From Paracoccus shanxieyensis (GTDB lineage: Bacteria; Pseudomonadota; Alphaproteobacteria; Rhodobacterales; Rhodobacteraceae): DNA of 64,000 bases. Made by a program: the position numbers and the translations under genes. Below the pieces are notes generated by a model. That model made no database searches. It saw only the letters and a program-made list of their open reading frames with translations, and had not been told where the DNA came from. The stretch covers positions 62,001-126,000 of the forward strand of contig NZ_WMII01000002.1 in NCBI RefSeq assembly GCF_009711265.1, read 5' to 3'. Positions within the stretch are counted from its first letter, which is position 1. Each line of letters opens with the position of its first letter. Below are positions 1-64,000 of this stretch, piece by piece.

Positions 1-214
1 GGGCTGCTATTACCTTCAGGAAATTCTGGCGCGTTTTCCGGACAGCCCGCAAGCGGTCGAGGCCGAAAAGCGCGTGACGCAGGCGCAATGCCATGCCGTC
101 GACAGCGGCGCGGTCGATGGGCTGCCGCCTGGCATCGACCCGGCCATGGACCCGGCGCTGGATCCCGCGATGAGCGATCCGGAAGCGGCGGCGGATCTGG
201 CCGATGGCCAATGA
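1..214 (+). CDS. cpoB: Cell division coordinator CpoB (YbgF), C-terminal fragment
   Basis: The window opens inside this gene and shows only its last 70 residues. The reading frame begins GCYYLQEILARFPDSP, a TPR-like helix pair, followed by an Asp/Pro/Ala-rich tail ending in DLADGQ. The family is a periplasmic TPR protein of the Tol-Pal system that coordinates outer-membrane constriction with septal peptidoglycan synthesis. The assignment rests on the TPR-type sequence and on the cpoB-tilS-ftsH order usual in alphaproteobacteria. Its stop codon (212-214) overlaps the tilS start at 204, so the two genes are probably translationally coupled. Most of the protein lies outside the window, so identity is likely rather than proven. 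Confidence 0.7.
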   Translation, partial: GCYYLQEILARFPDSPQAVEAEKRVTQAQCHAVDSGAVDGLPPGIDPAMDPALDPAMSDPEAAADLADGQ

Positions 215-1439
215 TCCGGCTGCGGATCGGCTTTCCCTGACCATTCACGCGACGCTGGACCGCCTTGCGGGCGATCTGCCGCGCCTTGGCATTGCGCTGT
301 CGGGCGGCGGCGATTCCACCGCGCTGATGCATCTGACCCGGCGCTGGGTGCAGGGCCGCACATTGATCGCCGCGACCGTCGATCACGGCCTGCGCCCCGA
401 ATCGGCCCATGAGGCGCGGCAGGCCGGGGCCGAGGCCGCGGGGCTGGGCATCCCGCATGAGATCCTGCCGTGGCAGCGCGACCAGACCGGCGGCAATCTG
501 ATGGCGCAGGCGCGCGAGGCCCGGCTGCGGCTTTTGTCGGACTGGGCGCATCGCCACGATCTGTCGGCCGTGCTGCTGGGTCATACGCTGGACGATCAGG
601 CCGAAACGCTGCTGATGCGACTGGCGCGCGGGGCGGGCGTGGACGGTCTGTCCGGCATGGCCGAGGCGCGGCAGGCGCATGGCATGCTGTGGCTGCGCCC
701 CATGCTGCAGACCGGGCGCAAGGATCTGCGCGGCTGGCTGACGCAACGCGGCATCGGCTGGATCGACGATCCCTCGAACGAGAACAGCGATTACGAACGC
801 GTTCGCATCCGCAAGGCGCTGGCGGCGCTGGACCTGCCGCCTACGCAGCTGGCACAGACGGCGGCCAACGTGGCCATGGCGCGCGACGCCTTGCAGGATT
901 ACGCCGCGCAGGTGGCCGAAGGGGCCGAGGCGCGGCTAGGTTCGCTGATCCTGCCCATGACGCCCTTTCGCCGCGCCCCGCTGGAGATTCGCCGCCGCCT
1001 GTTGGTCGCAGGGCTGCGTTTCGTCTCGGGCGCGGACTATCCGCCCCGCCGCGAAGCCGTGCTGCGCGCGCTGTCGGCCGCAGGCTCGGCCGGGCGCATC
1101 ACGCTGGAGGGCACGATCATCGACGTTCACGGCGACCGTTTGCGCCTGCTGCGCGAACCTGCGGCCGCGTGTCGCAGCCCCTCGGCGGATCCATGGGACA
1201 ATCGCTGGATCATCAGCGGCTTGGCAGAGGGCGAAAGCGTTTCGGCCTTGGGCCATGACGCGCTGCCCGACTGGAACTGGCGCGATAGCGGGCTTACGCG
1301 TGATGAGGCCGCATCGACCCCGGCCATCCGTCTTGGGGGCGAAATCAGGGCCGCTCCGGTGCTGAAATCGCATCCCCGCATCACCGCAACCCCGCTGCGG
1401 GGGCTGAATGAGTTCCGCGCCATGCTGTATACTCATTGA
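204..1439 (+). CDS. tilS: tRNA(Ile)-lysidine synthase
   Basis: TilS attaches lysine to C34 of the CAU-anticodon isoleucine tRNA in an ATP-dependent reaction, which switches the tRNA from Met to Ile identity; the enzyme is cytoplasmic and essential. The ATP-pyrophosphatase P-loop SGGGDS lies at residues 33-38, followed by the VDHGLRPES segment around residue 63 and the family motif LLGHTLDDQAET near residue 128. The length of 411 residues is typical. The ATG at 204 overlaps the end of cpoB by 11 bp and leaves no room for an independent promoter. The C-terminal part is poorly conserved, as is usual for this family. Confidence 0.93.
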   Translation: MANDPAADRLSLTIHATLDRLAGDLPRLGIALSGGGDSTALMHLTRRWVQGRTLIAATVDHGLRPESAHEARQAGAEAAGLGIPHEILPWQRDQTGGNLMAQAREARLRLLSDWAHRHDLSAVLLGHTLDDQAETLLMRLARGAGVDGLSGMAEARQAHGMLWLRPMLQTGRKDLRGWLTQRGIGWIDDPSNENSDYERVRIRKALAALDLPPTQLAQTAANVAMARDALQDYAAQVAEGAEARLGSLILPMTPFRRAPLEIRRRLLVAGLRFVSGADYPPRREAVLRALSAAGSAGRITLEGTIIDVHGDRLRLLREPAAACRSPSADPWDNRWIISGLAEGESVSALGHDALPDWNWRDSGLTRDEAASTPAIRLGGEIRAAPVLKSHPRITATPLRGLNEFRAMLYTH

Positions 1440-1463
1440 ACCTCGCGCCGGAATCCCTATTTT
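1436..1463 (+). promoter_or_regulatory. Candidate ftsH promoter
   Basis: TTGAAC (1436-1441) is followed after 16 bp by TATTTT (1458-1463), 37 bp before the proposed ftsH start. The -35 overlaps the tilS stop codon. The -10 region reads CCTATTTT, which resembles the CYTAT-type -10 described for the alphaproteobacterial heat-shock sigma factor RpoH. ftsH is a heat-shock gene in many bacteria, so the match makes sense, but it rests on sequence alone. Confidence 0.4.
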
Positions 1464-1499
1464 CAGATCAAACTGTGTCTACCCTTGGAGGACCCCCGT

Positions 1500-3398
1500 T
1501 TGGGCAACGCGCGTAATATCGCCTTCTGGGTGGTGCTGTTCCTGATGATTTTGGCGCTGTTCAACCTGTTCAGCGACGGCTCGTCGCAGATGAACAACCG
1601 CCAGATCAGCTATTCCGACTTCATCCAGCGGGTGGATAAGGAACAGGTGGGTGCCGTCACGATCGACGGCGAAAATGTCGGCATCACCACGAAGGACGGC
1701 CAGAAATATTCGACCGTCCGCCCGATGGGCGAGGATATTGCCGGAATGCTGGTCGCCAAGGGCGTCGATGTCCGGGTCGAGCGTCAGCAGCAATCGGGCT
1801 TCATGTCGCTTCTGGGCGTCTGGCTGCCCTTCATCCTGCTGATCGGCGTCTGGATCTTCTTCATGAACCGGATGCAGGGCGGCGGCAAAGGCGGGGCCAT
1901 GGGCTTTGGCAAGTCGCGCGCGAAACTGCTGACCGAAAAGCATGGCCGCGTGACCTTTGACGACGTGGCCGGCATCGACGAGGCCAAGGAAGAGCTTGAG
2001 GAGATCGTCGAATTCCTGCGCAACCCGCAGAAATTCAGCCGTCTGGGCGGCAAGATCCCGAAAGGCGCGCTGCTGGTCGGCCCGCCCGGCACGGGTAAAA
2101 CCCTTCTGGCCCGCGCCATCGCCGGTGAGGCGGGCGTGCCGTTCTTCACCATCTCGGGTTCGGATTTCGTGGAAATGTTCGTCGGCGTCGGTGCCTCGCG
2201 CGTCCGCGACATGTTCGAGCAGGCCAAGAAATCCGCGCCCTGCATCGTCTTTATCGACGAGATCGACGCCGTGGGCCGCGCGCGCGGTGTCGGCATCGGC
2301 GGCGGCAATGACGAACGCGAACAGACCCTGAACCAGTTGCTGGTCGAGATGGACGGCTTTGACGCCAATGAAGGCGTCATCATCATCGCCGCCACCAACC
2401 GCAAGGACGTGCTGGACCCGGCGCTGCTGCGCCCCGGCCGCTTTGACCGCCAGATCTATGTGCCGAATCCCGACATCAAGGGCCGCGAAAAGATCCTGAC
2501 CGTGCATTCGCGCAAGGTTCCGGTTGGCCCGGATGTCGATCTGCGCATCATCGCACGCGGCACGCCCGGTTTTTCGGGCGCGGATCTGATGAACCTTGTC
2601 AACGAAGCGGCGCTGACCGCCGCCCGTCTGGGCCGTCGCTTCGTCACCATGGAAGATTTCGAGAATGCCAAGGACAAGGTCATGCTGGGCGTCGAGCGCC
2701 GCAGTATGGTCCTGACCCCCGAGCAGAAGGAAAAGACCGCCTATCACGAGGCGGGGCACGCCATCGTCGGGCTGTCGCTGCCGAAATGCGATCCGGTCTA
2801 CAAGGCGACCATCATCCCGCGCGGCGGCGCTTTGGGCATGGTCGTCAGCCTGCCGGAAATGGACCGCCTGAATTTCCACAAGGATGAGGCCAAGCAGAAG
2901 CTGACCATGACCATGGCGGGCAAGGCGGCCGAGATCATCAAATACGGCGAAGAGGGCGTCTCGAATGGTCCTGCCGGCGACATCCAGCAGGCCAGCCAAT
3001 TAGCGCGCGCCATGGTGATGCGCTGGGGCATGTCGGACAAGGTCGGCAATATCGACTATGCCGAAGCGCATGAGGGCTATTCGGGCAATACCGGCGGCTT
3101 CTCGGTTTCGGCGGCGACCAAGGAGCTGATCGAACAGGAAGTGCGCGACCTGATCGAACAGGGCTATCAGGACGCCTATCGCATCCTGACCGAAAAGACC
3201 GAGGAATTCGAGCGTCTGGCCAAGGGCCTGCTGGAATACGAAACGCTGACCGGCGAGGATATCGGCAAGGTCATCCGCAATGAACCGCTGGGCGGGGACG
3301 ATTCCACGCCGGGCTCGTCCATCCCGTCGGTGACCTCGATCCCGCGCGCGGGCACCAATGCCGCGCCGGCGGATGCCGCACCCCAGCCGCAAGGCTGA
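1500..3398 (+). CDS. ftsH: ATP-dependent zinc metalloprotease FtsH
   Basis: FtsH is an inner-membrane hexameric AAA+ protease that extracts and degrades misassembled membrane proteins and short-lived regulators. From the proposed start the protein has 632 residues: a membrane segment at about 5-23, a periplasmic region to about 100, a second membrane segment at about 101-121, Walker A GPPGTGKT at 194-201, the second region of homology near 300, and the zinc-binding motif HEAGH at 416-420. I chose the TTG at 1500 because GGAGG lies 8 bp upstream (1487-1491) and the product then begins [14 protein letters not shown], the usual N-terminus in relatives. An in-frame TTG at 1485 falls against the Shine-Dalgarno itself and is unlikely. 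A strong terminator follows. Confidence 0.96.
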
Positions 3399-3432
3399 GG
3401 TCTGGCGCACCGATCTGGCGCATCGAAACGAC

Positions 3433-3464
3433 AAAGCCCCCGGTCGCAGGACCGGGGGCTTTTT
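3433..3464 (+). terminator. Rho-independent terminator after ftsH
   Basis: A perfect 13-bp stem (AAAGCCCCCGGTC, loop GCAG, then the complementary arm) is followed by further T residues. It begins 34 bp after the ftsH stop codon. Because the 5' arm starts with A residues, it may also stop transcription arriving from the minus strand, where a small candidate ORF lies at 3485-3565. Confidence 0.9.
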
Positions 3465-3484
3465 CATTCGGCCGGGGCCTTGGT

Positions 3485-3565
3485 TCAGAACACCAGCAAG
3501 GCCACCGCACCAAGCGCCAGGCCAAGGCCAAAACCGACATTGATCACGAAACTTGCTGCTTTCAT
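3485..3565 (-). CDS. Candidate 26-residue hydrophobic membrane peptide
   Basis: The minus strand encodes a 26-residue peptide starting MKAASFVINVGFGLGL and ending ALLVF. It has one N-terminal lysine, then an almost wholly hydrophobic stretch with closely spaced glycines (GFGLGLALG), consistent with a single packed membrane helix. A purine-rich GGGGTAAGGAAG precedes the ATG and could serve as a ribosome-binding site. The ORF sits between the ftsH terminator and the chorismate mutase gene, on the opposite strand. I recognise no named family; it could be a small regulatory membrane peptide or a chance ORF. Support is the Shine-Dalgarno and the composition only. Confidence 0.4.
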   Translation of the reverse strand: MKAASFVINVGFGLGLALGAVALLVF

Positions 3566-3735
3566 CTTCCTTACCCCTTTCGAGAACGGAGCGGCTCTCA
3601 TCCGCTTCAGATGACAGGAAAACGACGATTCCCGCCATGAGGTTCCATGTTAGGCGGAAAATTGCCGATAGGATGCGGCATAACGGCAACTATCCGCCCG
3701 TTGCCATGTCTGCGGATCGGCCTTAAACCGCTGTC

Positions 3736-4044
3736 ATGACCCGATATCCCGAACTTTCGCCCGATTCCGCCATGCATGATCTGCGCGCCCGCATCGATGC
3801 GATGGATGCGCGGCTGATCGCCCTTCTGGCCGAACGCTCGGCCCTGATCGATGAGGCGGCGCGGATCAAGCTGCGCGAAGGTCTGCCCGCCCGCATCGAC
3901 AGCCGGGTCGAGGAGGTGGCGCTGAACGCCCGCCGTCTTGCGACCGAGGCGGGCTTCGATGCCGATCTGGCAGAATCGCTATGGCGGGCGATGATGGAGC
4001 ATTTCATCGCGCAGGAAGACCGCGTGCTGGCCGCCAAGGGCTAG
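3736..4044 (+). CDS. Chorismate mutase, AroQ class, short form
   Basis: This 102-residue, all-helical protein belongs to the AroQ chorismate mutases, which convert chorismate to prephenate on the way to phenylalanine and tyrosine. The visible pattern is LRARIDAMDARLIALLAERS near residues 13-32 (the start of the long first helix with its Arg and Asp), then a Lys/Arg helix IKLREGLPARIDSRVEEV, and a C-terminal helix ending with the Gln of FIAQEDR. It has no fused dehydratase or dehydrogenase domain. ATG 3736 is taken as the start, although an ATG at 3772 (MHDLRARID) is also possible because no strong Shine-Dalgarno distinguishes them. Short stand-alone mutases of this type sometimes act in siderophore pathways, but no such genes are adjacent. 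Confidence 0.82.
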   Translation: MTRYPELSPDSAMHDLRARIDAMDARLIALLAERSALIDEAARIKLREGLPARIDSRVEEVALNARRLATEAGFDADLAESLWRAMMEHFIAQEDRVLAAKG

Positions 4045-4072
4045 GCCGACATCACGGCAGTTCTGAACGGCC

Positions 4073-5101
4073 TTAGTCGTCGAACAGGCTTTCTTGCGGG
4101 GTTTTTGGCGCGTCCAGCCCCAGATGACGCCAGCCCAGCCGCGCCAGCATCCGGCCGCGCGGCGTGCGCGCCACCAGCCCCTGCTGCATCAGGAACGGCT
4201 CGATCACTTCCTCGATCGCGTCGCGGCTTTCCGACAGGGCGGCGGACAGCGTTTCCACACCCACCGGGCCGCCGCCGTAATGTTCGGCCATCAGCGTCAG
4301 ATAGCGCCGGTCGGCGCTGTCCAGCCCGATATGATCGACGCCCAGCCGGGTCAGCGCGCTGTCGGCAATGGCGCGGGTCAGGCGGCCATCGCCTTCGACC
4401 AGCGCAAAGTCGATGACCCGACGCAGCAGGCGACCGGCGATGCGGGGCGTGCCGCGCGCGCGTTTGGCGATCTCGCGCGTGCCCTCGGCTTCGCTGGGAA
4501 TGCCCATCAGCCGCGCCCCGCGCGACACGATCAGGTCCAGCTCGTCGATGGTATAGAATTGCAGCCGCGTCGGAATGCCAAAGCGGTCGCGCAGCGGCGT
4601 GGTCAGAAGCCCCAGCCGCGTCGTGGCGCCGACCAGCGTGAAGGGCTGCAATTCGATCCGGACGGTGCGCGCGGCGGGGCCTTCGCCGATCACCAGATCC
4701 AGCTCGAAATCCTCCATCGCCGGGTAAAGCACTTCCTCGACCGCCGGGTTCATGCGGTGGATCTCGTCGATGAACAGCACGTCGCGGGCTTCCAGATTGG
4801 TCAGGATCGCCGCAAGATCGCCCGCGCGCGCCAGCACCGGCCCCGAGGTCATCTTGAAGTTCACGCCCAGTTCGCGCGCCATGATCTGCGCCAGCGTCGT
4901 CTTGCCCAGACCCGGAGGGCCATGGAACAGCGTGTGATCCATCGCCTTGCCGCGCATCCGGGCGCTTTCGATGAAGACCCGCAGATTGGCGCGCGCCTCG
5001 GCCTGACCGACGAAATCGGCCAGCATCTGCGGACGCAGGGCGCGGTCCTCGGTATCGCCGTCCTGCGGATCGGGGCGCAGCATCGGGTCGGGCTGGATCA
5101 T
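4073..5101 (-). CDS. ruvB: Holliday junction branch migration helicase RuvB
   Basis: RuvB is the hexameric AAA+ motor that drives Holliday junction branch migration with RuvA and delivers junctions to RuvC. The 342-residue product has the expected order: an acidic N-terminal leader, [11 protein letters not shown], Walker [10 protein letters not shown], Walker B LFIDEIHR, sensor motif [18 protein letters not shown], and a C-terminal winged helix ending TPRGRMLA. It is the last gene of the minus-strand ruvC-ruvA-htpX-ruvB series and starts 3 bp after the htpX stop, so it is probably in the same transcript. Confidence 0.96.
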
Positions 5102-5104
5102 GCC

Positions 5105-5974
5105 TCAGCCCCAGGGCGCGGTGCGTTGCGCGCCGCCCGCCATGGCTTGCAGCCGGGCGATGCGATCCTCGGTCGCGGGGTGGGTGGCAAACAGCCGGTC
5201 CATGCGCATGGCGTGCAGCGGGTTGACGATATACATCGAGGCCGCCGCCGGATTGCGCTCGGCCGGGATGTTCACCACCTGACCCGCCGCGCGCGAGATC
5301 TTGGCCAGCGCGCCCGCAAGCGCCATGGGCTTGCCGCAGATTTCCGCGCCGATCCGGTCAGCCTCGTATTCGCGCGACCGCGAGATCGCCATCTGCACCA
5401 GACCCGCCGCGATGGGCGCAAAGACCATCGCAAGGATCGAGGCCAGCGCGCCGCCGCGATTGTCCCGCCCGCCGAACATCGCGGAAAACATCATCATGTT
5501 GCCCAGCATGGCGATGGCCCCCGCCATGGTCGCCGTCACCGTCATGATCAGCGTGTCGCGATGCTTGATATGGGCCAGCTCATGCGCAATGACGCCCGCC
5601 AGTTCGTCGCGCGACAGCACGCGCATGATGCCCTGCGTCACCGCGACGGCGGCGTTTTCCGGGTCGCGCCCGGTGGCGAAAGCGTTGGGTTGTTCGGTTT
5701 CCAGCACATAGACCTTGGGCATGGGCAGGTTCGCGCGCTGCGCCAGCGCGGCGACCATATCCACCAGTTCCGGCGCCTGCGCGCGCGTCACCTCATGCGC
5801 GCCCTGCTGGCGCAGCATGGCCTTGTCGCTGTTCCACCACGCCCAGATATTGCCCGCGCCAGCCACGACCAGCGCGATGATCGCGCCGCTTGTGCCCCCG
5901 ATCAGCCCGCCCATCCCCATGACCAAAGCGGTCAGGGCAGCCATCAGGATGAAGGTGCGCATGTTTCCGGTCAT
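5105..5974 (-). CDS. htpX: Membrane zinc metalloprotease HtpX (M48B)
   Basis: HtpX is an inner-membrane protease that degrades damaged or misfolded membrane proteins and overlaps functionally with FtsH. Visible features are two closely spaced hydrophobic segments at about residues 7-40, the catalytic HELAH at 131-135 within [11 protein letters not shown], a further hydrophobic pair after it, and the downstream EYEADRIGA glutamate motif. The ATG at 5974 is used; a TTG at 5977 would give one more residue and has slightly better spacing to AAAGGAG. The gene lies between ruvA and ruvB with almost no spacing, an unusual position for a stress protease. The C-terminal tail ends QRTAPWG. Confidence 0.93.
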
Positions 5975-5980
5975 CAATCG

Positions 5981-6655
5981 TTACTCCTTTGGGGCCAACA
6001 GCCGCAGGGCTGCGCGGATCAAAGCCGCGGTTGCCGCCCCGGGTTCCGCGCTGGCGGCCTGAGCGACGGCGCTTGCGGCCTCGGACGGAGCATAGCCCAG
6101 ATTACCCAAGGCAGACAGCGCATCTGCCGTGGCAGCGGCGGCGCTGGGTGCGGCAGTGGCAGGTTTTCGGGTCGTGGGCGCGTCGATCACCTCTGCGTCA
6201 GGGCTGGGCAGCGGGCCCGGATCGACGGTCAGCGCGCCCCCCAGCGCCATGACGGCGGGGGCCTTGTCCTTCAGCTCCATCGCGATGCGCTGCGCCAGTT
6301 TCGGGCCGACGCCCGGCGCCTTGCGCAGGGCCGACCAGTCGCCAAGCGCCAGCGCCCGCGACAGCCCGTCCGGGCCAAGCGTTCCCAGAATTGCCTGCGC
6401 GACCTTCGCGCCCACCCCCTGAACCGAGGTCAGCAGCCGGTGCCATTCCTTTTCCAGAAGCGTGGGAAAGCCGAACAACTGCAACAGGTCTTCGCGCACC
6501 AGCAATTCGGTATAAAGCGCCGTCGCCTGACCCACGGGGGGCAGCCCGGCGGCGGTGCGTTCGCTGACGTGGACGATATAGCCCACGCCGCGCACGTCGA
6601 TCAGCACATGGTCCTGTGCCCGGTGCAGAATGATGCCTGCGATACGTCCGATCAT
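5981..6655 (-). CDS. ruvA: Holliday junction branch migration protein RuvA
   Basis: RuvA forms the tetrameric clamp that recognises four-way junctions and recruits RuvB. The 224-residue product begins [23 protein letters not shown] (OB-fold domain I), continues with [17 protein letters not shown] and [20 protein letters not shown] (the two helix-hairpin-helix elements), then an Ala/Pro/Thr-rich linker of about 40 residues, and ends with the flexible domain III that contacts RuvB ([12 protein letters not shown]). The linker is longer than in the E. coli protein. Its stop codon falls within the Shine-Dalgarno region of htpX. Confidence 0.95.
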
Positions 6656-6665
6656 GCCCGCACCT

Positions 6666-7160
6666 TCACGCTTGAGCCTTAATTTTCAATGAACGGCCTT
6701 GCAGGTGATGGGCGTGGCAGATGGCGATGGCCAGCGCATCCGCAGCATCCGCGCCGCGAAACTCGGCCCCCGGCAGCAGAAAGCGCACCATGTGCTGCAC
6801 CTGTTCCTTGGCGGCATGGCCGACGCCGACCACGGTTTTCTTGACGGCATTCGGGGCATATTCGCCGATGGGCAGCCCCGCTTCGGCAGCCGACAGCAGC
6901 GCGATGCCGCGCGCCTGCCCCAGTTTCAGCGTGCCGACCGCGTCCTTGTTGACAAAGGTCTGTTCGACAGCCGCCGCCTCGGGGCGGTGTTCGGCGATCA
7001 CGGCGCACAGGCCGCGATACAGCGTGGCAAGGCGCGGGCCAAGTTCGTCCCCGGCCGAGTGAATGATGCCATTTGCCACATGCCGCAGGCGCGGACCGTC
7101 GGTCACGACGATGCCCCAGCCCATGTTGCGCAGTCCCGGGTCGATCCCGATGATCTTCAT
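6666..7160 (-). CDS. ruvC: Holliday junction resolvase RuvC
   Basis: RuvC is the dimeric endonuclease that resolves Holliday junctions by paired nicks. From the ATG at 7160 the protein has 164 residues and carries the four catalytic acids at the same numbers as E. coli RuvC: D7 (IGIDPGL), E66 (AVEQTFVN), D138 and D141 (GADAADALA). A longer upstream reading frame exists, but it adds 26 residues with no family match; MKIIGIDPG is the conserved N-terminus. It is the first gene of the ruvC-ruvA-htpX-ruvB series. Confidence 0.95.
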
Positions 7161-7231
7161 GCCTGCCCCAATTTTTCGGCAATGATTAGCACGAAAAGGG
7201 AACATCGGCCAGAGACTTGTGCGACTTCGGG

Positions 7232-7261
7232 TTGACATCCGGTCGCCCGGTCAAGGACATA
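7232..7261 (+). promoter_or_regulatory. Possible promoter for the mrp operon
   Basis: A consensus -35 TTGACA lies at 7232-7237, with a weak -10 candidate GACATA 18 bp downstream (7256-7261). It lies about 24 bp before mrpA in the divergent ruvC/mrpA spacer. The -10 is poor, so only the -35 is convincing. Confidence 0.35.
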
Positions 7262-7284
7262 GGGGGCGACAAGAAGGAGGGGAC

Positions 7285-10134
7285 ATGTCGCCAGCACTCA
7301 TTGCCGCCCTACCGTTCATCGGAGCCTTGCTTCCGGCCCTGTTGATCCGCTCGGGACGCGATGTTGCGGCGACATGCTGCGCGACCGCGACCGCCATCGC
7401 CCTGTTGGGGCTTTGCCTGCACATTCCCGCCGTGATGGCGGGCGAGGTGATTACCGCCAGCTTCCAGTGGCTGCCCCAGCTTGGGCTGAATGCCAGCTTC
7501 CGCATCGACGGGCTGGGCCTGCTGTTCGGCATCCTGATCCTTGGGATCGGACTTCTGATCATCGGCTATGCCCGCTTCTATCTGGGCCGGCGCGAGCCTG
7601 TGGGCGTGTTCTATACCTATCTGATGCTGTTTCAGGGCGCGATGATGGGGATCGTGCTGTCGGACAATATCCTGCTTCTGCTGATCTTCTGGGAGCTGAC
7701 CTCGTTGTCGTCCTTCCTGCTGATCGGCTTTTGGAAGCACCTGCCCGAAGGGCGGCAGGGCGCGCGCATGGCGCTGACCGTGACCGGGATGGGCGGTCTG
7801 GCGATGATCGGGGGGATGCTGATCCTTGGCAATATCGCCGGAAGCTATCAGATCGGCGACATTCTGGCGGCGGGCGATGCGATCAAGGCCAGCCCGCTTT
7901 ACCTGCCCGCGCTGCTGCTGATCCTGATCGGCGCCTTCACCAAATCGGCGCAGTTCCCGTTCCATTTCTGGCTGCCTCATGCCATGGCCGCGCCGACGCC
8001 GGTCTCGGCCTATCTGCATTCGGCGACCATGGTGAAGGCGGGGATCTTCCTGATGGCGCGGCTGTGGCCGGTGCTGTCCGGCACGCCGGAATGGTTCTAT
8101 ATCGTTGCGACCACGGGGCTGGTCACGATGGTGCTGGGCGCGTGGATCGCCATTTTCCGCGACGATCTGAAATCGCTGCTGGCGTTTTCGACCGTCTCGC
8201 ATCTGGGTCTGATCACCATGCTGCTGGGCTTCGGCACCGAAGGTGCTGCGGTCGCCGCGATGTTTCATATCGTCAACCACGCGACCTTCAAGGCGGCGCT
8301 GTTCATGACCGCAGGCATCGTCGATCATGAGGCCGGGACAAGGTCCATCGCGCGGCTGGGCGGCTTGCGGCGGCTGATGCCCGTGACCTTTGCCATCGGC
8401 ACCATCGCCGCGCTGTCCATGGCCGGGATCCCGCCGCTGAACGGCTTCCTGACCAAGGAAATGATGCTGGATCAGGCCACGCAGGCGACATGGGCGGGCA
8501 ATGGCAGCCTGATCTTCGTGCTGGCGACGCTGGGGGCGCTGCTGTCGGTCTGCTATTCGCTGCGCTTCGTGTGGCATGTGTTTCTGGGACCCCAGCGCCA
8601 CGACTATCCGGCGCATCCGCATGACCCCAATCCCGGCCTGTGGCTGCCGCCCGCCGTCTTGGTGGTGCTGGTGGTGCTGATCGGGCTGATGCCCAATCTG
8701 ATGGCTGGCTGGCTGGTCGAGGTCTCGGCCGCAGCCGTCACCGGCACCGCGCCGCATCCGCATTTCGCCTTGTGGCACGGGGTGAATCTGGCGCTGATCC
8801 TGTCGGTGATCGCGGTGCTGGGTGGTGCCGTGCTGCTGGCGCTGCATCGCCCGCTGCTGGCGGCGGTGCTGGCGCTGCCGCGCCCGAATGCCAAGCGGAT
8901 GTTCGACCGCGCAGCGCAGGGATCGGTGCGGGCGGCGCGCTTTGTCACCGACCGCTTCACCAACGGCTCGATGGCGCGGGCGTTCACCGGCTTTGCGCTG
9001 ACCGTGCTGCTGTGCAGCACATGGGCGTTTTCCACCGGCAACTATGCCGGTCCGCGCCGCGACATGCTGCCGGTCGAGCCGGTGCCGTTCGTGGGCTGGG
9101 TGCTGCTGATGGTCGCGACGGGCTGCATGGTCCGGTTCCATCGCAACCGCTTTCTGGCGCTGGTGCTGGTGGGCATCATCGGCGTCATCGTCTCGGGGTC
9201 GTTTCTGTATCTCTCGGCGCCGGATCTGGCGCTGACGCAGATCTCGGTCGAGGTGGTGACGGTCGTTCTGCTGCTGCTGGCGCTGAACTTCCTGCCCAAG
9301 CAGACGCGGGTCGAAGCCAGCGAGACCAGACGCGGCTTTCATGCCTTCGTGGCGGCGCTGGTCGGGCTTGGCTTCGGGGCGCTGGCCTATGTCGTGATGC
9401 GCGGCGGCTTCGATTTCGCGCCGATCTCGGAATACATGCTGGCCAACAGCTACAAGCTGGGCGGCGGCGACAATGTGGTGAACGTCATTCTGGTGGATTT
9501 CCGTGGCTATGACACCTTTGGCGAAATCACCGTGCTGGGCATCGCGGCGCTGACCATCTTTGCGCTGACCGAAACGCTGATGACCGGGGCCAGTGCGCAG
9601 CGGCTGGCGAGCTGGCAATATGACATGCGCCGCGCGGGCGCGCGCCACCCGCTGATGCTGGTGGTGGTGACGCGGCTGATCCTGCCGATGTCGCTGGTCG
9701 TGGGCATCTACATGTTCCTGCGCGGCCACAACATGCCGGGCGGCGGCTTCGTCGCCGGTCTGGTCGTGTCGATCGCGCTGGTGTCGCAATACATGGCCTC
9801 GGGCTATGCCTGGGCGATGGAACGCAACCACGTTCCCTATCACGCGCTGATCGGCGCGGGCGTCATGGCGGCGGGGATCACCGGCATCGGCGCATGGTTC
9901 AACGGGCTGCCGTTCCTGACCTCGGCCTTTGGCTATGTGAAGCTGCCGGGGCTTGAAGAGTTCGAGCTGGCCACCGCCATGGGCTTTGATCTGGGCGTGT
10001 TCCTGTGCGTGCTGGGCGCGGTGATGCTGGCGTTGAACTCGCTGTCACGCATTGCCCGCGCGGCGGGCGGCACGGTCAATGACCAGCCGATGGATGTCGA
10101 TCCCAGCCAGACCGCAACCGCAGGAGACCGCTGA
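7285..10134 (+). CDS. mrpA: Mrp-type Na+(K+)/H+ antiporter, fused subunits A and B
   Basis: This is the large subunit (949 residues) of a multisubunit cation/proton antiporter also called Mrp, Mnh, Sha or Pha. The first roughly 500 residues are a many-helix domain homologous to complex I NuoL, with the signature PVSAYLHSATMVKAGIFL around residue 240. After about residue 600 comes an MbhD/MbhE-like region (SAPDLALTQISVEVVT), and the last roughly 150 residues (GHNMPGGGFVAGLV) correspond to MrpB. The A/B fusion is the arrangement known from rhizobial pha operons. The start is the ATG at 7285 because AAGGAGGG lies just upstream; an in-frame start at 7219 would include non-conserved sequence. The stop overlaps mrpC by one base. 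Confidence 0.95.
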   Translation: MSPALIAALPFIGALLPALLIRSGRDVAATCCATATAIALLGLCLHIPAVMAGEVITASFQWLPQLGLNASFRIDGLGLLFGILILGIGLLIIGYARFYLGRREPVGVFYTYLMLFQGAMMGIVLSDNILLLLIFWELTSLSSFLLIGFWKHLPEGRQGARMALTVTGMGGLAMIGGMLILGNIAGSYQIGDILAAGDAIKASPLYLPALLLILIGAFTKSAQFPFHFWLPHAMAAPTPVSAYLHSATMVKAGIFLMARLWPVLSGTPEWFYIVATTGLVTMVLGAWIAIFRDDLKSLLAFSTVSHLGLITMLLGFGTEGAAVAAMFHIVNHATFKAALFMTAGIVDHEAGTRSIARLGGLRRLMPVTFAIGTIAALSMAGIPPLNGFLTKEMMLDQATQATWAGNGSLIFVLATLGALLSVCYSLRFVWHVFLGPQRHDYPAHPHDPNPGLWLPPAVLVVLVVLIGLMPNLMAGWLVEVSAAAVTGTAPHPHFALWHGVNLALILSVIAVLGGAVLLALHRPLLAAVLALPRPNAKRMFDRAAQGSVRAARFVTDRFTNGSMARAFTGFALTVLLCSTWAFSTGNYAGPRRDMLPVEPVPFVGWVLLMVATGCMVRFHRNRFLALVLVGIIGVIVSGSFLYLSAPDLALTQISVEVVTVVLLLLALNFLPKQTRVEASETRRGFHAFVAALVGLGFGALAYVVMRGGFDFAPISEYMLANSYKLGGGDNVVNVILVDFRGYDTFGEITVLGIAALTIFALTETLMTGASAQRLASWQYDMRRAGARHPLMLVVVTRLILPMSLVVGIYMFLRGHNMPGGGFVAGLVVSIALVSQYMASGYAWAMERNHVPYHALIGAGVMAAGITGIGAWFNGLPFLTSAFGYVKLPGLEEFELATAMGFDLGVFLCVLGAVMLALNSLSRIARAAGGTVNDQPMDVDPSQTATAGDR

Positions 10135-10526
10135 TGGAGCTGCTTCTTTCCAGTGCCATCGGCATGATGACCGCAGCAGGCATCTATCTGATCCTGCGCC
10201 GCCGCAGCTTTGCCGTCGTGCTGGGCACGACGATGCTGAGCTATGCGATCAACCTGTTCCTGTTCTCGACCGGGCGGCTGGTGGTCAATCAGCCGCCGAT
10301 CCTGCGCGACGGCGTGACCAGCTATACCGATCCGCTGCCGCAGGCGCTGGTGCTGACGGCCATCGTCATCAGCTTCGGCATGACGGCGGTGACGGTGATG
10401 ATGGCGCTTGGCGCCTTTCTGGAGGGCGGAGACGACCGCGTGGACATGCCCCGCGCGGACCGCGAGCTTCCGCAAAAGCACGAAGCCGCATCTGACGACG
10501 ACGACGACGCAGGAGGCCGCGCATGA
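10134..10526 (+). CDS. mrpC: Mrp antiporter subunit C
   Basis: This 130-residue membrane protein is homologous to complex I NuoK and forms part of the membrane arm of the Mrp antiporter. Three hydrophobic helices are visible (residues about 4-20, 28-45 and 75-98), with GIYLILRRRSFAVVLGTTMLS near the N-terminus and an acidic C-terminal tail ending in a run of five Asp and two Gly. The start ATG overlaps the mrpA stop and its own end overlaps mrpD by 4 bp, so translation is coupled. Confidence 0.92.
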   Translation: MELLLSSAIGMMTAAGIYLILRRRSFAVVLGTTMLSYAINLFLFSTGRLVVNQPPILRDGVTSYTDPLPQALVLTAIVISFGMTAVTVMMALGAFLEGGDDRVDMPRADRELPQKHEAASDDDDDAGGRA

Positions 10527-12115
10527 ACCATATCATCATCGCCCCGGTCATCCTGCCCGCCGTCATCGGTGCGCTGATCATCCTGTGGATGCGGTCTGAC
10601 CTGCTGTTGCAGCGCGTGTTTTCGATTGCCGGGACCATGCTGCTGCTGGGCGTGTCGCTGTATCTGGCATGGCTGGCCAGTTCCGGCGATGTGCTGGTCT
10701 ATCGCCTTGGCAACTGGGCCGCGCCCTTCGGCATCGTGCTGATGCTGGACCGGCTGGCGGGGCTGATGCTGGTGCTGACCTCGGTCATGGCGCTGGCGGT
10801 GCAGCTTTACGCCTTTGGCTCGGGCTGGGATCGCAAGGGCTGGCACTTCCACGCGCTGTGGCAGTTCCAGCTGATGGGCGTCTGCGGCGCGTTCCTGACA
10901 GGGGACGCCTTCAACCTGTTCGTGTTCTTCGAGATCCTGCTGATCGCCAGCTATGGCCTGATGACCCATGGCGGCGGCGAGATGCGGCTGCGCGCGGGCG
11001 TGCAATACATCGCCTTCAACCTTGCCGGCTCGATCCTGTTCCTTGCGGCGCTTGGGGTGCTGTATTCGGTCACCGGCACGCTGAACATGGCCGACATGGC
11101 CGCGCGGGTGGCCGCGATGCCCGAGGGGGATACCGCGCTGCTGCGCACCGGCGCCGTCATGCTGATGCTGGTCTTTGCCATCAAGGCCTCGCTGGTGCCG
11201 CTGCATTTCTGGCTGCCCTCGACCTATGCCAATGCGCCGGGGCCGGTGGCGGCGCTGTTTGCCATCATGACCAAGGTGGGGGTCTATGCGATCATCCGCT
11301 TTTTCACGCTGGTCTTTCCGCAGGATACCGTCATCGAAAGCGTGGTGATGGATCTGCTGCTGCCCGCCGCGCTGTTCACGCTGGTGCTGGGGCAACTGGG
11401 CGTGATGGGCACGCGCAATCTGGGGCGGATGGCGGCCTATGCGGCCATCGCCTCGGTGGGGATGCTGATGATCGCGGTGGCGCAGTTCACGCCGCAGGCC
11501 ACCAGTGCGGCGCTGTATTACATGGTGCATTCGACGCTGGCGGGTGCGGCGCTGTTTCTGGTCGTGGACATGATCGGCGCGCGGCGCGGTGACCTGTGGC
11601 TGCGCGCCGACGGGATCATGCCGGGCAATGCAATGATCGCGGCGCTGTTCTTTGCCTCGACCATCGCCATGGCCGGGATGCCGCCGCTGTCGGGCTTTGT
11701 CGGCAAGCTGCTGGTGCTGGACGCGACCCGCGCCGCGCCGGGGGCGGTGGTGATCTGGGGCGCGGTGCTGGTGACATCGCTGATCGCCATTTACGGCTAT
11801 GCCCGGGCAGGCTCGCTGGTCTTCTGGAAGGCCTATGAGACCGGGCCGGTCAAGGCGGTGATCCCCGCCAATGGCGCGCCGCTTTGGGCGCGCATCCCGA
11901 CCAAGCTGGAAACGCATGAGCAGATCCAGGATCTGGGCGATGCCGCATCGCCGACGCTGGCCTTCGTGGCGGTCTGGGCGCTGCTGGCCGGGCTGGTGGC
12001 GCTGACGGTCTTTGCCGGACCCGCGATGCAGTTCGCCGAGGCGACGGCGGCGCAACTGCACGACCCGGCGGGCTATCTGTCGGCGGTGCTGCAAGGTCAG
12101 GAGGGGACGAAATGA
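10523..12115 (+). CDS. mrpD: Mrp antiporter subunit D
   Basis: This 530-residue polytopic protein is homologous to the NuoM/NuoN proton-translocating subunits of complex I. It shows the conserved segments GDAFNLFVFFEILLIASYG near residue 130, FAIKASLVPLHFWLPSTYA near residue 220 with the key Lys, and MAGMPPLSGFVGKLLVL near residue 385. It probably provides one of the ion channels of the antiporter. It overlaps mrpC and mrpE by 4 bp each. The C-terminal cytoplasmic tail ends GQEGTK. Confidence 0.94.
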   Translation: MNHIIIAPVILPAVIGALIILWMRSDLLLQRVFSIAGTMLLLGVSLYLAWLASSGDVLVYRLGNWAAPFGIVLMLDRLAGLMLVLTSVMALAVQLYAFGSGWDRKGWHFHALWQFQLMGVCGAFLTGDAFNLFVFFEILLIASYGLMTHGGGEMRLRAGVQYIAFNLAGSILFLAALGVLYSVTGTLNMADMAARVAAMPEGDTALLRTGAVMLMLVFAIKASLVPLHFWLPSTYANAPGPVAALFAIMTKVGVYAIIRFFTLVFPQDTVIESVVMDLLLPAALFTLVLGQLGVMGTRNLGRMAAYAAIASVGMLMIAVAQFTPQATSAALYYMVHSTLAGAALFLVVDMIGARRGDLWLRADGIMPGNAMIAALFFASTIAMAGMPPLSGFVGKLLVLDATRAAPGAVVIWGAVLVTSLIAIYGYARAGSLVFWKAYETGPVKAVIPANGAPLWARIPTKLETHEQIQDLGDAASPTLAFVAVWALLAGLVALTVFAGPAMQFAEATAAQLHDPAGYLSAVLQGQEGTK

Positions 12116-12603
12116 TGCGACGCCTGTTTCCCCATCCCTATCTGTCGGTGACGCTGGCGCTGGTCTGGATGCTGCTGGTGAACCGCTGGGCGGTGGGATC
12201 GCTGGTCTTTGCCATCATGATCGGCGTGGCCCTGCCGTGGCTGATCGCGCCTTACTGGCCGAATACCGCGCGCATCAAGGCACCGCACCGCATCCCCGGC
12301 TATCTGGCCATCGTGCTGGCCGATATCGTCAAGGCGAATTTCGCCGTCGCGCGGATCGTGCTGTTCACGCCGCGCAGCGACCTGAAGCCCGCATGGGTCA
12401 CCGTCCCGCTGGACCTGCGCCAGCCCGAGGCGATCACCGCGCTGGCCGCCACCATCACCCTGACCCCCGGCACGCTGACCTGCGACATCTCCGAGGACGG
12501 GCGCGCCTTGCTGATCCATTGCCTGCACGCCCCCGATCCGGCCGCCGTGCTGGATGAAATCAAGACCCGCTATGAGGCCCGCCTGAAGGAGATCTTCGCA
12601 TGA
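12112..12603 (+). CDS. mrpE: Mrp antiporter subunit E
   Basis: MrpE is a small membrane subunit (163 residues) needed for stable assembly of the Mrp complex. Two N-terminal hydrophobic segments (about residues 10-45) are followed by the family stretch PGYLAIVLADIVKANFAVA and a soluble domain with ITLTPGTLTCDISEDG, a typical MrpE signature. The start overlaps mrpD by 4 bp and the end overlaps mrpF by 4 bp. Confidence 0.92.
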   Translation: MMRRLFPHPYLSVTLALVWMLLVNRWAVGSLVFAIMIGVALPWLIAPYWPNTARIKAPHRIPGYLAIVLADIVKANFAVARIVLFTPRSDLKPAWVTVPLDLRQPEAITALAATITLTPGTLTCDISEDGRALLIHCLHAPDPAAVLDEIKTRYEARLKEIFA

Positions 12604-12869
12604 TCGCTTATGCGCTTGCCTTTGCCTATGGCTGCTTCGGGCTGGCCATGCTGTTCTGCCTGTATCGCGTCGTGCGCGCGCCCGGCATGGGCGACCGGGT
12701 GCTGGCGCTGGACACGCTGACCATCAATGTCATCGCGCTGCTGACGATCTTTGGCATCGACCGGGGCACCGGCATCTATTTCGAGGCCTCGCTGCTGTTT
12801 GCCATGCTGGGCTTCATCTCGACCGTGGCTTACGCGAAATTCGTGCTGCGCGGCGATATCATCGAATAG
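12600..12869 (+). CDS. mrpF: Mrp antiporter subunit F
   Basis: MrpF is an 89-residue membrane subunit with three helices, seen here as hydrophobic stretches at about 3-22, 35-55 and 60-82. The segment RAPGMGDRVLALDTLTINVIA matches the conserved cytoplasmic loop and second helix of the family. Some homologues have been linked to bile-salt or Na+ efflux, but this gene sits inside a complete mrp operon and should be read as an antiporter subunit. Confidence 0.92.
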   Translation: MIAYALAFAYGCFGLAMLFCLYRVVRAPGMGDRVLALDTLTINVIALLTIFGIDRGTGIYFEASLLFAMLGFISTVAYAKFVLRGDIIE

Positions 12870-12878
12870 GGGGTGGGG

Positions 12879-13235
12879 ATGATGGCGATGATTGGCGAAA
12901 TTCTGGTTGCGGTCCTGCTGGTGCTGGGCGGGTTTTTCGGGCTTGTCGGGTCCTATGGGCTGATCAAGCTGCCCGATCCGATGACGCGGCTGCACGCGCC
13001 GACCAAGGCCGCGACGCTGGGCGTGGGCTCGGTGCTGATCGCGTCGCTGATCTGGTTTCCCTCGCAGGGGATGGGCGTCAGCTGGCACGAATTGCTGATC
13101 ACGATCTTTCTGTTCCTGACCGCGCCCGTCACCGGCAACCTGATCGCCAAGGCGAACATGCACCTGACATGGCGCAAGCAGGATATTCCGCCGCCCGCCA
13201 AGGACAAGGACTGGGCGACCTTCGCCGAGCGATAA
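12879..13235 (+). CDS. mrpG: Mrp antiporter subunit G
   Basis: MrpG is the last and smallest-domain subunit (about 118 residues). Three hydrophobic segments are visible, with LVGSYGLIKLPDPMTRLHAPTKAATLG (residues about 25-50) containing the conserved KLPDxxxRLHAPTKA core; only parts are quoted here. The start is ambiguous: GTG 12873, ATG 12879 or ATG 12882. The ATG at 12879 best fits the purine-rich AGGGGG upstream. The C-terminal tail is hydrophilic. It ends the operon and is followed by a strong terminator. Confidence 0.9.
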   Translation: MMAMIGEILVAVLLVLGGFFGLVGSYGLIKLPDPMTRLHAPTKAATLGVGSVLIASLIWFPSQGMGVSWHELLITIFLFLTAPVTGNLIAKANMHLTWRKQDIPPPAKDKDWATFAER

Positions 13236-13240
13236 TGACA

Positions 13241-13275
13241 AAGCGCGGCCACCGGGGCCGCGCTTTCGGTTTTTG
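13241..13275 (+). terminator. Terminator between mrpG and dapA, probably bidirectional
   Basis: An 11-bp stem AAAGCGCGGCC / GGCCGCGCTTT (13241-13251 and 13257-13267) with a 5-nt loop is followed by TTTTT at 13271-13275. The A residues at the left edge give a short T run on the minus strand, so it can also serve convergent dapA. Confidence 0.88.
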
Positions 13276-13297
13276 TGCCGTGCTGTGCTGCCCGGCC

Positions 13298-14173
13298 TCA
13301 GACCAGCCCGGCATGGCTCAGCGCCGCGTCGATCTGGCGCTTGGTGCCATCGGTCAGCCCTACCAGCGGCAGGCGCACGTCTTCGCCGCACAGGCCCAGA
13401 CGCGACAGCGCGTATTTCGCCCCCGCCACGCCCGGCTCAAGGAAGATCGCGACATGCAGCGGCATCAGCAGATCCTGATATTCCAGCGCGCGGGCATAGT
13501 CGCCCGCCAGCGTGGCTTCCTGGAACTGGGCGCACAGGCGCGGCGCGACATTGGCCGTGACCGAGATGCAGCCGACGCCACCATGCGCATTGAAGCCAAG
13601 CGCGGTCGCGTCCTCGCCCGAAAGCTGCACGAAATCCGCGCCGCAGGTGATGCGCTGCTGGCTGACCCGCTCCAGCTTGCCGGTCGCATCCTTGACGCCG
13701 ATGATGCGGGGCAGCTTTGCCAGCTCGCCCATGGTTTCGGGCGACATGTCCACGACCGAGCGGCCGGGGATGTTATAGATGATGATCGGCAGATCGCTGG
13801 CATCGTGCAGCGCGCGGAAATGCGCGATCAGACCGGCCTGCGTCGGCTTGTTGTAATAGGGCGTCACGACCAGCGCCGCATCCGCCCCCGCCGCCTGCGC
13901 GTGCTGGACCAGCCCGATGCCCTCATGCGTGGAATTCGAGCCTGCGCCCGCGATGACCGGCACGCGGCCTGCGACGGTGGCGATGACTTCCTCGACGACC
14001 TGACGGTGTTCGTCATGGCTGAGCGTGGGGCTTTCGCCTGTGGTGCCGACCGGCACAAGGCCGTGGCTGCCTTCTGCGATATGCCACTCGACCAGCTTCT
14101 TCAGCGCAGGGATGTCCACATCCCCTTTGGGGGTGAATGGCGTGACCAGCGCGGGCAAAGAGCCTTTGAACAT
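13298..14173 (-). CDS. dapA: 4-hydroxy-tetrahydrodipicolinate synthase
   Basis: DapA condenses pyruvate with aspartate semialdehyde, the first committed step to diaminopimelate and lysine. The 291-residue TIM barrel keeps the catalytic residues at E. coli positions: T44 and T45 ([11 protein letters not shown]), Y133 (IIIYNIPGR) and the Schiff-base lysine K161 (GVKDATG). YYNKPTQ near 106-112 and the [10 protein letters not shown]-terminus are also typical. It is transcribed divergently from the lytic transglycosylase gene, with about 100 bp between them. Confidence 0.95.
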
Positions 14174-14277
14174 GACAGTATCCTGAAGTTGGGTTCAGAC
14201 CCGCCCTTACATGCCGAGGACCCGCTTGCCAAGGATGTGAGTTGCGCGCGCGCCCGCTTCCCCGCAGAAATGAAGCC

Positions 14278-16521
14278 ATGATGTATCCTTTGCGCGACAG
14301 GATTTTCGGGACCGTCACGGCCCTTTTGCTGGCCTTTGGCCTGAAACCGGCCATGGCCGAGGATGCCGGGGCGCTGGCCCGGGCGCTGGATCTGTCCGCG
14401 CGGCGCGACTGGGTTGGCGCGCAGGCGCAGGCGGCGCAGTCAGGCCCCATCGCGCAGGATCTGATCCAGTGGCAGCGGCTGCGCGCGGGGCAGGGCAGTT
14501 TCCCCGATTACGCCGCCTTTGCGCTGGCGCATCGCGACTGGCCCGGCATGGCGCTGCTGTATCGCCGGGGCGATGCGACGTTGAACCCCGACCTGCCGCC
14601 CGGGCAGATCGTCGCATGGTTCGGGGACCGGCAGCCCGACACGCTGAACGGCGCGCAATCGCTGATCACCGCGCTGTCGAAGCTGGACCCCGAGGAGGCG
14701 CAGGCGGAAATCGCCCGTTTCTGGACCAGCCATCCCCTGACCGCTGCGGAAACGCAGGTCTTTGTGTCGGCGCATGGCCCACAGCTTGTCGGTCTGCATG
14801 ACGCAAGGCTGGCCGCCATGCTGGACCAGCGCCAGACCGAGGCAGCGCAGGCGGTGCTGCCCTTGGCCTCGCCTGCGGCGCAGGCTTTGGGCAAGGCGCG
14901 GATCGCGACGCAAGGCGGGGCCGCCGGGGTTGATGCGCTGATCCTTGCGCTGCCCGATCAGGACCGCGCCGATGCCGGGCTGGCGCTGGACCGTTTCCGC
15001 TGGCGCGTGCGCGCCAAGATGGGCGATCTGGCGCGCGATCTGATGCTGGAGCGATCCACCAGCGCCGAGGCGTTGCGCGATCCCGAAGCATGGGCCAGCC
15101 TGCGCGCCGACTATTCCCGCGCGTCGATGCGGGCGGGCGACTGGCCGCTGGCGGAACGCTTCGCGGCCGGCCATTTCACCCCCGAGGGCAGCGACGATTT
15201 CATTGAACTGGAATGGCTGGCCGGGTTCGCCGCGTTGAAACAGGGCGCGACCGACCGGGCGGTGCAGCATTTTTCGCGGCTGGAAGCGCGGACGGTCAGC
15301 CCGATTTCCCGCTCACGCGCGCATTACTGGATGGCGCGCAGCTATGATGCGGCGGGGCAAAGCGATCAGGCGCTGGCGCAGTATCGGCAGGCGGCGGGGT
15401 GGCAGACCGCCTATTACGGCCAGTTGGCGGCAGAGCATCTGGGCCAGACCATGCAGCCCGAACTGGCGCATCCGGGCCGCGGGATCGACACGCTGCCCGA
15501 CTGGCGCGGCAGCGACCTGCGGCTGAACCCGGTCTGGCAGGCGGGCGTCTGGCTGCTGGCGGCGGGCGATGCCGATCAGGCGGCGCGGTTCTTTCTGCAT
15601 CTGGCCGAAACCGCCCCGCCCGAGGATATCGGCCGCATGTCCCGCCTGATGCTGGAGGTGCACCGCCCGTGGCACGCCCTGCGGCTGGCCAAGGCGGCGG
15701 CGGCCAAGGGCGTGGTCTATCCGGCGGCCTATTTCCCGCTGACCGGGCTTGAGACGAAGCCGCTGGGCCTGCCGCCGGAACTGGTGATGTCGATTGCCCG
15801 GCGCGAAAGCGAATTCAACCACACCGTCGCCTCGCCCGTGGGGGCGCTGGGGCTGATGCAGGTCATGCCCGACACCGGCCGCGCCATGGCCCGCAAGCTG
15901 GGCGAGCCTTTCGAGCAGCGCCGCATGACCCGCGATCCCGCCTATAACGCGCGGCTGGGCGCGGCCTATCTGCAGGGGCTGCGTGACAGGTTCGGGCCGT
16001 CGATTGCGCTGGTCTCATCGGGCTATAATGCCGGGCCGGGGCGTCCGGCGCGCTGGCTGGGCGATTTCGGCGATCTGCGCCGGGGCGCCGATCCGGTCGA
16101 ATGGGTCGAGATGATCCCCTTTGACGAAACCCGCAACTATGTCATGCGCGTGACCGAGGCGCTGCCGATCTATCGCGCGCGCATCATGGGCCATCCCGCG
16201 CCGCTGGTGCCGACCTATGATCTGACGGGGGGCGGCATGATGCCCATCCCGCCGCAACCGCCGATCCGGCTGGCCTTTTCGCCGCGCCCGCCCATGTCGC
16301 AGCGCGCCTTGGCCGCAATGGCCGCGGGCGGCGTGCTGGCCGAGATCATCCGCCCGGCTTTGTTGATCGAGGAAGCCAGCGCCGCAGCGACGGGCGCGGC
16401 CGGCGCTGTCGTCGTCAGCCCTGCGGTGGTCAACCCCGCGGTGCCCAGCCCTGCCGTGGTCAGTCCGGCGGCGGTCAGCCCTGGATCTGCTTCGCGCGCT
16501 GACGCGACCGCCACCAGGTGA
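14278..16521 (+). CDS. Soluble lytic murein transglycosylase (Slt70-like)
   Basis: This periplasmic enzyme cleaves peptidoglycan glycan strands with formation of 1,6-anhydromuramic ends. From ATG 14278 the protein (747 residues) has a signal peptide ending around AMA-ED (residue 27), a long alpha-superhelical region rich in TPR-like repeats to about residue 490, then the SLT catalytic domain (VMSIARRESEFNHTVASPVG, where the Glu is the expected catalytic acid, and ALGLMQVMPDTG). The last 60 residues are Ala/Val/Pro repeats (PAVVNPAV, PSPAVVSPAAVSPG). The 3' end overlaps the convergent EamA gene by 47 bp. An in-frame TTG at 14242 would spoil the signal peptide and was not used. Confidence 0.9.
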   Translation: MMYPLRDRIFGTVTALLLAFGLKPAMAEDAGALARALDLSARRDWVGAQAQAAQSGPIAQDLIQWQRLRAGQGSFPDYAAFALAHRDWPGMALLYRRGDATLNPDLPPGQIVAWFGDRQPDTLNGAQSLITALSKLDPEEAQAEIARFWTSHPLTAAETQVFVSAHGPQLVGLHDARLAAMLDQRQTEAAQAVLPLASPAAQALGKARIATQGGAAGVDALILALPDQDRADAGLALDRFRWRVRAKMGDLARDLMLERSTSAEALRDPEAWASLRADYSRASMRAGDWPLAERFAAGHFTPEGSDDFIELEWLAGFAALKQGATDRAVQHFSRLEARTVSPISRSRAHYWMARSYDAAGQSDQALAQYRQAAGWQTAYYGQLAAEHLGQTMQPELAHPGRGIDTLPDWRGSDLRLNPVWQAGVWLLAAGDADQAARFFLHLAETAPPEDIGRMSRLMLEVHRPWHALRLAKAAAAKGVVYPAAYFPLTGLETKPLGLPPELVMSIARRESEFNHTVASPVGALGLMQVMPDTGRAMARKLGEPFEQRRMTRDPAYNARLGAAYLQGLRDRFGPSIALVSSGYNAGPGRPARWLGDFGDLRRGADPVEWVEMIPFDETRNYVMRVTEALPIYRARIMGHPAPLVPTYDLTGGGMMPIPPQPPIRLAFSPRPPMSQRALAAMAAGGVLAEIIRPALLIEEASAAATGAAGAVVVSPAVVNPAVPSPAVVSPAAVSPGSASRADATATR

Positions 16522-17431
16522 ACAGTCCCGCGCCCACGACGATCAGCCCGCCAAGGGCGACGTTCGGGGCCAGCGTCTCGCCAAAGATCACCACACCGAA
16601 GATGCTGACCCAGACCAGCTGGGTATAGCTGAAGGGTTGCAGCGCAGATGCCTCGGCCAGCTCATAGGCCTTGATCAGCAGGAAATGCGCGATGGCCGCG
16701 CACAGGCACAAAACCAGCAGCCACGGGATGTCCCTTCTGGCGATGGGCTCCCAGCTGTTGATGCCGATGATGGTCATGGTGATCGCGCCCACGACCGAGG
16801 TCCAGAAGAAGCTGACGATCGCCGTATCGTCCCGCGCCACCAGCCGCGTCATCAGCCCATAGACCGCGAACATCACAGCCCCAAGGAACGGCAGCAGCGC
16901 CTGCGAGGAAAACACCCCGCTGCCCGGTTTCAGCACGATCAGGATGCCGCAAAAGCCCACGCCGACCGCCACCCAGCGCCGCCAGCCCACCTTTTCGCCA
17001 AGGATCGGCCCGGACAGGACCGAGATGATCAGCGGATAGCAGGCAAAGATCGCGTGGGTGTTGATCAGGCCCAGCCGCACGAAGGCCTCGATGGTGACGA
17101 CGATCTCCAGCGCAAGGATGATGCCACGCGCCACCTGCGTCCATGGCCGCTTGCTGCGGGTGGCCGCGCGCAGCCCGCCCGGCTGGCGCATGACGATGGC
17201 CATGACGAACAGCGTGAAGAACCAATACCGCACCATGGTGATGAAGATCGGCGAATAGGTGGCCCCCAGATGCCGCGAGATGCCGTCCTGCGCCGCGAAG
17301 ATGAAGGCGGCGGTGCAGATCATCAGCGTGGCGCGGCCGACCTGATCGGGGCCGCGCGCGTCAGTCGGGGGAACCGCAGGCTGCTGGATCGCGGGTTGGG
17401 GCAATGCCCCGGTCTGGTCGGTCTGGGTCAT
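16475..17431 (-). CDS. EamA/DMT-family membrane transporter
   Basis: This protein of about 318 residues belongs to the drug/metabolite transporter superfamily, with ten predicted membrane segments in two EamA repeats (for example ATLMICTAAFIFAAQDGISR in the first helix and LGGLIVVGAGLFTWW in the last). Substrates of this family cannot be read from sequence; members export amino acids, nucleotides or small metabolites. The longer reading frame to 17668 is not used, because MTQTDQTGALPQP at 17431 gives a plausible hydrophilic N-terminus before helix 1. The C-terminus (RSRQRAKQIQG) is encoded opposite the repeat tail of the lytic transglycosylase gene. Confidence 0.85.
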   Translation of the reverse strand: MTQTDQTGALPQPAIQQPAVPPTDARGPDQVGRATLMICTAAFIFAAQDGISRHLGATYSPIFITMVRYWFFTLFVMAIVMRQPGGLRAATRSKRPWTQVARGIILALEIVVTIEAFVRLGLINTHAIFACYPLIISVLSGPILGEKVGWRRWVAVGVGFCGILIVLKPGSGVFSSQALLPFLGAVMFAVYGLMTRLVARDDTAIVSFFWTSVVGAITMTIIGINSWEPIARRDIPWLLVLCLCAAIAHFLLIKAYELAEASALQPFSYTQLVWVSIFGVVIFGETLAPNVALGGLIVVGAGLFTWWRSRQRAKQIQG

Positions 17432-17490
17432 GGCTGGCCTGCGCTTGGTATGGAAGCCATGCGCCCGGCCAGCCGAAACGTCAACCGCGC

Positions 17491-18279
17491 TTAATCGCGG
17501 CTGCGGATGATTTCGGCGAAGCCCTCGAATAGCTGTGCGTTGGAGGCAACGATATTGCCGGATTCGATGACGCTTTCCTCGGAGCGGATCGGCTCGACGA
17601 AGCCGCCGGCTTCCTTGACCAGCAGGATGCCCGCCGCCACGTCCCATGAATGGATGCCGCGTTCCCAATAGCCGTCGAAGCGGCCGCAGGCGACATAGGC
17701 CAGATCCAGCGCCGCAGCGCCCCAGCGCCGCACGCCCGCCGTCACCGGCATCAGGCGCGACAGGTCGCGGATGGTGGCGGGCAGCGTGCCACGGCCTGCA
17801 AAGGGCACGCCGGTCGCAAAGATCGATTCGATCATCTGCCTGCGCCCCGAAACCCGGATGCGGCGGTCGTTCAGAAACGCGCCATCGCCCTTTTCGGCGG
17901 TGAACATTTCGTCCTTGGCCGCGTCATAGACCACGGCGGCGACGATTTCGCCCTTGTGCTCCAGCGCGATGCTGACGGCCCAATGCGGCAGGCCGTGCAG
18001 GAAGTTGGTCGTGCCGTCCAGCGGGTCGACGATCCAGCGGCGGGTGGGGTCTTCGCCCGCTTCCGCGCCGGTTTCCTCGCCGATCCAGCCATAGTTCGGG
18101 CGGGCGCCGCGCAGGTCTTCCTTGATGATGCGTTCGGCCTCGCGGTCGGCGCGGCTGACGAAATCGCCTGCGCCCTTGACCGAGACCTGAAGGTTTTCCA
18201 CCTCGCGGAAGTCCTTGACGAGGCTGCGGCCCGCCTTGCGCGCGGCCTTGATCATGATGTTGAGATTGGCGCTGGCCAT
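17491..18279 (-). CDS. suhB: Inositol-1-monophosphatase family protein (SuhB-like)
   Basis: The 262-residue product is a Mg2+-dependent sugar phosphatase of the IMPase superfamily. The metal-binding motifs are present in order: E68-E69 in GEETG, D85-P-L-D88-G-T-T in WIVDPLDGTTNF, and WD in HSWDVAAG near residue 215. In proteobacteria SuhB both dephosphorylates inositol phosphates and can associate with NusA/RNA polymerase in rRNA antitermination; which role applies here cannot be decided. The gene lies 59 bp upstream of the EamA gene and may be cotranscribed with it. Confidence 0.9.
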   Translation of the reverse strand: MASANLNIMIKAARKAGRSLVKDFREVENLQVSVKGAGDFVSRADREAERIIKEDLRGARPNYGWIGEETGAEAGEDPTRRWIVDPLDGTTNFLHGLPHWAVSIALEHKGEIVAAVVYDAAKDEMFTAEKGDGAFLNDRRIRVSGRRQMIESIFATGVPFAGRGTLPATIRDLSRLMPVTAGVRRWGAAALDLAYVACGRFDGYWERGIHSWDVAAGILLVKEAGGFVEPIRSEESVIESGNIVASNAQLFEGFAEIIRSRD

Positions 18280-18438
18280 GGCTTTTCCTTTATGGGATTG
18301 GCTGCCCTATTAGGCGAAGGCTGGCGAAAAGTGAAGAACCGGCGCGGCAGGGCCGTCATTCCGTCGCAGAAGCCGCCTTGCAGGCTTGCAGCCCGCGTTT
18401 TGTCCCCTACCTGTTAACCCACACAGCCGGAGGACCAG

Positions 18439-19545
18439 ATGTCCCAACCCAAGCTTTTCCAGCCGATCCAGATCGGCGGCGCGACCCTTGCCAACCGCAT
18501 CGTCATCGCACCCATGTGCCAGTATTCCGCCGAAGACGGGCAGATGACCGACTGGCATCTGATGCATCTGGGGGCGCTGTCGCAATCGGGCGCGGCGATC
18601 CTGACCATCGAGGCCACGGCGGTCGAACCGCTGGGCCGCATCACCTATGGCGATGTCGGGCTTTATGACGACGCGACCGAGGCCGCGATGGCGCGCGTCC
18701 TGAAGGCCCTGCGCGCATGGTCCGACATGCCGATCGCGATCCAGCTTGCCCATGCCGGGCGCAAGGCCTCGTGCCAGAAACCGTGGCAGGGCGGCAAGCA
18801 GATCCCGCCCGATGCGCAGAACGGCTGGCAGACGGTCTCGGCCTCGGACCTGCCTTTTGCCGAAGGGGACAATGCGCCGGTGGCGCTGGACCGTGCGGGC
18901 ATGGACCGGGTGCGCGACGCCTTTGTCGCCTCGGCAGAACGTGCGGTGCGGTTGGGCATCGACGCGATCCAGTTGCACGCCGCGCATGGCTATCTGCTGC
19001 ACCAGTTCCTGTCGCCCTTGTCGAACACCCGCCGCGACGACTATGGCGGCAGTCTGGAAAACCGCATGCGCTTCCCGCTTGAGGTCTTCGCCGCCGTCCG
19101 GGCCGCCTTGCCTGCGGGCTATCCGCTGACCATCCGCGTCTCTGGCACCGACTGGGCCGAGGGCGGCTGGGATGTCGAGGGCAACATCGCCTTTGCCCGC
19201 GCGCTTGAGGGGCTGGGCTGCGATGCCATCCACGTCTCCAGCGGCGGGCTGGACCGCCATCAGCAGATCCCCGTCGGGCCCAGCTATCAGGTGCCTCTGG
19301 CCCGCGCGATCAAGCAGGCGGTGGCGATGCCGGTGGTCACGGTCGGGCTGATCACCGAGCCGCAGCAGGCCGAGGCGATCGTGGCCACGGGTGAGGCCGA
19401 CATGATCGCCCTTGCCCGCACCGTGCTTTATGATCCGCGCTGGCCTTGGCACGCGGCAGCGGCCCTTGGCGGCCATGTCAAGGCATCGCCGCAGTTTCTG
19501 GCCGCCGCACCGCGCATGGCACCGGGGATTTTCAGCCGCGATTGA
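18439..19545 (+). CDS. NADH:flavin oxidoreductase, Old Yellow Enzyme family (YqjM/XenA-like)
   Basis: OYE-family enzymes reduce activated C=C bonds of enals, enones and nitro compounds using FMN and NAD(P)H. The 368-residue barrel has features of the thermophilic-like/YqjM subgroup: a Cys at position 27 in APMCQYSAEDG that tunes the flavin, QLAHAGRKAS, the substrate-binding pair in QLHAAHGYLLHQFLSP, and the DDYGGSLENRMRF signature. A GGAGG sequence precedes the ATG. The gene appears monocistronic. The physiological substrate is unknown; detoxification of electrophiles is the usual inference. Confidence 0.9.
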   Translation: MSQPKLFQPIQIGGATLANRIVIAPMCQYSAEDGQMTDWHLMHLGALSQSGAAILTIEATAVEPLGRITYGDVGLYDDATEAAMARVLKALRAWSDMPIAIQLAHAGRKASCQKPWQGGKQIPPDAQNGWQTVSASDLPFAEGDNAPVALDRAGMDRVRDAFVASAERAVRLGIDAIQLHAAHGYLLHQFLSPLSNTRRDDYGGSLENRMRFPLEVFAAVRAALPAGYPLTIRVSGTDWAEGGWDVEGNIAFARALEGLGCDAIHVSSGGLDRHQQIPVGPSYQVPLARAIKQAVAMPVVTVGLITEPQQAEAIVATGEADMIALARTVLYDPRWPWHAAAALGGHVKASPQFLAAAPRMAPGIFSRD

Positions 19546-19655
19546 TGGCATGGGCGGATGGCATGGGCGCCCGGCAATGCCTTGTCCCTCGCCGGGCAGC
19601 CCCGCCGCAGGGTGGCGGGAAAGCCGCGATCCGCAAGGTCATCCGTCAAGAATGG

Positions 19656-19683
19656 TTGTCCTTCTGCGCGGGGCTGTTAGTAT
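19656..19683 (+). promoter_or_regulatory. Candidate promoter for the exoD-like gene
   Basis: TTGTCC (19656-19661) and TAGTAT (19678-19683) are separated by 16 bp. The -10 ends only 9 bp before the ATG at 19693, so transcription would start at or next to the initiation codon. Either the mRNA is leaderless or translation begins at the later ATG, 19723. Confidence 0.4.
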
Positions 19684-19692
19684 GCGGCCCAT

Positions 19693-20445
19693 ATGGAAAC
19701 CGGAAAAAGCCGCCGACCGCTGATGATCGACGACAGTTCCGACAAGCCCGAGCCACCGCGACGATGCGAGCCGGGCAAGGTCGACCCCGTCATCCCCATC
19801 GGGGATGAACCCCAGCCGGAGCCCGGCAGACCCCGCCGTCAAGCGCGGACGCGCCTGTCGCGTCGCCTCAGACAGCTTGCCGATGACCCCTCGCGCGACA
19901 GGATCGCCATTGCCGATCTGCTGCTGCTGATGCCGGGGCAGGCGCTGGCCGCGCTGATCCTGATCTTTGCCGCCCCGAATGTCGTCCCCGGCCCGCCGGG
20001 GCTTTCGGCGATTCTGGGCCTGCCCATGGTCTATCTGACCTTTCAACTGATGCTGGGCCGCAGGCCGTGGTTGCCGCCGGTCATTGCCGGGCGCAGCTTT
20101 GCGCGCAGCGATTTCGCCGCGATGGTCCAGCGCATCGCCCCGCTGCTGGCGCGTCTGGAAAAGCTGCTGCGCCCGCGTCTGCCCGCTTTGGTCAGCTGGA
20201 ACGCCGAACGCATCGTCGGCAGCTTCTGCTTTCTGCTGTCGATCATCATCCTGCTGCCCGTGCCCTTGGGCAACATGCTGCCCGCGCTGGCCATCAGCCT
20301 GATGATGCTGGGCCTGCTGGAGCGTGACGGGTTGTGGGTCGGCATCGGCTTTGCCCTTGGCATCGGGTCGCTGTTCATCGTCGCCGGTGTCGTCTATGCC
20401 CTGATCAAGGGCGTCTTCTTCCTTTTCGCACGCGTGTTCGACTGA
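19693..20445 (+). CDS. ExoD-family membrane protein
   Basis: This 250-residue protein belongs to the ExoD family, named after a Sinorhizobium gene whose mutation affects exopolysaccharide and alkali tolerance; the biochemical role is unknown. The first 60 residues are hydrophilic and rich in Pro, Arg and Asp. They are followed by the family core IADLLLLMPGQALAALILIF, APNVVPGPPGLSAILGLPM (an ExoD signature) and three or four more hydrophobic segments, including LLSIIILLPVPLGNMLPA. Starts at 19693 and 19723 (MIDDSSD) are both possible; neither has a clear Shine-Dalgarno sequence. Confidence 0.8.
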   Translation: METGKSRRPLMIDDSSDKPEPPRRCEPGKVDPVIPIGDEPQPEPGRPRRQARTRLSRRLRQLADDPSRDRIAIADLLLLMPGQALAALILIFAAPNVVPGPPGLSAILGLPMVYLTFQLMLGRRPWLPPVIAGRSFARSDFAAMVQRIAPLLARLEKLLRPRLPALVSWNAERIVGSFCFLLSIIILLPVPLGNMLPALAISLMMLGLLERDGLWVGIGFALGIGSLFIVAGVVYALIKGVFFLFARVFD

Positions 20446-20483
20446 TGCGACGCGCAAACCCCAATCGGACCTGAACCCCCTCC

Positions 20484-21755
20484 ATGTGGCTTGAAATCCT
20501 GATCGTGATCCTTCTGACTCTGATCAATGGCCTGTTGGCCATGTCCGAGTTGGCCATCGTCTCGGCCCGTCCGGCCCGGCTGAAAGTGCTGGCCGAGCGA
20601 GGCAGCCACGGCGCCGAAACCGCGCTGAAGCTGGCCGAGGATCCGGGCCGCTTCCTCAGTTCGGTGCAGATCGGCATCACGCTGGTCGGCGTGCTGTCGG
20701 GCGCATTTTCCGGCGCGACGCTGGGCCAGCGTCTGGCCGATGCGCTGCCCGGCTGGGGCGTGCCCGCCACCATGGCGCAGCCCTTGGGCATGGGGGGCGT
20801 GGTCGTGGCCATCACCTATATGTCGCTGATCTTTGGCGAGCTTGTGCCCAAGCAGATCGCCCTGCGCGCGCCGGAAACGATGGCTGCGCGGGTGGCGCCG
20901 CTGATGCGCACCATCTCGCGCATTGCCGCGCCGCTGGTCTGGCTGCTGGATCGGTCGGGCAAGCTGGTGCTGTCGCTTCTGGGCCAGACCGGCAGCGACA
21001 ATCGCGGCATCTCGGATGAGGAGATCCGGCTGGTCATCGCCGAGGCCGAGACGGCGGGCGTCATGCACCGCGCCGAGACCGAGATGATCGCGGGCGTCAT
21101 GCGCATCGCCGACCGCAGCGCGCGCGGGCTGATGACGCCGCGCCGCGACATCATCGCGGTGGATCTGTCCGACAGCTATGCCATGGTCGCGCAGAAGTTT
21201 CAGGAAGGCCACCGCACCCGCCTGCCGGTCAGCGATGGCGAGGAAAACAACATGGTGGGCGTGGTCGCCAGCGCCGATCTGATCGCGGTCGATGCCGCGA
21301 GCTTCGATCTGCGCGCGCTGATGAAGACCGCGCCGATCATCCCCGAAACGCTGGACGCCCCCGAGGTCATCACGCGCCTGCGCGCCTCGCCGGGGCAGAT
21401 GCTGCTGGTCTATGACGAATACGGCCATTTCGAGGGCGTGGTGACGCCGATGGATGTGCTTGAGGCGATCACCGGCGAATTCTCGGGCCTTGACGACGAC
21501 GAACCGAAGCTGGTCGAACGCGATGACGGCTCGATGCTGGTGGCGGGCTGGATGCCTGCCGACGAATTCGCCGACCGGCTGGGCGTGTCGCTGGACGAGG
21601 ACCGCGACTTTTCCACCGTGGCCGGGCTGGTGCTGGATCTGGCGGGCGCGATCCCGCAGGTGGGCGATGTCGTCGAATGGCATGGCTGGCGCATCGAAGT
21701 CGTCGATCTGGACGGCCGCCGCATCGACAAGCTGCTGGTGGCACGGCGTGGATAA
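20484..21755 (+). CDS. CorC/HlyC (CNNM-type) membrane protein with CBS domains
   Basis: The 423-residue product has the CNNM/CorC layout. A DUF21 membrane domain (residues 1-190, first helix MWLEILIVILLTLINGLL) contains the conserved acidic MSELAIVSARPARL stretch. It is followed by a pair of CBS domains (about 205-325, beginning GLMTPRRDIIAVDL) and a C-terminal CorC_HlyC domain (about 340-420, AGWMPADEFADRLGV). Family members are linked to Mg2+ or Co2+ transport. The older name haemolysin is misleading. The gene lies 38 bp after the exoD-like gene and probably shares its transcript. Its end overlaps the next ORF. Confidence 0.88.
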   Translation: MWLEILIVILLTLINGLLAMSELAIVSARPARLKVLAERGSHGAETALKLAEDPGRFLSSVQIGITLVGVLSGAFSGATLGQRLADALPGWGVPATMAQPLGMGGVVVAITYMSLIFGELVPKQIALRAPETMAARVAPLMRTISRIAAPLVWLLDRSGKLVLSLLGQTGSDNRGISDEEIRLVIAEAETAGVMHRAETEMIAGVMRIADRSARGLMTPRRDIIAVDLSDSYAMVAQKFQEGHRTRLPVSDGEENNMVGVVASADLIAVDAASFDLRALMKTAPIIPETLDAPEVITRLRASPGQMLLVYDEYGHFEGVVTPMDVLEAITGEFSGLDDDEPKLVERDDGSMLVAGWMPADEFADRLGVSLDEDRDFSTVAGLVLDLAGAIPQVGDVVEWHGWRIEVVDLDGRRIDKLLVARRG

Positions 21756-22461
21756 AGCGCGCAAGCGCCCCGTGGACCGGCAGGGGATGGTTCCCGTTGA
21801 CGATCCCGCGCTGAAGCAGATCTCGCGCCGGTTTGAAAGTCTGGGCGAGAATTGCGAATTCGGCTTTGCCCTGCGCAAATGCGGCAACGAAGACAGCCAG
21901 CTTTTGCGATGGGCGGTGACGCCCTTTCCGGCGCTGATCGACCTTGTGCGCCATCCGCCCGAACGCATCTATCTGCGCGAGAACCTTGAGCCCGCCGCCC
22001 CGGACATGGTGCGCGACCGCGGCACCGGGCTGGGGTTTCACTGCGCCTTCCGCTTTCGCGAGGGCGCTGCGGGCTGGGAAAGCCTGCCGCAGGACCGCGA
22101 TCCGGATGCGCTTTATGCCGATGACGCGGGCAAGTTCGCGCATCTTTATGACAAGTTCCGCCGCAGGCTGCGCAATGGCAACCGGATCTTTGTCTACAAG
22201 TTCTACAAGGATCAGCCGCTGCCGCCGCTGACCGAGTTGCGTCGGCTGCAACAGGCTTTGGCTCAGGCCAGTCGCCGGCAGCCGGGGCTGGTGGTCGTGG
22301 CGCGTGATCCCGGCCTTGACCGCGATCTGCGGGTTGAACCCAAGTCCGACGGCCTGATCCTTGCCCGGATGCGCGATTACGTCGACAACGCCGAATACCG
22401 CACCGCCAGCTATGGCGTCTGGCACGATATGATGCGCCAGACCGCCGCGCTTTTGCCGTAA
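21748..22461 (+). CDS. Uncharacterised protein with SLGENCEFG motif
   Basis: The reading frame gives about 237 residues. The recognisable part is FESLGENCEFGFALRKCG followed by LLRWAVTPFPALIDLV, a pattern I know from uncharacterised rhodobacterial proteins, some described as papain-like or DUF1796-like; I cannot place it firmly. There is no signal peptide or membrane segment. The Cys in the motif could be catalytic, and His residues occur downstream (FHCAF, WHDMM), but no triad can be shown. The start is uncertain: GTG 21748 overlaps the preceding gene by 8 bp, and GTG 21772 and ATG 21787 are alternatives. It ends 39 bp before oxyR. Confidence 0.6.
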   Translation: MDKARKRPVDRQGMVPVDDPALKQISRRFESLGENCEFGFALRKCGNEDSQLLRWAVTPFPALIDLVRHPPERIYLRENLEPAAPDMVRDRGTGLGFHCAFRFREGAAGWESLPQDRDPDALYADDAGKFAHLYDKFRRRLRNGNRIFVYKFYKDQPLPPLTELRRLQQALAQASRRQPGLVVVARDPGLDRDLRVEPKSDGLILARMRDYVDNAEYRTASYGVWHDMMRQTAALLP

Positions 22462-22487
22462 TCCGCTTTTCATGGCGGGCGAAGTTG

Positions 22488-22502
22488 ATAACCATGGGTT
22501 AT
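22488..22502. promoter_or_regulatory. Perfect inverted repeat overlapping the oxyR start codon
   Basis: ATAACC-ATG-GGTTAT is a perfect 15-bp palindrome whose last two bases are the first two of the oxyR ATG (22501). LysR-type regulators commonly repress their own genes by binding imperfect palindromes near the start, so this is a candidate autoregulatory operator. It is shorter than a full OxyR site. Confidence 0.4.
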
Positions 22503-23424
22503 GAGCTTCACCCTGCGCCAGATCGCCTATTTCCTTGCCGTCGCCCGGCTGCGCAACTTTGGCCGCGCCGCCGAGGCCAGCCATGTCTCGCAACCCGGCC
22601 TGTCCAGCCAGATCGCCCAGCTTGAAGGCCGGCTGGGGGGCGCGCTGTTTGAACGCGGCGCGGGCAGCGGTCCGGTGCGGCTGACCGCCTTGGGCGAACG
22701 CCTGCTGCCCGCCGCGCAGGAACTGATGGACAATGCGCAGCGGCTGGAGGCCATGGCCCGCGCCGGGCGCGAACCCTTGTCGGGGCGGCTGCGGCTGGCG
22801 ATCATCCCGACCGTCGCGCCTTATCTGATCCCGCATCTGGTGCCTGCGCTGCGCGAGGCGCATCCGGCGCTGGATCTGGAACTGCATGAGGTCGTGACCG
22901 ACGATCTGCTGGCGGGCGTCGCCGCGCATCGCTTCGATGCCGGGCTGATGGCCCTGCCCACCGGCATGGCGGGGATCGAGGCCGAACCCGTGCTGCGCGA
23001 TGCCTTTCTGATCGCCATGTCCGGCGATGACACGACATATCTGTCCGGCCCCGCGCGTCCCGAAAGCCTTGCGGTCGAACGTCTGCTGCTGCTGGCCGAA
23101 GGGCATTGTCTGCGCGATCAGGCGCTGGAGGTCTGCGGCTTGCGCAGCGCCCGGCGCAAGCTGAACCTTGAAGCGGCCTCGATGGCCACGCTGATGCGGA
23201 TGGTCGCCAGTGGCATGGGGATGACGCTGATCCCGGAACTGGCGCTGCCCGAGGAAAACCGCGACGGACGCCTGCGGATCGTGCCCTTTGCCGCGCCTGC
23301 GCCGTCGCGCGATCTGGCGGTGGTCTGGCGGGCCAAGGCCGAGGCGGGCACGGATGCGCGGGCGCTGGCCGGGGTGATCCGTGGCCTTGCGCCCGTGCTG
23401 GGGGTGCAGCCGATCAGCCGTTGA
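22501..23424 (+). CDS. oxyR: Hydrogen peroxide-sensing regulator OxyR (LysR family)
   Basis: This 307-residue LysR-type regulator has an N-terminal winged helix-turn-helix (FGRAAEASHVSQPGLSSQI, residues about 20-38) and a C-terminal sensor domain. The segment AEGHCLRDQALEVCG places cysteines at 203 and 212, the same nine-residue spacing and almost the same sequence as the peroxide-reactive C199/C208 pair of E. coli OxyR. This supports a true OxyR rather than a generic LysR protein. No catalase or peroxidase gene is adjacent. The neighbours are an uncharacterised gene upstream and the convergent tonB, whose 3' end overlaps by 11 bp. No clear Shine-Dalgarno precedes the ATG. Confidence 0.9.
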   Translation: MSFTLRQIAYFLAVARLRNFGRAAEASHVSQPGLSSQIAQLEGRLGGALFERGAGSGPVRLTALGERLLPAAQELMDNAQRLEAMARAGREPLSGRLRLAIIPTVAPYLIPHLVPALREAHPALDLELHEVVTDDLLAGVAAHRFDAGLMALPTGMAGIEAEPVLRDAFLIAMSGDDTTYLSGPARPESLAVERLLLLAEGHCLRDQALEVCGLRSARRKLNLEAASMATLMRMVASGMGMTLIPELALPEENRDGRLRIVPFAAPAPSRDLAVVWRAKAEAGTDARALAGVIRGLAPVLGVQPISR

Positions 23425-24268
23425 TCAGCACCGGCAGCGTCATCGAGGTCGATTGCCCGGTCGGTGGCGCGGGCATCTTGGGCAGGCGCGCGGCCTGACG
23501 GCTGATCGCCGCATCCATGCGCGGATCGCCGGTCGATCCGGCCAGCCGGGCGCCCGATACCGCGCCGCTGGGCGTGATCGTGAACACCACCGTGACGCGG
23601 ATGCTGTCGCCCCGCCCGTTCAGCCGCGTGCGGCCCATATGGCGCGCCACAGCCGACTGCACGCGCGACTGCCAGCTTGCGATCTGACGCGGGGACGCGG
23701 CCCCGGCATCGGCCTGCGGGGCCGCCGAGCGGTTGGCCTGCGGCGCGCGGACCTGCGTGCGGGCCTGTTGGGATTCCTGACGTTCCGGCGCGCGTTCGCG
23801 GCGTTCTTCGCGCTTGGGTTCGGGTTCGCGCTGCGCCACCTCGGGTTCCGGTTCCTTGGGACGTTCCGGGCGCTGCTGCGGGCGCACCGATTTTTGCAGC
23901 ACCACCGCGTCGGGCGGCGGCGGGAACAGCGAATTCATGTCCGGCATTGGCTCAAGCTCGGGCAGGGGCTCGGCCATGGCGAAATCCGGCGTGGGTTCGG
24001 GCTCGGGCTCGGGTTCCGGTTCGGGTTCCGGCTGGGGCTCTGGCTCGGTTTCTTCCAGTTCCGGAATTTCCTCTTCGGTCGGAGGCGCCGCAGCTTCCGG
24101 CATCGGGGCCAGTTCGACGAAGACCGGATCGGGGATGCCCGGCGGCGTCGCCGCCTCGGCCCGGTGCAGGATCCACAGCGCGCCGCCCAGATGGGCGGTC
24201 AGGACCAGCACGGCGGCCGATCCCCAAAGCGCGCTGTCGCGCATGACGTTGAACCGGCCTTCGCTCAT
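23414..24268 (-). CDS. tonB: TonB energy-transducing protein
   Basis: TonB transmits proton-motive force from ExbB/ExbD to outer-membrane receptors. The 284-residue protein has an N-terminal membrane anchor (about 12-34, ALWGSAAVLVLTAHLGGALW), a periplasm-spanning region with a long Glu-Pro repeat (EPEPEPEPEPEP near residue 80) and Arg/Pro/Gln-rich sequence, and a C-terminal domain (about 200-284) with RMDAAISRQAARLPKMPAPP and VVFTITPSGAVSGARL. The GATE-YP motif of enteric TonB is not evident, as in many alphaproteobacterial forms. It is last in the exbB-exbD-tonB series and overlaps exbD by 4 bp. Confidence 0.9.
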   Translation of the reverse strand: MSEGRFNVMRDSALWGSAAVLVLTAHLGGALWILHRAEAATPPGIPDPVFVELAPMPEAAAPPTEEEIPELEETEPEPQPEPEPEPEPEPEPTPDFAMAEPLPELEPMPDMNSLFPPPPDAVVLQKSVRPQQRPERPKEPEPEVAQREPEPKREERRERAPERQESQQARTQVRAPQANRSAAPQADAGAASPRQIASWQSRVQSAVARHMGRTRLNGRGDSIRVTVVFTITPSGAVSGARLAGSTGDPRMDAAISRQAARLPKMPAPPTGQSTSMTLPVLING

Positions 24269-24792
24269 GGTGCGGGTGCTCCTGTGGCAGGCGTGGCGGG
24301 GGCGGGGGCTGCGGCGGGGGCAGCAGGCGCCGTTGCGGGCTGCGTGCCCACGGTCGGCGCGATGCCGCCATTCGATGCCGCTTCCAGACCGACCAGCGCG
24401 ATCTTCAGATAGCCCGTCTCGCGCAGGGTGTTCATCACGCCCATCAGGTCGCCATAGGTCACGGCCTTGTCGGCGCGCAGGAAGATGCGCTGTTCGCGGT
24501 CGTTGTTGGTGGCCTGCGCCAGCGTCGCCGCCAGCGCCCCCGGCGCGATGTCGTCATTGCCAAGCGCCAGCGTCAGGTCGGGCTTGACGGTGATATAGAC
24601 CGGCTGATCGGGACGCTGCGCCGGCACCGCGTTCGAGACCGGCAGATCCACATTCACGTCCACCGTTGCCAGCGGTGCCGCCACCATGAAGATGATCAGC
24701 AGCACCAGCATCACGTCGATAAAGGGCGTGACGTTGATTTCGTGGTTTTCGGGCAGGTCGTCGCCGCCGCCCTCGCGGATACCTCCGGCCAT
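24265..24792 (-). CDS. exbD: ExbD proton channel component
   Basis: ExbD is the single-span partner of ExbB that couples proton flow to TonB. The 175-residue product shows the family start HEINVTPFIDVMLVLLIIFM with the essential membrane Asp, a periplasmic domain containing ADKAVTYGDLMGVMNTLRE, and an unusual C-terminal tail of about 30 residues made mostly of Ala, Pro and Thr (ATAPAAPAAAPAPATPATG). Canonical ExbD is about 140 residues, so the tail is an extension. Only 3 bp separate it from the exbB stop. Confidence 0.92.
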   Translation of the reverse strand: MAGGIREGGGDDLPENHEINVTPFIDVMLVLLIIFMVAAPLATVDVNVDLPVSNAVPAQRPDQPVYITVKPDLTLALGNDDIAPGALAATLAQATNNDREQRIFLRADKAVTYGDLMGVMNTLRETGYLKIALVGLEAASNGGIAPTVGTQPATAPAAPAAAPAPATPATGAPAP

Positions 24793-24795
24793 GGA

Positions 24796-26034
24796 TCAGA
24801 CCTCCGAACGGGTGCCGCGAAAGTCCAGATCGCGGCTGACAAGACGGCGCACCCCGGCCGAGGCATTGGCAAGGCGCAGCCTGTAGCCGGTGATGGCGCG
24901 GGCAAAGACGTTATAGATGACGACGGCGGGAATGGCCGCGACCAGACCGATGGCGGTGGCCAGCAGCGCCTCGGCGATGCCGGGGGCCACGACGGCAAGG
25001 TTCGTGGTCTGGCTTTCGGAAATGCCGATGAAGCTGTTCATGATGCCCCAGACCGTGCCGAACAGACCCACGAAAGGCGCGGTCGAGCCGATGGTGGCCA
25101 GAACGCCGGTCCCGCGACCCATGGTGCGGCTGGCGCTGGCCTCGATCCGGTCCAGATGGCTGTCGACGCGCTCTTTCAGGCCGCTGTCGCCTGCCACGGC
25201 CAGCGCCGGGGCCGAGCGGTCGTATTCGCTGGCGGCGGTGCGGATCATGCGCGACACGGGATCGCGGCGATTGCCGATCGAGGACAGGGCGGCAGGCAGG
25301 CTGCCCGCGTTTTCGATGCGGCGGATGCCATTGGCGACGCGGCGCTGTGCATTGCCCAGCTCCAGCAGTTTGGCGACCAGCACGGTCCATGTCACGATCG
25401 AGGCAAAGATCAGCCCCAGCATCACGCCCTTGACCACCCAGTCGGCGGCCCAGAACATGCCCATGGGCGACAGGTCATGCGGCAGGTTCGGGTCGCGTTC
25501 CTGCGGTGCAAGAGGCGCAAGGATGTTCTGCAGCATGCTGGGCTCGGGCTCCGGGGTTCCGGGCGCAGAGGTTTCGGATGTTGCGGTTTCAGGCGTCGCG
25601 GTTTCGGGCGCTGCCGTCGCGGGCAGGCTGACGGCGGGCGCGTCAGGTGTGGTGGCAGCGGGGGCATCCGTCGCGGCAGGGGCGGCTGCGGGATCTGCCG
25701 GGGCGGTTGCTGCGGGTTCAGCGGCGGGTGCGGGATCGGCAGCGGGTGCGGGCGTCGCAGCTTCGGGCGTCGCGGGTGCAGGGGTCGCAGGCTCGGCGGG
25801 CGCAGGCTGGGCGGGCGCAGGCTCGGCGGGCGTGATCGCCTCGGGCGCTGCGGGGGTGGGCGCTGCCGGGGTCGTCGCGGGATCCTGAGCAGGGGTCGCA
25901 GGCGCTGCCGGAGCCGGGATTTCCGTCTGCGTCTGCGGCTGGGTTTCTTGCGCAAGGGCAGGCGCGGCAAGCATCAGGCAGGCAAGCGTAAGGGCGGTCC
26001 CCGCGCGGAGGCGCGGCAGCGACATGTGGCTCAT
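24796..26034 (-). CDS. exbB: ExbB proton channel component with Ala/Pro-rich N-terminal extension
   Basis: ExbB forms the pentameric inner-membrane channel that powers TonB. From ATG 26034 (AAGGA 6 bp upstream) the protein has 412 residues: a signal-like segment ending APALAQE near residue 27, a low-complexity region of about 140 residues rich in Ala, Pro, Thr and Glu, then the MotA/TolQ/ExbB domain with three membrane helices (GVMLGLIFASIVTWTVLVA, the GTVWGIMNSFIGI segment and GLVAAIPAVVIYNVFA). An ATG at 26058 would add 8 residues before the signal segment. Long N-terminal extensions occur in some ExbB proteins, but this one is extreme in composition. Confidence 0.9.
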   Translation of the reverse strand: MSHMSLPRLRAGTALTLACLMLAAPALAQETQPQTQTEIPAPAAPATPAQDPATTPAAPTPAAPEAITPAEPAPAQPAPAEPATPAPATPEAATPAPAADPAPAAEPAATAPADPAAAPAATDAPAATTPDAPAVSLPATAAPETATPETATSETSAPGTPEPEPSMLQNILAPLAPQERDPNLPHDLSPMGMFWAADWVVKGVMLGLIFASIVTWTVLVAKLLELGNAQRRVANGIRRIENAGSLPAALSSIGNRRDPVSRMIRTAASEYDRSAPALAVAGDSGLKERVDSHLDRIEASASRTMGRGTGVLATIGSTAPFVGLFGTVWGIMNSFIGISESQTTNLAVVAPGIAEALLATAIGLVAAIPAVVIYNVFARAITGYRLRLANASAGVRRLVSRDLDFRGTRSEV

Positions 26035-26132
26035 GGTGGTCCTTCGTGTCTTCGACATGTGTCTGTCCGCCTCGGGCTTGCACGGGGCCGGAAAAGGGCT
26101 CGACCACCGCCTGGCTGCGGGTTTACGCGCCG

Positions 26133-26161
26133 GGTATCGAACGTCGGGGTAAAATTGTCAA
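26133..26161 (-). promoter_or_regulatory. Candidate exbB-exbD-tonB promoter
   Basis: On the minus strand a consensus -35 TTGACA (26156-26161) is followed after 17 bp by GATACC (26133-26138), about 100 bp before the exbB start. The surrounding AT-rich sequence is similar to that upstream of the haem receptor gene: TTGACAATTTTA here and TTGACAGATTTA there. A shared regulator is possible. Confidence 0.4.
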
Positions 26162-26187
26162 CTATAGCAGGGGCATTATTGGACGCG

Positions 26188-27222
26188 TCAGGCCGTCCAA
26201 TAGCCCGCAAGATGAGTGCGCGCCTTGTCATGCCCCAATTCGTTGAGGATCAGCTTGCGCAAGGCGGTGATTTTCGTCTTTTCCGACGCCATCCACAGGT
26301 AAGTCTCGGCTGTGGGGGGCTTTTCGGCAAGGATCCGGCCAAGCTGCGCCTCGTCCTTGGGCAGGTGAATCACCTGCAGCCCGGCATGCGGCGGCAGCGG
26401 ATAATCGTCGCGCGTTCCCAGCAGATAGACCTGCCCCGTCGCATCGGGCCGAAGCTGCATCATCCGGGCAAGGGCGGGATAGGCGGTTTCATCGCCTGCC
26501 AGAATCAGCTGCGCGGCTGCGGGAATGCCGCCGCCGCCCGGACCGGACAGGCCGATCCGGCGACCTTCGGGATTGGCGCGCGCCCATTCCGTCACGCGCC
26601 CGCCGTCATGGACAAAGATGTCGGTATCCAGCCAGCCCGCCTCAAGGTCGATATGGCGCACGGTATAGGCCGGGCGGTGCAGCGCCTTCGCCCCCGAGGG
26701 CCAGACGGTCTGGCCATTTTCGGCAATGCGCGGCCATTCGGGCGTGGAATCGCCCTCGGGGGGCAGAACCAGACGGAAATGGATCGAATCCTCGGTCGCC
26801 AGCCGCGCAAGGTTGGGTGCGTGCAGGCGCAGGCGGATGAAATCCTGCGCGATGCGCTGCGCCTGTCCGACGCGGGCAAAGCTGAAATAGGGCGGGATCT
26901 TGCCCGCATCGGCCAAGGACGACCAGCGCATGGCGCGGGCCTTGTCCGGCAGGATCTCGGCCAGATGATAGACGATGGTTTCCTGCAGCGAAAACAGCCA
27001 CTCGGCCCGATGCGCGCGGGCAAAGATCAGCACGTCGTCGCCGCGCTTCTTGGCGCCGAATTCGCCCATCTGGGTTTCGCACCATGTCGAGCGGCCATGG
27101 CCTTCGTGCAGGTCCAGCCCGTGTTCGTCCGCCTCATGGCGCAGCATCTGGTCCACCACGGCGAAGTCGGTGGCGGGCAGCATGGCTTCGGACTGGTATT
27201 CGGGCAGTTCGGTGACGCGCAT
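26188..27222 (-). CDS. Siderophore-interacting FAD-binding reductase with N-terminal DUF2218-like domain
   Basis: The 344-residue protein has two parts. Residues 1-100 (HEADEHGLDLHEGHGRSTW, MGEFGAKKRGDDVLIFA) resemble DUF2218, a small domain often found beside siderophore reductases. Residues about 110-344 form a ViuB-like siderophore-interacting protein with the FAD-binding PAYTVRHID, the glycine-rich PGGGGIPAA and the NAD(P)H-domain GDETAYPALARM. Such enzymes release iron from ferric siderophores by reduction in the cytoplasm. Good Shine-Dalgarno GGAGGCC precedes the ATG. Two terminators lie between it and the upstream haem receptor gene, so it is either read through or uses its own weak promoter. 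Confidence 0.88.
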   Translation of the reverse strand: MRVTELPEYQSEAMLPATDFAVVDQMLRHEADEHGLDLHEGHGRSTWCETQMGEFGAKKRGDDVLIFARAHRAEWLFSLQETIVYHLAEILPDKARAMRWSSLADAGKIPPYFSFARVGQAQRIAQDFIRLRLHAPNLARLATEDSIHFRLVLPPEGDSTPEWPRIAENGQTVWPSGAKALHRPAYTVRHIDLEAGWLDTDIFVHDGGRVTEWARANPEGRRIGLSGPGGGGIPAAAQLILAGDETAYPALARMMQLRPDATGQVYLLGTRDDYPLPPHAGLQVIHLPKDEAQLGRILAEKPPTAETYLWMASEKTKITALRKLILNELGHDKARTHLAGYWTA

Positions 27223-27244
27223 CTGGGCCTCCTGTCATCAAGTC

Positions 27245-27278
27245 AAAATGGCGATTGCGGCGCGGGGCCGCAATCGCC
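27245..27278 (-). terminator. Second terminator downstream of the haem receptor gene
   Basis: A 12-bp stem GGCGATTGCGGC / GCCGCAATCGCC (27250-27261 and 27267-27278) is followed on the minus strand by ATTTTG. It lies just after a first, stronger terminator in the same direction and 22 bp before the start of the siderophore-interacting protein gene. Confidence 0.65.
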
Positions 27279-27283
27279 GGAAG

Positions 27284-27317
27284 AAAAAGGCCCGCCCGGT
27301 CTGTGACACGGGCGGGC
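27284..27317 (-). terminator. Rho-independent terminator of the haem receptor gene
   Basis: A 9-bp GC-only stem (27290-27298 and 27309-27317) with a 10-nt loop is followed on the minus strand by CCTTTTTC. It begins about 20 bp after the receptor stop codon. Confidence 0.85.
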
Positions 27318-27337
27318 AGGTGAATCCCTCGCAACCC

Positions 27338-29368
27338 CTAGAAGCTGCGCGAGACCGAGAGCTTGAAATTCCGGCCCGGAGCCGGTCCGCTGACCCAGCT
27401 TGCGGGCGTGTAGTCGCGGTCGGTGACGTTATCGACACCCATGTGGAATTCGACCCCCGCCAACTGGCCCTGCTGGGGCGCATAGGTGGCGAAGATGTCG
27501 TGGACGCCATAGCCGCCGCGATGATCGCCATCGGGCTTGTCGCGGCCCGCAGCCAGCGTGCTGCGCGCGCCGATGCGCCATGCGTCCGTTGCCTCATAGA
27601 CCGCCGACAGCGTCAGGCGGTCATTGGGCAGCGAATTCAGATCGGTGCCGTCCTGATCCTTGCCCTCGACGACCGAGACCGCCGCGCCCAGATCCCAGCG
27701 GCCGACGGCATAGCTGGCCTCGATCTCGCCGCCGCGCAGATAGGCTTTGTCGATATTGGTGTAATAGGCCATCGGCCCGTCGCCCGAGCGGGCGATCATG
27801 TCGTCGATATGGTTGCGGAACAGCGTCAGCTTGAGCACCGCCTCATCGCCATCGGCCAGCAGCGAGGTGCCGCGATACGAGGTGCCGATTTCAAGGTTCT
27901 TGCCCTTTTCGTCCTTCAGGTTCGGATTGGGCGCCGTCACCATCGAGCCGTCGTAAAGTTCATCCACCGACGGGATGCGGTTCACGAAGGCGACCGAACC
28001 AAAGACCGACCATTGCTCGTTCAGGCGATAGATCGCGGCGACCTGCGGCTCGACGGCCTCGAAGTCGCGGTCCTGCGCATCGAAGCTGACCGAATCCTTC
28101 GGCTCGGCGCGCTGGCGTTCATAGCGCAAGCCGCTGTTCACGGTCAGATTGCCAAAGGTCACCTCGGACAGCGCATAGGCCGACCACGCGCGGGTATAGC
28201 CTTCGGGATGCGACGATGACGGCACCCGCGACGACCGGTCCTGCTTCCAGACCTCGACCCCGGCGGTCAGGTGATGGTCATAGCCGGTGCCCGACAGATC
28301 GGCGGTATTGGCGACCTTCAGCTTCCACAGGCGATAGTCGCGGCGGCCCAGCAGGCTGTCCATGATCGGTTCGGCCGGATCGTCGCCCTGCCGCACGTCC
28401 TTCATGGTGTTGGAATAGGACAGAGTGGCGGTCAGATCGACATAGCGGTTGTCTTCCGGGTTCCAGCCCCAGATCAGCCGCGCGGTCTGATCGCGCGTGG
28501 TGATGTCGCCCACGCCCCAGGAAAAGCCCGGATAGAACAGATCCTTTTGCCCGCCTTCCAGCTGGTTGAAGTCCTGATCCGTCCCCTTCGCCTCAAGGTG
28601 CTGATAGGAAAACGCGACATACTGGTCGCCAAAGGTCTTTTTCGCCTTCAGAAGCAGGTTCGGCGTCTTCGAGTTCGAGCGCACGATGGTATTGCCATCG
28701 GCATCCTGACTGTCGCCCAGCTTGCGCCACGCGAATGCCGCCAGCGCCTCGAAATCATCTGCCGGACGCCAGCCCATCGCCACGCTGCCAAGGATGGTTT
28801 CGGGGTTCGAGGCATAGCCCAGCTTGGCCTTGCCGCCGAAGGTCTTGCCGTCGGGGATCAGGTCGCCCGGCTCGATCGTTTCCATCGCGATGACGCCCCC
28901 CAGCGCCCCCGAGCCATACAGCGTGGAGGATCCCGGACCGCGCAGCACCTCGACCTGACGCAGGAAGTCGGGTTCGACGAACAGCGCGCCCTGACGATAG
29001 GATTCGTAATATTTCTTCTCGCCGTCGATCAGCTGGACGATGCCTGCCTCGGATGCGGCATTGCTGGCCGCGCCGAAGCCGCGGATGTTGAAGCCCTGCC
29101 CGAAGAAGCTGCCCGAGCCGACGCCCGCCACGCCGGGAACCGTCGCCAGCACCTCGCCGATATGGATGGGGGCGATGTCGTCCAGATCCTGACTGCCGAC
29201 GACCGACACCGATTGCGGCACTTCCGAGGCGACCTTGGGCGTCCCGGCGCGCAGCACCAGCGGGTCCAGCACATAGGATTGCGCCTGTTGGGCGGCGGCA
29301 GGAAGGGCGAAGCCTGTCAGGCAGGTCGAGCCGGCAAGCAGCACGGCGGTCAGCGAATGGCGTGGCAT
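27338..29368 (-). CDS. hmuR: TonB-dependent haem outer-membrane receptor
   Basis: This is a TonB-dependent beta-barrel receptor of about 676 residues. A signal peptide ends near LPAAAQQ. The plug domain contains PQSVSVVGSQDLDD and VEVLRGPGSSTLYGSGALGG, and the barrel ends in aromatic SVSRSF, the outer-membrane assembly signal. The loop motif NPNLKDEKGKNLEIG matches the NPNL signature of haem/haemoglobin receptors, and the divergent hmuSTUV operon confirms a haem role. ATG 29368 is preferred because CGGGGA precedes it; ATGs at 29389 and 29395 are alternatives without such a site. TonB, ExbB and ExbD for its energisation are encoded nearby. Confidence 0.92.
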   Translation of the reverse strand: MPRHSLTAVLLAGSTCLTGFALPAAAQQAQSYVLDPLVLRAGTPKVASEVPQSVSVVGSQDLDDIAPIHIGEVLATVPGVAGVGSGSFFGQGFNIRGFGAASNAASEAGIVQLIDGEKKYYESYRQGALFVEPDFLRQVEVLRGPGSSTLYGSGALGGVIAMETIEPGDLIPDGKTFGGKAKLGYASNPETILGSVAMGWRPADDFEALAAFAWRKLGDSQDADGNTIVRSNSKTPNLLLKAKKTFGDQYVAFSYQHLEAKGTDQDFNQLEGGQKDLFYPGFSWGVGDITTRDQTARLIWGWNPEDNRYVDLTATLSYSNTMKDVRQGDDPAEPIMDSLLGRRDYRLWKLKVANTADLSGTGYDHHLTAGVEVWKQDRSSRVPSSSHPEGYTRAWSAYALSEVTFGNLTVNSGLRYERQRAEPKDSVSFDAQDRDFEAVEPQVAAIYRLNEQWSVFGSVAFVNRIPSVDELYDGSMVTAPNPNLKDEKGKNLEIGTSYRGTSLLADGDEAVLKLTLFRNHIDDMIARSGDGPMAYYTNIDKAYLRGGEIEASYAVGRWDLGAAVSVVEGKDQDGTDLNSLPNDRLTLSAVYEATDAWRIGARSTLAAGRDKPDGDHRGGYGVHDIFATYAPQQGQLAGVEFHMGVDNVTDRDYTPASWVSGPAPGRNFKLSVSRSF

Positions 29369-29438
29369 GTGTCCCCGAAGCGTTGTCATTGGCATCAGCT
29401 GGCTTGGGGGCTCGCATCTTGCGCTGCGTTAATTATTC

Positions 29439-29453
29439 TGACTAAATCTGTCA
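29439..29453. promoter_or_regulatory. Iron-box-like inverted repeat between hmuR and hmuS
   Basis: TGACTAAATCTGTCA has inverted TGAC/GTCA arms and fits the TGA-N9-TCA layout reported for the iron-responsive IRO box of RirA-type regulators. On the minus strand it overlaps TTGACA (29449-29454), a -35-like element for hmuR. A second palindrome, AATCATGATT, lies directly beside it at 29453-29462. Binding of an iron regulator here would control both divergent transcripts. The regulator is not in the window. Confidence 0.45.
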
Positions 29454-29515
29454 ATCATGATTCAATGCCCAGCCCGCGTGCCAGAGGTATTCCGCAGAAC
29501 AGCAAGGCCCCGACC

Positions 29516-30544
29516 ATGACACAGCGTTCCCCCGCAGACCTGCGCCGCCTTCAGGCCGAAGATACCGGCCGTCCCTTTGATCTGGCCGACCGACTGGGCG
29601 TCCCCGAGGCTGCGCTGGTCGCCGCGCATGTCGGGCATGGCGTCACCCGCATCAAGGCGCTGCCGGGCGATCTGATCCCCGCCGTGCAGCGTCTGGGCGA
29701 GGTGATGGCCCTGACCCGGAACCGGTCCTGCGTGATCGAGAAGGTGGGGGTCTATAACGATTTCCACGATGGCGAACACGCCTCGATGACCACCGATGCC
29801 GAGATCGACCTGCGCATGTTCCCGCGCCATTGGGTGCATGCCTTTGCGGTCGAGAAGGGGGACCGGCGCTCGGTTCAGGTCTTTGACGCGGCGGGCGATG
29901 CGATCCACAAGGTGCATCTGCGCGACGCATCGGACCTTGCCGCATGGGACGCGCTGCGCCGCGATCTGGCGGTCGAGGATCAGACCGACCAGGCCGAATT
30001 CACCGCGCGCGAGCCGGTCGAAGGCGCGAAAGCCGCGCCCGAGCGTCTGGATGCCCTGCGCCGCGAATGGTCCGAAATGACCGATACGCATCAGTTCAAC
30101 ATCCTGATCCGGCGGCTGAAGATGAACCGCCTTGGCGCCTATCGCATCATCGGCGCGCCGTTCGTGCGGCCCTTGTCGGTCGATGCCGTGCCCGCGCTGC
30201 TTGAGCGGGTGAACGCCGATGCCGTGGGCGTGATGATGTTCGTCGGCAATCAGGGCTGCATCGAGATCCATTCCGGCCGGTTCGAGGTGCTGCACCCGAT
30301 GGGGCCTTGGCTGAACGTGATGGATCCCCGCTTCAACCTGCATCTGCGCGGCGATCACACCGCCGAGGTCTGGGCCGTCGAAAAGCCCACGAAGCGCGGC
30401 CCCGCCATCTCGGTCGAGGCGTTCGATGCCGACGGCGCGCTGATCTTTCAATGTTTCGGGCTGCGTCCGGAAAAGGGCGGCGATGCCGAGCAATGGGCCG
30501 GGCTGGTCGCGAACCTTCCCGCGCTGGCCGAGGCCGCAGAATGA
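29516..30544 (+). CDS. hmuS: Haem-handling/degrading protein HmuS (HemS family)
   Basis: HmuS proteins bind haem in the cytoplasm and in several bacteria help release its iron. The 342-residue product shows the two-repeat HemS fold: repeat one contains VMALTRNRSCVIEKVGVYNDF and repeat two VGVMMFVGNQGCIEIHSG. HPMGPWLNVMDPRFNLHL near residue 262 is a strong family signature containing a candidate haem-ligating histidine. The ATG at 29516 begins MTQRSPADLRR. It is the first gene of hmuSTUV and overlaps hmuT by 4 bp. No separate haem oxygenase gene is visible, so HmuS is the only candidate for haem breakdown in the locus. Confidence 0.93.
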   Translation: MTQRSPADLRRLQAEDTGRPFDLADRLGVPEAALVAAHVGHGVTRIKALPGDLIPAVQRLGEVMALTRNRSCVIEKVGVYNDFHDGEHASMTTDAEIDLRMFPRHWVHAFAVEKGDRRSVQVFDAAGDAIHKVHLRDASDLAAWDALRRDLAVEDQTDQAEFTAREPVEGAKAAPERLDALRREWSEMTDTHQFNILIRRLKMNRLGAYRIIGAPFVRPLSVDAVPALLERVNADAVGVMMFVGNQGCIEIHSGRFEVLHPMGPWLNVMDPRFNLHLRGDHTAEVWAVEKPTKRGPAISVEAFDADGALIFQCFGLRPEKGGDAEQWAGLVANLPALAEAAE

Positions 30545-31422
30545 GGGCGCTGGTCCTTGCCGCGCTGATCGCGGCCCCGGCGGCGGGCGCTGCGGCCGAA
30601 AGCCATCCCGATGCGCAGCGTGTGCTGTCCATTGGCGGCTCGGTCACGGAAATCGTCTACGCGCTGGGGGAACAGGACCGGCTGGTCGGGCGGGACCAGA
30701 CCTCAAGCTGGCCACCCGAGGCGGCAAGCCTGACCGATGTCGGTTACATGCGGGCGCTGTCGCCCGAAGGCGTGCTGTCGGTATCGCCCGATCTGATTCT
30801 TGCCGAGGATGGCGCGGGCCCGCCCGAGGCGGTCTCGGTCCTGAAATCGGCGGGCGTGCCCTATGTCACCGTCGATGAGGGCTATGATAGCGCAGGCGTG
30901 CTGCGCAAGGTCGACGAGGTGGCCGAGGCTTTGGGCGTCGCCGACAAGGGCCGCGCGCTGCATGACAGGCTGGCGGGCGAACTGGCCGATGCCGAAACCC
31001 GCGCCAAGGCGGTCGGCACGCCGAAAAAGGTGATGTTCGTGCTGTCGCTGCAAGGCGGGCGGGTGATGACGGCGGGCAGCGATACCTCGGCCGACGGGAT
31101 CATCCGGCTGGCGGGCGCGCAGAACGCGATCTCGGGGATCGAGGGCTACAAGCCGCTGACCGATGAGGCGATCATTGCCGCCGCGCCCGATGTGATCCTG
31201 ATGATGCAGCGCGGCGATGCGCAGGCCGACGCCAATGCCAATGGCGGCAACAGCCACGGGGCGGCCAAGGAGGCGGCGCTGGCGCTGCCCGCGCTGGCCC
31301 AGACCCCCGCCGGGCGCGACGGTGCGGTGGTGATGATGGACGGGCTGAAGCTTCTGGGCTTTGGCCCGCGCACCGGCGAGGCGGCGCTGGAGCTGCATGA
31401 GCTGGTCTATGGAGGCCCCTGA
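30541..31422 (+). CDS. hmuT: Haem ABC transporter substrate-binding protein
   Basis: HmuT is the periplasmic haem-binding protein. The 293-residue product has a short signal peptide (MRALVLAALIAAPAAGAAA), then RVLSIGGSVTEIVYALG and PDLILAEDGAGPP, typical of cluster A-III (TroA-like/BtuF-like) binding proteins with two lobes joined by a long helix. The Tyr in VTVDEGYDSAG is a plausible haem ligand by position, although this is inferred. A run of Asn/Ala/Asp near residue 230 (DANANGGNSH) is an insertion in a loop. It overlaps hmuS and hmuU. Confidence 0.92.
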   Translation: MRALVLAALIAAPAAGAAAESHPDAQRVLSIGGSVTEIVYALGEQDRLVGRDQTSSWPPEAASLTDVGYMRALSPEGVLSVSPDLILAEDGAGPPEAVSVLKSAGVPYVTVDEGYDSAGVLRKVDEVAEALGVADKGRALHDRLAGELADAETRAKAVGTPKKVMFVLSLQGGRVMTAGSDTSADGIIRLAGAQNAISGIEGYKPLTDEAIIAAAPDVILMMQRGDAQADANANGGNSHGAAKEAALALPALAQTPAGRDGAVVMMDGLKLLGFGPRTGEAALELHELVYGGP

Positions 31423-32489
31423 TGGTGGCGATCAGCCCGGATCTGCCGTTGCAGGGCGATCGCAGCCACCACGCGCGGCGGCTGGCGGTTCTGCTGGCCG
31501 GGCTGCTGGTGGTGGTGGCGGTGGTGTCGCTGGGCTGGGGCGCCTCGGGGACGTCATTGCCGCGCGCGGTCGGTGATCTGCTGGCGGGGCGCGAACTGGC
31601 GGTGCAGGACCGGGTGGTGCTGCTGGATATCCGTCTGCCGCGCGTGCTGATGGGGGTTTTCGTCGGCGCGTCGCTGGCGGTATCGGGCGCGGTGATGCAG
31701 GGGCTGTTTCGCAATCCGCTGGCGGATCCGGGACTGGTCGGCGTCAGCGCCGGTGCGGGTCTGGGCGCGATCCTTGCCATCGTGCTGGGCGGCGCGCTGC
31801 CTGCGGCGCTGGCCGGGGTCTTTGGCTGGTATCTGGTGCCCTTTGCCGCGTTCTTCGGCGGCTGGACGACCACGCTGGTTCTGTATCGCATCGCCACGCG
31901 GCGCGGGCGCACCTCGGTTGCGACGATGCTGCTGGCGGGGATCGCGCTGGCCGCGATCATGTCGGCGGTGGCGGGGGTGGTGATCCTGCGGGCCAATGAC
32001 GCGCAATTGCGCGACCTGACCTTCTGGGGTCTTGGCTCATTGGCCGGGGCGAACTGGCCCAAGCTGCTGGCGGCGGCTCCGATCATGGCGCTTGCGCTGG
32101 CCTGTTCGCCGATGCTGGCGCGCGGGCTGAACGCGCTGGCGCTGGGCGAGGCCGCGGCGGGTCATGTCGGCATCCGCGTTCAGCGCGTCAAGAACCGCGC
32201 CATTCTGACGGTCGCCGCCGCAACCGGCGCTGCGGTCGCGGTGTCGGGCGGCATCGGCTTTGTCGGCATCGTCGTGCCGCATCTGCTGCGGCTGGCCATC
32301 GGGCCCGATCACCGCTGGCTGCTGGTCAATTCGGCGCTGCTGGGGGCGGTGATGCTGCTGGTGGCCGATATGGTCAGCCGCACGGTCATCGCGCCGGCGG
32401 AACTGCCCATCGGCATCGTCACCGCGATCTTTGGCGGGCCGTTCTTTCTGTGGATCCTGCTGCGCAATCGCGGAGTGCTGGATCTATGA
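31422..32489 (+). CDS. hmuU: Haem ABC transporter permease (FecCD family)
   Basis: HmuU is the inner-membrane channel for haem. The 355-residue protein has about ten hydrophobic helices and the FecCD signatures DIRLPRVLMGVFVGASLAVSG, QGLFRNPLADPGLVGVSAGA and GGIGFVGIVVPHLLR, the last holding the cytoplasmic loop that docks the ATPase. The ATG overlaps the hmuT stop by one base and its own end overlaps hmuV by 4 bp. Confidence 0.94.
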   Translation: MVAISPDLPLQGDRSHHARRLAVLLAGLLVVVAVVSLGWGASGTSLPRAVGDLLAGRELAVQDRVVLLDIRLPRVLMGVFVGASLAVSGAVMQGLFRNPLADPGLVGVSAGAGLGAILAIVLGGALPAALAGVFGWYLVPFAAFFGGWTTTLVLYRIATRRGRTSVATMLLAGIALAAIMSAVAGVVILRANDAQLRDLTFWGLGSLAGANWPKLLAAAPIMALALACSPMLARGLNALALGEAAAGHVGIRVQRVKNRAILTVAAATGAAVAVSGGIGFVGIVVPHLLRLAIGPDHRWLLVNSALLGAVMLLVADMVSRTVIAPAELPIGIVTAIFGGPFFLWILLRNRGVLDL

Positions 32490-33259
32490 GCCTTGTCGCA
32501 CAGGATATCCATGTCCGGCTGGGCGTCAGCCATGTCCTGCAGGGCGTATCGGCCAGCGCGCATCCGGGCGAGCTGACGGTGATCGTCGGGCCGAACGGCT
32601 CGGGCAAGACCACGCTGATGCGGGCGCTGACCGGGGAGTTGCGCTGTCAGGGCCGCGTGACGCTGAATGGCCTCGACATTGCCGCCCTGCCGCCCGAGGT
32701 GCTGGCGCGACGCCGGGGCGTGCTGCCGCAGATCGCCGCGCTGTCCTTTCCCTTCACCGTCACCGAGGTCGTGCGCATCGGGCTGGAGGCGCGGGGCGAA
32801 CGTGCCGATGCGCTGATCCTGTCGGCGCTTGCGGCGGTGGATCTGCCGGGATTTGCCGGGCGGCTGTATCAGGAACTGTCGGGGGGCGAACAGCAGCGCG
32901 TGCAACTGGCCCGCGTGCTGGCGCAGGTCTGGGAGCCGGTCGGCCCGGACGGCCCGCGCTGGCTGCTGCTGGATGAGCCGGTCAGCAGTCTGGACATCGC
33001 CCATCAGTTGACCGTGATGCGGCTGGCGCAAAGCTATGCGCGGCGCGGCGGCGGCGTGATCGCGGTGATGCATGATCTGAACCTGACCGCGCTTTATGCC
33101 GACCGTGTGGTGCTGATGCAGAAGGGTCGGGTCGCCGCCGAAGGCCGCCCGCCCGAGGTGCTGACCGATGCCATCCTGTCCCGTGCCTATGGCTGTGCGC
33201 TGCGGGTCAATGTCGTGCCAAGCGACGGGGTGTGGATCCTGCCGCACGCCGCTGCGTGA
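32486..33259 (+). CDS. hmuV: Haem ABC transporter ATP-binding protein
   Basis: HmuV powers haem import. The 257-residue ATPase has Walker A GPNGSGKT at 35-42, the signature LSGGEQQR near residue 131, Walker B WLLLDEPVSSLD and the switch histidine in AVMHDLN. A longer in-frame start at 32450 would lie inside hmuU; the ATG at 32486, with a 4-bp overlap, is the obvious one. It closes the hmuSTUV operon and is followed by a hairpin shared with the convergent aminotransferase gene. Confidence 0.95.
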   Translation: MSLVAQDIHVRLGVSHVLQGVSASAHPGELTVIVGPNGSGKTTLMRALTGELRCQGRVTLNGLDIAALPPEVLARRRGVLPQIAALSFPFTVTEVVRIGLEARGERADALILSALAAVDLPGFAGRLYQELSGGEQQRVQLARVLAQVWEPVGPDGPRWLLLDEPVSSLDIAHQLTVMRLAQSYARRGGGVIAVMHDLNLTALYADRVVLMQKGRVAAEGRPPEVLTDAILSRAYGCALRVNVVPSDGVWILPHAAA

Positions 33260-33306
33260 TGTGGTGCAGGTGGCGGGCATTGCATGAGTATTTGAAGAAC
33301 GAAGAA

Positions 33307-33328
33307 GACCGGGGCGATTGTCCCGGTC
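33307..33328. terminator. Hairpin between hmuV and the convergent aminotransferase gene
   Basis: GACCGGGG-CGATTG-TCCCGGTC forms a stem with one mismatch at its apex, between two convergent genes. On the minus strand it is followed by TCTTCTTCGTTC, a broken T-rich run; on the plus strand the tail is weak. It is a probable terminator mainly for the minus-strand gene. Confidence 0.55.
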
Positions 33329-33344
33329 CTTGGCGGTTTGCGGG

Positions 33345-34517
33345 TCAGGCGGCGTCGGCAATCAGTTTTGCCGCTGCTGCGGTGCCGCCGGGGGCGTGCG
33401 GGATGCCAAGCGCCTGCATGCCGGATTCGATCACCGCCAATGTGCCAAGAAGCTGATGCGCATTGGCATGGCCCATATGGGCGATGCGCAGCGCGGCATC
33501 CGGATCGGGCGCGCCAAGGCCCACGCCCAGCGTGACGCCCGCGATCTCTTGCGTCCAGCGCCTGAGTTCGGTGGCGCGTGGCATGGCGACTGCCGTGACC
33601 GAGCGCGCGCGTCCCGCCGGATCCGCGACCATCGGCGCGATGCCCGTGCCGCCCTGACCCCATGTCTCGAGTGCCGCCCATGTCGCGCGGGCCAGAACCT
33701 CGTGCCGGTTCCATGCGACGGGCAGGGTCTCTTCGTCCATCAGCAGGTGCAGCGCCTCATTCATGCCGAAGATGTGCTGGACGGGCGGCGTGCCGCCCCA
33801 GAATTGCCACAGCTGGTCGGCCTGCATCCGCGGATGCCAGTCCCAATAGGGCGTGGTCAGGTCGCTGCGCCCGCGCGCCCGGACCCGGTCCGAGAACCAC
33901 AGAAGCGCCAGTCCCGGCGGCACCATCAGCCCCTTCTGGCTGGCCGAGACCAGCAGGTCGATGCCCCAGTCATCCATGAACATCGGCTCGCATCCCAGCG
34001 AGGCGATGGCGTCGACGGCAAAGAGCGCCGGGTGATCGCCCATCGCCGCGCGCAGGGCCGGGATGTCGGCACGGGCCGAGCTGGCGGTATCGACCTGACA
34101 GACCAGAACCGCGGTGATGCTGCCGTCCGGGTCCTGTGCCAGCCGGTCGGCAAGGCGCTGCGGATCGGGGGGCAGGGTGCCGAAATCCAGTTCCTCGATT
34201 TGAATGCCCAAGGGACGGGCCGAGGCGGCCCAGCCGCGGCCGAAATGGCCCGAGGTCAGCACCAGCGCCCGGTCGCCCCGGTTGAAGAGGTTGACGTTCG
34301 CGGCCTCCCATCCGGCATGACCATTGCCGATATAGGGCGCGCAATGCGCCGAAGTTCCCGCCAGCCGTTTCAGCTGCGCGATCATGCGCAGGTTCTCGGC
34401 CGCCAGATCGGCGCCGTAGATGTCGGGCGCGGGCCGGTGCATCGCGCGCAGCACGCGGTCCGGGACGGGCGAAGGGCCGGGGATGGCGATGACGGGGCGG
34501 CCCTGTGCGAAGCTCAT
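33345..34517 (-). CDS. Class V aminotransferase (alanine/serine-glyoxylate type)
   Basis: This is a 390-residue pyridoxal-phosphate enzyme of aminotransferase class V. The N-terminal IPGPSPVPDRVLRAMHRP is characteristic of serine/alanine-glyoxylate aminotransferases, as are the glycine-rich YIGNGHAGWEAANVN, the cofactor-binding FAVDAIASLGCEP and the Schiff-base lysine in LLVSASQKGLMVPPG. Substrates of such enzymes are usually Ser, Ala or aspartate with glyoxylate, but the exact pair cannot be assigned. The much longer upstream frame is a shadow; ATG 34517 gives the conserved start. No clear functional neighbours. Confidence 0.87.
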   Translation of the reverse strand: MSFAQGRPVIAIPGPSPVPDRVLRAMHRPAPDIYGADLAAENLRMIAQLKRLAGTSAHCAPYIGNGHAGWEAANVNLFNRGDRALVLTSGHFGRGWAASARPLGIQIEELDFGTLPPDPQRLADRLAQDPDGSITAVLVCQVDTASSARADIPALRAAMGDHPALFAVDAIASLGCEPMFMDDWGIDLLVSASQKGLMVPPGLALLWFSDRVRARGRSDLTTPYWDWHPRMQADQLWQFWGGTPPVQHIFGMNEALHLLMDEETLPVAWNRHEVLARATWAALETWGQGGTGIAPMVADPAGRARSVTAVAMPRATELRRWTQEIAGVTLGVGLGAPDPDAALRIAHMGHANAHQLLGTLAVIESGMQALGIPHAPGGTAAAAKLIADAA

Positions 34518-34646
34518 GTCGGAAAGCCTTGTTCTGCTAACCGCATATCGGTAGGGCCACGGGCCGCTGGCGTCAACGCCCGGCGCGGGTTGCCCTGACA
34601 CCCTGCTGCGCTTATCCCTTGGCGAAACGTGATGCGGAGAAGGCAG

Positions 34647-36386
34647 ATGGCGGACAAGTTGCAGATCACGGCCAATCTGTTTTCGCGGATGTGGCGGGAT
34701 TATCTGCATCCCTATACGGGCCGCATCCTGCTGGCGCTGTTCTTCCTGATCCTTGAGGGCTCGACGCTGGGTCTGCTGAGCTGGATGCTGAAGCCGCTGT
34801 TCGACCGGGTGTTCGTCGGCGGCGATGCCGGGGCGATCTGGTGGGTCGGCGGCGTGATCTTCGGGCTGTTCCTGATGCGGGCGGCGACCTTTGTCATCAA
34901 TCGCAGCCTGATGACCTCGGTGTCGCTGGCGGTGTCGACGACCATGCAGACCGACATGCTGCGCCACATCATGACGCTGGACGGCGATTTCTTCCAGAAG
35001 AACCCCCCCGGCGCGATGATCGAGCGGGTGCAGGGCGACACCATCGCGGTGCAGGGCGTGTGGTCGACCTTCATCTCGGGCGCGGGGCGGGACATGGTGT
35101 CGCTGGTGTCGCTGTTCGGCGTGGCCATCGCGGTGGATCCCGAATGGACGCTGGCCGCGCTGATCGGTGCGCCGCTGCTGATCCTGCCCACCGTGCTGGT
35201 GCAGCGCTATATCCGGCGCAAGATGCGGCAGAACCGCGTCAGCGCCAGCCAGCGCGCCACCCGGCTGGATGAGGTTTTGCACGGCATCAATGCCGTCAAG
35301 CTGAACCGGATGGAGGATTATCAGGCCAGCCGCTTTGGCCAGATCGTCGAACATATCCGCGTGGGCCAGATCAAGATGTCGGCCATCGGCGCGACCGTTC
35401 CGGCGCTGGTCGATGTGGTGACCGGGCTGGGCTTCATGGGCGTTCTGTTGTTGGGCGGGGCCGAGGTGATGTCGGGCGAACGCACGGTGGGCGATTTCAT
35501 GTCGTTCTTTACCGCCATGGCGCTGGCTTTCCAGCCGCTGCGCCGTCTGGGCAGTCTGACCGGGACATGGCAGATCGCGGCGGCCAGTCTTGAACGGATC
35601 TATGCCATTCTGGACATGCGCCCGGCGATCACCTCGGGGCCGCGCACCGAACTGCCGCCGGATACGACGATCCGGCTGCAGGATGTGCGGATGTCCTATG
35701 ACGGGCATCCGGTGCTGAACGGGCTGAGTTTTACCGCCGAGGCGGGGCAGACCACCGCGCTGGTCGGTCCTTCGGGCGCGGGCAAGTCCACGGTCTTCAA
35801 CCTGCTGACGCGTCTGGTCGATCCCGAAGGCGGCGCGATCACGCTGGGCGGCGTGGCCTTGCGCGACTATGATCTGGCGGTCCTGCGCGATCAGTATTCC
35901 ACCGTCAGTCAGGATGCCGCGCTGTTTGACGAAACCCTGCGCGAGAATATCCTGCTGGGCCACCCCGAGGACGAGGCCCGGCTGCGGCAGGCGACCATCG
36001 CGGCGCATGTCGCGGATTTCGCGGATAACCTGCCTGCGGGGCTGGAAAGCTCGGCCGGGCCGCGCGGGTCGGCCTTGTCGGGCGGCCAGCGGCAGCGCGT
36101 CGCCATCGCGCGGGCGATCCTGCGCAATGCGCCGGTCCTGCTGCTGGACGAGGCGACAAGCGCGCTGGATGCGCAAAGCGAACGGCTGGTGCAGCAGGCG
36201 CTGGACGAGCTGTCGGTGGGCCGCACCACGCTGGTCATCGCTCACAGGCTGTCCACCGTGCGGCAGGCCGACAAGATCGTGGTGATCGAGGCGGGCCGGG
36301 TTGTCGAGGAAGGCAGCCATGACCAACTGATGCAACAAGGCGGTGCCTATGCCGCATTGGTCAAACTGCAATTCGGAGACAAGTGA
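34647..36386 (+). CDS. ABC exporter, MsbA/lipid-A-export type half transporter
   Basis: The 579-residue half transporter has an N-terminal six-helix exporter domain (about 20-310) fused to an ATPase with Walker A GPSGAGKS at 374-381, signature LSGGQRQR at 477-484 and LLLDEATSALD. It resembles MsbA-like proteins that flip lipids or other hydrophobic compounds, but the substrate is not evident. The ATG at 34647 is chosen because GGAGAAGG lies 3 bp upstream of the gap; GTG 34629 and ATG 34632 are weaker. It overlaps ygfZ by one base in TGATG, so the two are cotranscribed. Confidence 0.87.
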   Translation: MADKLQITANLFSRMWRDYLHPYTGRILLALFFLILEGSTLGLLSWMLKPLFDRVFVGGDAGAIWWVGGVIFGLFLMRAATFVINRSLMTSVSLAVSTTMQTDMLRHIMTLDGDFFQKNPPGAMIERVQGDTIAVQGVWSTFISGAGRDMVSLVSLFGVAIAVDPEWTLAALIGAPLLILPTVLVQRYIRRKMRQNRVSASQRATRLDEVLHGINAVKLNRMEDYQASRFGQIVEHIRVGQIKMSAIGATVPALVDVVTGLGFMGVLLLGGAEVMSGERTVGDFMSFFTAMALAFQPLRRLGSLTGTWQIAAASLERIYAILDMRPAITSGPRTELPPDTTIRLQDVRMSYDGHPVLNGLSFTAEAGQTTALVGPSGAGKSTVFNLLTRLVDPEGGAITLGGVALRDYDLAVLRDQYSTVSQDAALFDETLRENILLGHPEDEARLRQATIAAHVADFADNLPAGLESSAGPRGSALSGGQRQRVAIARAILRNAPVLLLDEATSALDAQSERLVQQALDELSVGRTTLVIAHRLSTVRQADKIVVIEAGRVVEEGSHDQLMQQGGAYAALVKLQFGDK

Positions 36387-37102
36387 TGCGGCAGATTCTG
36401 GCGATCTCGGGCGAGGATCGGGTCGAATTCCTGCAAGGTCTGGTGACGAACAAGGTGGGCGAATTGCCCGCATGGGCCGCGCTGCTGACGCCGCAGGGGA
36501 AATATCTGGCGGATTTTCTGGTGATCCCGGAAGGCGGGCGGCTGCTGATCGATGTGGATGCGCGGCTGGCGCCTGACCTGATGCGGCGGTTGTCGATGTA
36601 CAAGCTGCGCTCCAAGGTCGCGATCGAGGCGGTGGATCTGTCTGTGGCGCGCGGCATCGGCGACATGCCGGATGCGGGCATTGCCGATCCCCGGCACGAG
36701 GCCTTGGGCTGGCGGCTTTATGGCGGGCAGGGTGATGACGGCAGCGACTGGGACGCCATCCGGGTCGCGCATTGCATCCCCGAAAGCCTGATCGAACTGA
36801 TACCGAATGAGACCTTCATCCTTGAGGCCGGGTTCGAGCGGCTGCATGGCGTCGATTTCCGCAAGGGCTGCTATGTCGGGCAGGAAGTCACCGCCCGGAT
36901 GAAGCACAAGACCGAGTTGAAAAAGGGCCTTGTCACGGTCGGGATCGAAGGCGCGGCCCCGGTCGGCACGCCGATCCTTTTGCCCGACGGGCGCGAGGCG
37001 GGCGTGCTGTTCACCCAATCGGGCGGGCGGGCCATTGCGCATATGCGCTTCGACCGCATGGTCGAGGGGCTGACGGCGGGGGATGCCCGCATCCTGCCAT
37101 GA
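36386..37102 (+). CDS. ygfZ: Folate-binding YgfZ (GcvT-like) iron-sulfur cluster protein
   Basis: YgfZ uses tetrahydrofolate and supports assembly or repair of certain Fe-S enzymes such as MiaB. The 238-residue protein has the GcvT-like fold: LQGLVTNKVGELP and AALLTPQGKYLADFLV near the N-terminus, and the family signature KGCYVGQE beginning at residue 160, with its essential cysteine. It overlaps the preceding exporter gene (TGATG) and the following dinB (4 bp), forming a compact three-gene operon. Confidence 0.9.
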   Translation: MRQILAISGEDRVEFLQGLVTNKVGELPAWAALLTPQGKYLADFLVIPEGGRLLIDVDARLAPDLMRRLSMYKLRSKVAIEAVDLSVARGIGDMPDAGIADPRHEALGWRLYGGQGDDGSDWDAIRVAHCIPESLIELIPNETFILEAGFERLHGVDFRKGCYVGQEVTARMKHKTELKKGLVTVGIEGAAPVGTPILLPDGREAGVLFTQSGGRAIAHMRFDRMVEGLTAGDARILP

Positions 37103-38193
37103 CGCCGGACGACGCCGGCCCGCGCATCCGCCGCATCGTGCATGTGGATATGGATGCGTTTTATGCCAGCGTCGAACAGCGCGACAATCCGGAACTGCGC
37201 GGCAAGCCGGTGGCCGTGGGCGGCGGGCAGCGCGGCGTGGTTGCGGCGGCCAGCTATGAGGCGCGGCCCTTTGGCGTGCGCTCGGCCATGCCGTCCATGC
37301 GGGCGCGGCGGCTGTGTCCGGACCTGATCTTCGTGAAGCCCCGCTTCGAGGTCTATCGCGCCGTCAGCCAGCAGATCCGCGCGATCTTTGCCGATTATAC
37401 TCCGCTGATCGAACCCTTGTCGCTGGACGAGGCCTATCTGGACCTGACCGACCATCTGGGGGGCCGCACGGCCACACGCATCGCGCAGGAGATCCGCCTT
37501 CGGATCCGCGAGGCAACGCGGCTGACGGCCTCGGCCGGGGTCAGCTATAACAAGTTTCTGGCCAAGCTCGCCTCGGATCAGCGCAAGCCGGATGGGCTGT
37601 TCGTCATTCCGCCCGAGGCGGGGCCGGACTTCGTGCAATCGCTGCCCATCGGCCGGTTTCACGGCATCGGCCCGGCGACGGCGGCGCGGATGGAGGCGCA
37701 TGGCATCCGCACCGGCGCCGATCTGGCGCAGCAGAGCCTTGAGTTTCTGTCCGCGCGCTTCGGCAAATCCGGCATCTATTACTGGAACATCGCCCGCGGC
37801 ATCGACAACCGCGAGGTGCGCCCCGACCGCATTCGCAAATCCATCGGCGCCGAGAATACCTTTTTCGAGGATCTGCGCGACATCGCGGCGGCCCGGGCCG
37901 AACTGGAACCTTTGGCCGACAAGGTGTGGCGGCACGCGCTGCGCAACGACACGACGGGCCGCACCGTGACGCTGAAGGTGAAATACGGGGATTTCCGGCA
38001 GATCACGCGGGCAAGATCGCTGTCTGCGCCGGTGGAAAGCCGCGAGCAGATCCTGACGATTGCCTGCGATCTGCTGGGGCCGGTCTTTGCCGATCCGCAT
38101 GGCGTGCGCCTGCTGGGGATCACGCTGTCGGCGCTGGAGACGGCGGGGGCGGAACCCGCCCCGCGCCAGCTTGGCCTGTTCGATCAGGCGTAA
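37099..38193 (+). CDS. dinB: DNA polymerase IV (Y family)
   Basis: Pol IV is a low-fidelity translesion polymerase. The 364-residue product has the catalytic acids in HVDMDAFYASVE (D17) and SLDEAYLDL, the finger-region YEARPFGVRSAMPS, the HhH segment FHGIGPATAARM and a little-finger domain to about residue 350. It ends QLGLFDQA, a match to the LxLF-type beta-clamp-binding peptide at the C-terminus. No LexA-type operator is visible upstream because the gene is embedded in an operon. The 3' end overlaps the convergent TerB-family gene by 10 bp. Confidence 0.94.
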   Translation: MTPDDAGPRIRRIVHVDMDAFYASVEQRDNPELRGKPVAVGGGQRGVVAAASYEARPFGVRSAMPSMRARRLCPDLIFVKPRFEVYRAVSQQIRAIFADYTPLIEPLSLDEAYLDLTDHLGGRTATRIAQEIRLRIREATRLTASAGVSYNKFLAKLASDQRKPDGLFVIPPEAGPDFVQSLPIGRFHGIGPATAARMEAHGIRTGADLAQQSLEFLSARFGKSGIYYWNIARGIDNREVRPDRIRKSIGAENTFFEDLRDIAAARAELEPLADKVWRHALRNDTTGRTVTLKVKYGDFRQITRARSLSAPVESREQILTIACDLLGPVFADPHGVRLLGITLSALETAGAEPAPRQLGLFDQA

Positions 38194-39128
38194 AGGTTGG
38201 TCGCGCCGACCTGATCGTGGATGCCGTTGACGGTGGCCTTGTCCAGTTTCAGCTCGGTCGCCAGCGCGTGCAGGTATTCGGCTTCCTTGCGGTTGTCGAA
38301 TTCGATGGCCATCAGCGACATCAGATAGACCTGCGGGCCGTAACCTTCGGGCGTTTCGCGGGCCAGCGCAGCGGCATCGACCGGGGCAGCCATCTGTTCG
38401 CGGATGAACTGCTTTTCCTCTTCGTCCAGTTCGCCGAATTCCTTCATCAGATGTGCGCGCTCGTTCTCGTCGATCTCGCCATCGGATTTCGCGGCCTGGA
38501 TCATGGCTTTCAGCATCAGGCCGGCCAGCGCGTTCTGTTCGGCGGTGGGCTGGGTCGCGGGCTCGTCGTTATTGGCCAGCGCGTCGTTGAACAGCTCGCC
38601 GAAACTTGCGTCGTTCTTGGCCTGCGCGCCCCGCTGGGCCAGTCCGCCGGTCGCGGGGGTGGCCGGTTTGGCATCGGCGGTGTCCGCCTGCGCCTGCCCG
38701 CCGCCCAGAAGGCCGCCCAGCAAGCCGCCCAGTCCGCCCGCCGCAGCGCCGCCTGCCAGAATGCTGCCCAGCCCGCCACCTGTGCCGGCCTGCGATCCCG
38801 ACCGCCCCGAGGATGCGGTCAACTGGTCCAGAATTCCGCCCAGACCGCCCGAGGCGCGGCCCGCAGGCGAATGCGCCCCGCCATAGGACGATCCCGATCC
38901 GGTGCGGCCGCCCAGCACCTGACCCAGCATGCCGCCAAGCCCGCCGCCGGTTCCGGCCTGCGTGCCAGTTTGGCCTGCGGTGTTGTTTTTCAGCAGATCG
39001 TCAAGGATACCGCCCGAGGGCCGCCGCCCTGCCGTGGCGCCGCCTTGTGCATTTTTCATCATGGCGCCAACCCCTTTGGCCAGCATGATACCGGCCGCGA
39101 CGCGGGCGAAAGATTTCATAAGGCTCAT
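38184..39128 (-). CDS. TerB/DUF533 family protein with glycine-rich linker
   Basis: The 314-residue product has an N-terminal hydrophobic stretch (SFARVAAGIMLAKGVGAMM), a long Gly/Ala/Ser/Gln-rich middle with repeated GGLGGxLxxxLGG units (residues about 50-170), and a C-terminal helical domain (about 190-310) with KAMIQAAKSDGEIDENERAHL, which matches the TerB/DUF533 acidic metal-binding fold. The function is unknown; tellurite resistance is only the family name. ATG 39128 has GGAGGA upstream. Repeated short glycine motifs may mediate self-association, which is an inference. Confidence 0.8.
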   Translation of the reverse strand: MSLMKSFARVAAGIMLAKGVGAMMKNAQGGATAGRRPSGGILDDLLKNNTAGQTGTQAGTGGGLGGMLGQVLGGRTGSGSSYGGAHSPAGRASGGLGGILDQLTASSGRSGSQAGTGGGLGSILAGGAAAGGLGGLLGGLLGGGQAQADTADAKPATPATGGLAQRGAQAKNDASFGELFNDALANNDEPATQPTAEQNALAGLMLKAMIQAAKSDGEIDENERAHLMKEFGELDEEEKQFIREQMAAPVDAAALARETPEGYGPQVYLMSLMAIEFDNRKEAEYLHALATELKLDKATVNGIHDQVGATNLYA

Positions 39129-39258
39129 CTTATCCTCCGACATGGAATAGTGGCCTGCGCGTGGCAGGCCAGTGGCAATAGCTACAACAGCACCGGCGGG
39201 GCCGGGTTCCCGAACTGTGGCACTTGCCCCGCAGCTTCGCCAGCGATGTTTGCTGCCC

Positions 39259-39285
39259 TTGATTTTTCCCCTGCGCACTTATAAG
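39259..39285 (+). promoter_or_regulatory. Candidate tuf promoter
   Basis: TTGATT (39259-39264) and TATAAG (39280-39285) are separated by 15 bp. It lies 60 bp before the tuf start, in a 217-bp spacer with no other gene. The -10 is close to consensus and the spacing slightly short. Confidence 0.55.
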
Positions 39286-39345
39286 TCGCGGCGGATGTAT
39301 CACGACGGGGCTGTCGCGCGGGTGGCCCCCCGATAGGAGGCCATG

Positions 39346-40521
<1,176 letters not shown>

Positions 40522-40621
40522 GCATCGCTTGCGCAGATGATCCCGAGACGCCCCTGCTTTGGTGTGTCGCAGATCATCACGTGATGCGGCGCGGGTGAGA
40601 GCCCGTGGCTTGTGAGACTGG
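40522..40621. other. Spacer after tuf
   Basis: I see no gene or clear element here before the tuf terminator. It is GC-rich and has no ORF with a Shine-Dalgarno sequence. Confidence 0.5.
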
Positions 40622-40652
40622 AAAGGCCGTCCCGGATCGGGGCGGCCTTTTT
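40622..40652 (+). terminator. tuf terminator
   Basis: AAAGGCCG (40622-40629) pairs with CGGCCTTT (40643-40650), with an inner CCCG/CGGG stem and a GAT loop, followed by more T residues. It lies 100 bp beyond the tuf stop codon. Confidence 0.85.
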
Positions 40653-40931
40653 GGTTTGGTGCGGTGGGGGCCGGCGCTGGGGTGGCGCGAGACGGGAGAG
40701 GGGCGCGCGGCTGGCGCGGGCGGGTGCCTCCGGCGGGAGTATTTGGGGGAACAGAGAAGGTGGGGGCATCGTTGGTTGTCGCGTCGGGCGTGTCTTGGGC
40801 AAAAAGGCGGGATCTTTGGGGTGCGGTATCGCTTGGGTGGCGGTTATGGGCGTGCCGCGAGATGACGTGTTTTCAGGCGCGGGGCTGTCGTGTTTGGGAT
40901 GATGAGGGCGTCTTTCGCGGAGGGGTGACCC
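40653..40931. other. Non-coding spacer of about 280 bp
   Basis: Very G-rich on the plus strand, including long runs of GGG(A/C) with no balanced codon pattern. ORFs exist only because of the lack of stop codons in GC-rich DNA. I see no promoter, repeat or RNA structure that I can support. Confidence 0.5.
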
Positions 40932-41108
40932 GTGGTATTTCCAAGCTTCACGCCGGGAGACGAGCGGCACGAGGCGCGCAAGTTCATCCCGCTTCTGCGC
41001 TGCGGCGGCGTGATCCGTCTGGGCAAGGATACCGCGGCGCATTGGATTGCCGCAGATTATGCGCCTGTCCTATGCTGGCCACTACCGCCTTGCGCGATGC
41101 CGCCCTAG
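40932..41108 (+). CDS. Doubtful 58-residue ORF
   Basis: A GTG at 40932 has GGAGGGG 6 bp upstream and opens a 58-codon frame beginning VVFPSFTPGDERHEARKF. The first 45 residues look protein-like, but the end (LCWPLPPCAMPP) looks random and overlaps the probable glyoxalase promoter. No family is recognised. It may be a degraded gene remnant or chance. Confidence 0.2.
   Translation: MVFPSFTPGDERHEARKFIPLLRCGGVIRLGKDTAAHWIAADYAPVLCWPLPPCAMPP
41047..41076 (+). promoter_or_regulatory. Candidate promoter of the glyoxalase gene
   Basis: TTGCCG (41047-41052) and TATGCT (41071-41076) are separated by 18 bp, about 65 bp before the glyoxalase start. Confidence 0.35.
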
Positions 41109-41141
41109 TCTGGGTTACAGAACCCAAGACGGAGGCCTTTC

Positions 41142-41537
41142 GTGGCGAAATATATCCATTCCATGATCCGCGTGCTGGACGAGGCGAAATCGGTCGCCTT
41201 CTATGATCGGGTCTTTGGCCTGAAGGTTGCCGAGCGGCTGGATTTCGAAAGTTTCACTCTGATCTATCTGTCGAACGGCGAAAGCCCGACCGAACTTGAA
41301 TTGACGGTGAACAAGGACCGGACCGAGCCCTATGATCTGGGCGATGGCTATGGCCATGTCGCCTTTTCCGTGGATGACGTGGATGCGCTGCATGCCCGGC
41401 TGGAGGCCGAGGGTCTTGCGCCGCGCAAGCTGGTCGATTTCGCGCCGGGGGGCGAGGTGATCGCGCGTTTCTTCTTTATCGCCGATCCGGATGGCTACCA
41501 GATCGAGGTTTTGCAGCGCGGGGGCCGTTATCTTTGA
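41142..41537 (+). CDS. gloA: Lactoylglutathione lyase (glyoxalase I)
   Basis: Glyoxalase I isomerises the hemithioacetal of methylglyoxal and glutathione to S-lactoylglutathione. The 131-residue protein is a vicinal-oxygen-chelate fold with SMIRVLDEAKSVAFYDRVFG, an interior ELELT segment containing the expected metal Glu, GYGHVAFSVDD supplying a His ligand, and DPDGYQIEVLQRG with the last Glu. Start is GTG 41142 with GGAGG about 8 bp upstream. It is the first gene of a group of small detoxification-type enzymes inserted after tuf. Confidence 0.87.
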   Translation: MAKYIHSMIRVLDEAKSVAFYDRVFGLKVAERLDFESFTLIYLSNGESPTELELTVNKDRTEPYDLGDGYGHVAFSVDDVDALHARLEAEGLAPRKLVDFAPGGEVIARFFFIADPDGYQIEVLQRGGRYL

Positions 41538-41627
41538 CGGCCCGGGCCTGTGGGCCGCGCGGAAAACCCCGCCGCGAATATCTGAAACCGTGTTAGCCTG
41601 CACCGTGCAGCAACAGGGGGCAGGCCG

Positions 41628-42518
41628 GTGAGCGAACGCAAGAAAGCATCGGATTTCGATCCGCGCATCCTTGAGATCTTTGACGGCTATGTGCATGGCC
41701 GGATCAGCAAACGCGATTTTCTGGCTCAGGCCGCGCAATTCGCCACGCTGGGCATGACCGCCGCCGCGATCTTCGAGGCGCTGAAGCCGAATTATGCGCT
41801 GGCCCAGCAGGTGCCGCCCGACGACCCCGCGATCACGGTCGAGACCGCCAGCTATGACAGTCCCGAAGGGCATGGCCGCATCTCGGGGCTGATGGCGCGG
41901 CCTGTGGACGCCACGGGCAAGCTGCCCGCTGTGCTGGTGGTGCATGAGAACCGGGGCCTGAACCCCTATATCGCCGATGTGGTGCGGCGGTTGGGCAAGG
42001 CGGGCTATCTGGCCTTTGGCCCGGATGGGCTGAGCTCGCTGGGCGGCTATCCCGGCACGGACGAACAGGGCCGCGAGATGCAGGCAAGTCTGGACCCCGC
42101 CAGGCTGATGGAGGATTTCTTCGCGGGCTATGAGTTCCTGCGCGACCATGACCGCAGCACCGGCAAGGTCGGCGCGGTGGGGTTCTGCTATGGCGGGGGC
42201 GTGTGCAATGCGCTGGCGGTGGCCTATCCGGATCTGTCGGCCTCGGTCCCGTTCTATGGCCGGCAGCCGCAGGACAGGGACGTGGCGCAGATCCGCGCGC
42301 CGCTGCTGATCCATTATGCCGAACATGACGAACGCATCAATGCAGGCTGGCCCGCCTATGAATCCGCGCTGAAACAGAACGGCAAGGACTATCAGGGCTT
42401 TATCTATCCCGGCACGCAGCATGGTTTCCACAACGACACCACGCCGCGTTATGACGAAGAGGCGGCGACACTGGCCTGGGCGCGCACGCAGGCGTTTTTC
42501 AGCGCCCGGCTGAGCTGA
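41628..42518 (+). CDS. Dienelactone hydrolase family protein, exported
   Basis: The 296-residue product has an N-terminal segment (residues about 20-60, ISKRDFLAQAAQFATLGMTA) that looks like a twin-arginine-type signal with Lys-Arg in place of Arg-Arg, ending near ALAQQ. The hydrolase domain shows GFCYGGG with the nucleophile Cys187, HYAEHDERI containing the Asp, and GTQHGF with the His, the Cys-His-Asp triad of dienelactone hydrolases. The closest known type is YghX-like. The native substrate is unknown. Start is GTG 41628. Confidence 0.83.
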   Translation: MSERKKASDFDPRILEIFDGYVHGRISKRDFLAQAAQFATLGMTAAAIFEALKPNYALAQQVPPDDPAITVETASYDSPEGHGRISGLMARPVDATGKLPAVLVVHENRGLNPYIADVVRRLGKAGYLAFGPDGLSSLGGYPGTDEQGREMQASLDPARLMEDFFAGYEFLRDHDRSTGKVGAVGFCYGGGVCNALAVAYPDLSASVPFYGRQPQDRDVAQIRAPLLIHYAEHDERINAGWPAYESALKQNGKDYQGFIYPGTQHGFHNDTTPRYDEEAATLAWARTQAFFSARLS

Positions 42519-42574
42519 CAGCTTCTGTCAGCAGGGGGGTGGCATGATGGCCGGGGATCACAAAGGATAAGATC

Positions 42575-42982
42575 ATGACCTATGACGGAAGCTGTTTTTG
42601 CGGCGCGGTGCGGTTTCAGGCCGATGGCGATCTGGCGGATGGCACGATGCGCTGCAATTGCCGCTTCTGCCGCAAGATGCGCTATTGGGAGATGCGTCTG
42701 CCCGACCCGGACGGGTTCCGGCTGATGTCCGGTGCCGAGCACGTCGCCCAGACGCCCCGCGCGCAGGACGATGGCATGAACATGCACCACAATTTCTGCG
42801 CCCACTGCGGCACGCGGCTGTGGACCGAGGGCGACATTCCCGAAATGGGCGGGCGCTTCGTCATGGTCTGCATCAATGCGCTGGACGTGCCCGAGGCGGA
42901 TCTGGTCACCGCCCCGATCTTTTATGCCGATGGCGCGCATGACAACTGGCAGAACCCGGCCCGCGAAACGCGGCATCTGTGA
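42575..42982 (+). CDS. GFA family zinc protein
   Basis: The 135-residue protein is in the GFA (glutathione-dependent formaldehyde-activating) family. It has the expected cysteine ligand sets C7-x-C9, C27-x-C29-x2-C32 (RCNCRFCRK) and the FCAHCG pair near residue 75, which bind structural and catalytic zinc. The family name comes from one disputed member; most are of unknown function. It follows the hydrolase gene after 56 bp and may be in the same transcript. Confidence 0.82.
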   Translation: MTYDGSCFCGAVRFQADGDLADGTMRCNCRFCRKMRYWEMRLPDPDGFRLMSGAEHVAQTPRAQDDGMNMHHNFCAHCGTRLWTEGDIPEMGGRFVMVCINALDVPEADLVTAPIFYADGAHDNWQNPARETRHL

Positions 42983-43040
42983 CTTGATTTTCGCGCCGTT
43001 CCATACTAGATTTCCAGCCGCAACCAAGGAGTATCGTGTC

Positions 43041-43061
43041 ATGGACCTGTTTCACATCTGA
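43041..43061 (+). other. Candidate 6-codon leader ORF (MDLFHI)
   Basis: An ATG with AAGGAG nine bases upstream starts a 6-codon frame, MDLFHI, stopped by TGA at 43059-43061. A GTG at 43036 in another frame would give a 15-residue peptide stopping at 43083. The acetyltransferase start follows 35 bp after the MDLFHI stop, with its own AAAAGGA Shine-Dalgarno sequence. Short leader ORFs can control downstream translation, including for some antibiotic-acetyltransferase genes, but no alternative RNA structure has been shown here. Confidence 0.3.
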
Positions 43062-43096
43062 CCCCCTCAGCGGACGGATTTGAAAAGGACGACCCC

Positions 43097-43750
43097 ATGA
43101 CTGCCAGTTTCCTTGATGCGGCCCAGCCTCATCCCATGCATTTTCCCGATGGCACCCCGAACCGGGGCCTGGTCCATCTGAACCGCGTCATCGACCATCC
43201 GAATATCCGGGTGGGCGATTTCACCTATGCCAGCAGTTTCGACCCGGTCGAGGACTGGGCGGCCCGGCTGGCGCCCTATACCTATGCCGGAGCGCCCGAG
43301 ATGCTGCGGATCGGGCGGTTCTGTCAGATCGCGGATGGGGTGAGGATCATCACCGCCTCGGCCAATCATCCGATGGCGGGGATCAGCACCTATCCGTTCG
43401 CGATCTTCGATCACGCGCGGGTGGGCGATTACATCGACCAGATCAGCGGGCTGCCCGACACGGTGATCGGCCATGATGTCTGGATCGGCGATGGCGCACG
43501 GGTGCTGCCCGGTGCCCGCATCGGCTGCGGCGTCATCATTGGCGCAGGCGCGGTCGTGGGCGGGCAGGTTCCCGATTACGCCGTCGTCGCGGGCAATCCG
43601 GCGCGTGTCATCAGAATGCGCTTTGACGATGCCACCATCGCGCGGCTGTTGCGGCTGGCATGGTGGGACTGGCCGCAGGGGCGCATCGCGCGCGCCACCG
43701 CAGCTTTGGCGCAGGGCGACATCGCCGCGCTTGAGGAACTGGCCGCCTGA
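43097..43750 (+). CDS. CatB-related O-acetyltransferase (left-handed beta-helix)
   Basis: The 217-residue protein is a hexapeptide-repeat acetyltransferase of the xenobiotic/CatB group. It shows IGRFCQIADGVRIITASANHPM with the catalytic His typical of this class, then DTVIGHDVWIGDGARVLPGARIGCGVIIGAGAVVGG (only part quoted elsewhere), and DYAVVAGNPARVIRMRF. The group includes virginiamycin and chloramphenicol acetyltransferases as well as many of unknown substrate, so resistance should not be assumed. AAAAGGA precedes the ATG. Confidence 0.85.
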   Translation: MTASFLDAAQPHPMHFPDGTPNRGLVHLNRVIDHPNIRVGDFTYASSFDPVEDWAARLAPYTYAGAPEMLRIGRFCQIADGVRIITASANHPMAGISTYPFAIFDHARVGDYIDQISGLPDTVIGHDVWIGDGARVLPGARIGCGVIIGAGAVVGGQVPDYAVVAGNPARVIRMRFDDATIARLLRLAWWDWPQGRIARATAALAQGDIAALEELAA

Positions 43751-43776
43751 CGCGGCCCGAAGGAACGAGGTTTGCC

Positions 43777-45621
43777 ATGTTTGCATGGTTTGAAAAGCGG
43801 CTGGATCCCTATCCCTCCGAGGCGCCCAAGATGCCGCCCGGCGGCTTTGTCAGCTTCATGCTGCATTTCACGCGCGGGGCGTGGGGATACATGCTGTCGA
43901 TGGCGGCCTGTTCGGCGCTGATCGCCATCTGCGAAGTCATCCTGTTCGGCTATCTGGGATCGCTGGTCGACCGGCTGGCGGGGGCGGACCGCGCCGCCTT
44001 CTGGGCGACCGAGGGCACGCGTCTGCTGCTGATGGGGGCGATCCTGATGATCGCGCTGCCCGCCTTGCAGATCGCGTTTTCGCTGCTGATGCATCAGACG
44101 CTGATGGGCAATCTGCCGCAGCGCATCCGCTGGCAGGCGCATCGCTATCTGCTGCGCCAGTCGATGAGCTATTTTCAGGACGAATTCGCCGGGCGCATCG
44201 CCACCAAGCTGATGCAGACCGCGCTGGCCGTGCGCGAAGTGGCGATGAAGTTCATGGATGTGCTGGTCTATGTCGGCGTCTATTTCATCGGCGCGCTGAT
44301 CCTTGCCGCCTCGACCGATGGCTGGCTGGCGCTGCCGTTTGTCGGCTGGGGGCTGGGCTATGGGCTGCTGCTGTGGTGGCTGATCCCGCGCATAGGCCGC
44401 ATCAGCGAGGCGCAGGCCGATGCCCGCGCCGTCATGACCGGCCGCGTCGTCGACAGCTATACCAACATCACCACGGTGAAGCTTTTCTCGCATTCCTCGC
44501 GCGAAGAGGCATATGTGCGCGAAAGCATGGACGGGTTTCTGGGCACGGTGCATGGGCAGATGCGTCTGGCCTCGGTCCAGAACATCATGCTGTCCACGCT
44601 GAATTCCGGGCTGGTCTTTGCGGTAACGGCCTTGGGCCTGTGGCTGTGGATCGGTGGCCGCGTCGAGGTGGGGGCGGTCGCCATTGCCATTCCGCTGGCG
44701 CTGCGGCTGGGCAACATGTCGCATTGGATCATGTGGGAATTCGCCGGGCTGTTTGAAAACATCGGCACGGTGCGCGACGGCATCGGATCGCTGTCGCTGC
44801 CGCGCATGGTGGTGGATGCGCCTGCCGCCAAGGCGCTGGCGGTGCCGAAAGGCGCGGTTGAGTTCCAGAATGTCACCTTCCGCTATGGCGAGAGCCCCGA
44901 GGGTCGGCCCACCGCCGTGCTGGACGATCTGAGCCTGTCGATTGCGCCGGGCGAACGCATCGGACTGGTCGGCCGGTCAGGCGCGGGGAAGTCCACGCTG
45001 GTCAATCTGATGCTGCGGTTTCACGATCTGGAATCGGGGCGCATCCTGATCGACGGGCAGGACATATCCGGGGTGACGCAGGAAAGCCTGCGCGCGGCCA
45101 TCGGGGTTGTGACGCAGGACACCTCGCTGCTGCATAGGTCCATTCGCGATAACATCGCCTATGGGCGACCCGATGCGGGCGATGCGCTGATCCAGCAGGC
45201 CGCCGAACTGGCCGAGGCGGGGCAGTTCATTCCCGGCCTGTCCGATTCGTCGGGGCGGCGCGGTTATCAGGCGCATGTCGGCGAACGCGGGGTCAAGCTT
45301 TCAGGCGGGCAGCGTCAGCGCATCGCGATTGCGCGGGTGCTGCTGAAGGACGCGCCGATCCTTGTGCTGGACGAGGCCACAAGCGCCCTGGACAGCGAGG
45401 TCGAGGCGGCGATTCAAAGCCAACTGGAAATGCTGATGCAGGGCAAGACGGTGATCGCCATTGCGCATCGGCTGTCGACGATTGCCCGGATGGACCGGCT
45501 GGTCGTGATGGAACAGGGCCGCATCGTCGAACAGGGCAGTCACGAGGCGCTGCTGGCGCAAGGCGGCATCTATGCCGGCCTGTGGGCACGGCAGTCAGGC
45601 GGCTTTCTGGAAAGCGTCTAG
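43777..45621 (+). CDS. ABC exporter, half transporter
   Basis: The 614-residue half transporter has a six-helix domain (about 30-330) and an ATPase with Walker A GRSGAGKS at 399-406, signature LSGGQRQR at 508-515 and VLDEATSALDSE. It differs from the other exporter in this window in its longer N-terminus (RLDPYPSEAPKMPPGG) and long Q-loop/signature spacing. Such exporters carry lipids, peptides or drugs; the substrate is not inferable. It is 26 bp downstream of the acetyltransferase and may be cotranscribed. Confidence 0.85.
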   Translation: MFAWFEKRLDPYPSEAPKMPPGGFVSFMLHFTRGAWGYMLSMAACSALIAICEVILFGYLGSLVDRLAGADRAAFWATEGTRLLLMGAILMIALPALQIAFSLLMHQTLMGNLPQRIRWQAHRYLLRQSMSYFQDEFAGRIATKLMQTALAVREVAMKFMDVLVYVGVYFIGALILAASTDGWLALPFVGWGLGYGLLLWWLIPRIGRISEAQADARAVMTGRVVDSYTNITTVKLFSHSSREEAYVRESMDGFLGTVHGQMRLASVQNIMLSTLNSGLVFAVTALGLWLWIGGRVEVGAVAIAIPLALRLGNMSHWIMWEFAGLFENIGTVRDGIGSLSLPRMVVDAPAAKALAVPKGAVEFQNVTFRYGESPEGRPTAVLDDLSLSIAPGERIGLVGRSGAGKSTLVNLMLRFHDLESGRILIDGQDISGVTQESLRAAIGVVTQDTSLLHRSIRDNIAYGRPDAGDALIQQAAELAEAGQFIPGLSDSSGRRGYQAHVGERGVKLSGGQRQRIAIARVLLKDAPILVLDEATSALDSEVEAAIQSQLEMLMQGKTVIAIAHRLSTIARMDRLVVMEQGRIVEQGSHEALLAQGGIYAGLWARQSGGFLESV

Positions 45622-45638
45622 GGCCTGCGCGTTTCCTC

Positions 45639-45667
45639 TTGAACATGCGCCCCGGCTCGCGTAATCA
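45639..45667 (+). promoter_or_regulatory. Promoter of tRNA-Trp
   Basis: TTGAAC (45639-45644) and TAATCA (45662-45667) are separated by exactly 17 bp, and the tRNA gene begins 12 bp after the -10. Confidence 0.6.
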
Positions 45668-45679
45668 GCGACACGGCTT

Positions 45680-45755
45680 AGGAGTTTAGCTCAGTTGGTA
45701 GAGCATCGGTCTCCAAAACCGAGGGTCGTGGGTTCGAGTCCCCCAACTCCTGCCA
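45680..45755 (+). tRNA. tRNA-Trp (CCA)
   Basis: The 76-nt sequence folds as a tRNA: the acceptor arms AGGAGTT (45680-45686) and AACTCCT (45745-45751) pair. The D-arm GCTC..GAGC, an anticodon stem with CCA anticodon in the loop TCTCCAAAA, and the T-arm with GTTCGAGTC are all present. The 3' CCA is encoded (45753-45755). The gene commonly stands just upstream of secE in alphaproteobacteria; here a lipoprotein and a sulfotransferase-like gene lie between. Confidence 0.97.
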
Positions 45756-45767
45756 GCCGTTTCGACG

Positions 45768-45794
45768 AAAGCCCGAAGCATCGCTTCGGGCTTT
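45768..45794 (+). terminator. Terminator after tRNA-Trp, shared with the convergent lipoprotein gene
   Basis: A perfect 12-bp stem AAAGCCCGAAGC / GCTTCGGGCTTT with a 3-nt loop lies between tRNA-Trp and the convergent lipoprotein gene. The T run is short on both strands but present in both directions, so it is probably bidirectional. Confidence 0.8.
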
Positions 45795-45805
45795 GTCATT
45801 TGTCA

Positions 45806-46171
45806 TCATTTGATCTGGATATTGCAGTTCTTCATGTTGCTGGCCTGCTGGATGGCGGTGATTTCGCCTTTCAGACGCGCCACCTCGGCCGCCTGTGCGC
45901 CGTCGCCCTTGATGAAGAACAGCGCAGGCCAGAACAGCACCACGCCCACGCCGGTGGCGACCGCATCGTTGCTGGCCTTCTTGTCCTGCGCGTGCGAGGC
46001 TTCCTGCGCGCGGTTGACGACGCTTTGCGCCTCGGTCGCCAGTTGCTGGCAGGTCATGCCCTGATAGATCGTCGGCGAGACATAGCTTGCCGCGATCTTG
46101 TCGGACTTGTCAGCACAGGCCGCAAGCGACAGAATTACCATACCGGCGAGGAGCGATTTTTTCTTAAGCAC
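45806..46171 (-). CDS. Small lipoprotein of unknown function
   Basis: The 121-residue protein has an N-terminal signal with lipobox LAAC (MLKKKSLLAGMVILSLAAC), so it should be anchored to a membrane by its Cys19. The mature part contains a helical segment with AQSVVNRAQEASHAQDKKASN, a hydrophobic block GVGVVLFWPALFFIKGDG that could insert in the membrane, and a helical QAAEVARLKGEITAIQQ end. I recognise no named family; similar small lipoproteins occur in other rhodobacteria. It stands convergent to tRNA-Trp. Confidence 0.8.
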   Translation of the reverse strand: MLKKKSLLAGMVILSLAACADKSDKIAASYVSPTIYQGMTCQQLATEAQSVVNRAQEASHAQDKKASNDAVATGVGVVLFWPALFFIKGDGAQAAEVARLKGEITAIQQASNMKNCNIQIK

Positions 46172-46273
46172 GTTGGTTTCCCTTAGGTCAGTTCACAGAC
46201 AAGCCGACATTGTCCGCAAGGTCTGAAGATCGGCCTAACCCCAGCGCGCAAAATTTGGCATAACGCATAGAAT

Positions 46274-46279
46274 TATAAT
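46274..46279 (+). promoter_or_regulatory. AT-rich TATAAT element before the sulfotransferase-like gene
   Basis: A perfect TATAAT lies in the run AATTATAATAAAAATAAGGG, 24 bp before the GTG start. No good -35 is found 16-18 bp upstream; TTGGCA at 46255 is only 13 bp away. The AT-rich tract stands out in this GC-rich window. Confidence 0.4.
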
Positions 46280-46302
46280 AAAAATAAGGGACTGAGGCCG
46301 CG

Positions 46303-47175
46303 GTGCTGAACATTCATCTTGGTGCGCACAAGACCGCATCGACGCATCTGCAATATTCCTTGCGGCTGGTGCGCGACGAATTGCGCGGACATGGGCTGGC
46401 CTTCATCGACCCCTCGTTGCTGCGGTCCGAGCCGGTGCGGCTGAGCAATGTCCTGTCGCATGAACCGGGCAGCACGACCGAGGCGGCCTGTATGCAGGAG
46501 CTGGACCGGATGCGCGGCGATTGCCCGGATCTGCTGCTGTCCGAAGAGAATATTCTGGGCGGCACGCATCGCCAGAACATGTTTTCGCGCAAGGGGCAGA
46601 TCTATCCCGATGCCGCGCCGCGTCTGGCCCGCGTTATCGACTTGTTGGGGGGCGGCCCTGCCACGGTCTTTCTGGCGCTGCGCGATCCGGCAGAATTCCA
46701 CACCTCGGCCTTTGCGCTGCAACTGAACATGGGCAATGAGATCGAGATGAGGCCCTATCTGGCGGGGCGGGATCCGGCGCGGTCATTCTGGGCAGAGCTG
46801 GTGGCGCGGCTGGCGGCATTGGATCAGGTGCAGCATCTGCTGATCTGGCGCTATGAGGATTACGCGGTGCTGCGGCCCCGTCTGCTGGCGCGGCTGCTGC
46901 CCGAGGGAACGGCGGAACTGGTGCCAGAGCCGCCGCCCTCGAATGAAAGCCTGACGCAGCAGGGCTATGACTGGTTTCTGCGCCGCGCCATGTCCGACAG
47001 CGAAATCGACCTGCGCGTTCTGGTCCGACGCGCGCGCAACCGCTTTCCCCGATCGGCGGGCCATACGCGGCTGCGGCTGCTGGACGAGGCTGTGCACGCG
47101 CGATCCGCCAGCGCCTATGCGGCCGATATCGAGGCGATCCGCCTGCTGCCCAAGGTCCAGTTTCTGCTGCCCTGA
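46303..47175 (+). CDS. Sulfotransferase-like P-loop protein
   Basis: The 290-residue product begins MLNIHLGAHKTASTHLQYSL. Residues 9-17 (HKTASTHLQ) match the 5'-phosphosulfate-binding P-loop of sulfotransferases, a motif widespread in rhodobacterial proteins linked to surface polysaccharides. A second motif, VFLALRDPAEFHTSAFALQL near residue 125, resembles the Arg/Ser 3'-phosphate-binding region. The protein is truncated relative to large sulfotransferases but complete as an ORF. The acceptor is unknown. Start is GTG 46303 with GAGG 5 bp upstream. Confidence 0.72.
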   Translation: MLNIHLGAHKTASTHLQYSLRLVRDELRGHGLAFIDPSLLRSEPVRLSNVLSHEPGSTTEAACMQELDRMRGDCPDLLLSEENILGGTHRQNMFSRKGQIYPDAAPRLARVIDLLGGGPATVFLALRDPAEFHTSAFALQLNMGNEIEMRPYLAGRDPARSFWAELVARLAALDQVQHLLIWRYEDYAVLRPRLLARLLPEGTAELVPEPPPSNESLTQQGYDWFLRRAMSDSEIDLRVLVRRARNRFPRSAGHTRLRLLDEAVHARSASAYAADIEAIRLLPKVQFLLP

Positions 47176-47197
47176 ACCGCATCGGCGGAATCGGCGC

Positions 47198-47226
47198 TTG
47201 AAAAACCGGGCCATGCCGTCTATCTG
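47198..47226 (+). promoter_or_regulatory. Candidate secE-nusG promoter
   Basis: TTGAAA (47198-47203) and TATCTG (47221-47226) are separated by 17 bp, 27 bp before the secE start and just past the sulfotransferase-like stop. Confidence 0.55.
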
Positions 47227-47253
47227 ACGCGCTGCAAGACCAAAGGGAACATC

Positions 47254-47445
47254 ATGGCCAACCCCGTCCAGTTCATTTCGCAGGTGCGCGCCGAGATCGG
47301 CAAGATCACCTGGCCCACGCGTCGCGAAGTGATCACGACCACGATCATGGTCTTCATCATGGCGACCCTGGCCTCGATTTTCTTCTTCCTTGTCGATCTG
47401 CTGATCAAGACGGGGTTGTCGCAAATCCTTAATCTGGTCGGTTAA
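47254..47445 (+). CDS. secE: Preprotein translocase subunit SecE
   Basis: SecE stabilises SecY in the SecYEG protein-conducting channel. The 63-residue short form has the amphipathic helix FISQVRAEIGKITWPTRREV and one membrane helix TTTIMVFIMATLASIFFFLV. AAAGGGAAC precedes the ATG. The following gene is nusG, the standard order. Confidence 0.95.
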   Translation: MANPVQFISQVRAEIGKITWPTRREVITTTIMVFIMATLASIFFFLVDLLIKTGLSQILNLVG

Positions 47446-47460
47446 AGGTCTTGCAATAGG

Positions 47461-47493
47461 GGGCAGGTGGCGCTATTTCCGCCCGACCTGCCC
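47461..47493 (+). ncRNA. Stem-loop in the secE-nusG spacer
   Basis: GGGCAGGT (47461-47468) pairs with ACCTGCCC (47486-47493), continued by an inner GGCG/CGCC stem, with a 7-nt loop CTATTTC. No T run follows, so it is not a simple terminator. It may stabilise or process the mRNA between secE and nusG. Confidence 0.45.
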
Positions 47494-47634
47494 ATGACGC
47501 GGCGTGCAACGATTCGGTCGTGCGCGCCGATTTCAATTTGGCCGGTTGCCCAGAATGCGGGCGTATCGGTGGGCGGAAAGCGAATTCAAGTGCCTGATGC
47601 AAGTCGGGCTGAAGGAACAGGGGTCGATCGAAGC

Positions 47635-48174
47635 ATGGCTAAGCGTTGGTATTCGGTCAGCGTCCTGTCGAACTTTGAAAAGAAGGTCGCCGAAGCGATT
47701 CGTCAGGCGGTCGTCGAGAAGGGTCTTGAGGAGCAGATCGACGAGGTTCTGGTTCCCACCGAAGAGGTGATCGAGATCCGTCGCGGCAAGAAGGTCACGT
47801 CCGAGCGGCGGTTCATGCCCGGCTATGTGCTGGTGCGCATGGAGCTGTCGGACCGGACCTATCACCTGGTGAACTCGATCAATCGGGTGACCGGGTTCCT
47901 TGGCGCGCAGGGCAAGCCGATGCCGATGCGCGACGACGAAGTGAATGCCATTCTGAACCGCTCGGGTGAGGGCGGGGCAGAGGTCGCGCCGCGCAACCTG
48001 ATCCGGTTCGACGTGGGCGAAAAAGTGAATGTGACCGACGGGCCCTTCGAGGGCTTCTCGGGGATGGTCGAAGAGGTCGATGAGGTGTCCAACCGCATCA
48101 AGGTTACCGTTTCGATCTTTGGCCGGCCCACGCCGGTCGAACTGGAATTCACGCAGGTTTCCAAAACCGCGTGA
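47635..48174 (+). CDS. nusG: Transcription termination/antitermination factor NusG
   Basis: NusG binds RNA polymerase, suppresses pausing, and links transcription with Rho and with ribosomes. The 179-residue product has the NGN domain (WYSVSVLSNFEKKVAEAIRQ, FMPGYVLVRMEL) and a C-terminal KOW domain (VGEKVNVTDGPFEGFSGMVEEVD). The ATG at 47635 follows the family start MAKRWYSV; the longer frame from 47467 is not conserved. Confidence 0.95.
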   Translation: MAKRWYSVSVLSNFEKKVAEAIRQAVVEKGLEEQIDEVLVPTEEVIEIRRGKKVTSERRFMPGYVLVRMELSDRTYHLVNSINRVTGFLGAQGKPMPMRDDEVNAILNRSGEGGAEVAPRNLIRFDVGEKVNVTDGPFEGFSGMVEEVDEVSNRIKVTVSIFGRPTPVELEFTQVSKTA

Positions 48175-48258
48175 TCGTTCGCGGGAGGCGGGGCCCAAGG
48201 GCCGTGCCGCACCGCTAAGTCGGCCCCATCCGGGGCGTGATGATAAGGAGAGGGCCAC

Positions 48259-48711
48259 ATGGCCAAGAAAGTCGTCGGCAGCCTGAAGCTGCAAATCAAG
48301 GCGGGTCAAGCAAACCCGTCCCCGCCGGTTGGTCCCGCACTGGGTCAGCGCGGCATCAACATCATGGAATTCTGCAAGGCGTTCAACGCCAAGACGCAGG
48401 AAATGGAACCGGGTTCGCCCGTTCCGGTCGTGATCACCTATTACGCCGACAAATCCTTCACGTTCGAGACGAAGACCTCGCCGGCTTCGTTCCTGCTGAA
48501 GAAAGCGGCTGGCCTGAAGCCCGTTGGCAAGCGTAACCGCGCCAAGGGTTCGGACAAGCCCGGCCGTGTGGTCGCTGGCACCGTGACCGCGAAACAGGTT
48601 CGCGAAATCGCCGAAGCCAAGATGAAAGACCTGTCCGCGAACGACGTGGAAGCCGCGATGCAAATCATCCTCGGCTCGGCCCGTTCGATCGGCATCGAGG
48701 TGAAAGGCTAA
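48259..48711 (+). CDS. rplK: 50S ribosomal protein L11
   Basis: L11 forms the GTPase-associated centre with 23S rRNA. The 150-residue product has the proline-rich N-terminus [19 protein letters not shown] and the RNA-binding C-terminal domain [29 protein letters not shown] lies about 10 bp before the ATG. rplA follows 3 bp after the stop, so translation is probably coupled. Confidence 0.97.
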
Positions 48712-48714
48712 GTC

Positions 48715-49413
48715 ATGGCAAAAGTTTCCAAGAACAAAGCCGCCGCCCGCGCCGCCTTTGACGGCAAAGCCAACCTGACCGTCGAAGACGCGGTCGCGCT
48801 GGTCAAGGCCAACACCAAGGCGAAATTCGACGAAACCGTCGAAATCGCGATGAATCTGGGCGTCGACCCGCGTCACGCCGACCAGATGGTCCGTGGCGTC
48901 GTCACCCTGCCGAACGGCACGGGCAAGCACGTCCGCGTCGCCGTTTTCGCCCGTGGCCCCAAGGCTGACGAAGCGAAAGCCGCCGGTGCCGAGATCGTCG
49001 GTGCGGAAGACCTGCTGGAGACCATCCAGTCGGGCAAGATCGAATTCGATCGCTGCATCGCCACCCCGGACATGATGCCGCTGGTCGGCCGTCTGGGCAA
49101 GATCCTGGGCCCGCGCAACCTGATGCCGAACCCCAAGGTCGGCACGGTGACGATGGACGTGAAATCGGCCGTCGAAGCTGCCAAGGGCGGTGAAGTCCAG
49201 TTCAAAGCCGAAAAAGCGGGCGTCGTGCACGCCGGCGTCGGCAAAGCCTCGTTCGATGCGGCGAAGCTGGCTGAAAACATCCGCGCGTTTGTGGATGCGG
49301 TCAACCGCGCCAAGCCCTCGGGCGCCAAAGGCACCTATGTGAAGAAAGTCTCGATCAGTTCGACCATGGGTCCGGGCGTGTCGCTGGATGTTTCTTCGGC
49401 CGCCGCGCAGTAA
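48715..49413 (+). CDS. rplA: 50S ribosomal protein L1
   Basis: L1 forms the ribosomal stalk that helps tRNA leave the E site, and in many bacteria represses the rplKA operon by binding its own mRNA. The 232-residue product has the conserved [15 protein letters not shown] and [25 protein letters not shown] segments and ends with a family-typical [18 protein letters not shown]. Confidence 0.97.
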
Positions 49414-49648
49414 GCGGCACCTGTTTCGCCAGAGCAATCTGGCGGATGGCGGGGCAGCGATGCCCCGTCCTGTCCGAGACGGAGGGTGCGGGGAAACCCG
49501 CTTAATTTCCTTCCTGAGATGGGATCAAGACCATTTTCCGGAGGCTTGCTTTCGGGGGATCTTGGGACTGTCACGGACCCGTTCCGGTCGCTGTTCGGGC
49601 GGCTGGAAAGTTGAGCCGGGGGGAAACCCCCACACTTGGAGTGAAACC
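49414..49648 (+). ncRNA. Leader region of rplJL with L10-type structure
   Basis: The 235-bp spacer between rplA and rplJ contains three hairpins closed by GNRA-type tetraloops: GGGGCA-GCGA-TGCCCC (49451-49466), GCGGG-GAAA-CCCGC (49488-49501) and GGGGG-GAAA-CCCCC (49618-49631). The region corresponds to the place of the L10 leader, an mRNA element bound by the L10-L12 complex for autogenous control. A covariance-model search is needed to show that the known L10-leader kink-turn is present. Confidence 0.5.
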
Positions 49649-50164
49649 GTGGATAGAGCGCAAAAAGAGCAGTTGGTCGATGAACTCGGCCAAATCTTTG
49701 AAGCCTCTGGCGTCGTGGTGGTTGCCCACTACGAGGGAATGACGGTTGCCCAGATGCAGGACCTGCGCGCGCAGATGCGCGAAGCTGGTGGGTCCGTTCG
49801 CGTTGCCAAGAACAGGCTCGCCAAGATCGCCCTGGAAGGTAAGCCTTGCGCAAGCATCGCCGACTACCTGACGGGTATGACCGTGCTCGCCTTCTCCGAG
49901 GATCCTGTGGCTGCTGCCAAGGTCGCGGACAAGTACGCCAAGGGGAACGACAAGTTCGTGATCCTGGGCGGTGCAATGGGTGACACGGCGCTTGATCCTG
50001 CCGGTGTGAAAGCCGTCGCACAAATGCCGTCGCGTGAAGAGCTTATCGCTTCGATCGTCGGCTGCATCGGTGCACCTGCTTCCAACATCGCAGGCGCGAT
50101 CGGCGCACCTGCCAGCAACATCGCGAGCATCCTCACGACTCTGGAAGAGCGTGAGGCCGCTTGA
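49649..50164 (+). CDS. rplJ: 50S ribosomal protein L10
   Basis: L10 anchors the L7/L12 dimers to the ribosome. The 171-residue product begins with GTG at 49649 ([13 protein letters not shown]), preceded by TTGGAG. It has the conserved [22 protein letters not shown] and [12 protein letters not shown] segments, and a C-terminal helical tail with repeated [10 protein letters not shown] units for L12 binding. Longer upstream frames are leader sequence. Confidence 0.95.
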
Positions 50165-50230
50165 GGCAATCAGATTCCCTCGTGGGGTTGAAACCTCGTC
50201 GTTGGAACATTTAATGGAAAGAACGGAAAA

Positions 50231-50605
50231 ATGGCTGATCTGAAAAAACTCGCCGAAGAAATCGTGAACCTGACGCTGCTGGAAGCTCAGGAGCTGAAAA
50301 CCATCCTGAAAGACGAATACGGCATCGAGCCGGCTGCCGGTGGCGCCGTCATGATGGCTGGCCCGGCTGCTGGTGCAGCTGAAGCCGTCGAAGAGAAAAC
50401 CGAATTCGACGTCGTTCTGACCGACGCCGGCGCGAACAAGATCAACGTGATCAAAGAAGTTCGCGGCATCACCGGTCTGGGCCTGAAAGAAGCCAAAGAC
50501 CTGGTCGAAGCTGGCGGCAAGGTCAAAGAAGGCGTGTCGAAAGCCGACGCCGAAGAAATGAAGAAGAAGCTGGAAGCAGCTGGCGCCAAAGTCGAGCTGA
50601 AGTAA
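50231..50605 (+). CDS. rplL: 50S ribosomal protein L7/L12
   Basis: L7/L12 recruits translation factors. The 124-residue product has the N-terminal dimerisation helices ([20 protein letters not shown]), an Ala/Gly hinge [13 protein letters not shown] and the C-terminal domain [21 protein letters not shown] with [12 protein letters not shown]. It follows rplJ after 66 bp. Confidence 0.97.
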
Positions 50606-50647
50606 TCCGGTTGGCCGATGCTGGCCGATTGAGCTTCTGAAGAAATG

Positions 50648-50677
50648 GGCAGGGTCCGAGGTTTCTCGGTCCCTGCC
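50648..50677 (+). ncRNA. Strong stem-loop between rplL and rpoB
   Basis: GGCAGGG-T-CCGAG (50648-50660) pairs with CTCGG-T-CCCTGCC (50665-50677), a 13-position stem interrupted only by a T-T mismatch, with loop GTTT. No T run follows. Such a structure between rplL and rpoB is expected to act as a processing or attenuation site that adjusts ribosomal protein versus polymerase expression, as known for enterobacterial operons. The specific role here is not shown. Confidence 0.55.
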
Positions 50678-50853
50678 GAACCTGTCTTGAAGGGCGGTTT
50701 CGCGGCAAACCTTCCTTCAGGGCATGTTCGGGGTTCGGGAGTTGCGCGGTGGGACGCGCGGCACGAATGGGACCCCACCCCTTATTCGCCGCCTTGTGCC
50801 GGTCGGGCCCCCGACGACCGGTTGCAAGCGAAAGACGAAAGGTTAGACCCTCT

Positions 50854-55002
<4,149 letters not shown>

Positions 55003-55053
55003 GGGCCTGAGGCCCCCACTTCCCCCCACGCGCCACTCATTTAGGAATTGAAA

Positions 55054-58000
55054 ATGAACCAGGAACTTGCCCACAATCCTTTGAACCCGCTGGCCCAGCC
55101 GCGGCAGTTCGACGAGATCAAGATCTCGCTGGCATCGCCCGAGGAAATCCTCGCGTGGTCGTTCGGCGAGGTGAAGAAACCCGAAACCATCAACTACCGC
55201 ACGTTCAAGCCGGAACGTGACGGTCTGTTCTGCGCGCGGATCTTTGGCCCGATCAAGGATTACGAATGCCTGTGCGGCAAATACAAGCGCATGAAATATC
55301 GCGGTCTGGTCTGCGAAAAATGCGGCGTGGAAGTGACCCTGCAAAAGGTCCGCCGCGAGCGCATGGGCCATATCGAACTGGCCGCGCCCGTGGCCCATAT
55401 CTGGTTCCTCAAGTCGCTGCCGTCGCGCATCGGCCTGATGCTGGACATGACGCTGCGCGATCTGGAACGCATCCTGTACTTTGAAAACTATGTCGTCATC
55501 GAACCCGGCCTGACCGACCTGACCTATGGTCAGCTGATGACCGAAGAAGAGTTCATGGACGCGCAGGACCAGTATGGCGCCGACGCCTTCACCGCCAATA
55601 TTGGCGCTGAGGCGATCCGCGAAATGCTGGCCAATATCGATCTGGCCGCCACCGCCGAACAACTCCGTGAGGAGCTGAAAGAGGCGACGGGCGAACTGAA
55701 GCCGAAAAAGATCATCAAGCGCCTGAAGATCGTCGAATCCTTCCTGGAATCGGGCAACCGCCCCGAATGGATGGTGCTGACCGTCATCCCGGTCATTCCG
55801 CCGGAACTGCGTCCGCTGGTGCCGCTGGATGGTGGCCGTTTCGCGACCTCGGATCTGAACGACCTGTATCGTCGCGTCATCAACCGCAACAACCGTCTGA
55901 AGCGGCTGATCGAACTGCGCGCACCCGACATCATCGTGCGCAACGAAAAGCGGATGCTGCAGGAATCGGTCGATGCGCTGTTTGACAATGGCCGTCGCGG
56001 CCGCGTCATCACGGGCAACAACAAGCGCCCGCTGAAATCGCTGTCCGACATGCTGAAAGGCAAGCAGGGTCGTTTCCGTCAGAACCTTCTGGGGAAACGG
56101 GTCGACTTCTCGGGCCGTTCGGTCATCGTGACCGGGCCGGAACTGAAGCTGCATCAATGCGGTCTGCCCAAGAAGATGGCCTTGGAGCTGTTCAAGCCGT
56201 TCATCTATTCGCGGCTTGAGGCGAAGGGCCTGTCCTCGACCGTCAAGCAGGCGAAAAAGCTGGTCGAGAAAGAGCGTCCCGAGGTCTGGGATATTCTCGA
56301 TGAGGTGATCCGCGAGCATCCGGTTCTGCTGAACCGTGCGCCGACGCTGCACCGTCTGGGCATTCAGGCGTTCGAGCCGATCCTGATCGAAGGCAAGGCG
56401 ATCCAGCTGCACCCTCTGGTCTGCTCGGCCTTCAACGCCGACTTCGACGGTGACCAGATGGCCGTGCACGTCCCGCTGAGCCTTGAGGCCCAGCTGGAAG
56501 CGCGCGTCCTGATGATGTCGACGAACAACGTGCTGTCGCCCGCCAACGGCGCGCCGATCATCGTTCCGTCGCAGGACATGGTTCTGGGTCTGTATTACAC
56601 GACCATGGACCGCGAAGGCATGAAGGGCGAGGGCATGGCTTTCGCGAACCTCGAAGAGGTCGAGCACGCTCTGGCCGCCGGCGAGGTGCATCTGCATGCC
56701 CGCATCAAGGCCCGCCTGCCGCAGATCGACGAGAACGGCAATGAGGTGATGACCCGCTTCGACACCACGCCGGGCCGGATCCGTCTGGGCGCGCTGCTGC
56801 CGAAGAATGCGAAAGCGCCGTTCGAGCTGGTCAACCGCCTGCTGCGGAAGAAAGACATCCAGAACGTCATCGACACCGTCTATCGCTATTGCGGTCAGAA
56901 AGAGTCGGTCATCTTCTGCGACCAGATCATGGGTCTGGGCTTCCGCGAGGCGTTCCGCGCCGGCATCTCGTTCGGCAAGGACGACATGGTCGTGCCGCCG
57001 ACGAAATGGACGCTGGTCGAGGAAACTCAGGATCAGGTGAAGTCCTTCGAGCAGCAATATCTGGACGGTCTGATCACTCAGGGCGAGAAGTACAACAAGG
57101 TCGTCGATGCCTGGTCGAAATGTAACGACAAGGTCACCGATGCCATGATGAAAACCATCTCGGCGGTGAAGAAGAACGAGGCCGGTGCCGAAATGGAGCC
57201 GAACTCGGTCTATATGATGGCGCACTCGGGCGCCCGGGGTTCGGTCAGCCAGATGAAGCAGCTGGGCGGGATGCGCGGGCTGATGGCCAAGCCGAACGGC
57301 GAGATCATCGAGACGCCGATCATCTCGAACTTCAAGGAAGGTCTGACCGTTCTTGAATACTTCAACTCGACCCACGGCGCGCGGAAGGGTCTGTCGGACA
57401 CGGCACTGAAGACGGCGAACTCGGGTTATCTGACCCGTCGTCTGGTGGACGTGGCGCAGGACTGCATCATCCGCGAACATGACTGCGGCACCGACCGTGC
57501 GATCACCGCTTCGGCGGCGGTCAACGACGGTGAAGTCGTCAGCCCGCTGAGCGAGCGTGTTCTGGGCCGTGTCGCGGCCGAGGACGTGCTGGTTCCCGGC
57601 GAAGACGTGGTGATCGTGCGCAAGAACGAGATCATCGACGAACGCAAGGCCGATGAGATCGAACAGGCCGGCGTCCAGACCGTCCGCATCCGCTCGGGTC
57701 TGACCTGTGAGGCCGAGGACGGCATCTGTGCGCTGTGCTATGGTCGCGATCTTGCACGCGGCACGCTGGTCAATATCGGCGAAGCAGTCGGCATCATCGC
57801 CGCCCAGTCGATCGGTGAACCCGGCACGCAGCTGACGATGCGGACCTTCCACATCGGCGGCATCGCGCAGGGTGGCCAGCAGTCGTTCATCGCGGCGGCG
57901 CAGGAAGGCACGGTTTCGTATGAAAACGAAAGCACGCTGGAAAACGCCTCGGGCGAGCTGATCGTCATGAACCGCAACATGCAGCTGCACATCAAGGGCG

Positions 58001-59250
58001 CTGCGGGCGAGGTTCTGGCCAGCCACAAGCTGTTCTACGGCTCGAAACTGTTCGTGCGCGAAGGCGATGCCGTCGCACGCGGTCAGAAGATGTTCGAATG
58101 GGACCCCTATACCCTGCCGATCATCGCCGAAAAGGCGGGTGTCGCGAAATATGTCGACCTGATCTCGGGCATCTCTGTCCGCGATGAGACCGACGACGCG
58201 ACCGGCATGACGCAGAAGATCGTGACGGACTGGCGCTCGGCCCCGAAAGGCAACGAGCTGAAGCCCGAGATCATCATCGTCGATGCCGATGGCGAGCCGG
58301 TGCGCAACGATCAGGGCAACCCTGTGACCTATCCGATGTCGGTGGACGCCGTTCTGTCCGTCGAAGAAGGGCAGGAGATCAAGGCCGGTGACGTTGTGGC
58401 GCGGATCCCGCGCGAAGGTGCCAAGACCAAGGACATCACCGGGGGTCTGCCCCGCGTGGCGGAACTGTTCGAGGCCCGTCGCCCGAAAGATCACGCGATC
58501 ATCGCCGAGCTGGATGGCTATGTGCGCTTTGGCAAGGACTACAAGAACAAGCGCCGCATCGCGATCGAGCCTGCCGACGACACGCTGCAAGCCGTCGAAT
58601 ACATGGTGCCGAAAGGCAAGCACATCCCGGTGCAGGAAGGCGACTTCGTGCAGAAGGGTGACTACATCATGGACGGCAACCCGGCGCCGCATGACATCCT
58701 GCGCATCATGGGGATCGAGGCTTTGGCCGATTACCTGATCGACGAGGTGCAGGACGTCTACCGGCTGCAGGGCGTGAAGATCAACGACAAGCACATCGAG
58801 GTGATCGTTCGCCAGATGCTGCAAAAGATCGAGATCCTCGACAGCGGCGACACCACGCTTCTGAAAGGCGAAAACGTCGATCGCGACGAGTTCGTGGAAG
58901 AGAACGCCAAGATCGAAGCCAAGGGCGGCCGTCCGGCCGTGGGCGAGCCGGTGCTTTTGGGCATCACCAAGGCATCGCTGCAGACCCGCAGCTTCATCTC
59001 GGCCGCATCGTTCCAGGAAACGACCCGCGTGCTGACCGAAGCCGCCGTTCAGGGCAAGCGCGACAAGCTGGTCGGTCTGAAGGAAAACGTCATCGTGGGC
59101 CGTCTGATCCCGGCGGGCACGGGGGGCGCCACCTCGCGCGTCAAGCGCATCGCGACCGACCGCGACAACGAGGTCATCGAGGCGCGCCGCGCCGAGGCCG
59201 AAGCCGCTGCGGCTTTGGTTGCGCCGGAAGCCGCGCCCGATCAGGCCTGA
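55054..59250 (+). CDS. rpoC: RNA polymerase subunit beta'
   Basis: RpoC is the beta' subunit of RNA polymerase. The 1398-residue product has the N-terminal zinc cluster with Cys at 72, 74, 87 and 90, the catalytic metal loop NADFDGDQM at 461-469, and the second zinc-binding site near ...[19 protein letters not shown] at about residues 870-890. The ATG at 55054 ([14 protein letters not shown] 6 bp upstream) is chosen over TTG 55048. A strong terminator follows. Confidence 0.97.
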
Positions 59251-59271
59251 TCGCCTGCAGATCAAGATTGG

Positions 59272-59299
59272 AAAGGCCCGGCCATGCGCCGGGCCTTTT
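59272..59299 (+). terminator. rpoBC terminator
   Basis: An 11-bp stem AAAGGCCCGGC / GCCGGGCCTTT (59272-59282 and 59288-59298), loop CATGC, with a further T and then C, lies 21 bp after the rpoC stop codon. Confidence 0.9.
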
Positions 59300-59434
59300 C
59301 CTTTGCCATGGGCCGGGTTGCATTTTCAGCGCAGCTTGCCGGGCATGTGTCGCGCGGGCGGGGGACGGCTGCAGACAAGGCTGGCTTTCGCGCAGCGGCT
59401 TTTCTAGGCATTGGGAAAACTCTGCAGGGTCCGG

Positions 59435-60379
59435 ATGCGCACGCCTTTTCTTTCCCCCTCACGTCGGGGCCGCCCACGGTCCGAGCCGGTGATCCGCGCC
59501 GCCGCGGCCACCGACAATATCCGCGGCGCGCTGCTGATGACGCTGAGCGCGGCGGCGCTGATCTGCAATGATGTGGTCGTCAAGGCCGTCACCCAGCACA
59601 TGCCGCTGTCGCAGGCCGTGGTGATCCGGGGCGGCATCGTCATGGCCCTGATGCTGGCGGTGACGCTGGCCCAGCAGGGGCGGATCCGGCTGAGCGTGCC
59701 GCGCCCGGACGCGCCGTGGCTGGTCCTGCGCTGCGTCGCCGAGGTCCTGTCGACGCTGCTTTATCTGGTCGCGCTGCGCCGGATTGAACTGGCCGAGCTG
59801 ACCGCGATCATGCAGGCGCTGCCCTTGGCCGTCACCTTGGCGGCGGCGCTGATCTTTCACGAACCGCTGGGCTGGCTGCGGCTGACCGCTATCGGCATGG
59901 GCTTTCTGGGCGTGCTGATCGTGCTGCGTCCCGGTACGGGCGGCTTTGACGGCTGGGCGGTTGTGGCGCTGGCCTCGATGGCGCTGATCGTGGTGCGCGA
60001 CATCGCCACGCGGTTCTTTACGGCACAGGTCGGGTCGTCCACCATCGCGTTCTATGCCGCGCTGACGGTCACGCTGTCCGGCGCCGCTTTGGGGCTGGGC
60101 GAGGACTGGCACCTGCCATCATGGCGCGACATCGCATTGCTGGCGCTGGCGGCGGTGCTGCTGACCATCGCCTATGTCAGCGCGGTGGCGACGATGCGGG
60201 TCGGAGAGATTTCCTTCGTCGCCCCCTTCCGCTACACCTCGCTGATCTGGGCGGTCATCCTGGGGCTGGCGGTGTTCGGCGAATGGCCGGACCTTTGGAC
60301 CTGGATCGGTTCGGCGCTGGTGGTCGGGGCGGGGCTTTATTCGATCCTGCGGGAACGGCGATTGATGGGACGGATGTGA
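59435..60379 (+). CDS. EamA/DMT-family membrane transporter
   Basis: The 314-residue protein has ten predicted membrane helices in two EamA repeats, beginning NIRGALLMTLSAAALICND and ending LVVGAGLYSILRERRL. Substrate unknown. ATG 59435 is used; a TTG at 59411 would add 8 residues without a clear Shine-Dalgarno sequence. Its stop overlaps the following glycosyltransferase start by one base. It is unrelated in sequence detail to the EamA gene at 16475-17431 and lies between rpoC and rpsL. Confidence 0.83.
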   Translation: MRTPFLSPSRRGRPRSEPVIRAAAATDNIRGALLMTLSAAALICNDVVVKAVTQHMPLSQAVVIRGGIVMALMLAVTLAQQGRIRLSVPRPDAPWLVLRCVAEVLSTLLYLVALRRIELAELTAIMQALPLAVTLAAALIFHEPLGWLRLTAIGMGFLGVLIVLRPGTGGFDGWAVVALASMALIVVRDIATRFFTAQVGSSTIAFYAALTVTLSGAALGLGEDWHLPSWRDIALLALAAVLLTIAYVSAVATMRVGEISFVAPFRYTSLIWAVILGLAVFGEWPDLWTWIGSALVVGAGLYSILRERRLMGRM

Positions 60380-61227
60380 TGCGGGTGCAGATGCTGGGGC
60401 TTTGCCGCTTTTCTTATCTGGGCGGGCGCGGCTTTCAGGTGCTGCATGACAGCCTTCAGGACCGCCGCGCCTTTCTTTACGACCCGCAGCGGCTGGCGCG
60501 GCGCTGGTTCTGGTTCGAGCATGTGACGCTGCCCGCGCTGCTGGCGCAGACCGATCCCGATTTCACGCTGGTGCTGATGACCGGCCCGGACCTGCCCGAA
60601 CCCTATCTGTCGCATCTGCGCGAGCTGACCGAGATCGCGCCGCAGTTCAAACTTGCGCTGATCCCGCCGATGGAGGCGCATCTGGAGGCCTGTCTGGCCG
60701 CGATCCAGCCGCATATCCAGCCGGATGCGGATGTCATCGGGCATTTCCGGCAGGATGACGACGATGCGGTGTCGGTGGACTATATCCACGATGCGCGGCG
60801 CGATTTCGCAGCCATGCTGCCCTTGTGGCGCAAGAAGCGCCGCCTGTCCTGCGACTATTCGCGCGGGCTGGTGATGAAGGCCACCGAACGCGGCATCTCG
60901 GTCGAGCCGCGGATGATCTATAACGCCGTCGCGGGGCTGACGATCTATCTGCCGCCCGATGCCGGACGCTCGGTGATGCATTACCCGCATTGGAAGCTGG
61001 CGCAGTCGATGCCGGGGGTGATGCTGCCGGGAAAATCCATGTATGTGCGGTTCCTGAACCACGACAACGATTCCGGTGCCATCGGTGCGGGCTATGCGCT
61101 GGAGGCGGGCGATACCGACTGGCGACAGATGCTGGCCGAGCGCTTCATGATCGATCTGCCGACGCTGCAACAGGCCGCGCGCGACTTTGCCCTGCCGGGG
61201 GCGGACAGGCCGCGCTGGGGCGTCTAG
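60379..61227 (+). CDS. Putative rhamnosyltransferase-type glycosyltransferase
   Basis: The 282-residue protein begins MRVQMLGLCRFSYLGGRGFQ and contains an aspartate cluster FRQDDDDAVSVDY (Asp126-129), a DxD-like nucleotide-sugar site. It matches the putative rhamnosyltransferase family, whose acceptors are unknown. Other visible features are RRWFWFEHVTLPALLAQTD and RLSCDYSRGLVMKAT. Its ATG overlaps the EamA stop (ATGTGATG), so the two are translated together. Confidence 0.75.
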   Translation: MRVQMLGLCRFSYLGGRGFQVLHDSLQDRRAFLYDPQRLARRWFWFEHVTLPALLAQTDPDFTLVLMTGPDLPEPYLSHLRELTEIAPQFKLALIPPMEAHLEACLAAIQPHIQPDADVIGHFRQDDDDAVSVDYIHDARRDFAAMLPLWRKKRRLSCDYSRGLVMKATERGISVEPRMIYNAVAGLTIYLPPDAGRSVMHYPHWKLAQSMPGVMLPGKSMYVRFLNHDNDSGAIGAGYALEAGDTDWRQMLAERFMIDLPTLQQAARDFALPGADRPRWGV

Positions 61228-61242
61228 CCGGGGCAGGGGCTG

Positions 61243-61271
61243 TTGACTCAGGGGGCGATTCCCCATATACG
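61243..61271 (+). promoter_or_regulatory. Promoter of the rpsL-rpsG-fusA operon
   Basis: TTGACT (61243-61248) and TATACG (61266-61271) are separated by exactly 17 bp, just after the glycosyltransferase stop and about 210 bp before rpsL. It is one of the best promoter matches in the window. Confidence 0.65.
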
Positions 61272-61359
61272 CCCGCAGACCCGGGATGACTCTGCCCGGT
61301 GCCCAGAACCTCATTGGTCACGATCCGGGCTGGAAACAGCTTCGATCCTCTGGAAAAAG

Positions 61360-61417
61360 CCCATCCTCCCCGAGAGGGACAGGATGGGTTCTGGCATTTC
61401 ACGATGGGCGTGAAGTG
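61360..61417 (+). ncRNA. Structured leader of rpsL: two hairpins
   Basis: CCCATCCT (61360-61367) pairs with AGGATGGG (61381-61388), with an inner CCC-GAGA-GGG hairpin. Directly after, CATTTCAC (61395-61402) pairs with GTGAAGTG (61410-61417). They lie in the 5' leader of about 200 nt between the promoter and rpsL. In enteric bacteria the str operon is regulated by S7 at an internal site; whether these leader hairpins have a regulatory role here is unknown. Confidence 0.45.
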
Positions 61418-61479
61418 CTGTCGAGAAGCAGCGCAACCAGCCGGTTGCGAGTATTGACGAAAGCAAGACGGGGAACCGA

Positions 61480-61851
61480 ATGCCGACGATCCAACAGCTG
61501 ATCCGCAAACCGCGGCAGCCCAAGGTGCAGCGCTCGAAATCGCAGCACCTTCAATCATGCCCGCAAAAGCGCGGCGTGTGCACGCGTGTCTATACCACCA
61601 CGCCGAAGAAGCCGAACTCGGCTATGCGTAAGGTCGCCAAGGTGCGCCTGACGAATGGCTTCGAGGTCATTTCCTATATCCCGGGCGAAAAGCACAACCT
61701 GCAGGAACACAGCGTCGTGCTGATCCGTGGCGGTCGTGTGAAAGACCTTCCGGGTGTCCGTTACCACATCCTGCGCGGTGTGCTGGATACCCAGGGCGTC
61801 AAAGACCGTCGTCAACGCCGTTCGAAATACGGCGCGAAGCGTCCGAAGTAA
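61480..61851 (+). CDS. rpsL: 30S ribosomal protein S12
   Basis: S12 maintains decoding accuracy. The 123-residue product begins [13 protein letters not shown] and has [18 protein letters not shown] with Lys43 and [12 protein letters not shown] with the conserved Lys near residue 88. Both streptomycin-related lysines are unchanged. An ATG follows the spacer GGGGAACCGA. Confidence 0.97.
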
Positions 61852-62334
<483 letters not shown>

Positions 62335-62345
62335 GGAAAAGCATC

Positions 62346-64000
<1,655 letters not shown>

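Follow-up and report, generated by a model that had tools for sequence, protein, structure and literature searches.

The window, i.e. the whole 64,000-nucleotide stretch of Paracoccus shanxieyensis DNA analyzed here, contains a haem-uptake locus whose genes are divided between the two strands. The minus strand carries hmuR, a gene for a siderophore-interacting protein, exbB, exbD, and tonB, and the plus strand carries hmuSTUV (Table 1). The host genome amounts to 4.33 Mb in 70 contigs, and the best named relatives of hmuS belong to Paracoccus species, with P. laeviglucosivorans on top at 88%. The hmuT gene starts at the ATG at 30541, which overlaps the hmuS stop; its profile scans were run from 30589, i.e. 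16 residues short. Convergent with tonB lies a LysR-family gene (identified with Pfam; 22501-23424, plus strand), which looks OxyR-like by a cysteine motif. In six same-genus genomes the hmuS frame contains one internal stop, due either to sequencing errors or to decay of the gene.

An earlier note on this DNA had placed hmuR and hmuS 120 bp apart (29396-29515). We revise this distance, because an in-frame ATG with a GGGGA ribosome-binding site, together with the start and ribosome-binding site of relatives at or near the same residue, indicates that hmuR probably starts at 29368 rather than at 29395. With that start, the intergenic region extends from 29369 to 29515.

Table 1 Genes and sequence elements of the haem-uptake locus, numbered from the first letter of the window.
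Feature	Position	Strand	Details
exbB, exbD, tonB	23414-26058	-	TIGR02797 above cut-off; PF02472, PF13103
exbB box TCGGGGTAAAATTGTCAACTA (minus strand ATAGTTGACAATTTTAC)	26144-26164	+	19.6 bits
Siderophore-interacting (FAD) protein, between hmuR and exbB	26188-27222	-	PF04954, PF08021
hmuR, TonB-dependent haem receptor	27338-29368	-	TIGR01785 above cut-off; Pfam Plug and barrel
hmuR ribosome-binding site GGGGA and ATG (first base 29368)	29366-29376	-	GGGG can pair with leader CCCC
hmuR leader twin repeat GCAAGATGCGAGC-CCCCAA-GCCAGC	29398-29422	-	39/46 loci with divergent hmuR
Predicted hmuS promoter	29418-29447	+	-35 CTTGCG (29418-29423), spacer 18, -10 CTAAAT (29442-29447) in the box
Predicted hmuR promoter	29426-29454	-	-35 TTGACA (29454-29449), spacer 17, weak -10 TAACGC (29431-29426)
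Conserved iron box TCTGACTAAATCTGTCAATCA, predicted IscR operator	29437-29457	+	Motif from 61 loci; 31.0 bits
hmuS leader twin repeat CCAGCCCGCGTGCCAG	29469-29484	+	17/46 loci with divergent hmuR, 2/10 without a close one
hmuS, haemin-degrading HemS/ChuX-type protein	29516-30544	+	PF05171
hmuTUV haem ABC importer	30541-33259	+	ATPase passes NF010068, haem ABC transporter model

Between hmuR and hmuS, the sequence TGACTAAATCTGTCA occupies 29439-29453 on the plus strand. The earlier note had recognized in it the TGA-N9-TCA layout of an iron box and had proposed aligning the orthologous hmuR/hmuS regions. We searched for hmuS in 121 same-genus genomes, found it in 63, and read 62 upstream regions, one genome with a split hmuS being set aside. 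A motif was trained from random starts on 61 of these loci, the window's own included and one with a truncated hmuS (L066) left out. The learned motif placed a site 43-91 bases upstream of the hmuS match in 58 of the 61 loci and gave other sites or none in three (L023, L061, and L063); the genus consensus reads approximately TCYKASTAAANNWGTCAANNA. The box scores at least 20 bits in 52/61 loci and is weak or absent in nine, so the alignment does reveal a conserved iron box of the Rrf2/RirA type.

GTCAA is kept in 56/61 loci and TAA in 52/61, against 18/61 for TGA, the left arm of the box being poorly and only partly kept; what conservation this arm shows may be due in part to the hmuS -10. The TGA-N9-TCA layout survives in 16/61 loci and occurs 28 times in the window (10.2 expected in shuffles), which makes it a weak criterion when used alone, and we rejected its counting as evidence; the box proposed in the earlier note stands, but not the layout as evidence by itself. 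A neighbouring palindrome, AATCATGATT, is present at 29453-29462, as had been reported, but occurs in 1/62 loci, namely the window's own, and was rejected as part of the site. The reported overlap of the first repeat with a minus-strand TTGACA (29454-29449) is correct.

The similar element that had been pointed out before exbB is likewise real: TTGACAATTTTA lies at 26161-26150 on the minus strand. Among the best 30 of 121 exbB genomes, ATAGTTGACAATTTTAC recurs with an identical 17-base core in 29 loci, the thirtieth having no upstream sequence. TTGACA in this box forms the -35 of a predicted exbB promoter, with GATACC 17 bases on. In the window, the upstream neighbour of exbB is on the same strand and there is no opposing gene; in two relatives exbB faces hmuS. 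The next best site in the window scores 14.5 bits, below the hmu and exbB boxes (Table 1), and no site of at least 16 bits appeared in 2 Mb of sequence generated by a first-order model. By the motif learned from relatives, both boxes exceed chance. The score of the hmu box is partly circular, since the motif was trained on these loci including its own; the window's exbB site was not used for training, but the training set did include an exbB-type site from one relative (L023).

Beyond the genus, the box precedes hmuS in nine named non-Paracoccus relatives, all presumably Rhodobacterales. No box element was found in four Polaromonas hmuS loci, nor before hmuS in Frigidibacter and Tabrizicola, where hmuS lies behind a same-strand receptor. 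In Rhodobacteraceae, iron uptake genes are preceded by a 19-bp palindromic signal, the Iron-Rhodo-box, which reportedly was first described by Rodionov in 2006.

Promoters for hmuS and hmuR, and with them the putative start sites, were predicted from the sequence and from conserved spacing (Table 1). The predicted hmuR -35 falls within the box's right half. The spacing CTTG-N16..18-STAAA is found in 56 of the 57 loci examined (L023, L032, L061, L063, and L066 not being counted), and a simple sigma-70 scan of 29300-29560 detected nothing.

The earlier note had left the regulator open among RirA, Irr, IscR, and Fur-like proteins. The genome encodes two Rrf2 and two Fur-family proteins. One Rrf2 protein (152 aa) is IscR-like, with a lone cysteine in LLPCPAL; of 19 stretches of relatives' DNA that were retrieved, 16 likewise contain a single-cysteine IscR. 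In the second Rrf2 protein (L002, 1498-1944), four cysteines lie close to the C-terminus, and its gene, by eye, adjoins an apparent aroE; by the curated cut-off it is no RirA. Against that cut-off of 193 bits, the scores in this genome were 46.6 and 43.5 bits, and no protein in the 121 same-genus genomes passed; none did in 14 control genomes either, so this cut-off comes without a positive control. The Fur-family pair looks Fur/Mur-like and Zur-like, and neither comes up to an Irr cut-off: where 150 and 170 bits are required, the better of the two scored 69.8 and 62.6 bits. With neither RirA nor Irr over cut-off here, and with the box persisting in genomes without a RirA-like protein (18 of the 52 boxed genomes), both regulators are disfavoured, and the most likely candidate is the single-cysteine, Rhodobacter-type IscR of Rhodobacteraceae.

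Published work on R. sphaeroides, as far as the accessible portions of the papers go, describes such a protein. Its IscR carries the cysteine in Pro-Cys-Pro-Ala-Val and binds the promoters of iscR and hemP; in an iscR mutant, expression of exbBD-tonB and of further genes with an Iron-Rhodo-box is raised (PMC4618611). It also binds a fragment with GACTATTTCTGTCGG (PMC6956336), which has 11 of 15 letters in common with our box in a comparison made by eye with this one published sequence.

We consider it quite probable that IscR represses hmuR, hmuSTUV, and exbB-exbD-tonB through predicted operators of the Iron-Rhodo-box type. The 21-bp box at 29437-29457 would be such an operator, on which one bound repressor would cover both divergent promoters, i.e. 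the hmuS -10 and the hmuR -35. Under iron-replete conditions, IscR with its Fe-S cluster would repress hmuR and hmuSTUV and, from the second box at 26144-26164, exbB-exbD-tonB as well; under iron-poor conditions, it would lose the cluster and all three units would be expressed. The conservation of the hmuR/hmuS box and of the related element at exbB makes it likely that one regulator is common to receptor, importer, and TonB motor, in agreement with what had been suggested.

Control may not end at the operator. The hmuR leader, which spans 29422 to 29368 on the minus strand, begins with a twin repeat that is present in 39 of 46 loci with a divergent hmuR vs none of 10 without a close one (shuffled flanks, 0.000). 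Of these 10, eight gave no hit and two (L028 and L060) have a divergent receptor about 31% alike; the count was made without L023, L024, L032, L061, L063, and L066. The hmuS leader has a less frequent counterpart, and the GCCAGC-type twins of the two leaders are mirrored about the box. Six Natronohydrobacter-group loci carry both twins. In the three loci of this group that were looked at, a small secreted protein and, as judged by eye, exbB lie opposite hmuS; since the opposing operon starts otherwise there, the twin is not strictly tied to hmuR. Inverted repeats were also seen near the leader 5' ends of hmu loci of the group (L166, L167, and L173, also L169-L171). The twin repeats are absent from all 19 exbB leaders examined, and the pattern precedes one of eleven other TonB receptors of the genome. 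Rfam 15 gave no match at E up to 1 between 23000 and 34000, and no description of the element was found in what was accessible of open-licence papers dealing with leaders of haem receptor genes, RNA thermometers, and iron-related small RNAs.

The linker between the hmuR-side repeats is variable, and its sequence tends to follow that of the hmuR ribosome-binding site: CCCCAAG goes with CUUCGGGG in the window's own leader, and CCCCGUGG with CCACGGGG or CCUGUG with CACAGG in other genomes. The analysis comprised 43 hmuR leaders (without L024, L028, L046, L047, L052, L060, and L066). When linkers were swapped among ribosome-binding sites, none of 5000 swaps was as good as the true pairing for 30 loci less than 80% alike, 10/5000 were for 18 loci less than 70% alike, and 1/5000 for 14 loci less than 65% alike, whereas a control window was negative (2330/5000). 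Shuffled linkers paired as well with the hmuR site in 0/300 cases each. When 11 and 19 loci were tested as separate subsets, split by locus number and not by tree, the result was weaker (124 and 4 of 5000), so relatedness is only partly controlled.

In a 14-row alignment, 78.5% of the cells pair (25/500 shuffles reach this value), the covariation score is 0.154 vs 0.090 (6/500 shuffles), and the number of cells changed on both sides is high (5/500 shuffles), but pairs changed on both sides are as in shuffles (2; 385/500). A shift of the pairing by one column raises such pairs to 3 but lowers the paired cells to 57.9%. The window's own hmuR leader folds no better than shuffles (z 0.89), and over 30 hmuR leaders the mean z of -0.84 indicates no unusual stability. 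For the hmuS leader, a first window gave 13/5000 in a 14-locus subset and 974/5000 over all 54 loci; covariation was rejected here, as a stricter test of pairing with the ribosome-binding site was not significant (453, 1099, and 1400 of 5000).

The linker-ribosome-binding-site covariation suggests, with moderate strength, a second, translational layer of control in the hmuR leader. It is quite possible, if still short of probable, that the linker between the twin repeats pairs with the hmuR ribosome-binding site and that a small RNA or an RNA-binding protein opens or closes this structure. The distribution of the twins, the swap and shuffle tests, and the Natronohydrobacter-group loci argue for such an arrangement; the ordinary folding energies, the weaker subset results, the unremarkable number of both-side-changed pairs, and the stricter hmuS test argue against it, and the twin might instead act at the DNA level, as a binding site lying downstream of the hmuR start. 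Post-transcriptional control is described for the mRNAs of the haem receptors shuA/chuA, by an RNA thermometer (PMC3660397), and of a TonB receptor, by the Caulobacter small RNA RusT (PMC11005374). These systems are likened to ours by description and not by sequence, and the accessible parts of both papers make no mention of twin GCCAGC repeats. The leader-RNA reading adds to the IscR-operator explanation and does not replace it. Together, they lead us to propose, tentatively, a two-tier control in Paracoccus and relatives, in which a shared predicted IscR operator would be combined with an undescribed twin-GCCAGC leader element switching translation of hmuR and perhaps of hmuS.

Binding of the box by a RirA-type protein or by L002, instead of or together with IscR, is improbable in our view. 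The window's own box has the layout of the rhizobial RirA IRO box and resembles TGACTATGRAAGTCA, found upstream of hmuS in five rhizobial loci, and many same-genus genomes encode proteins that resemble RirA without reaching its cut-off (scores up to 135 bits). The annotation of P. denitrificans includes both rirA and iscR, according to the accessible part of PMC9409073. In D. shibae, loss of RirA derepressed the haem receptor gene hemB2 at low iron, although we count the behaviour of hemB2 at high iron, reported in the same partly accessible paper, in favour of IscR (PMC8007024). Against a RirA-type protein stand the preference of the genus for GTCAA and TAA over TGA-N9-TCA and the lack of any RirA over cut-off. 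L002, with an orthologue in 43 of the 52 boxed genomes, might use this site as well, but 9 boxed genomes lack a second Rrf2 protein and 4 lack both this and a RirA-like protein (presence being called with our own cut-offs of 1e-40 for the second Rrf2 protein and 1e-20 for RirA-like proteins). Moreover, the isc-suf promoters and growth with or without iron are reported to be unaffected in a double mutant of the R. sphaeroides RirA homologues (PMC6956336, accessible part).

It is very unlikely that the conserved element consists only of two overlapping core promoters without an operator: TAAA and TTGAC do lie where the hmuS -10 and the hmuR -35 are expected, at a spacing that is almost always kept, but 8 of the 12 loci without a recognized divergent hmuR in the sequence at hand retain a box of at least 20 bits, TAAA and GTCAA recur at exbB, and core promoters by themselves, in our judgement, rarely retain as many as 17 identical bases. 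The box is thus more than the hmuR -35 and is more likely an operator than merely a promoter. As TAAA and GTCAA are both kept at exbB, where the upstream gene is on the same strand, a protein site is the best reading of the part common to the two boxes.

The regulon of the putative IscR operator, as seen with this motif, appears small, given that a site of at least 16 bits was found neither at iscR nor within 8 kb of the suf region nor before any of the eleven other TonB receptors of the genome, ten of which scored below 13 bits and the eleventh 15.0 bits. This last site, CTGTATTAAAACCGTCAGGAA, precedes the plug domain of a TonB receptor; another sequence, CCTGAAAAAAATAGTCAACTT, scores 18.0 bits at position 329067 of contig C1. 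The iscR and suf genes are on separate contigs (C19 and C34). A wide regulon in this genome was considered and rejected: with at most 2 mismatches, GACTAAANNNGTCAA occurs 69 times and its reversed control 135 times, and for TAWWNNNGTCAA the counts are 20 and 24. Because the reversed controls give more sites, most weak sites should be chance occurrences.

The predicted operator has several counterparts among known systems, as described in the accessible parts of the respective papers. With the Iron-Rhodo-box/IscR system of R. sphaeroides it shares the GAC..GTC core, a predicted overlap with -35 and -10 elements, exbBD-tonB as a putative target, and a single-cysteine IscR in the genome (PMC4618611, PMC6956336); unlike in that regulon, the box would here serve a divergent hmuR/hmuS pair, and this motif detects none at the own iscR or suf genes. 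For hemB2 of the related D. shibae, control by IscR and RirA has been proposed (PMC8007024), whereas no RirA exceeds the cut-off here and the predicted operator is common to a divergent hmuS. The hmu cluster of Ruegeria sp. TM1040, with divergent hmuR-exbB-exbD-tonB and hmuS-hmuTUV units that are up under iron stress, resembles our locus in layout, and the accessible text names no regulator or site (PMC5225302).

The box thus appears to be a clean, if ordinary, representative of the known IscR/Iron-Rhodo-box kind. It would tie the haem receptor, the haem importer, and the TonB motor of Paracoccus to one type of iron operator, and it names IscR as a testable regulator where RirA, Irr, IscR, and Fur had been left open. 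Should the leader element prove real, these bacteria would also control haem uptake by a translational switch that a transcription-only model misses.
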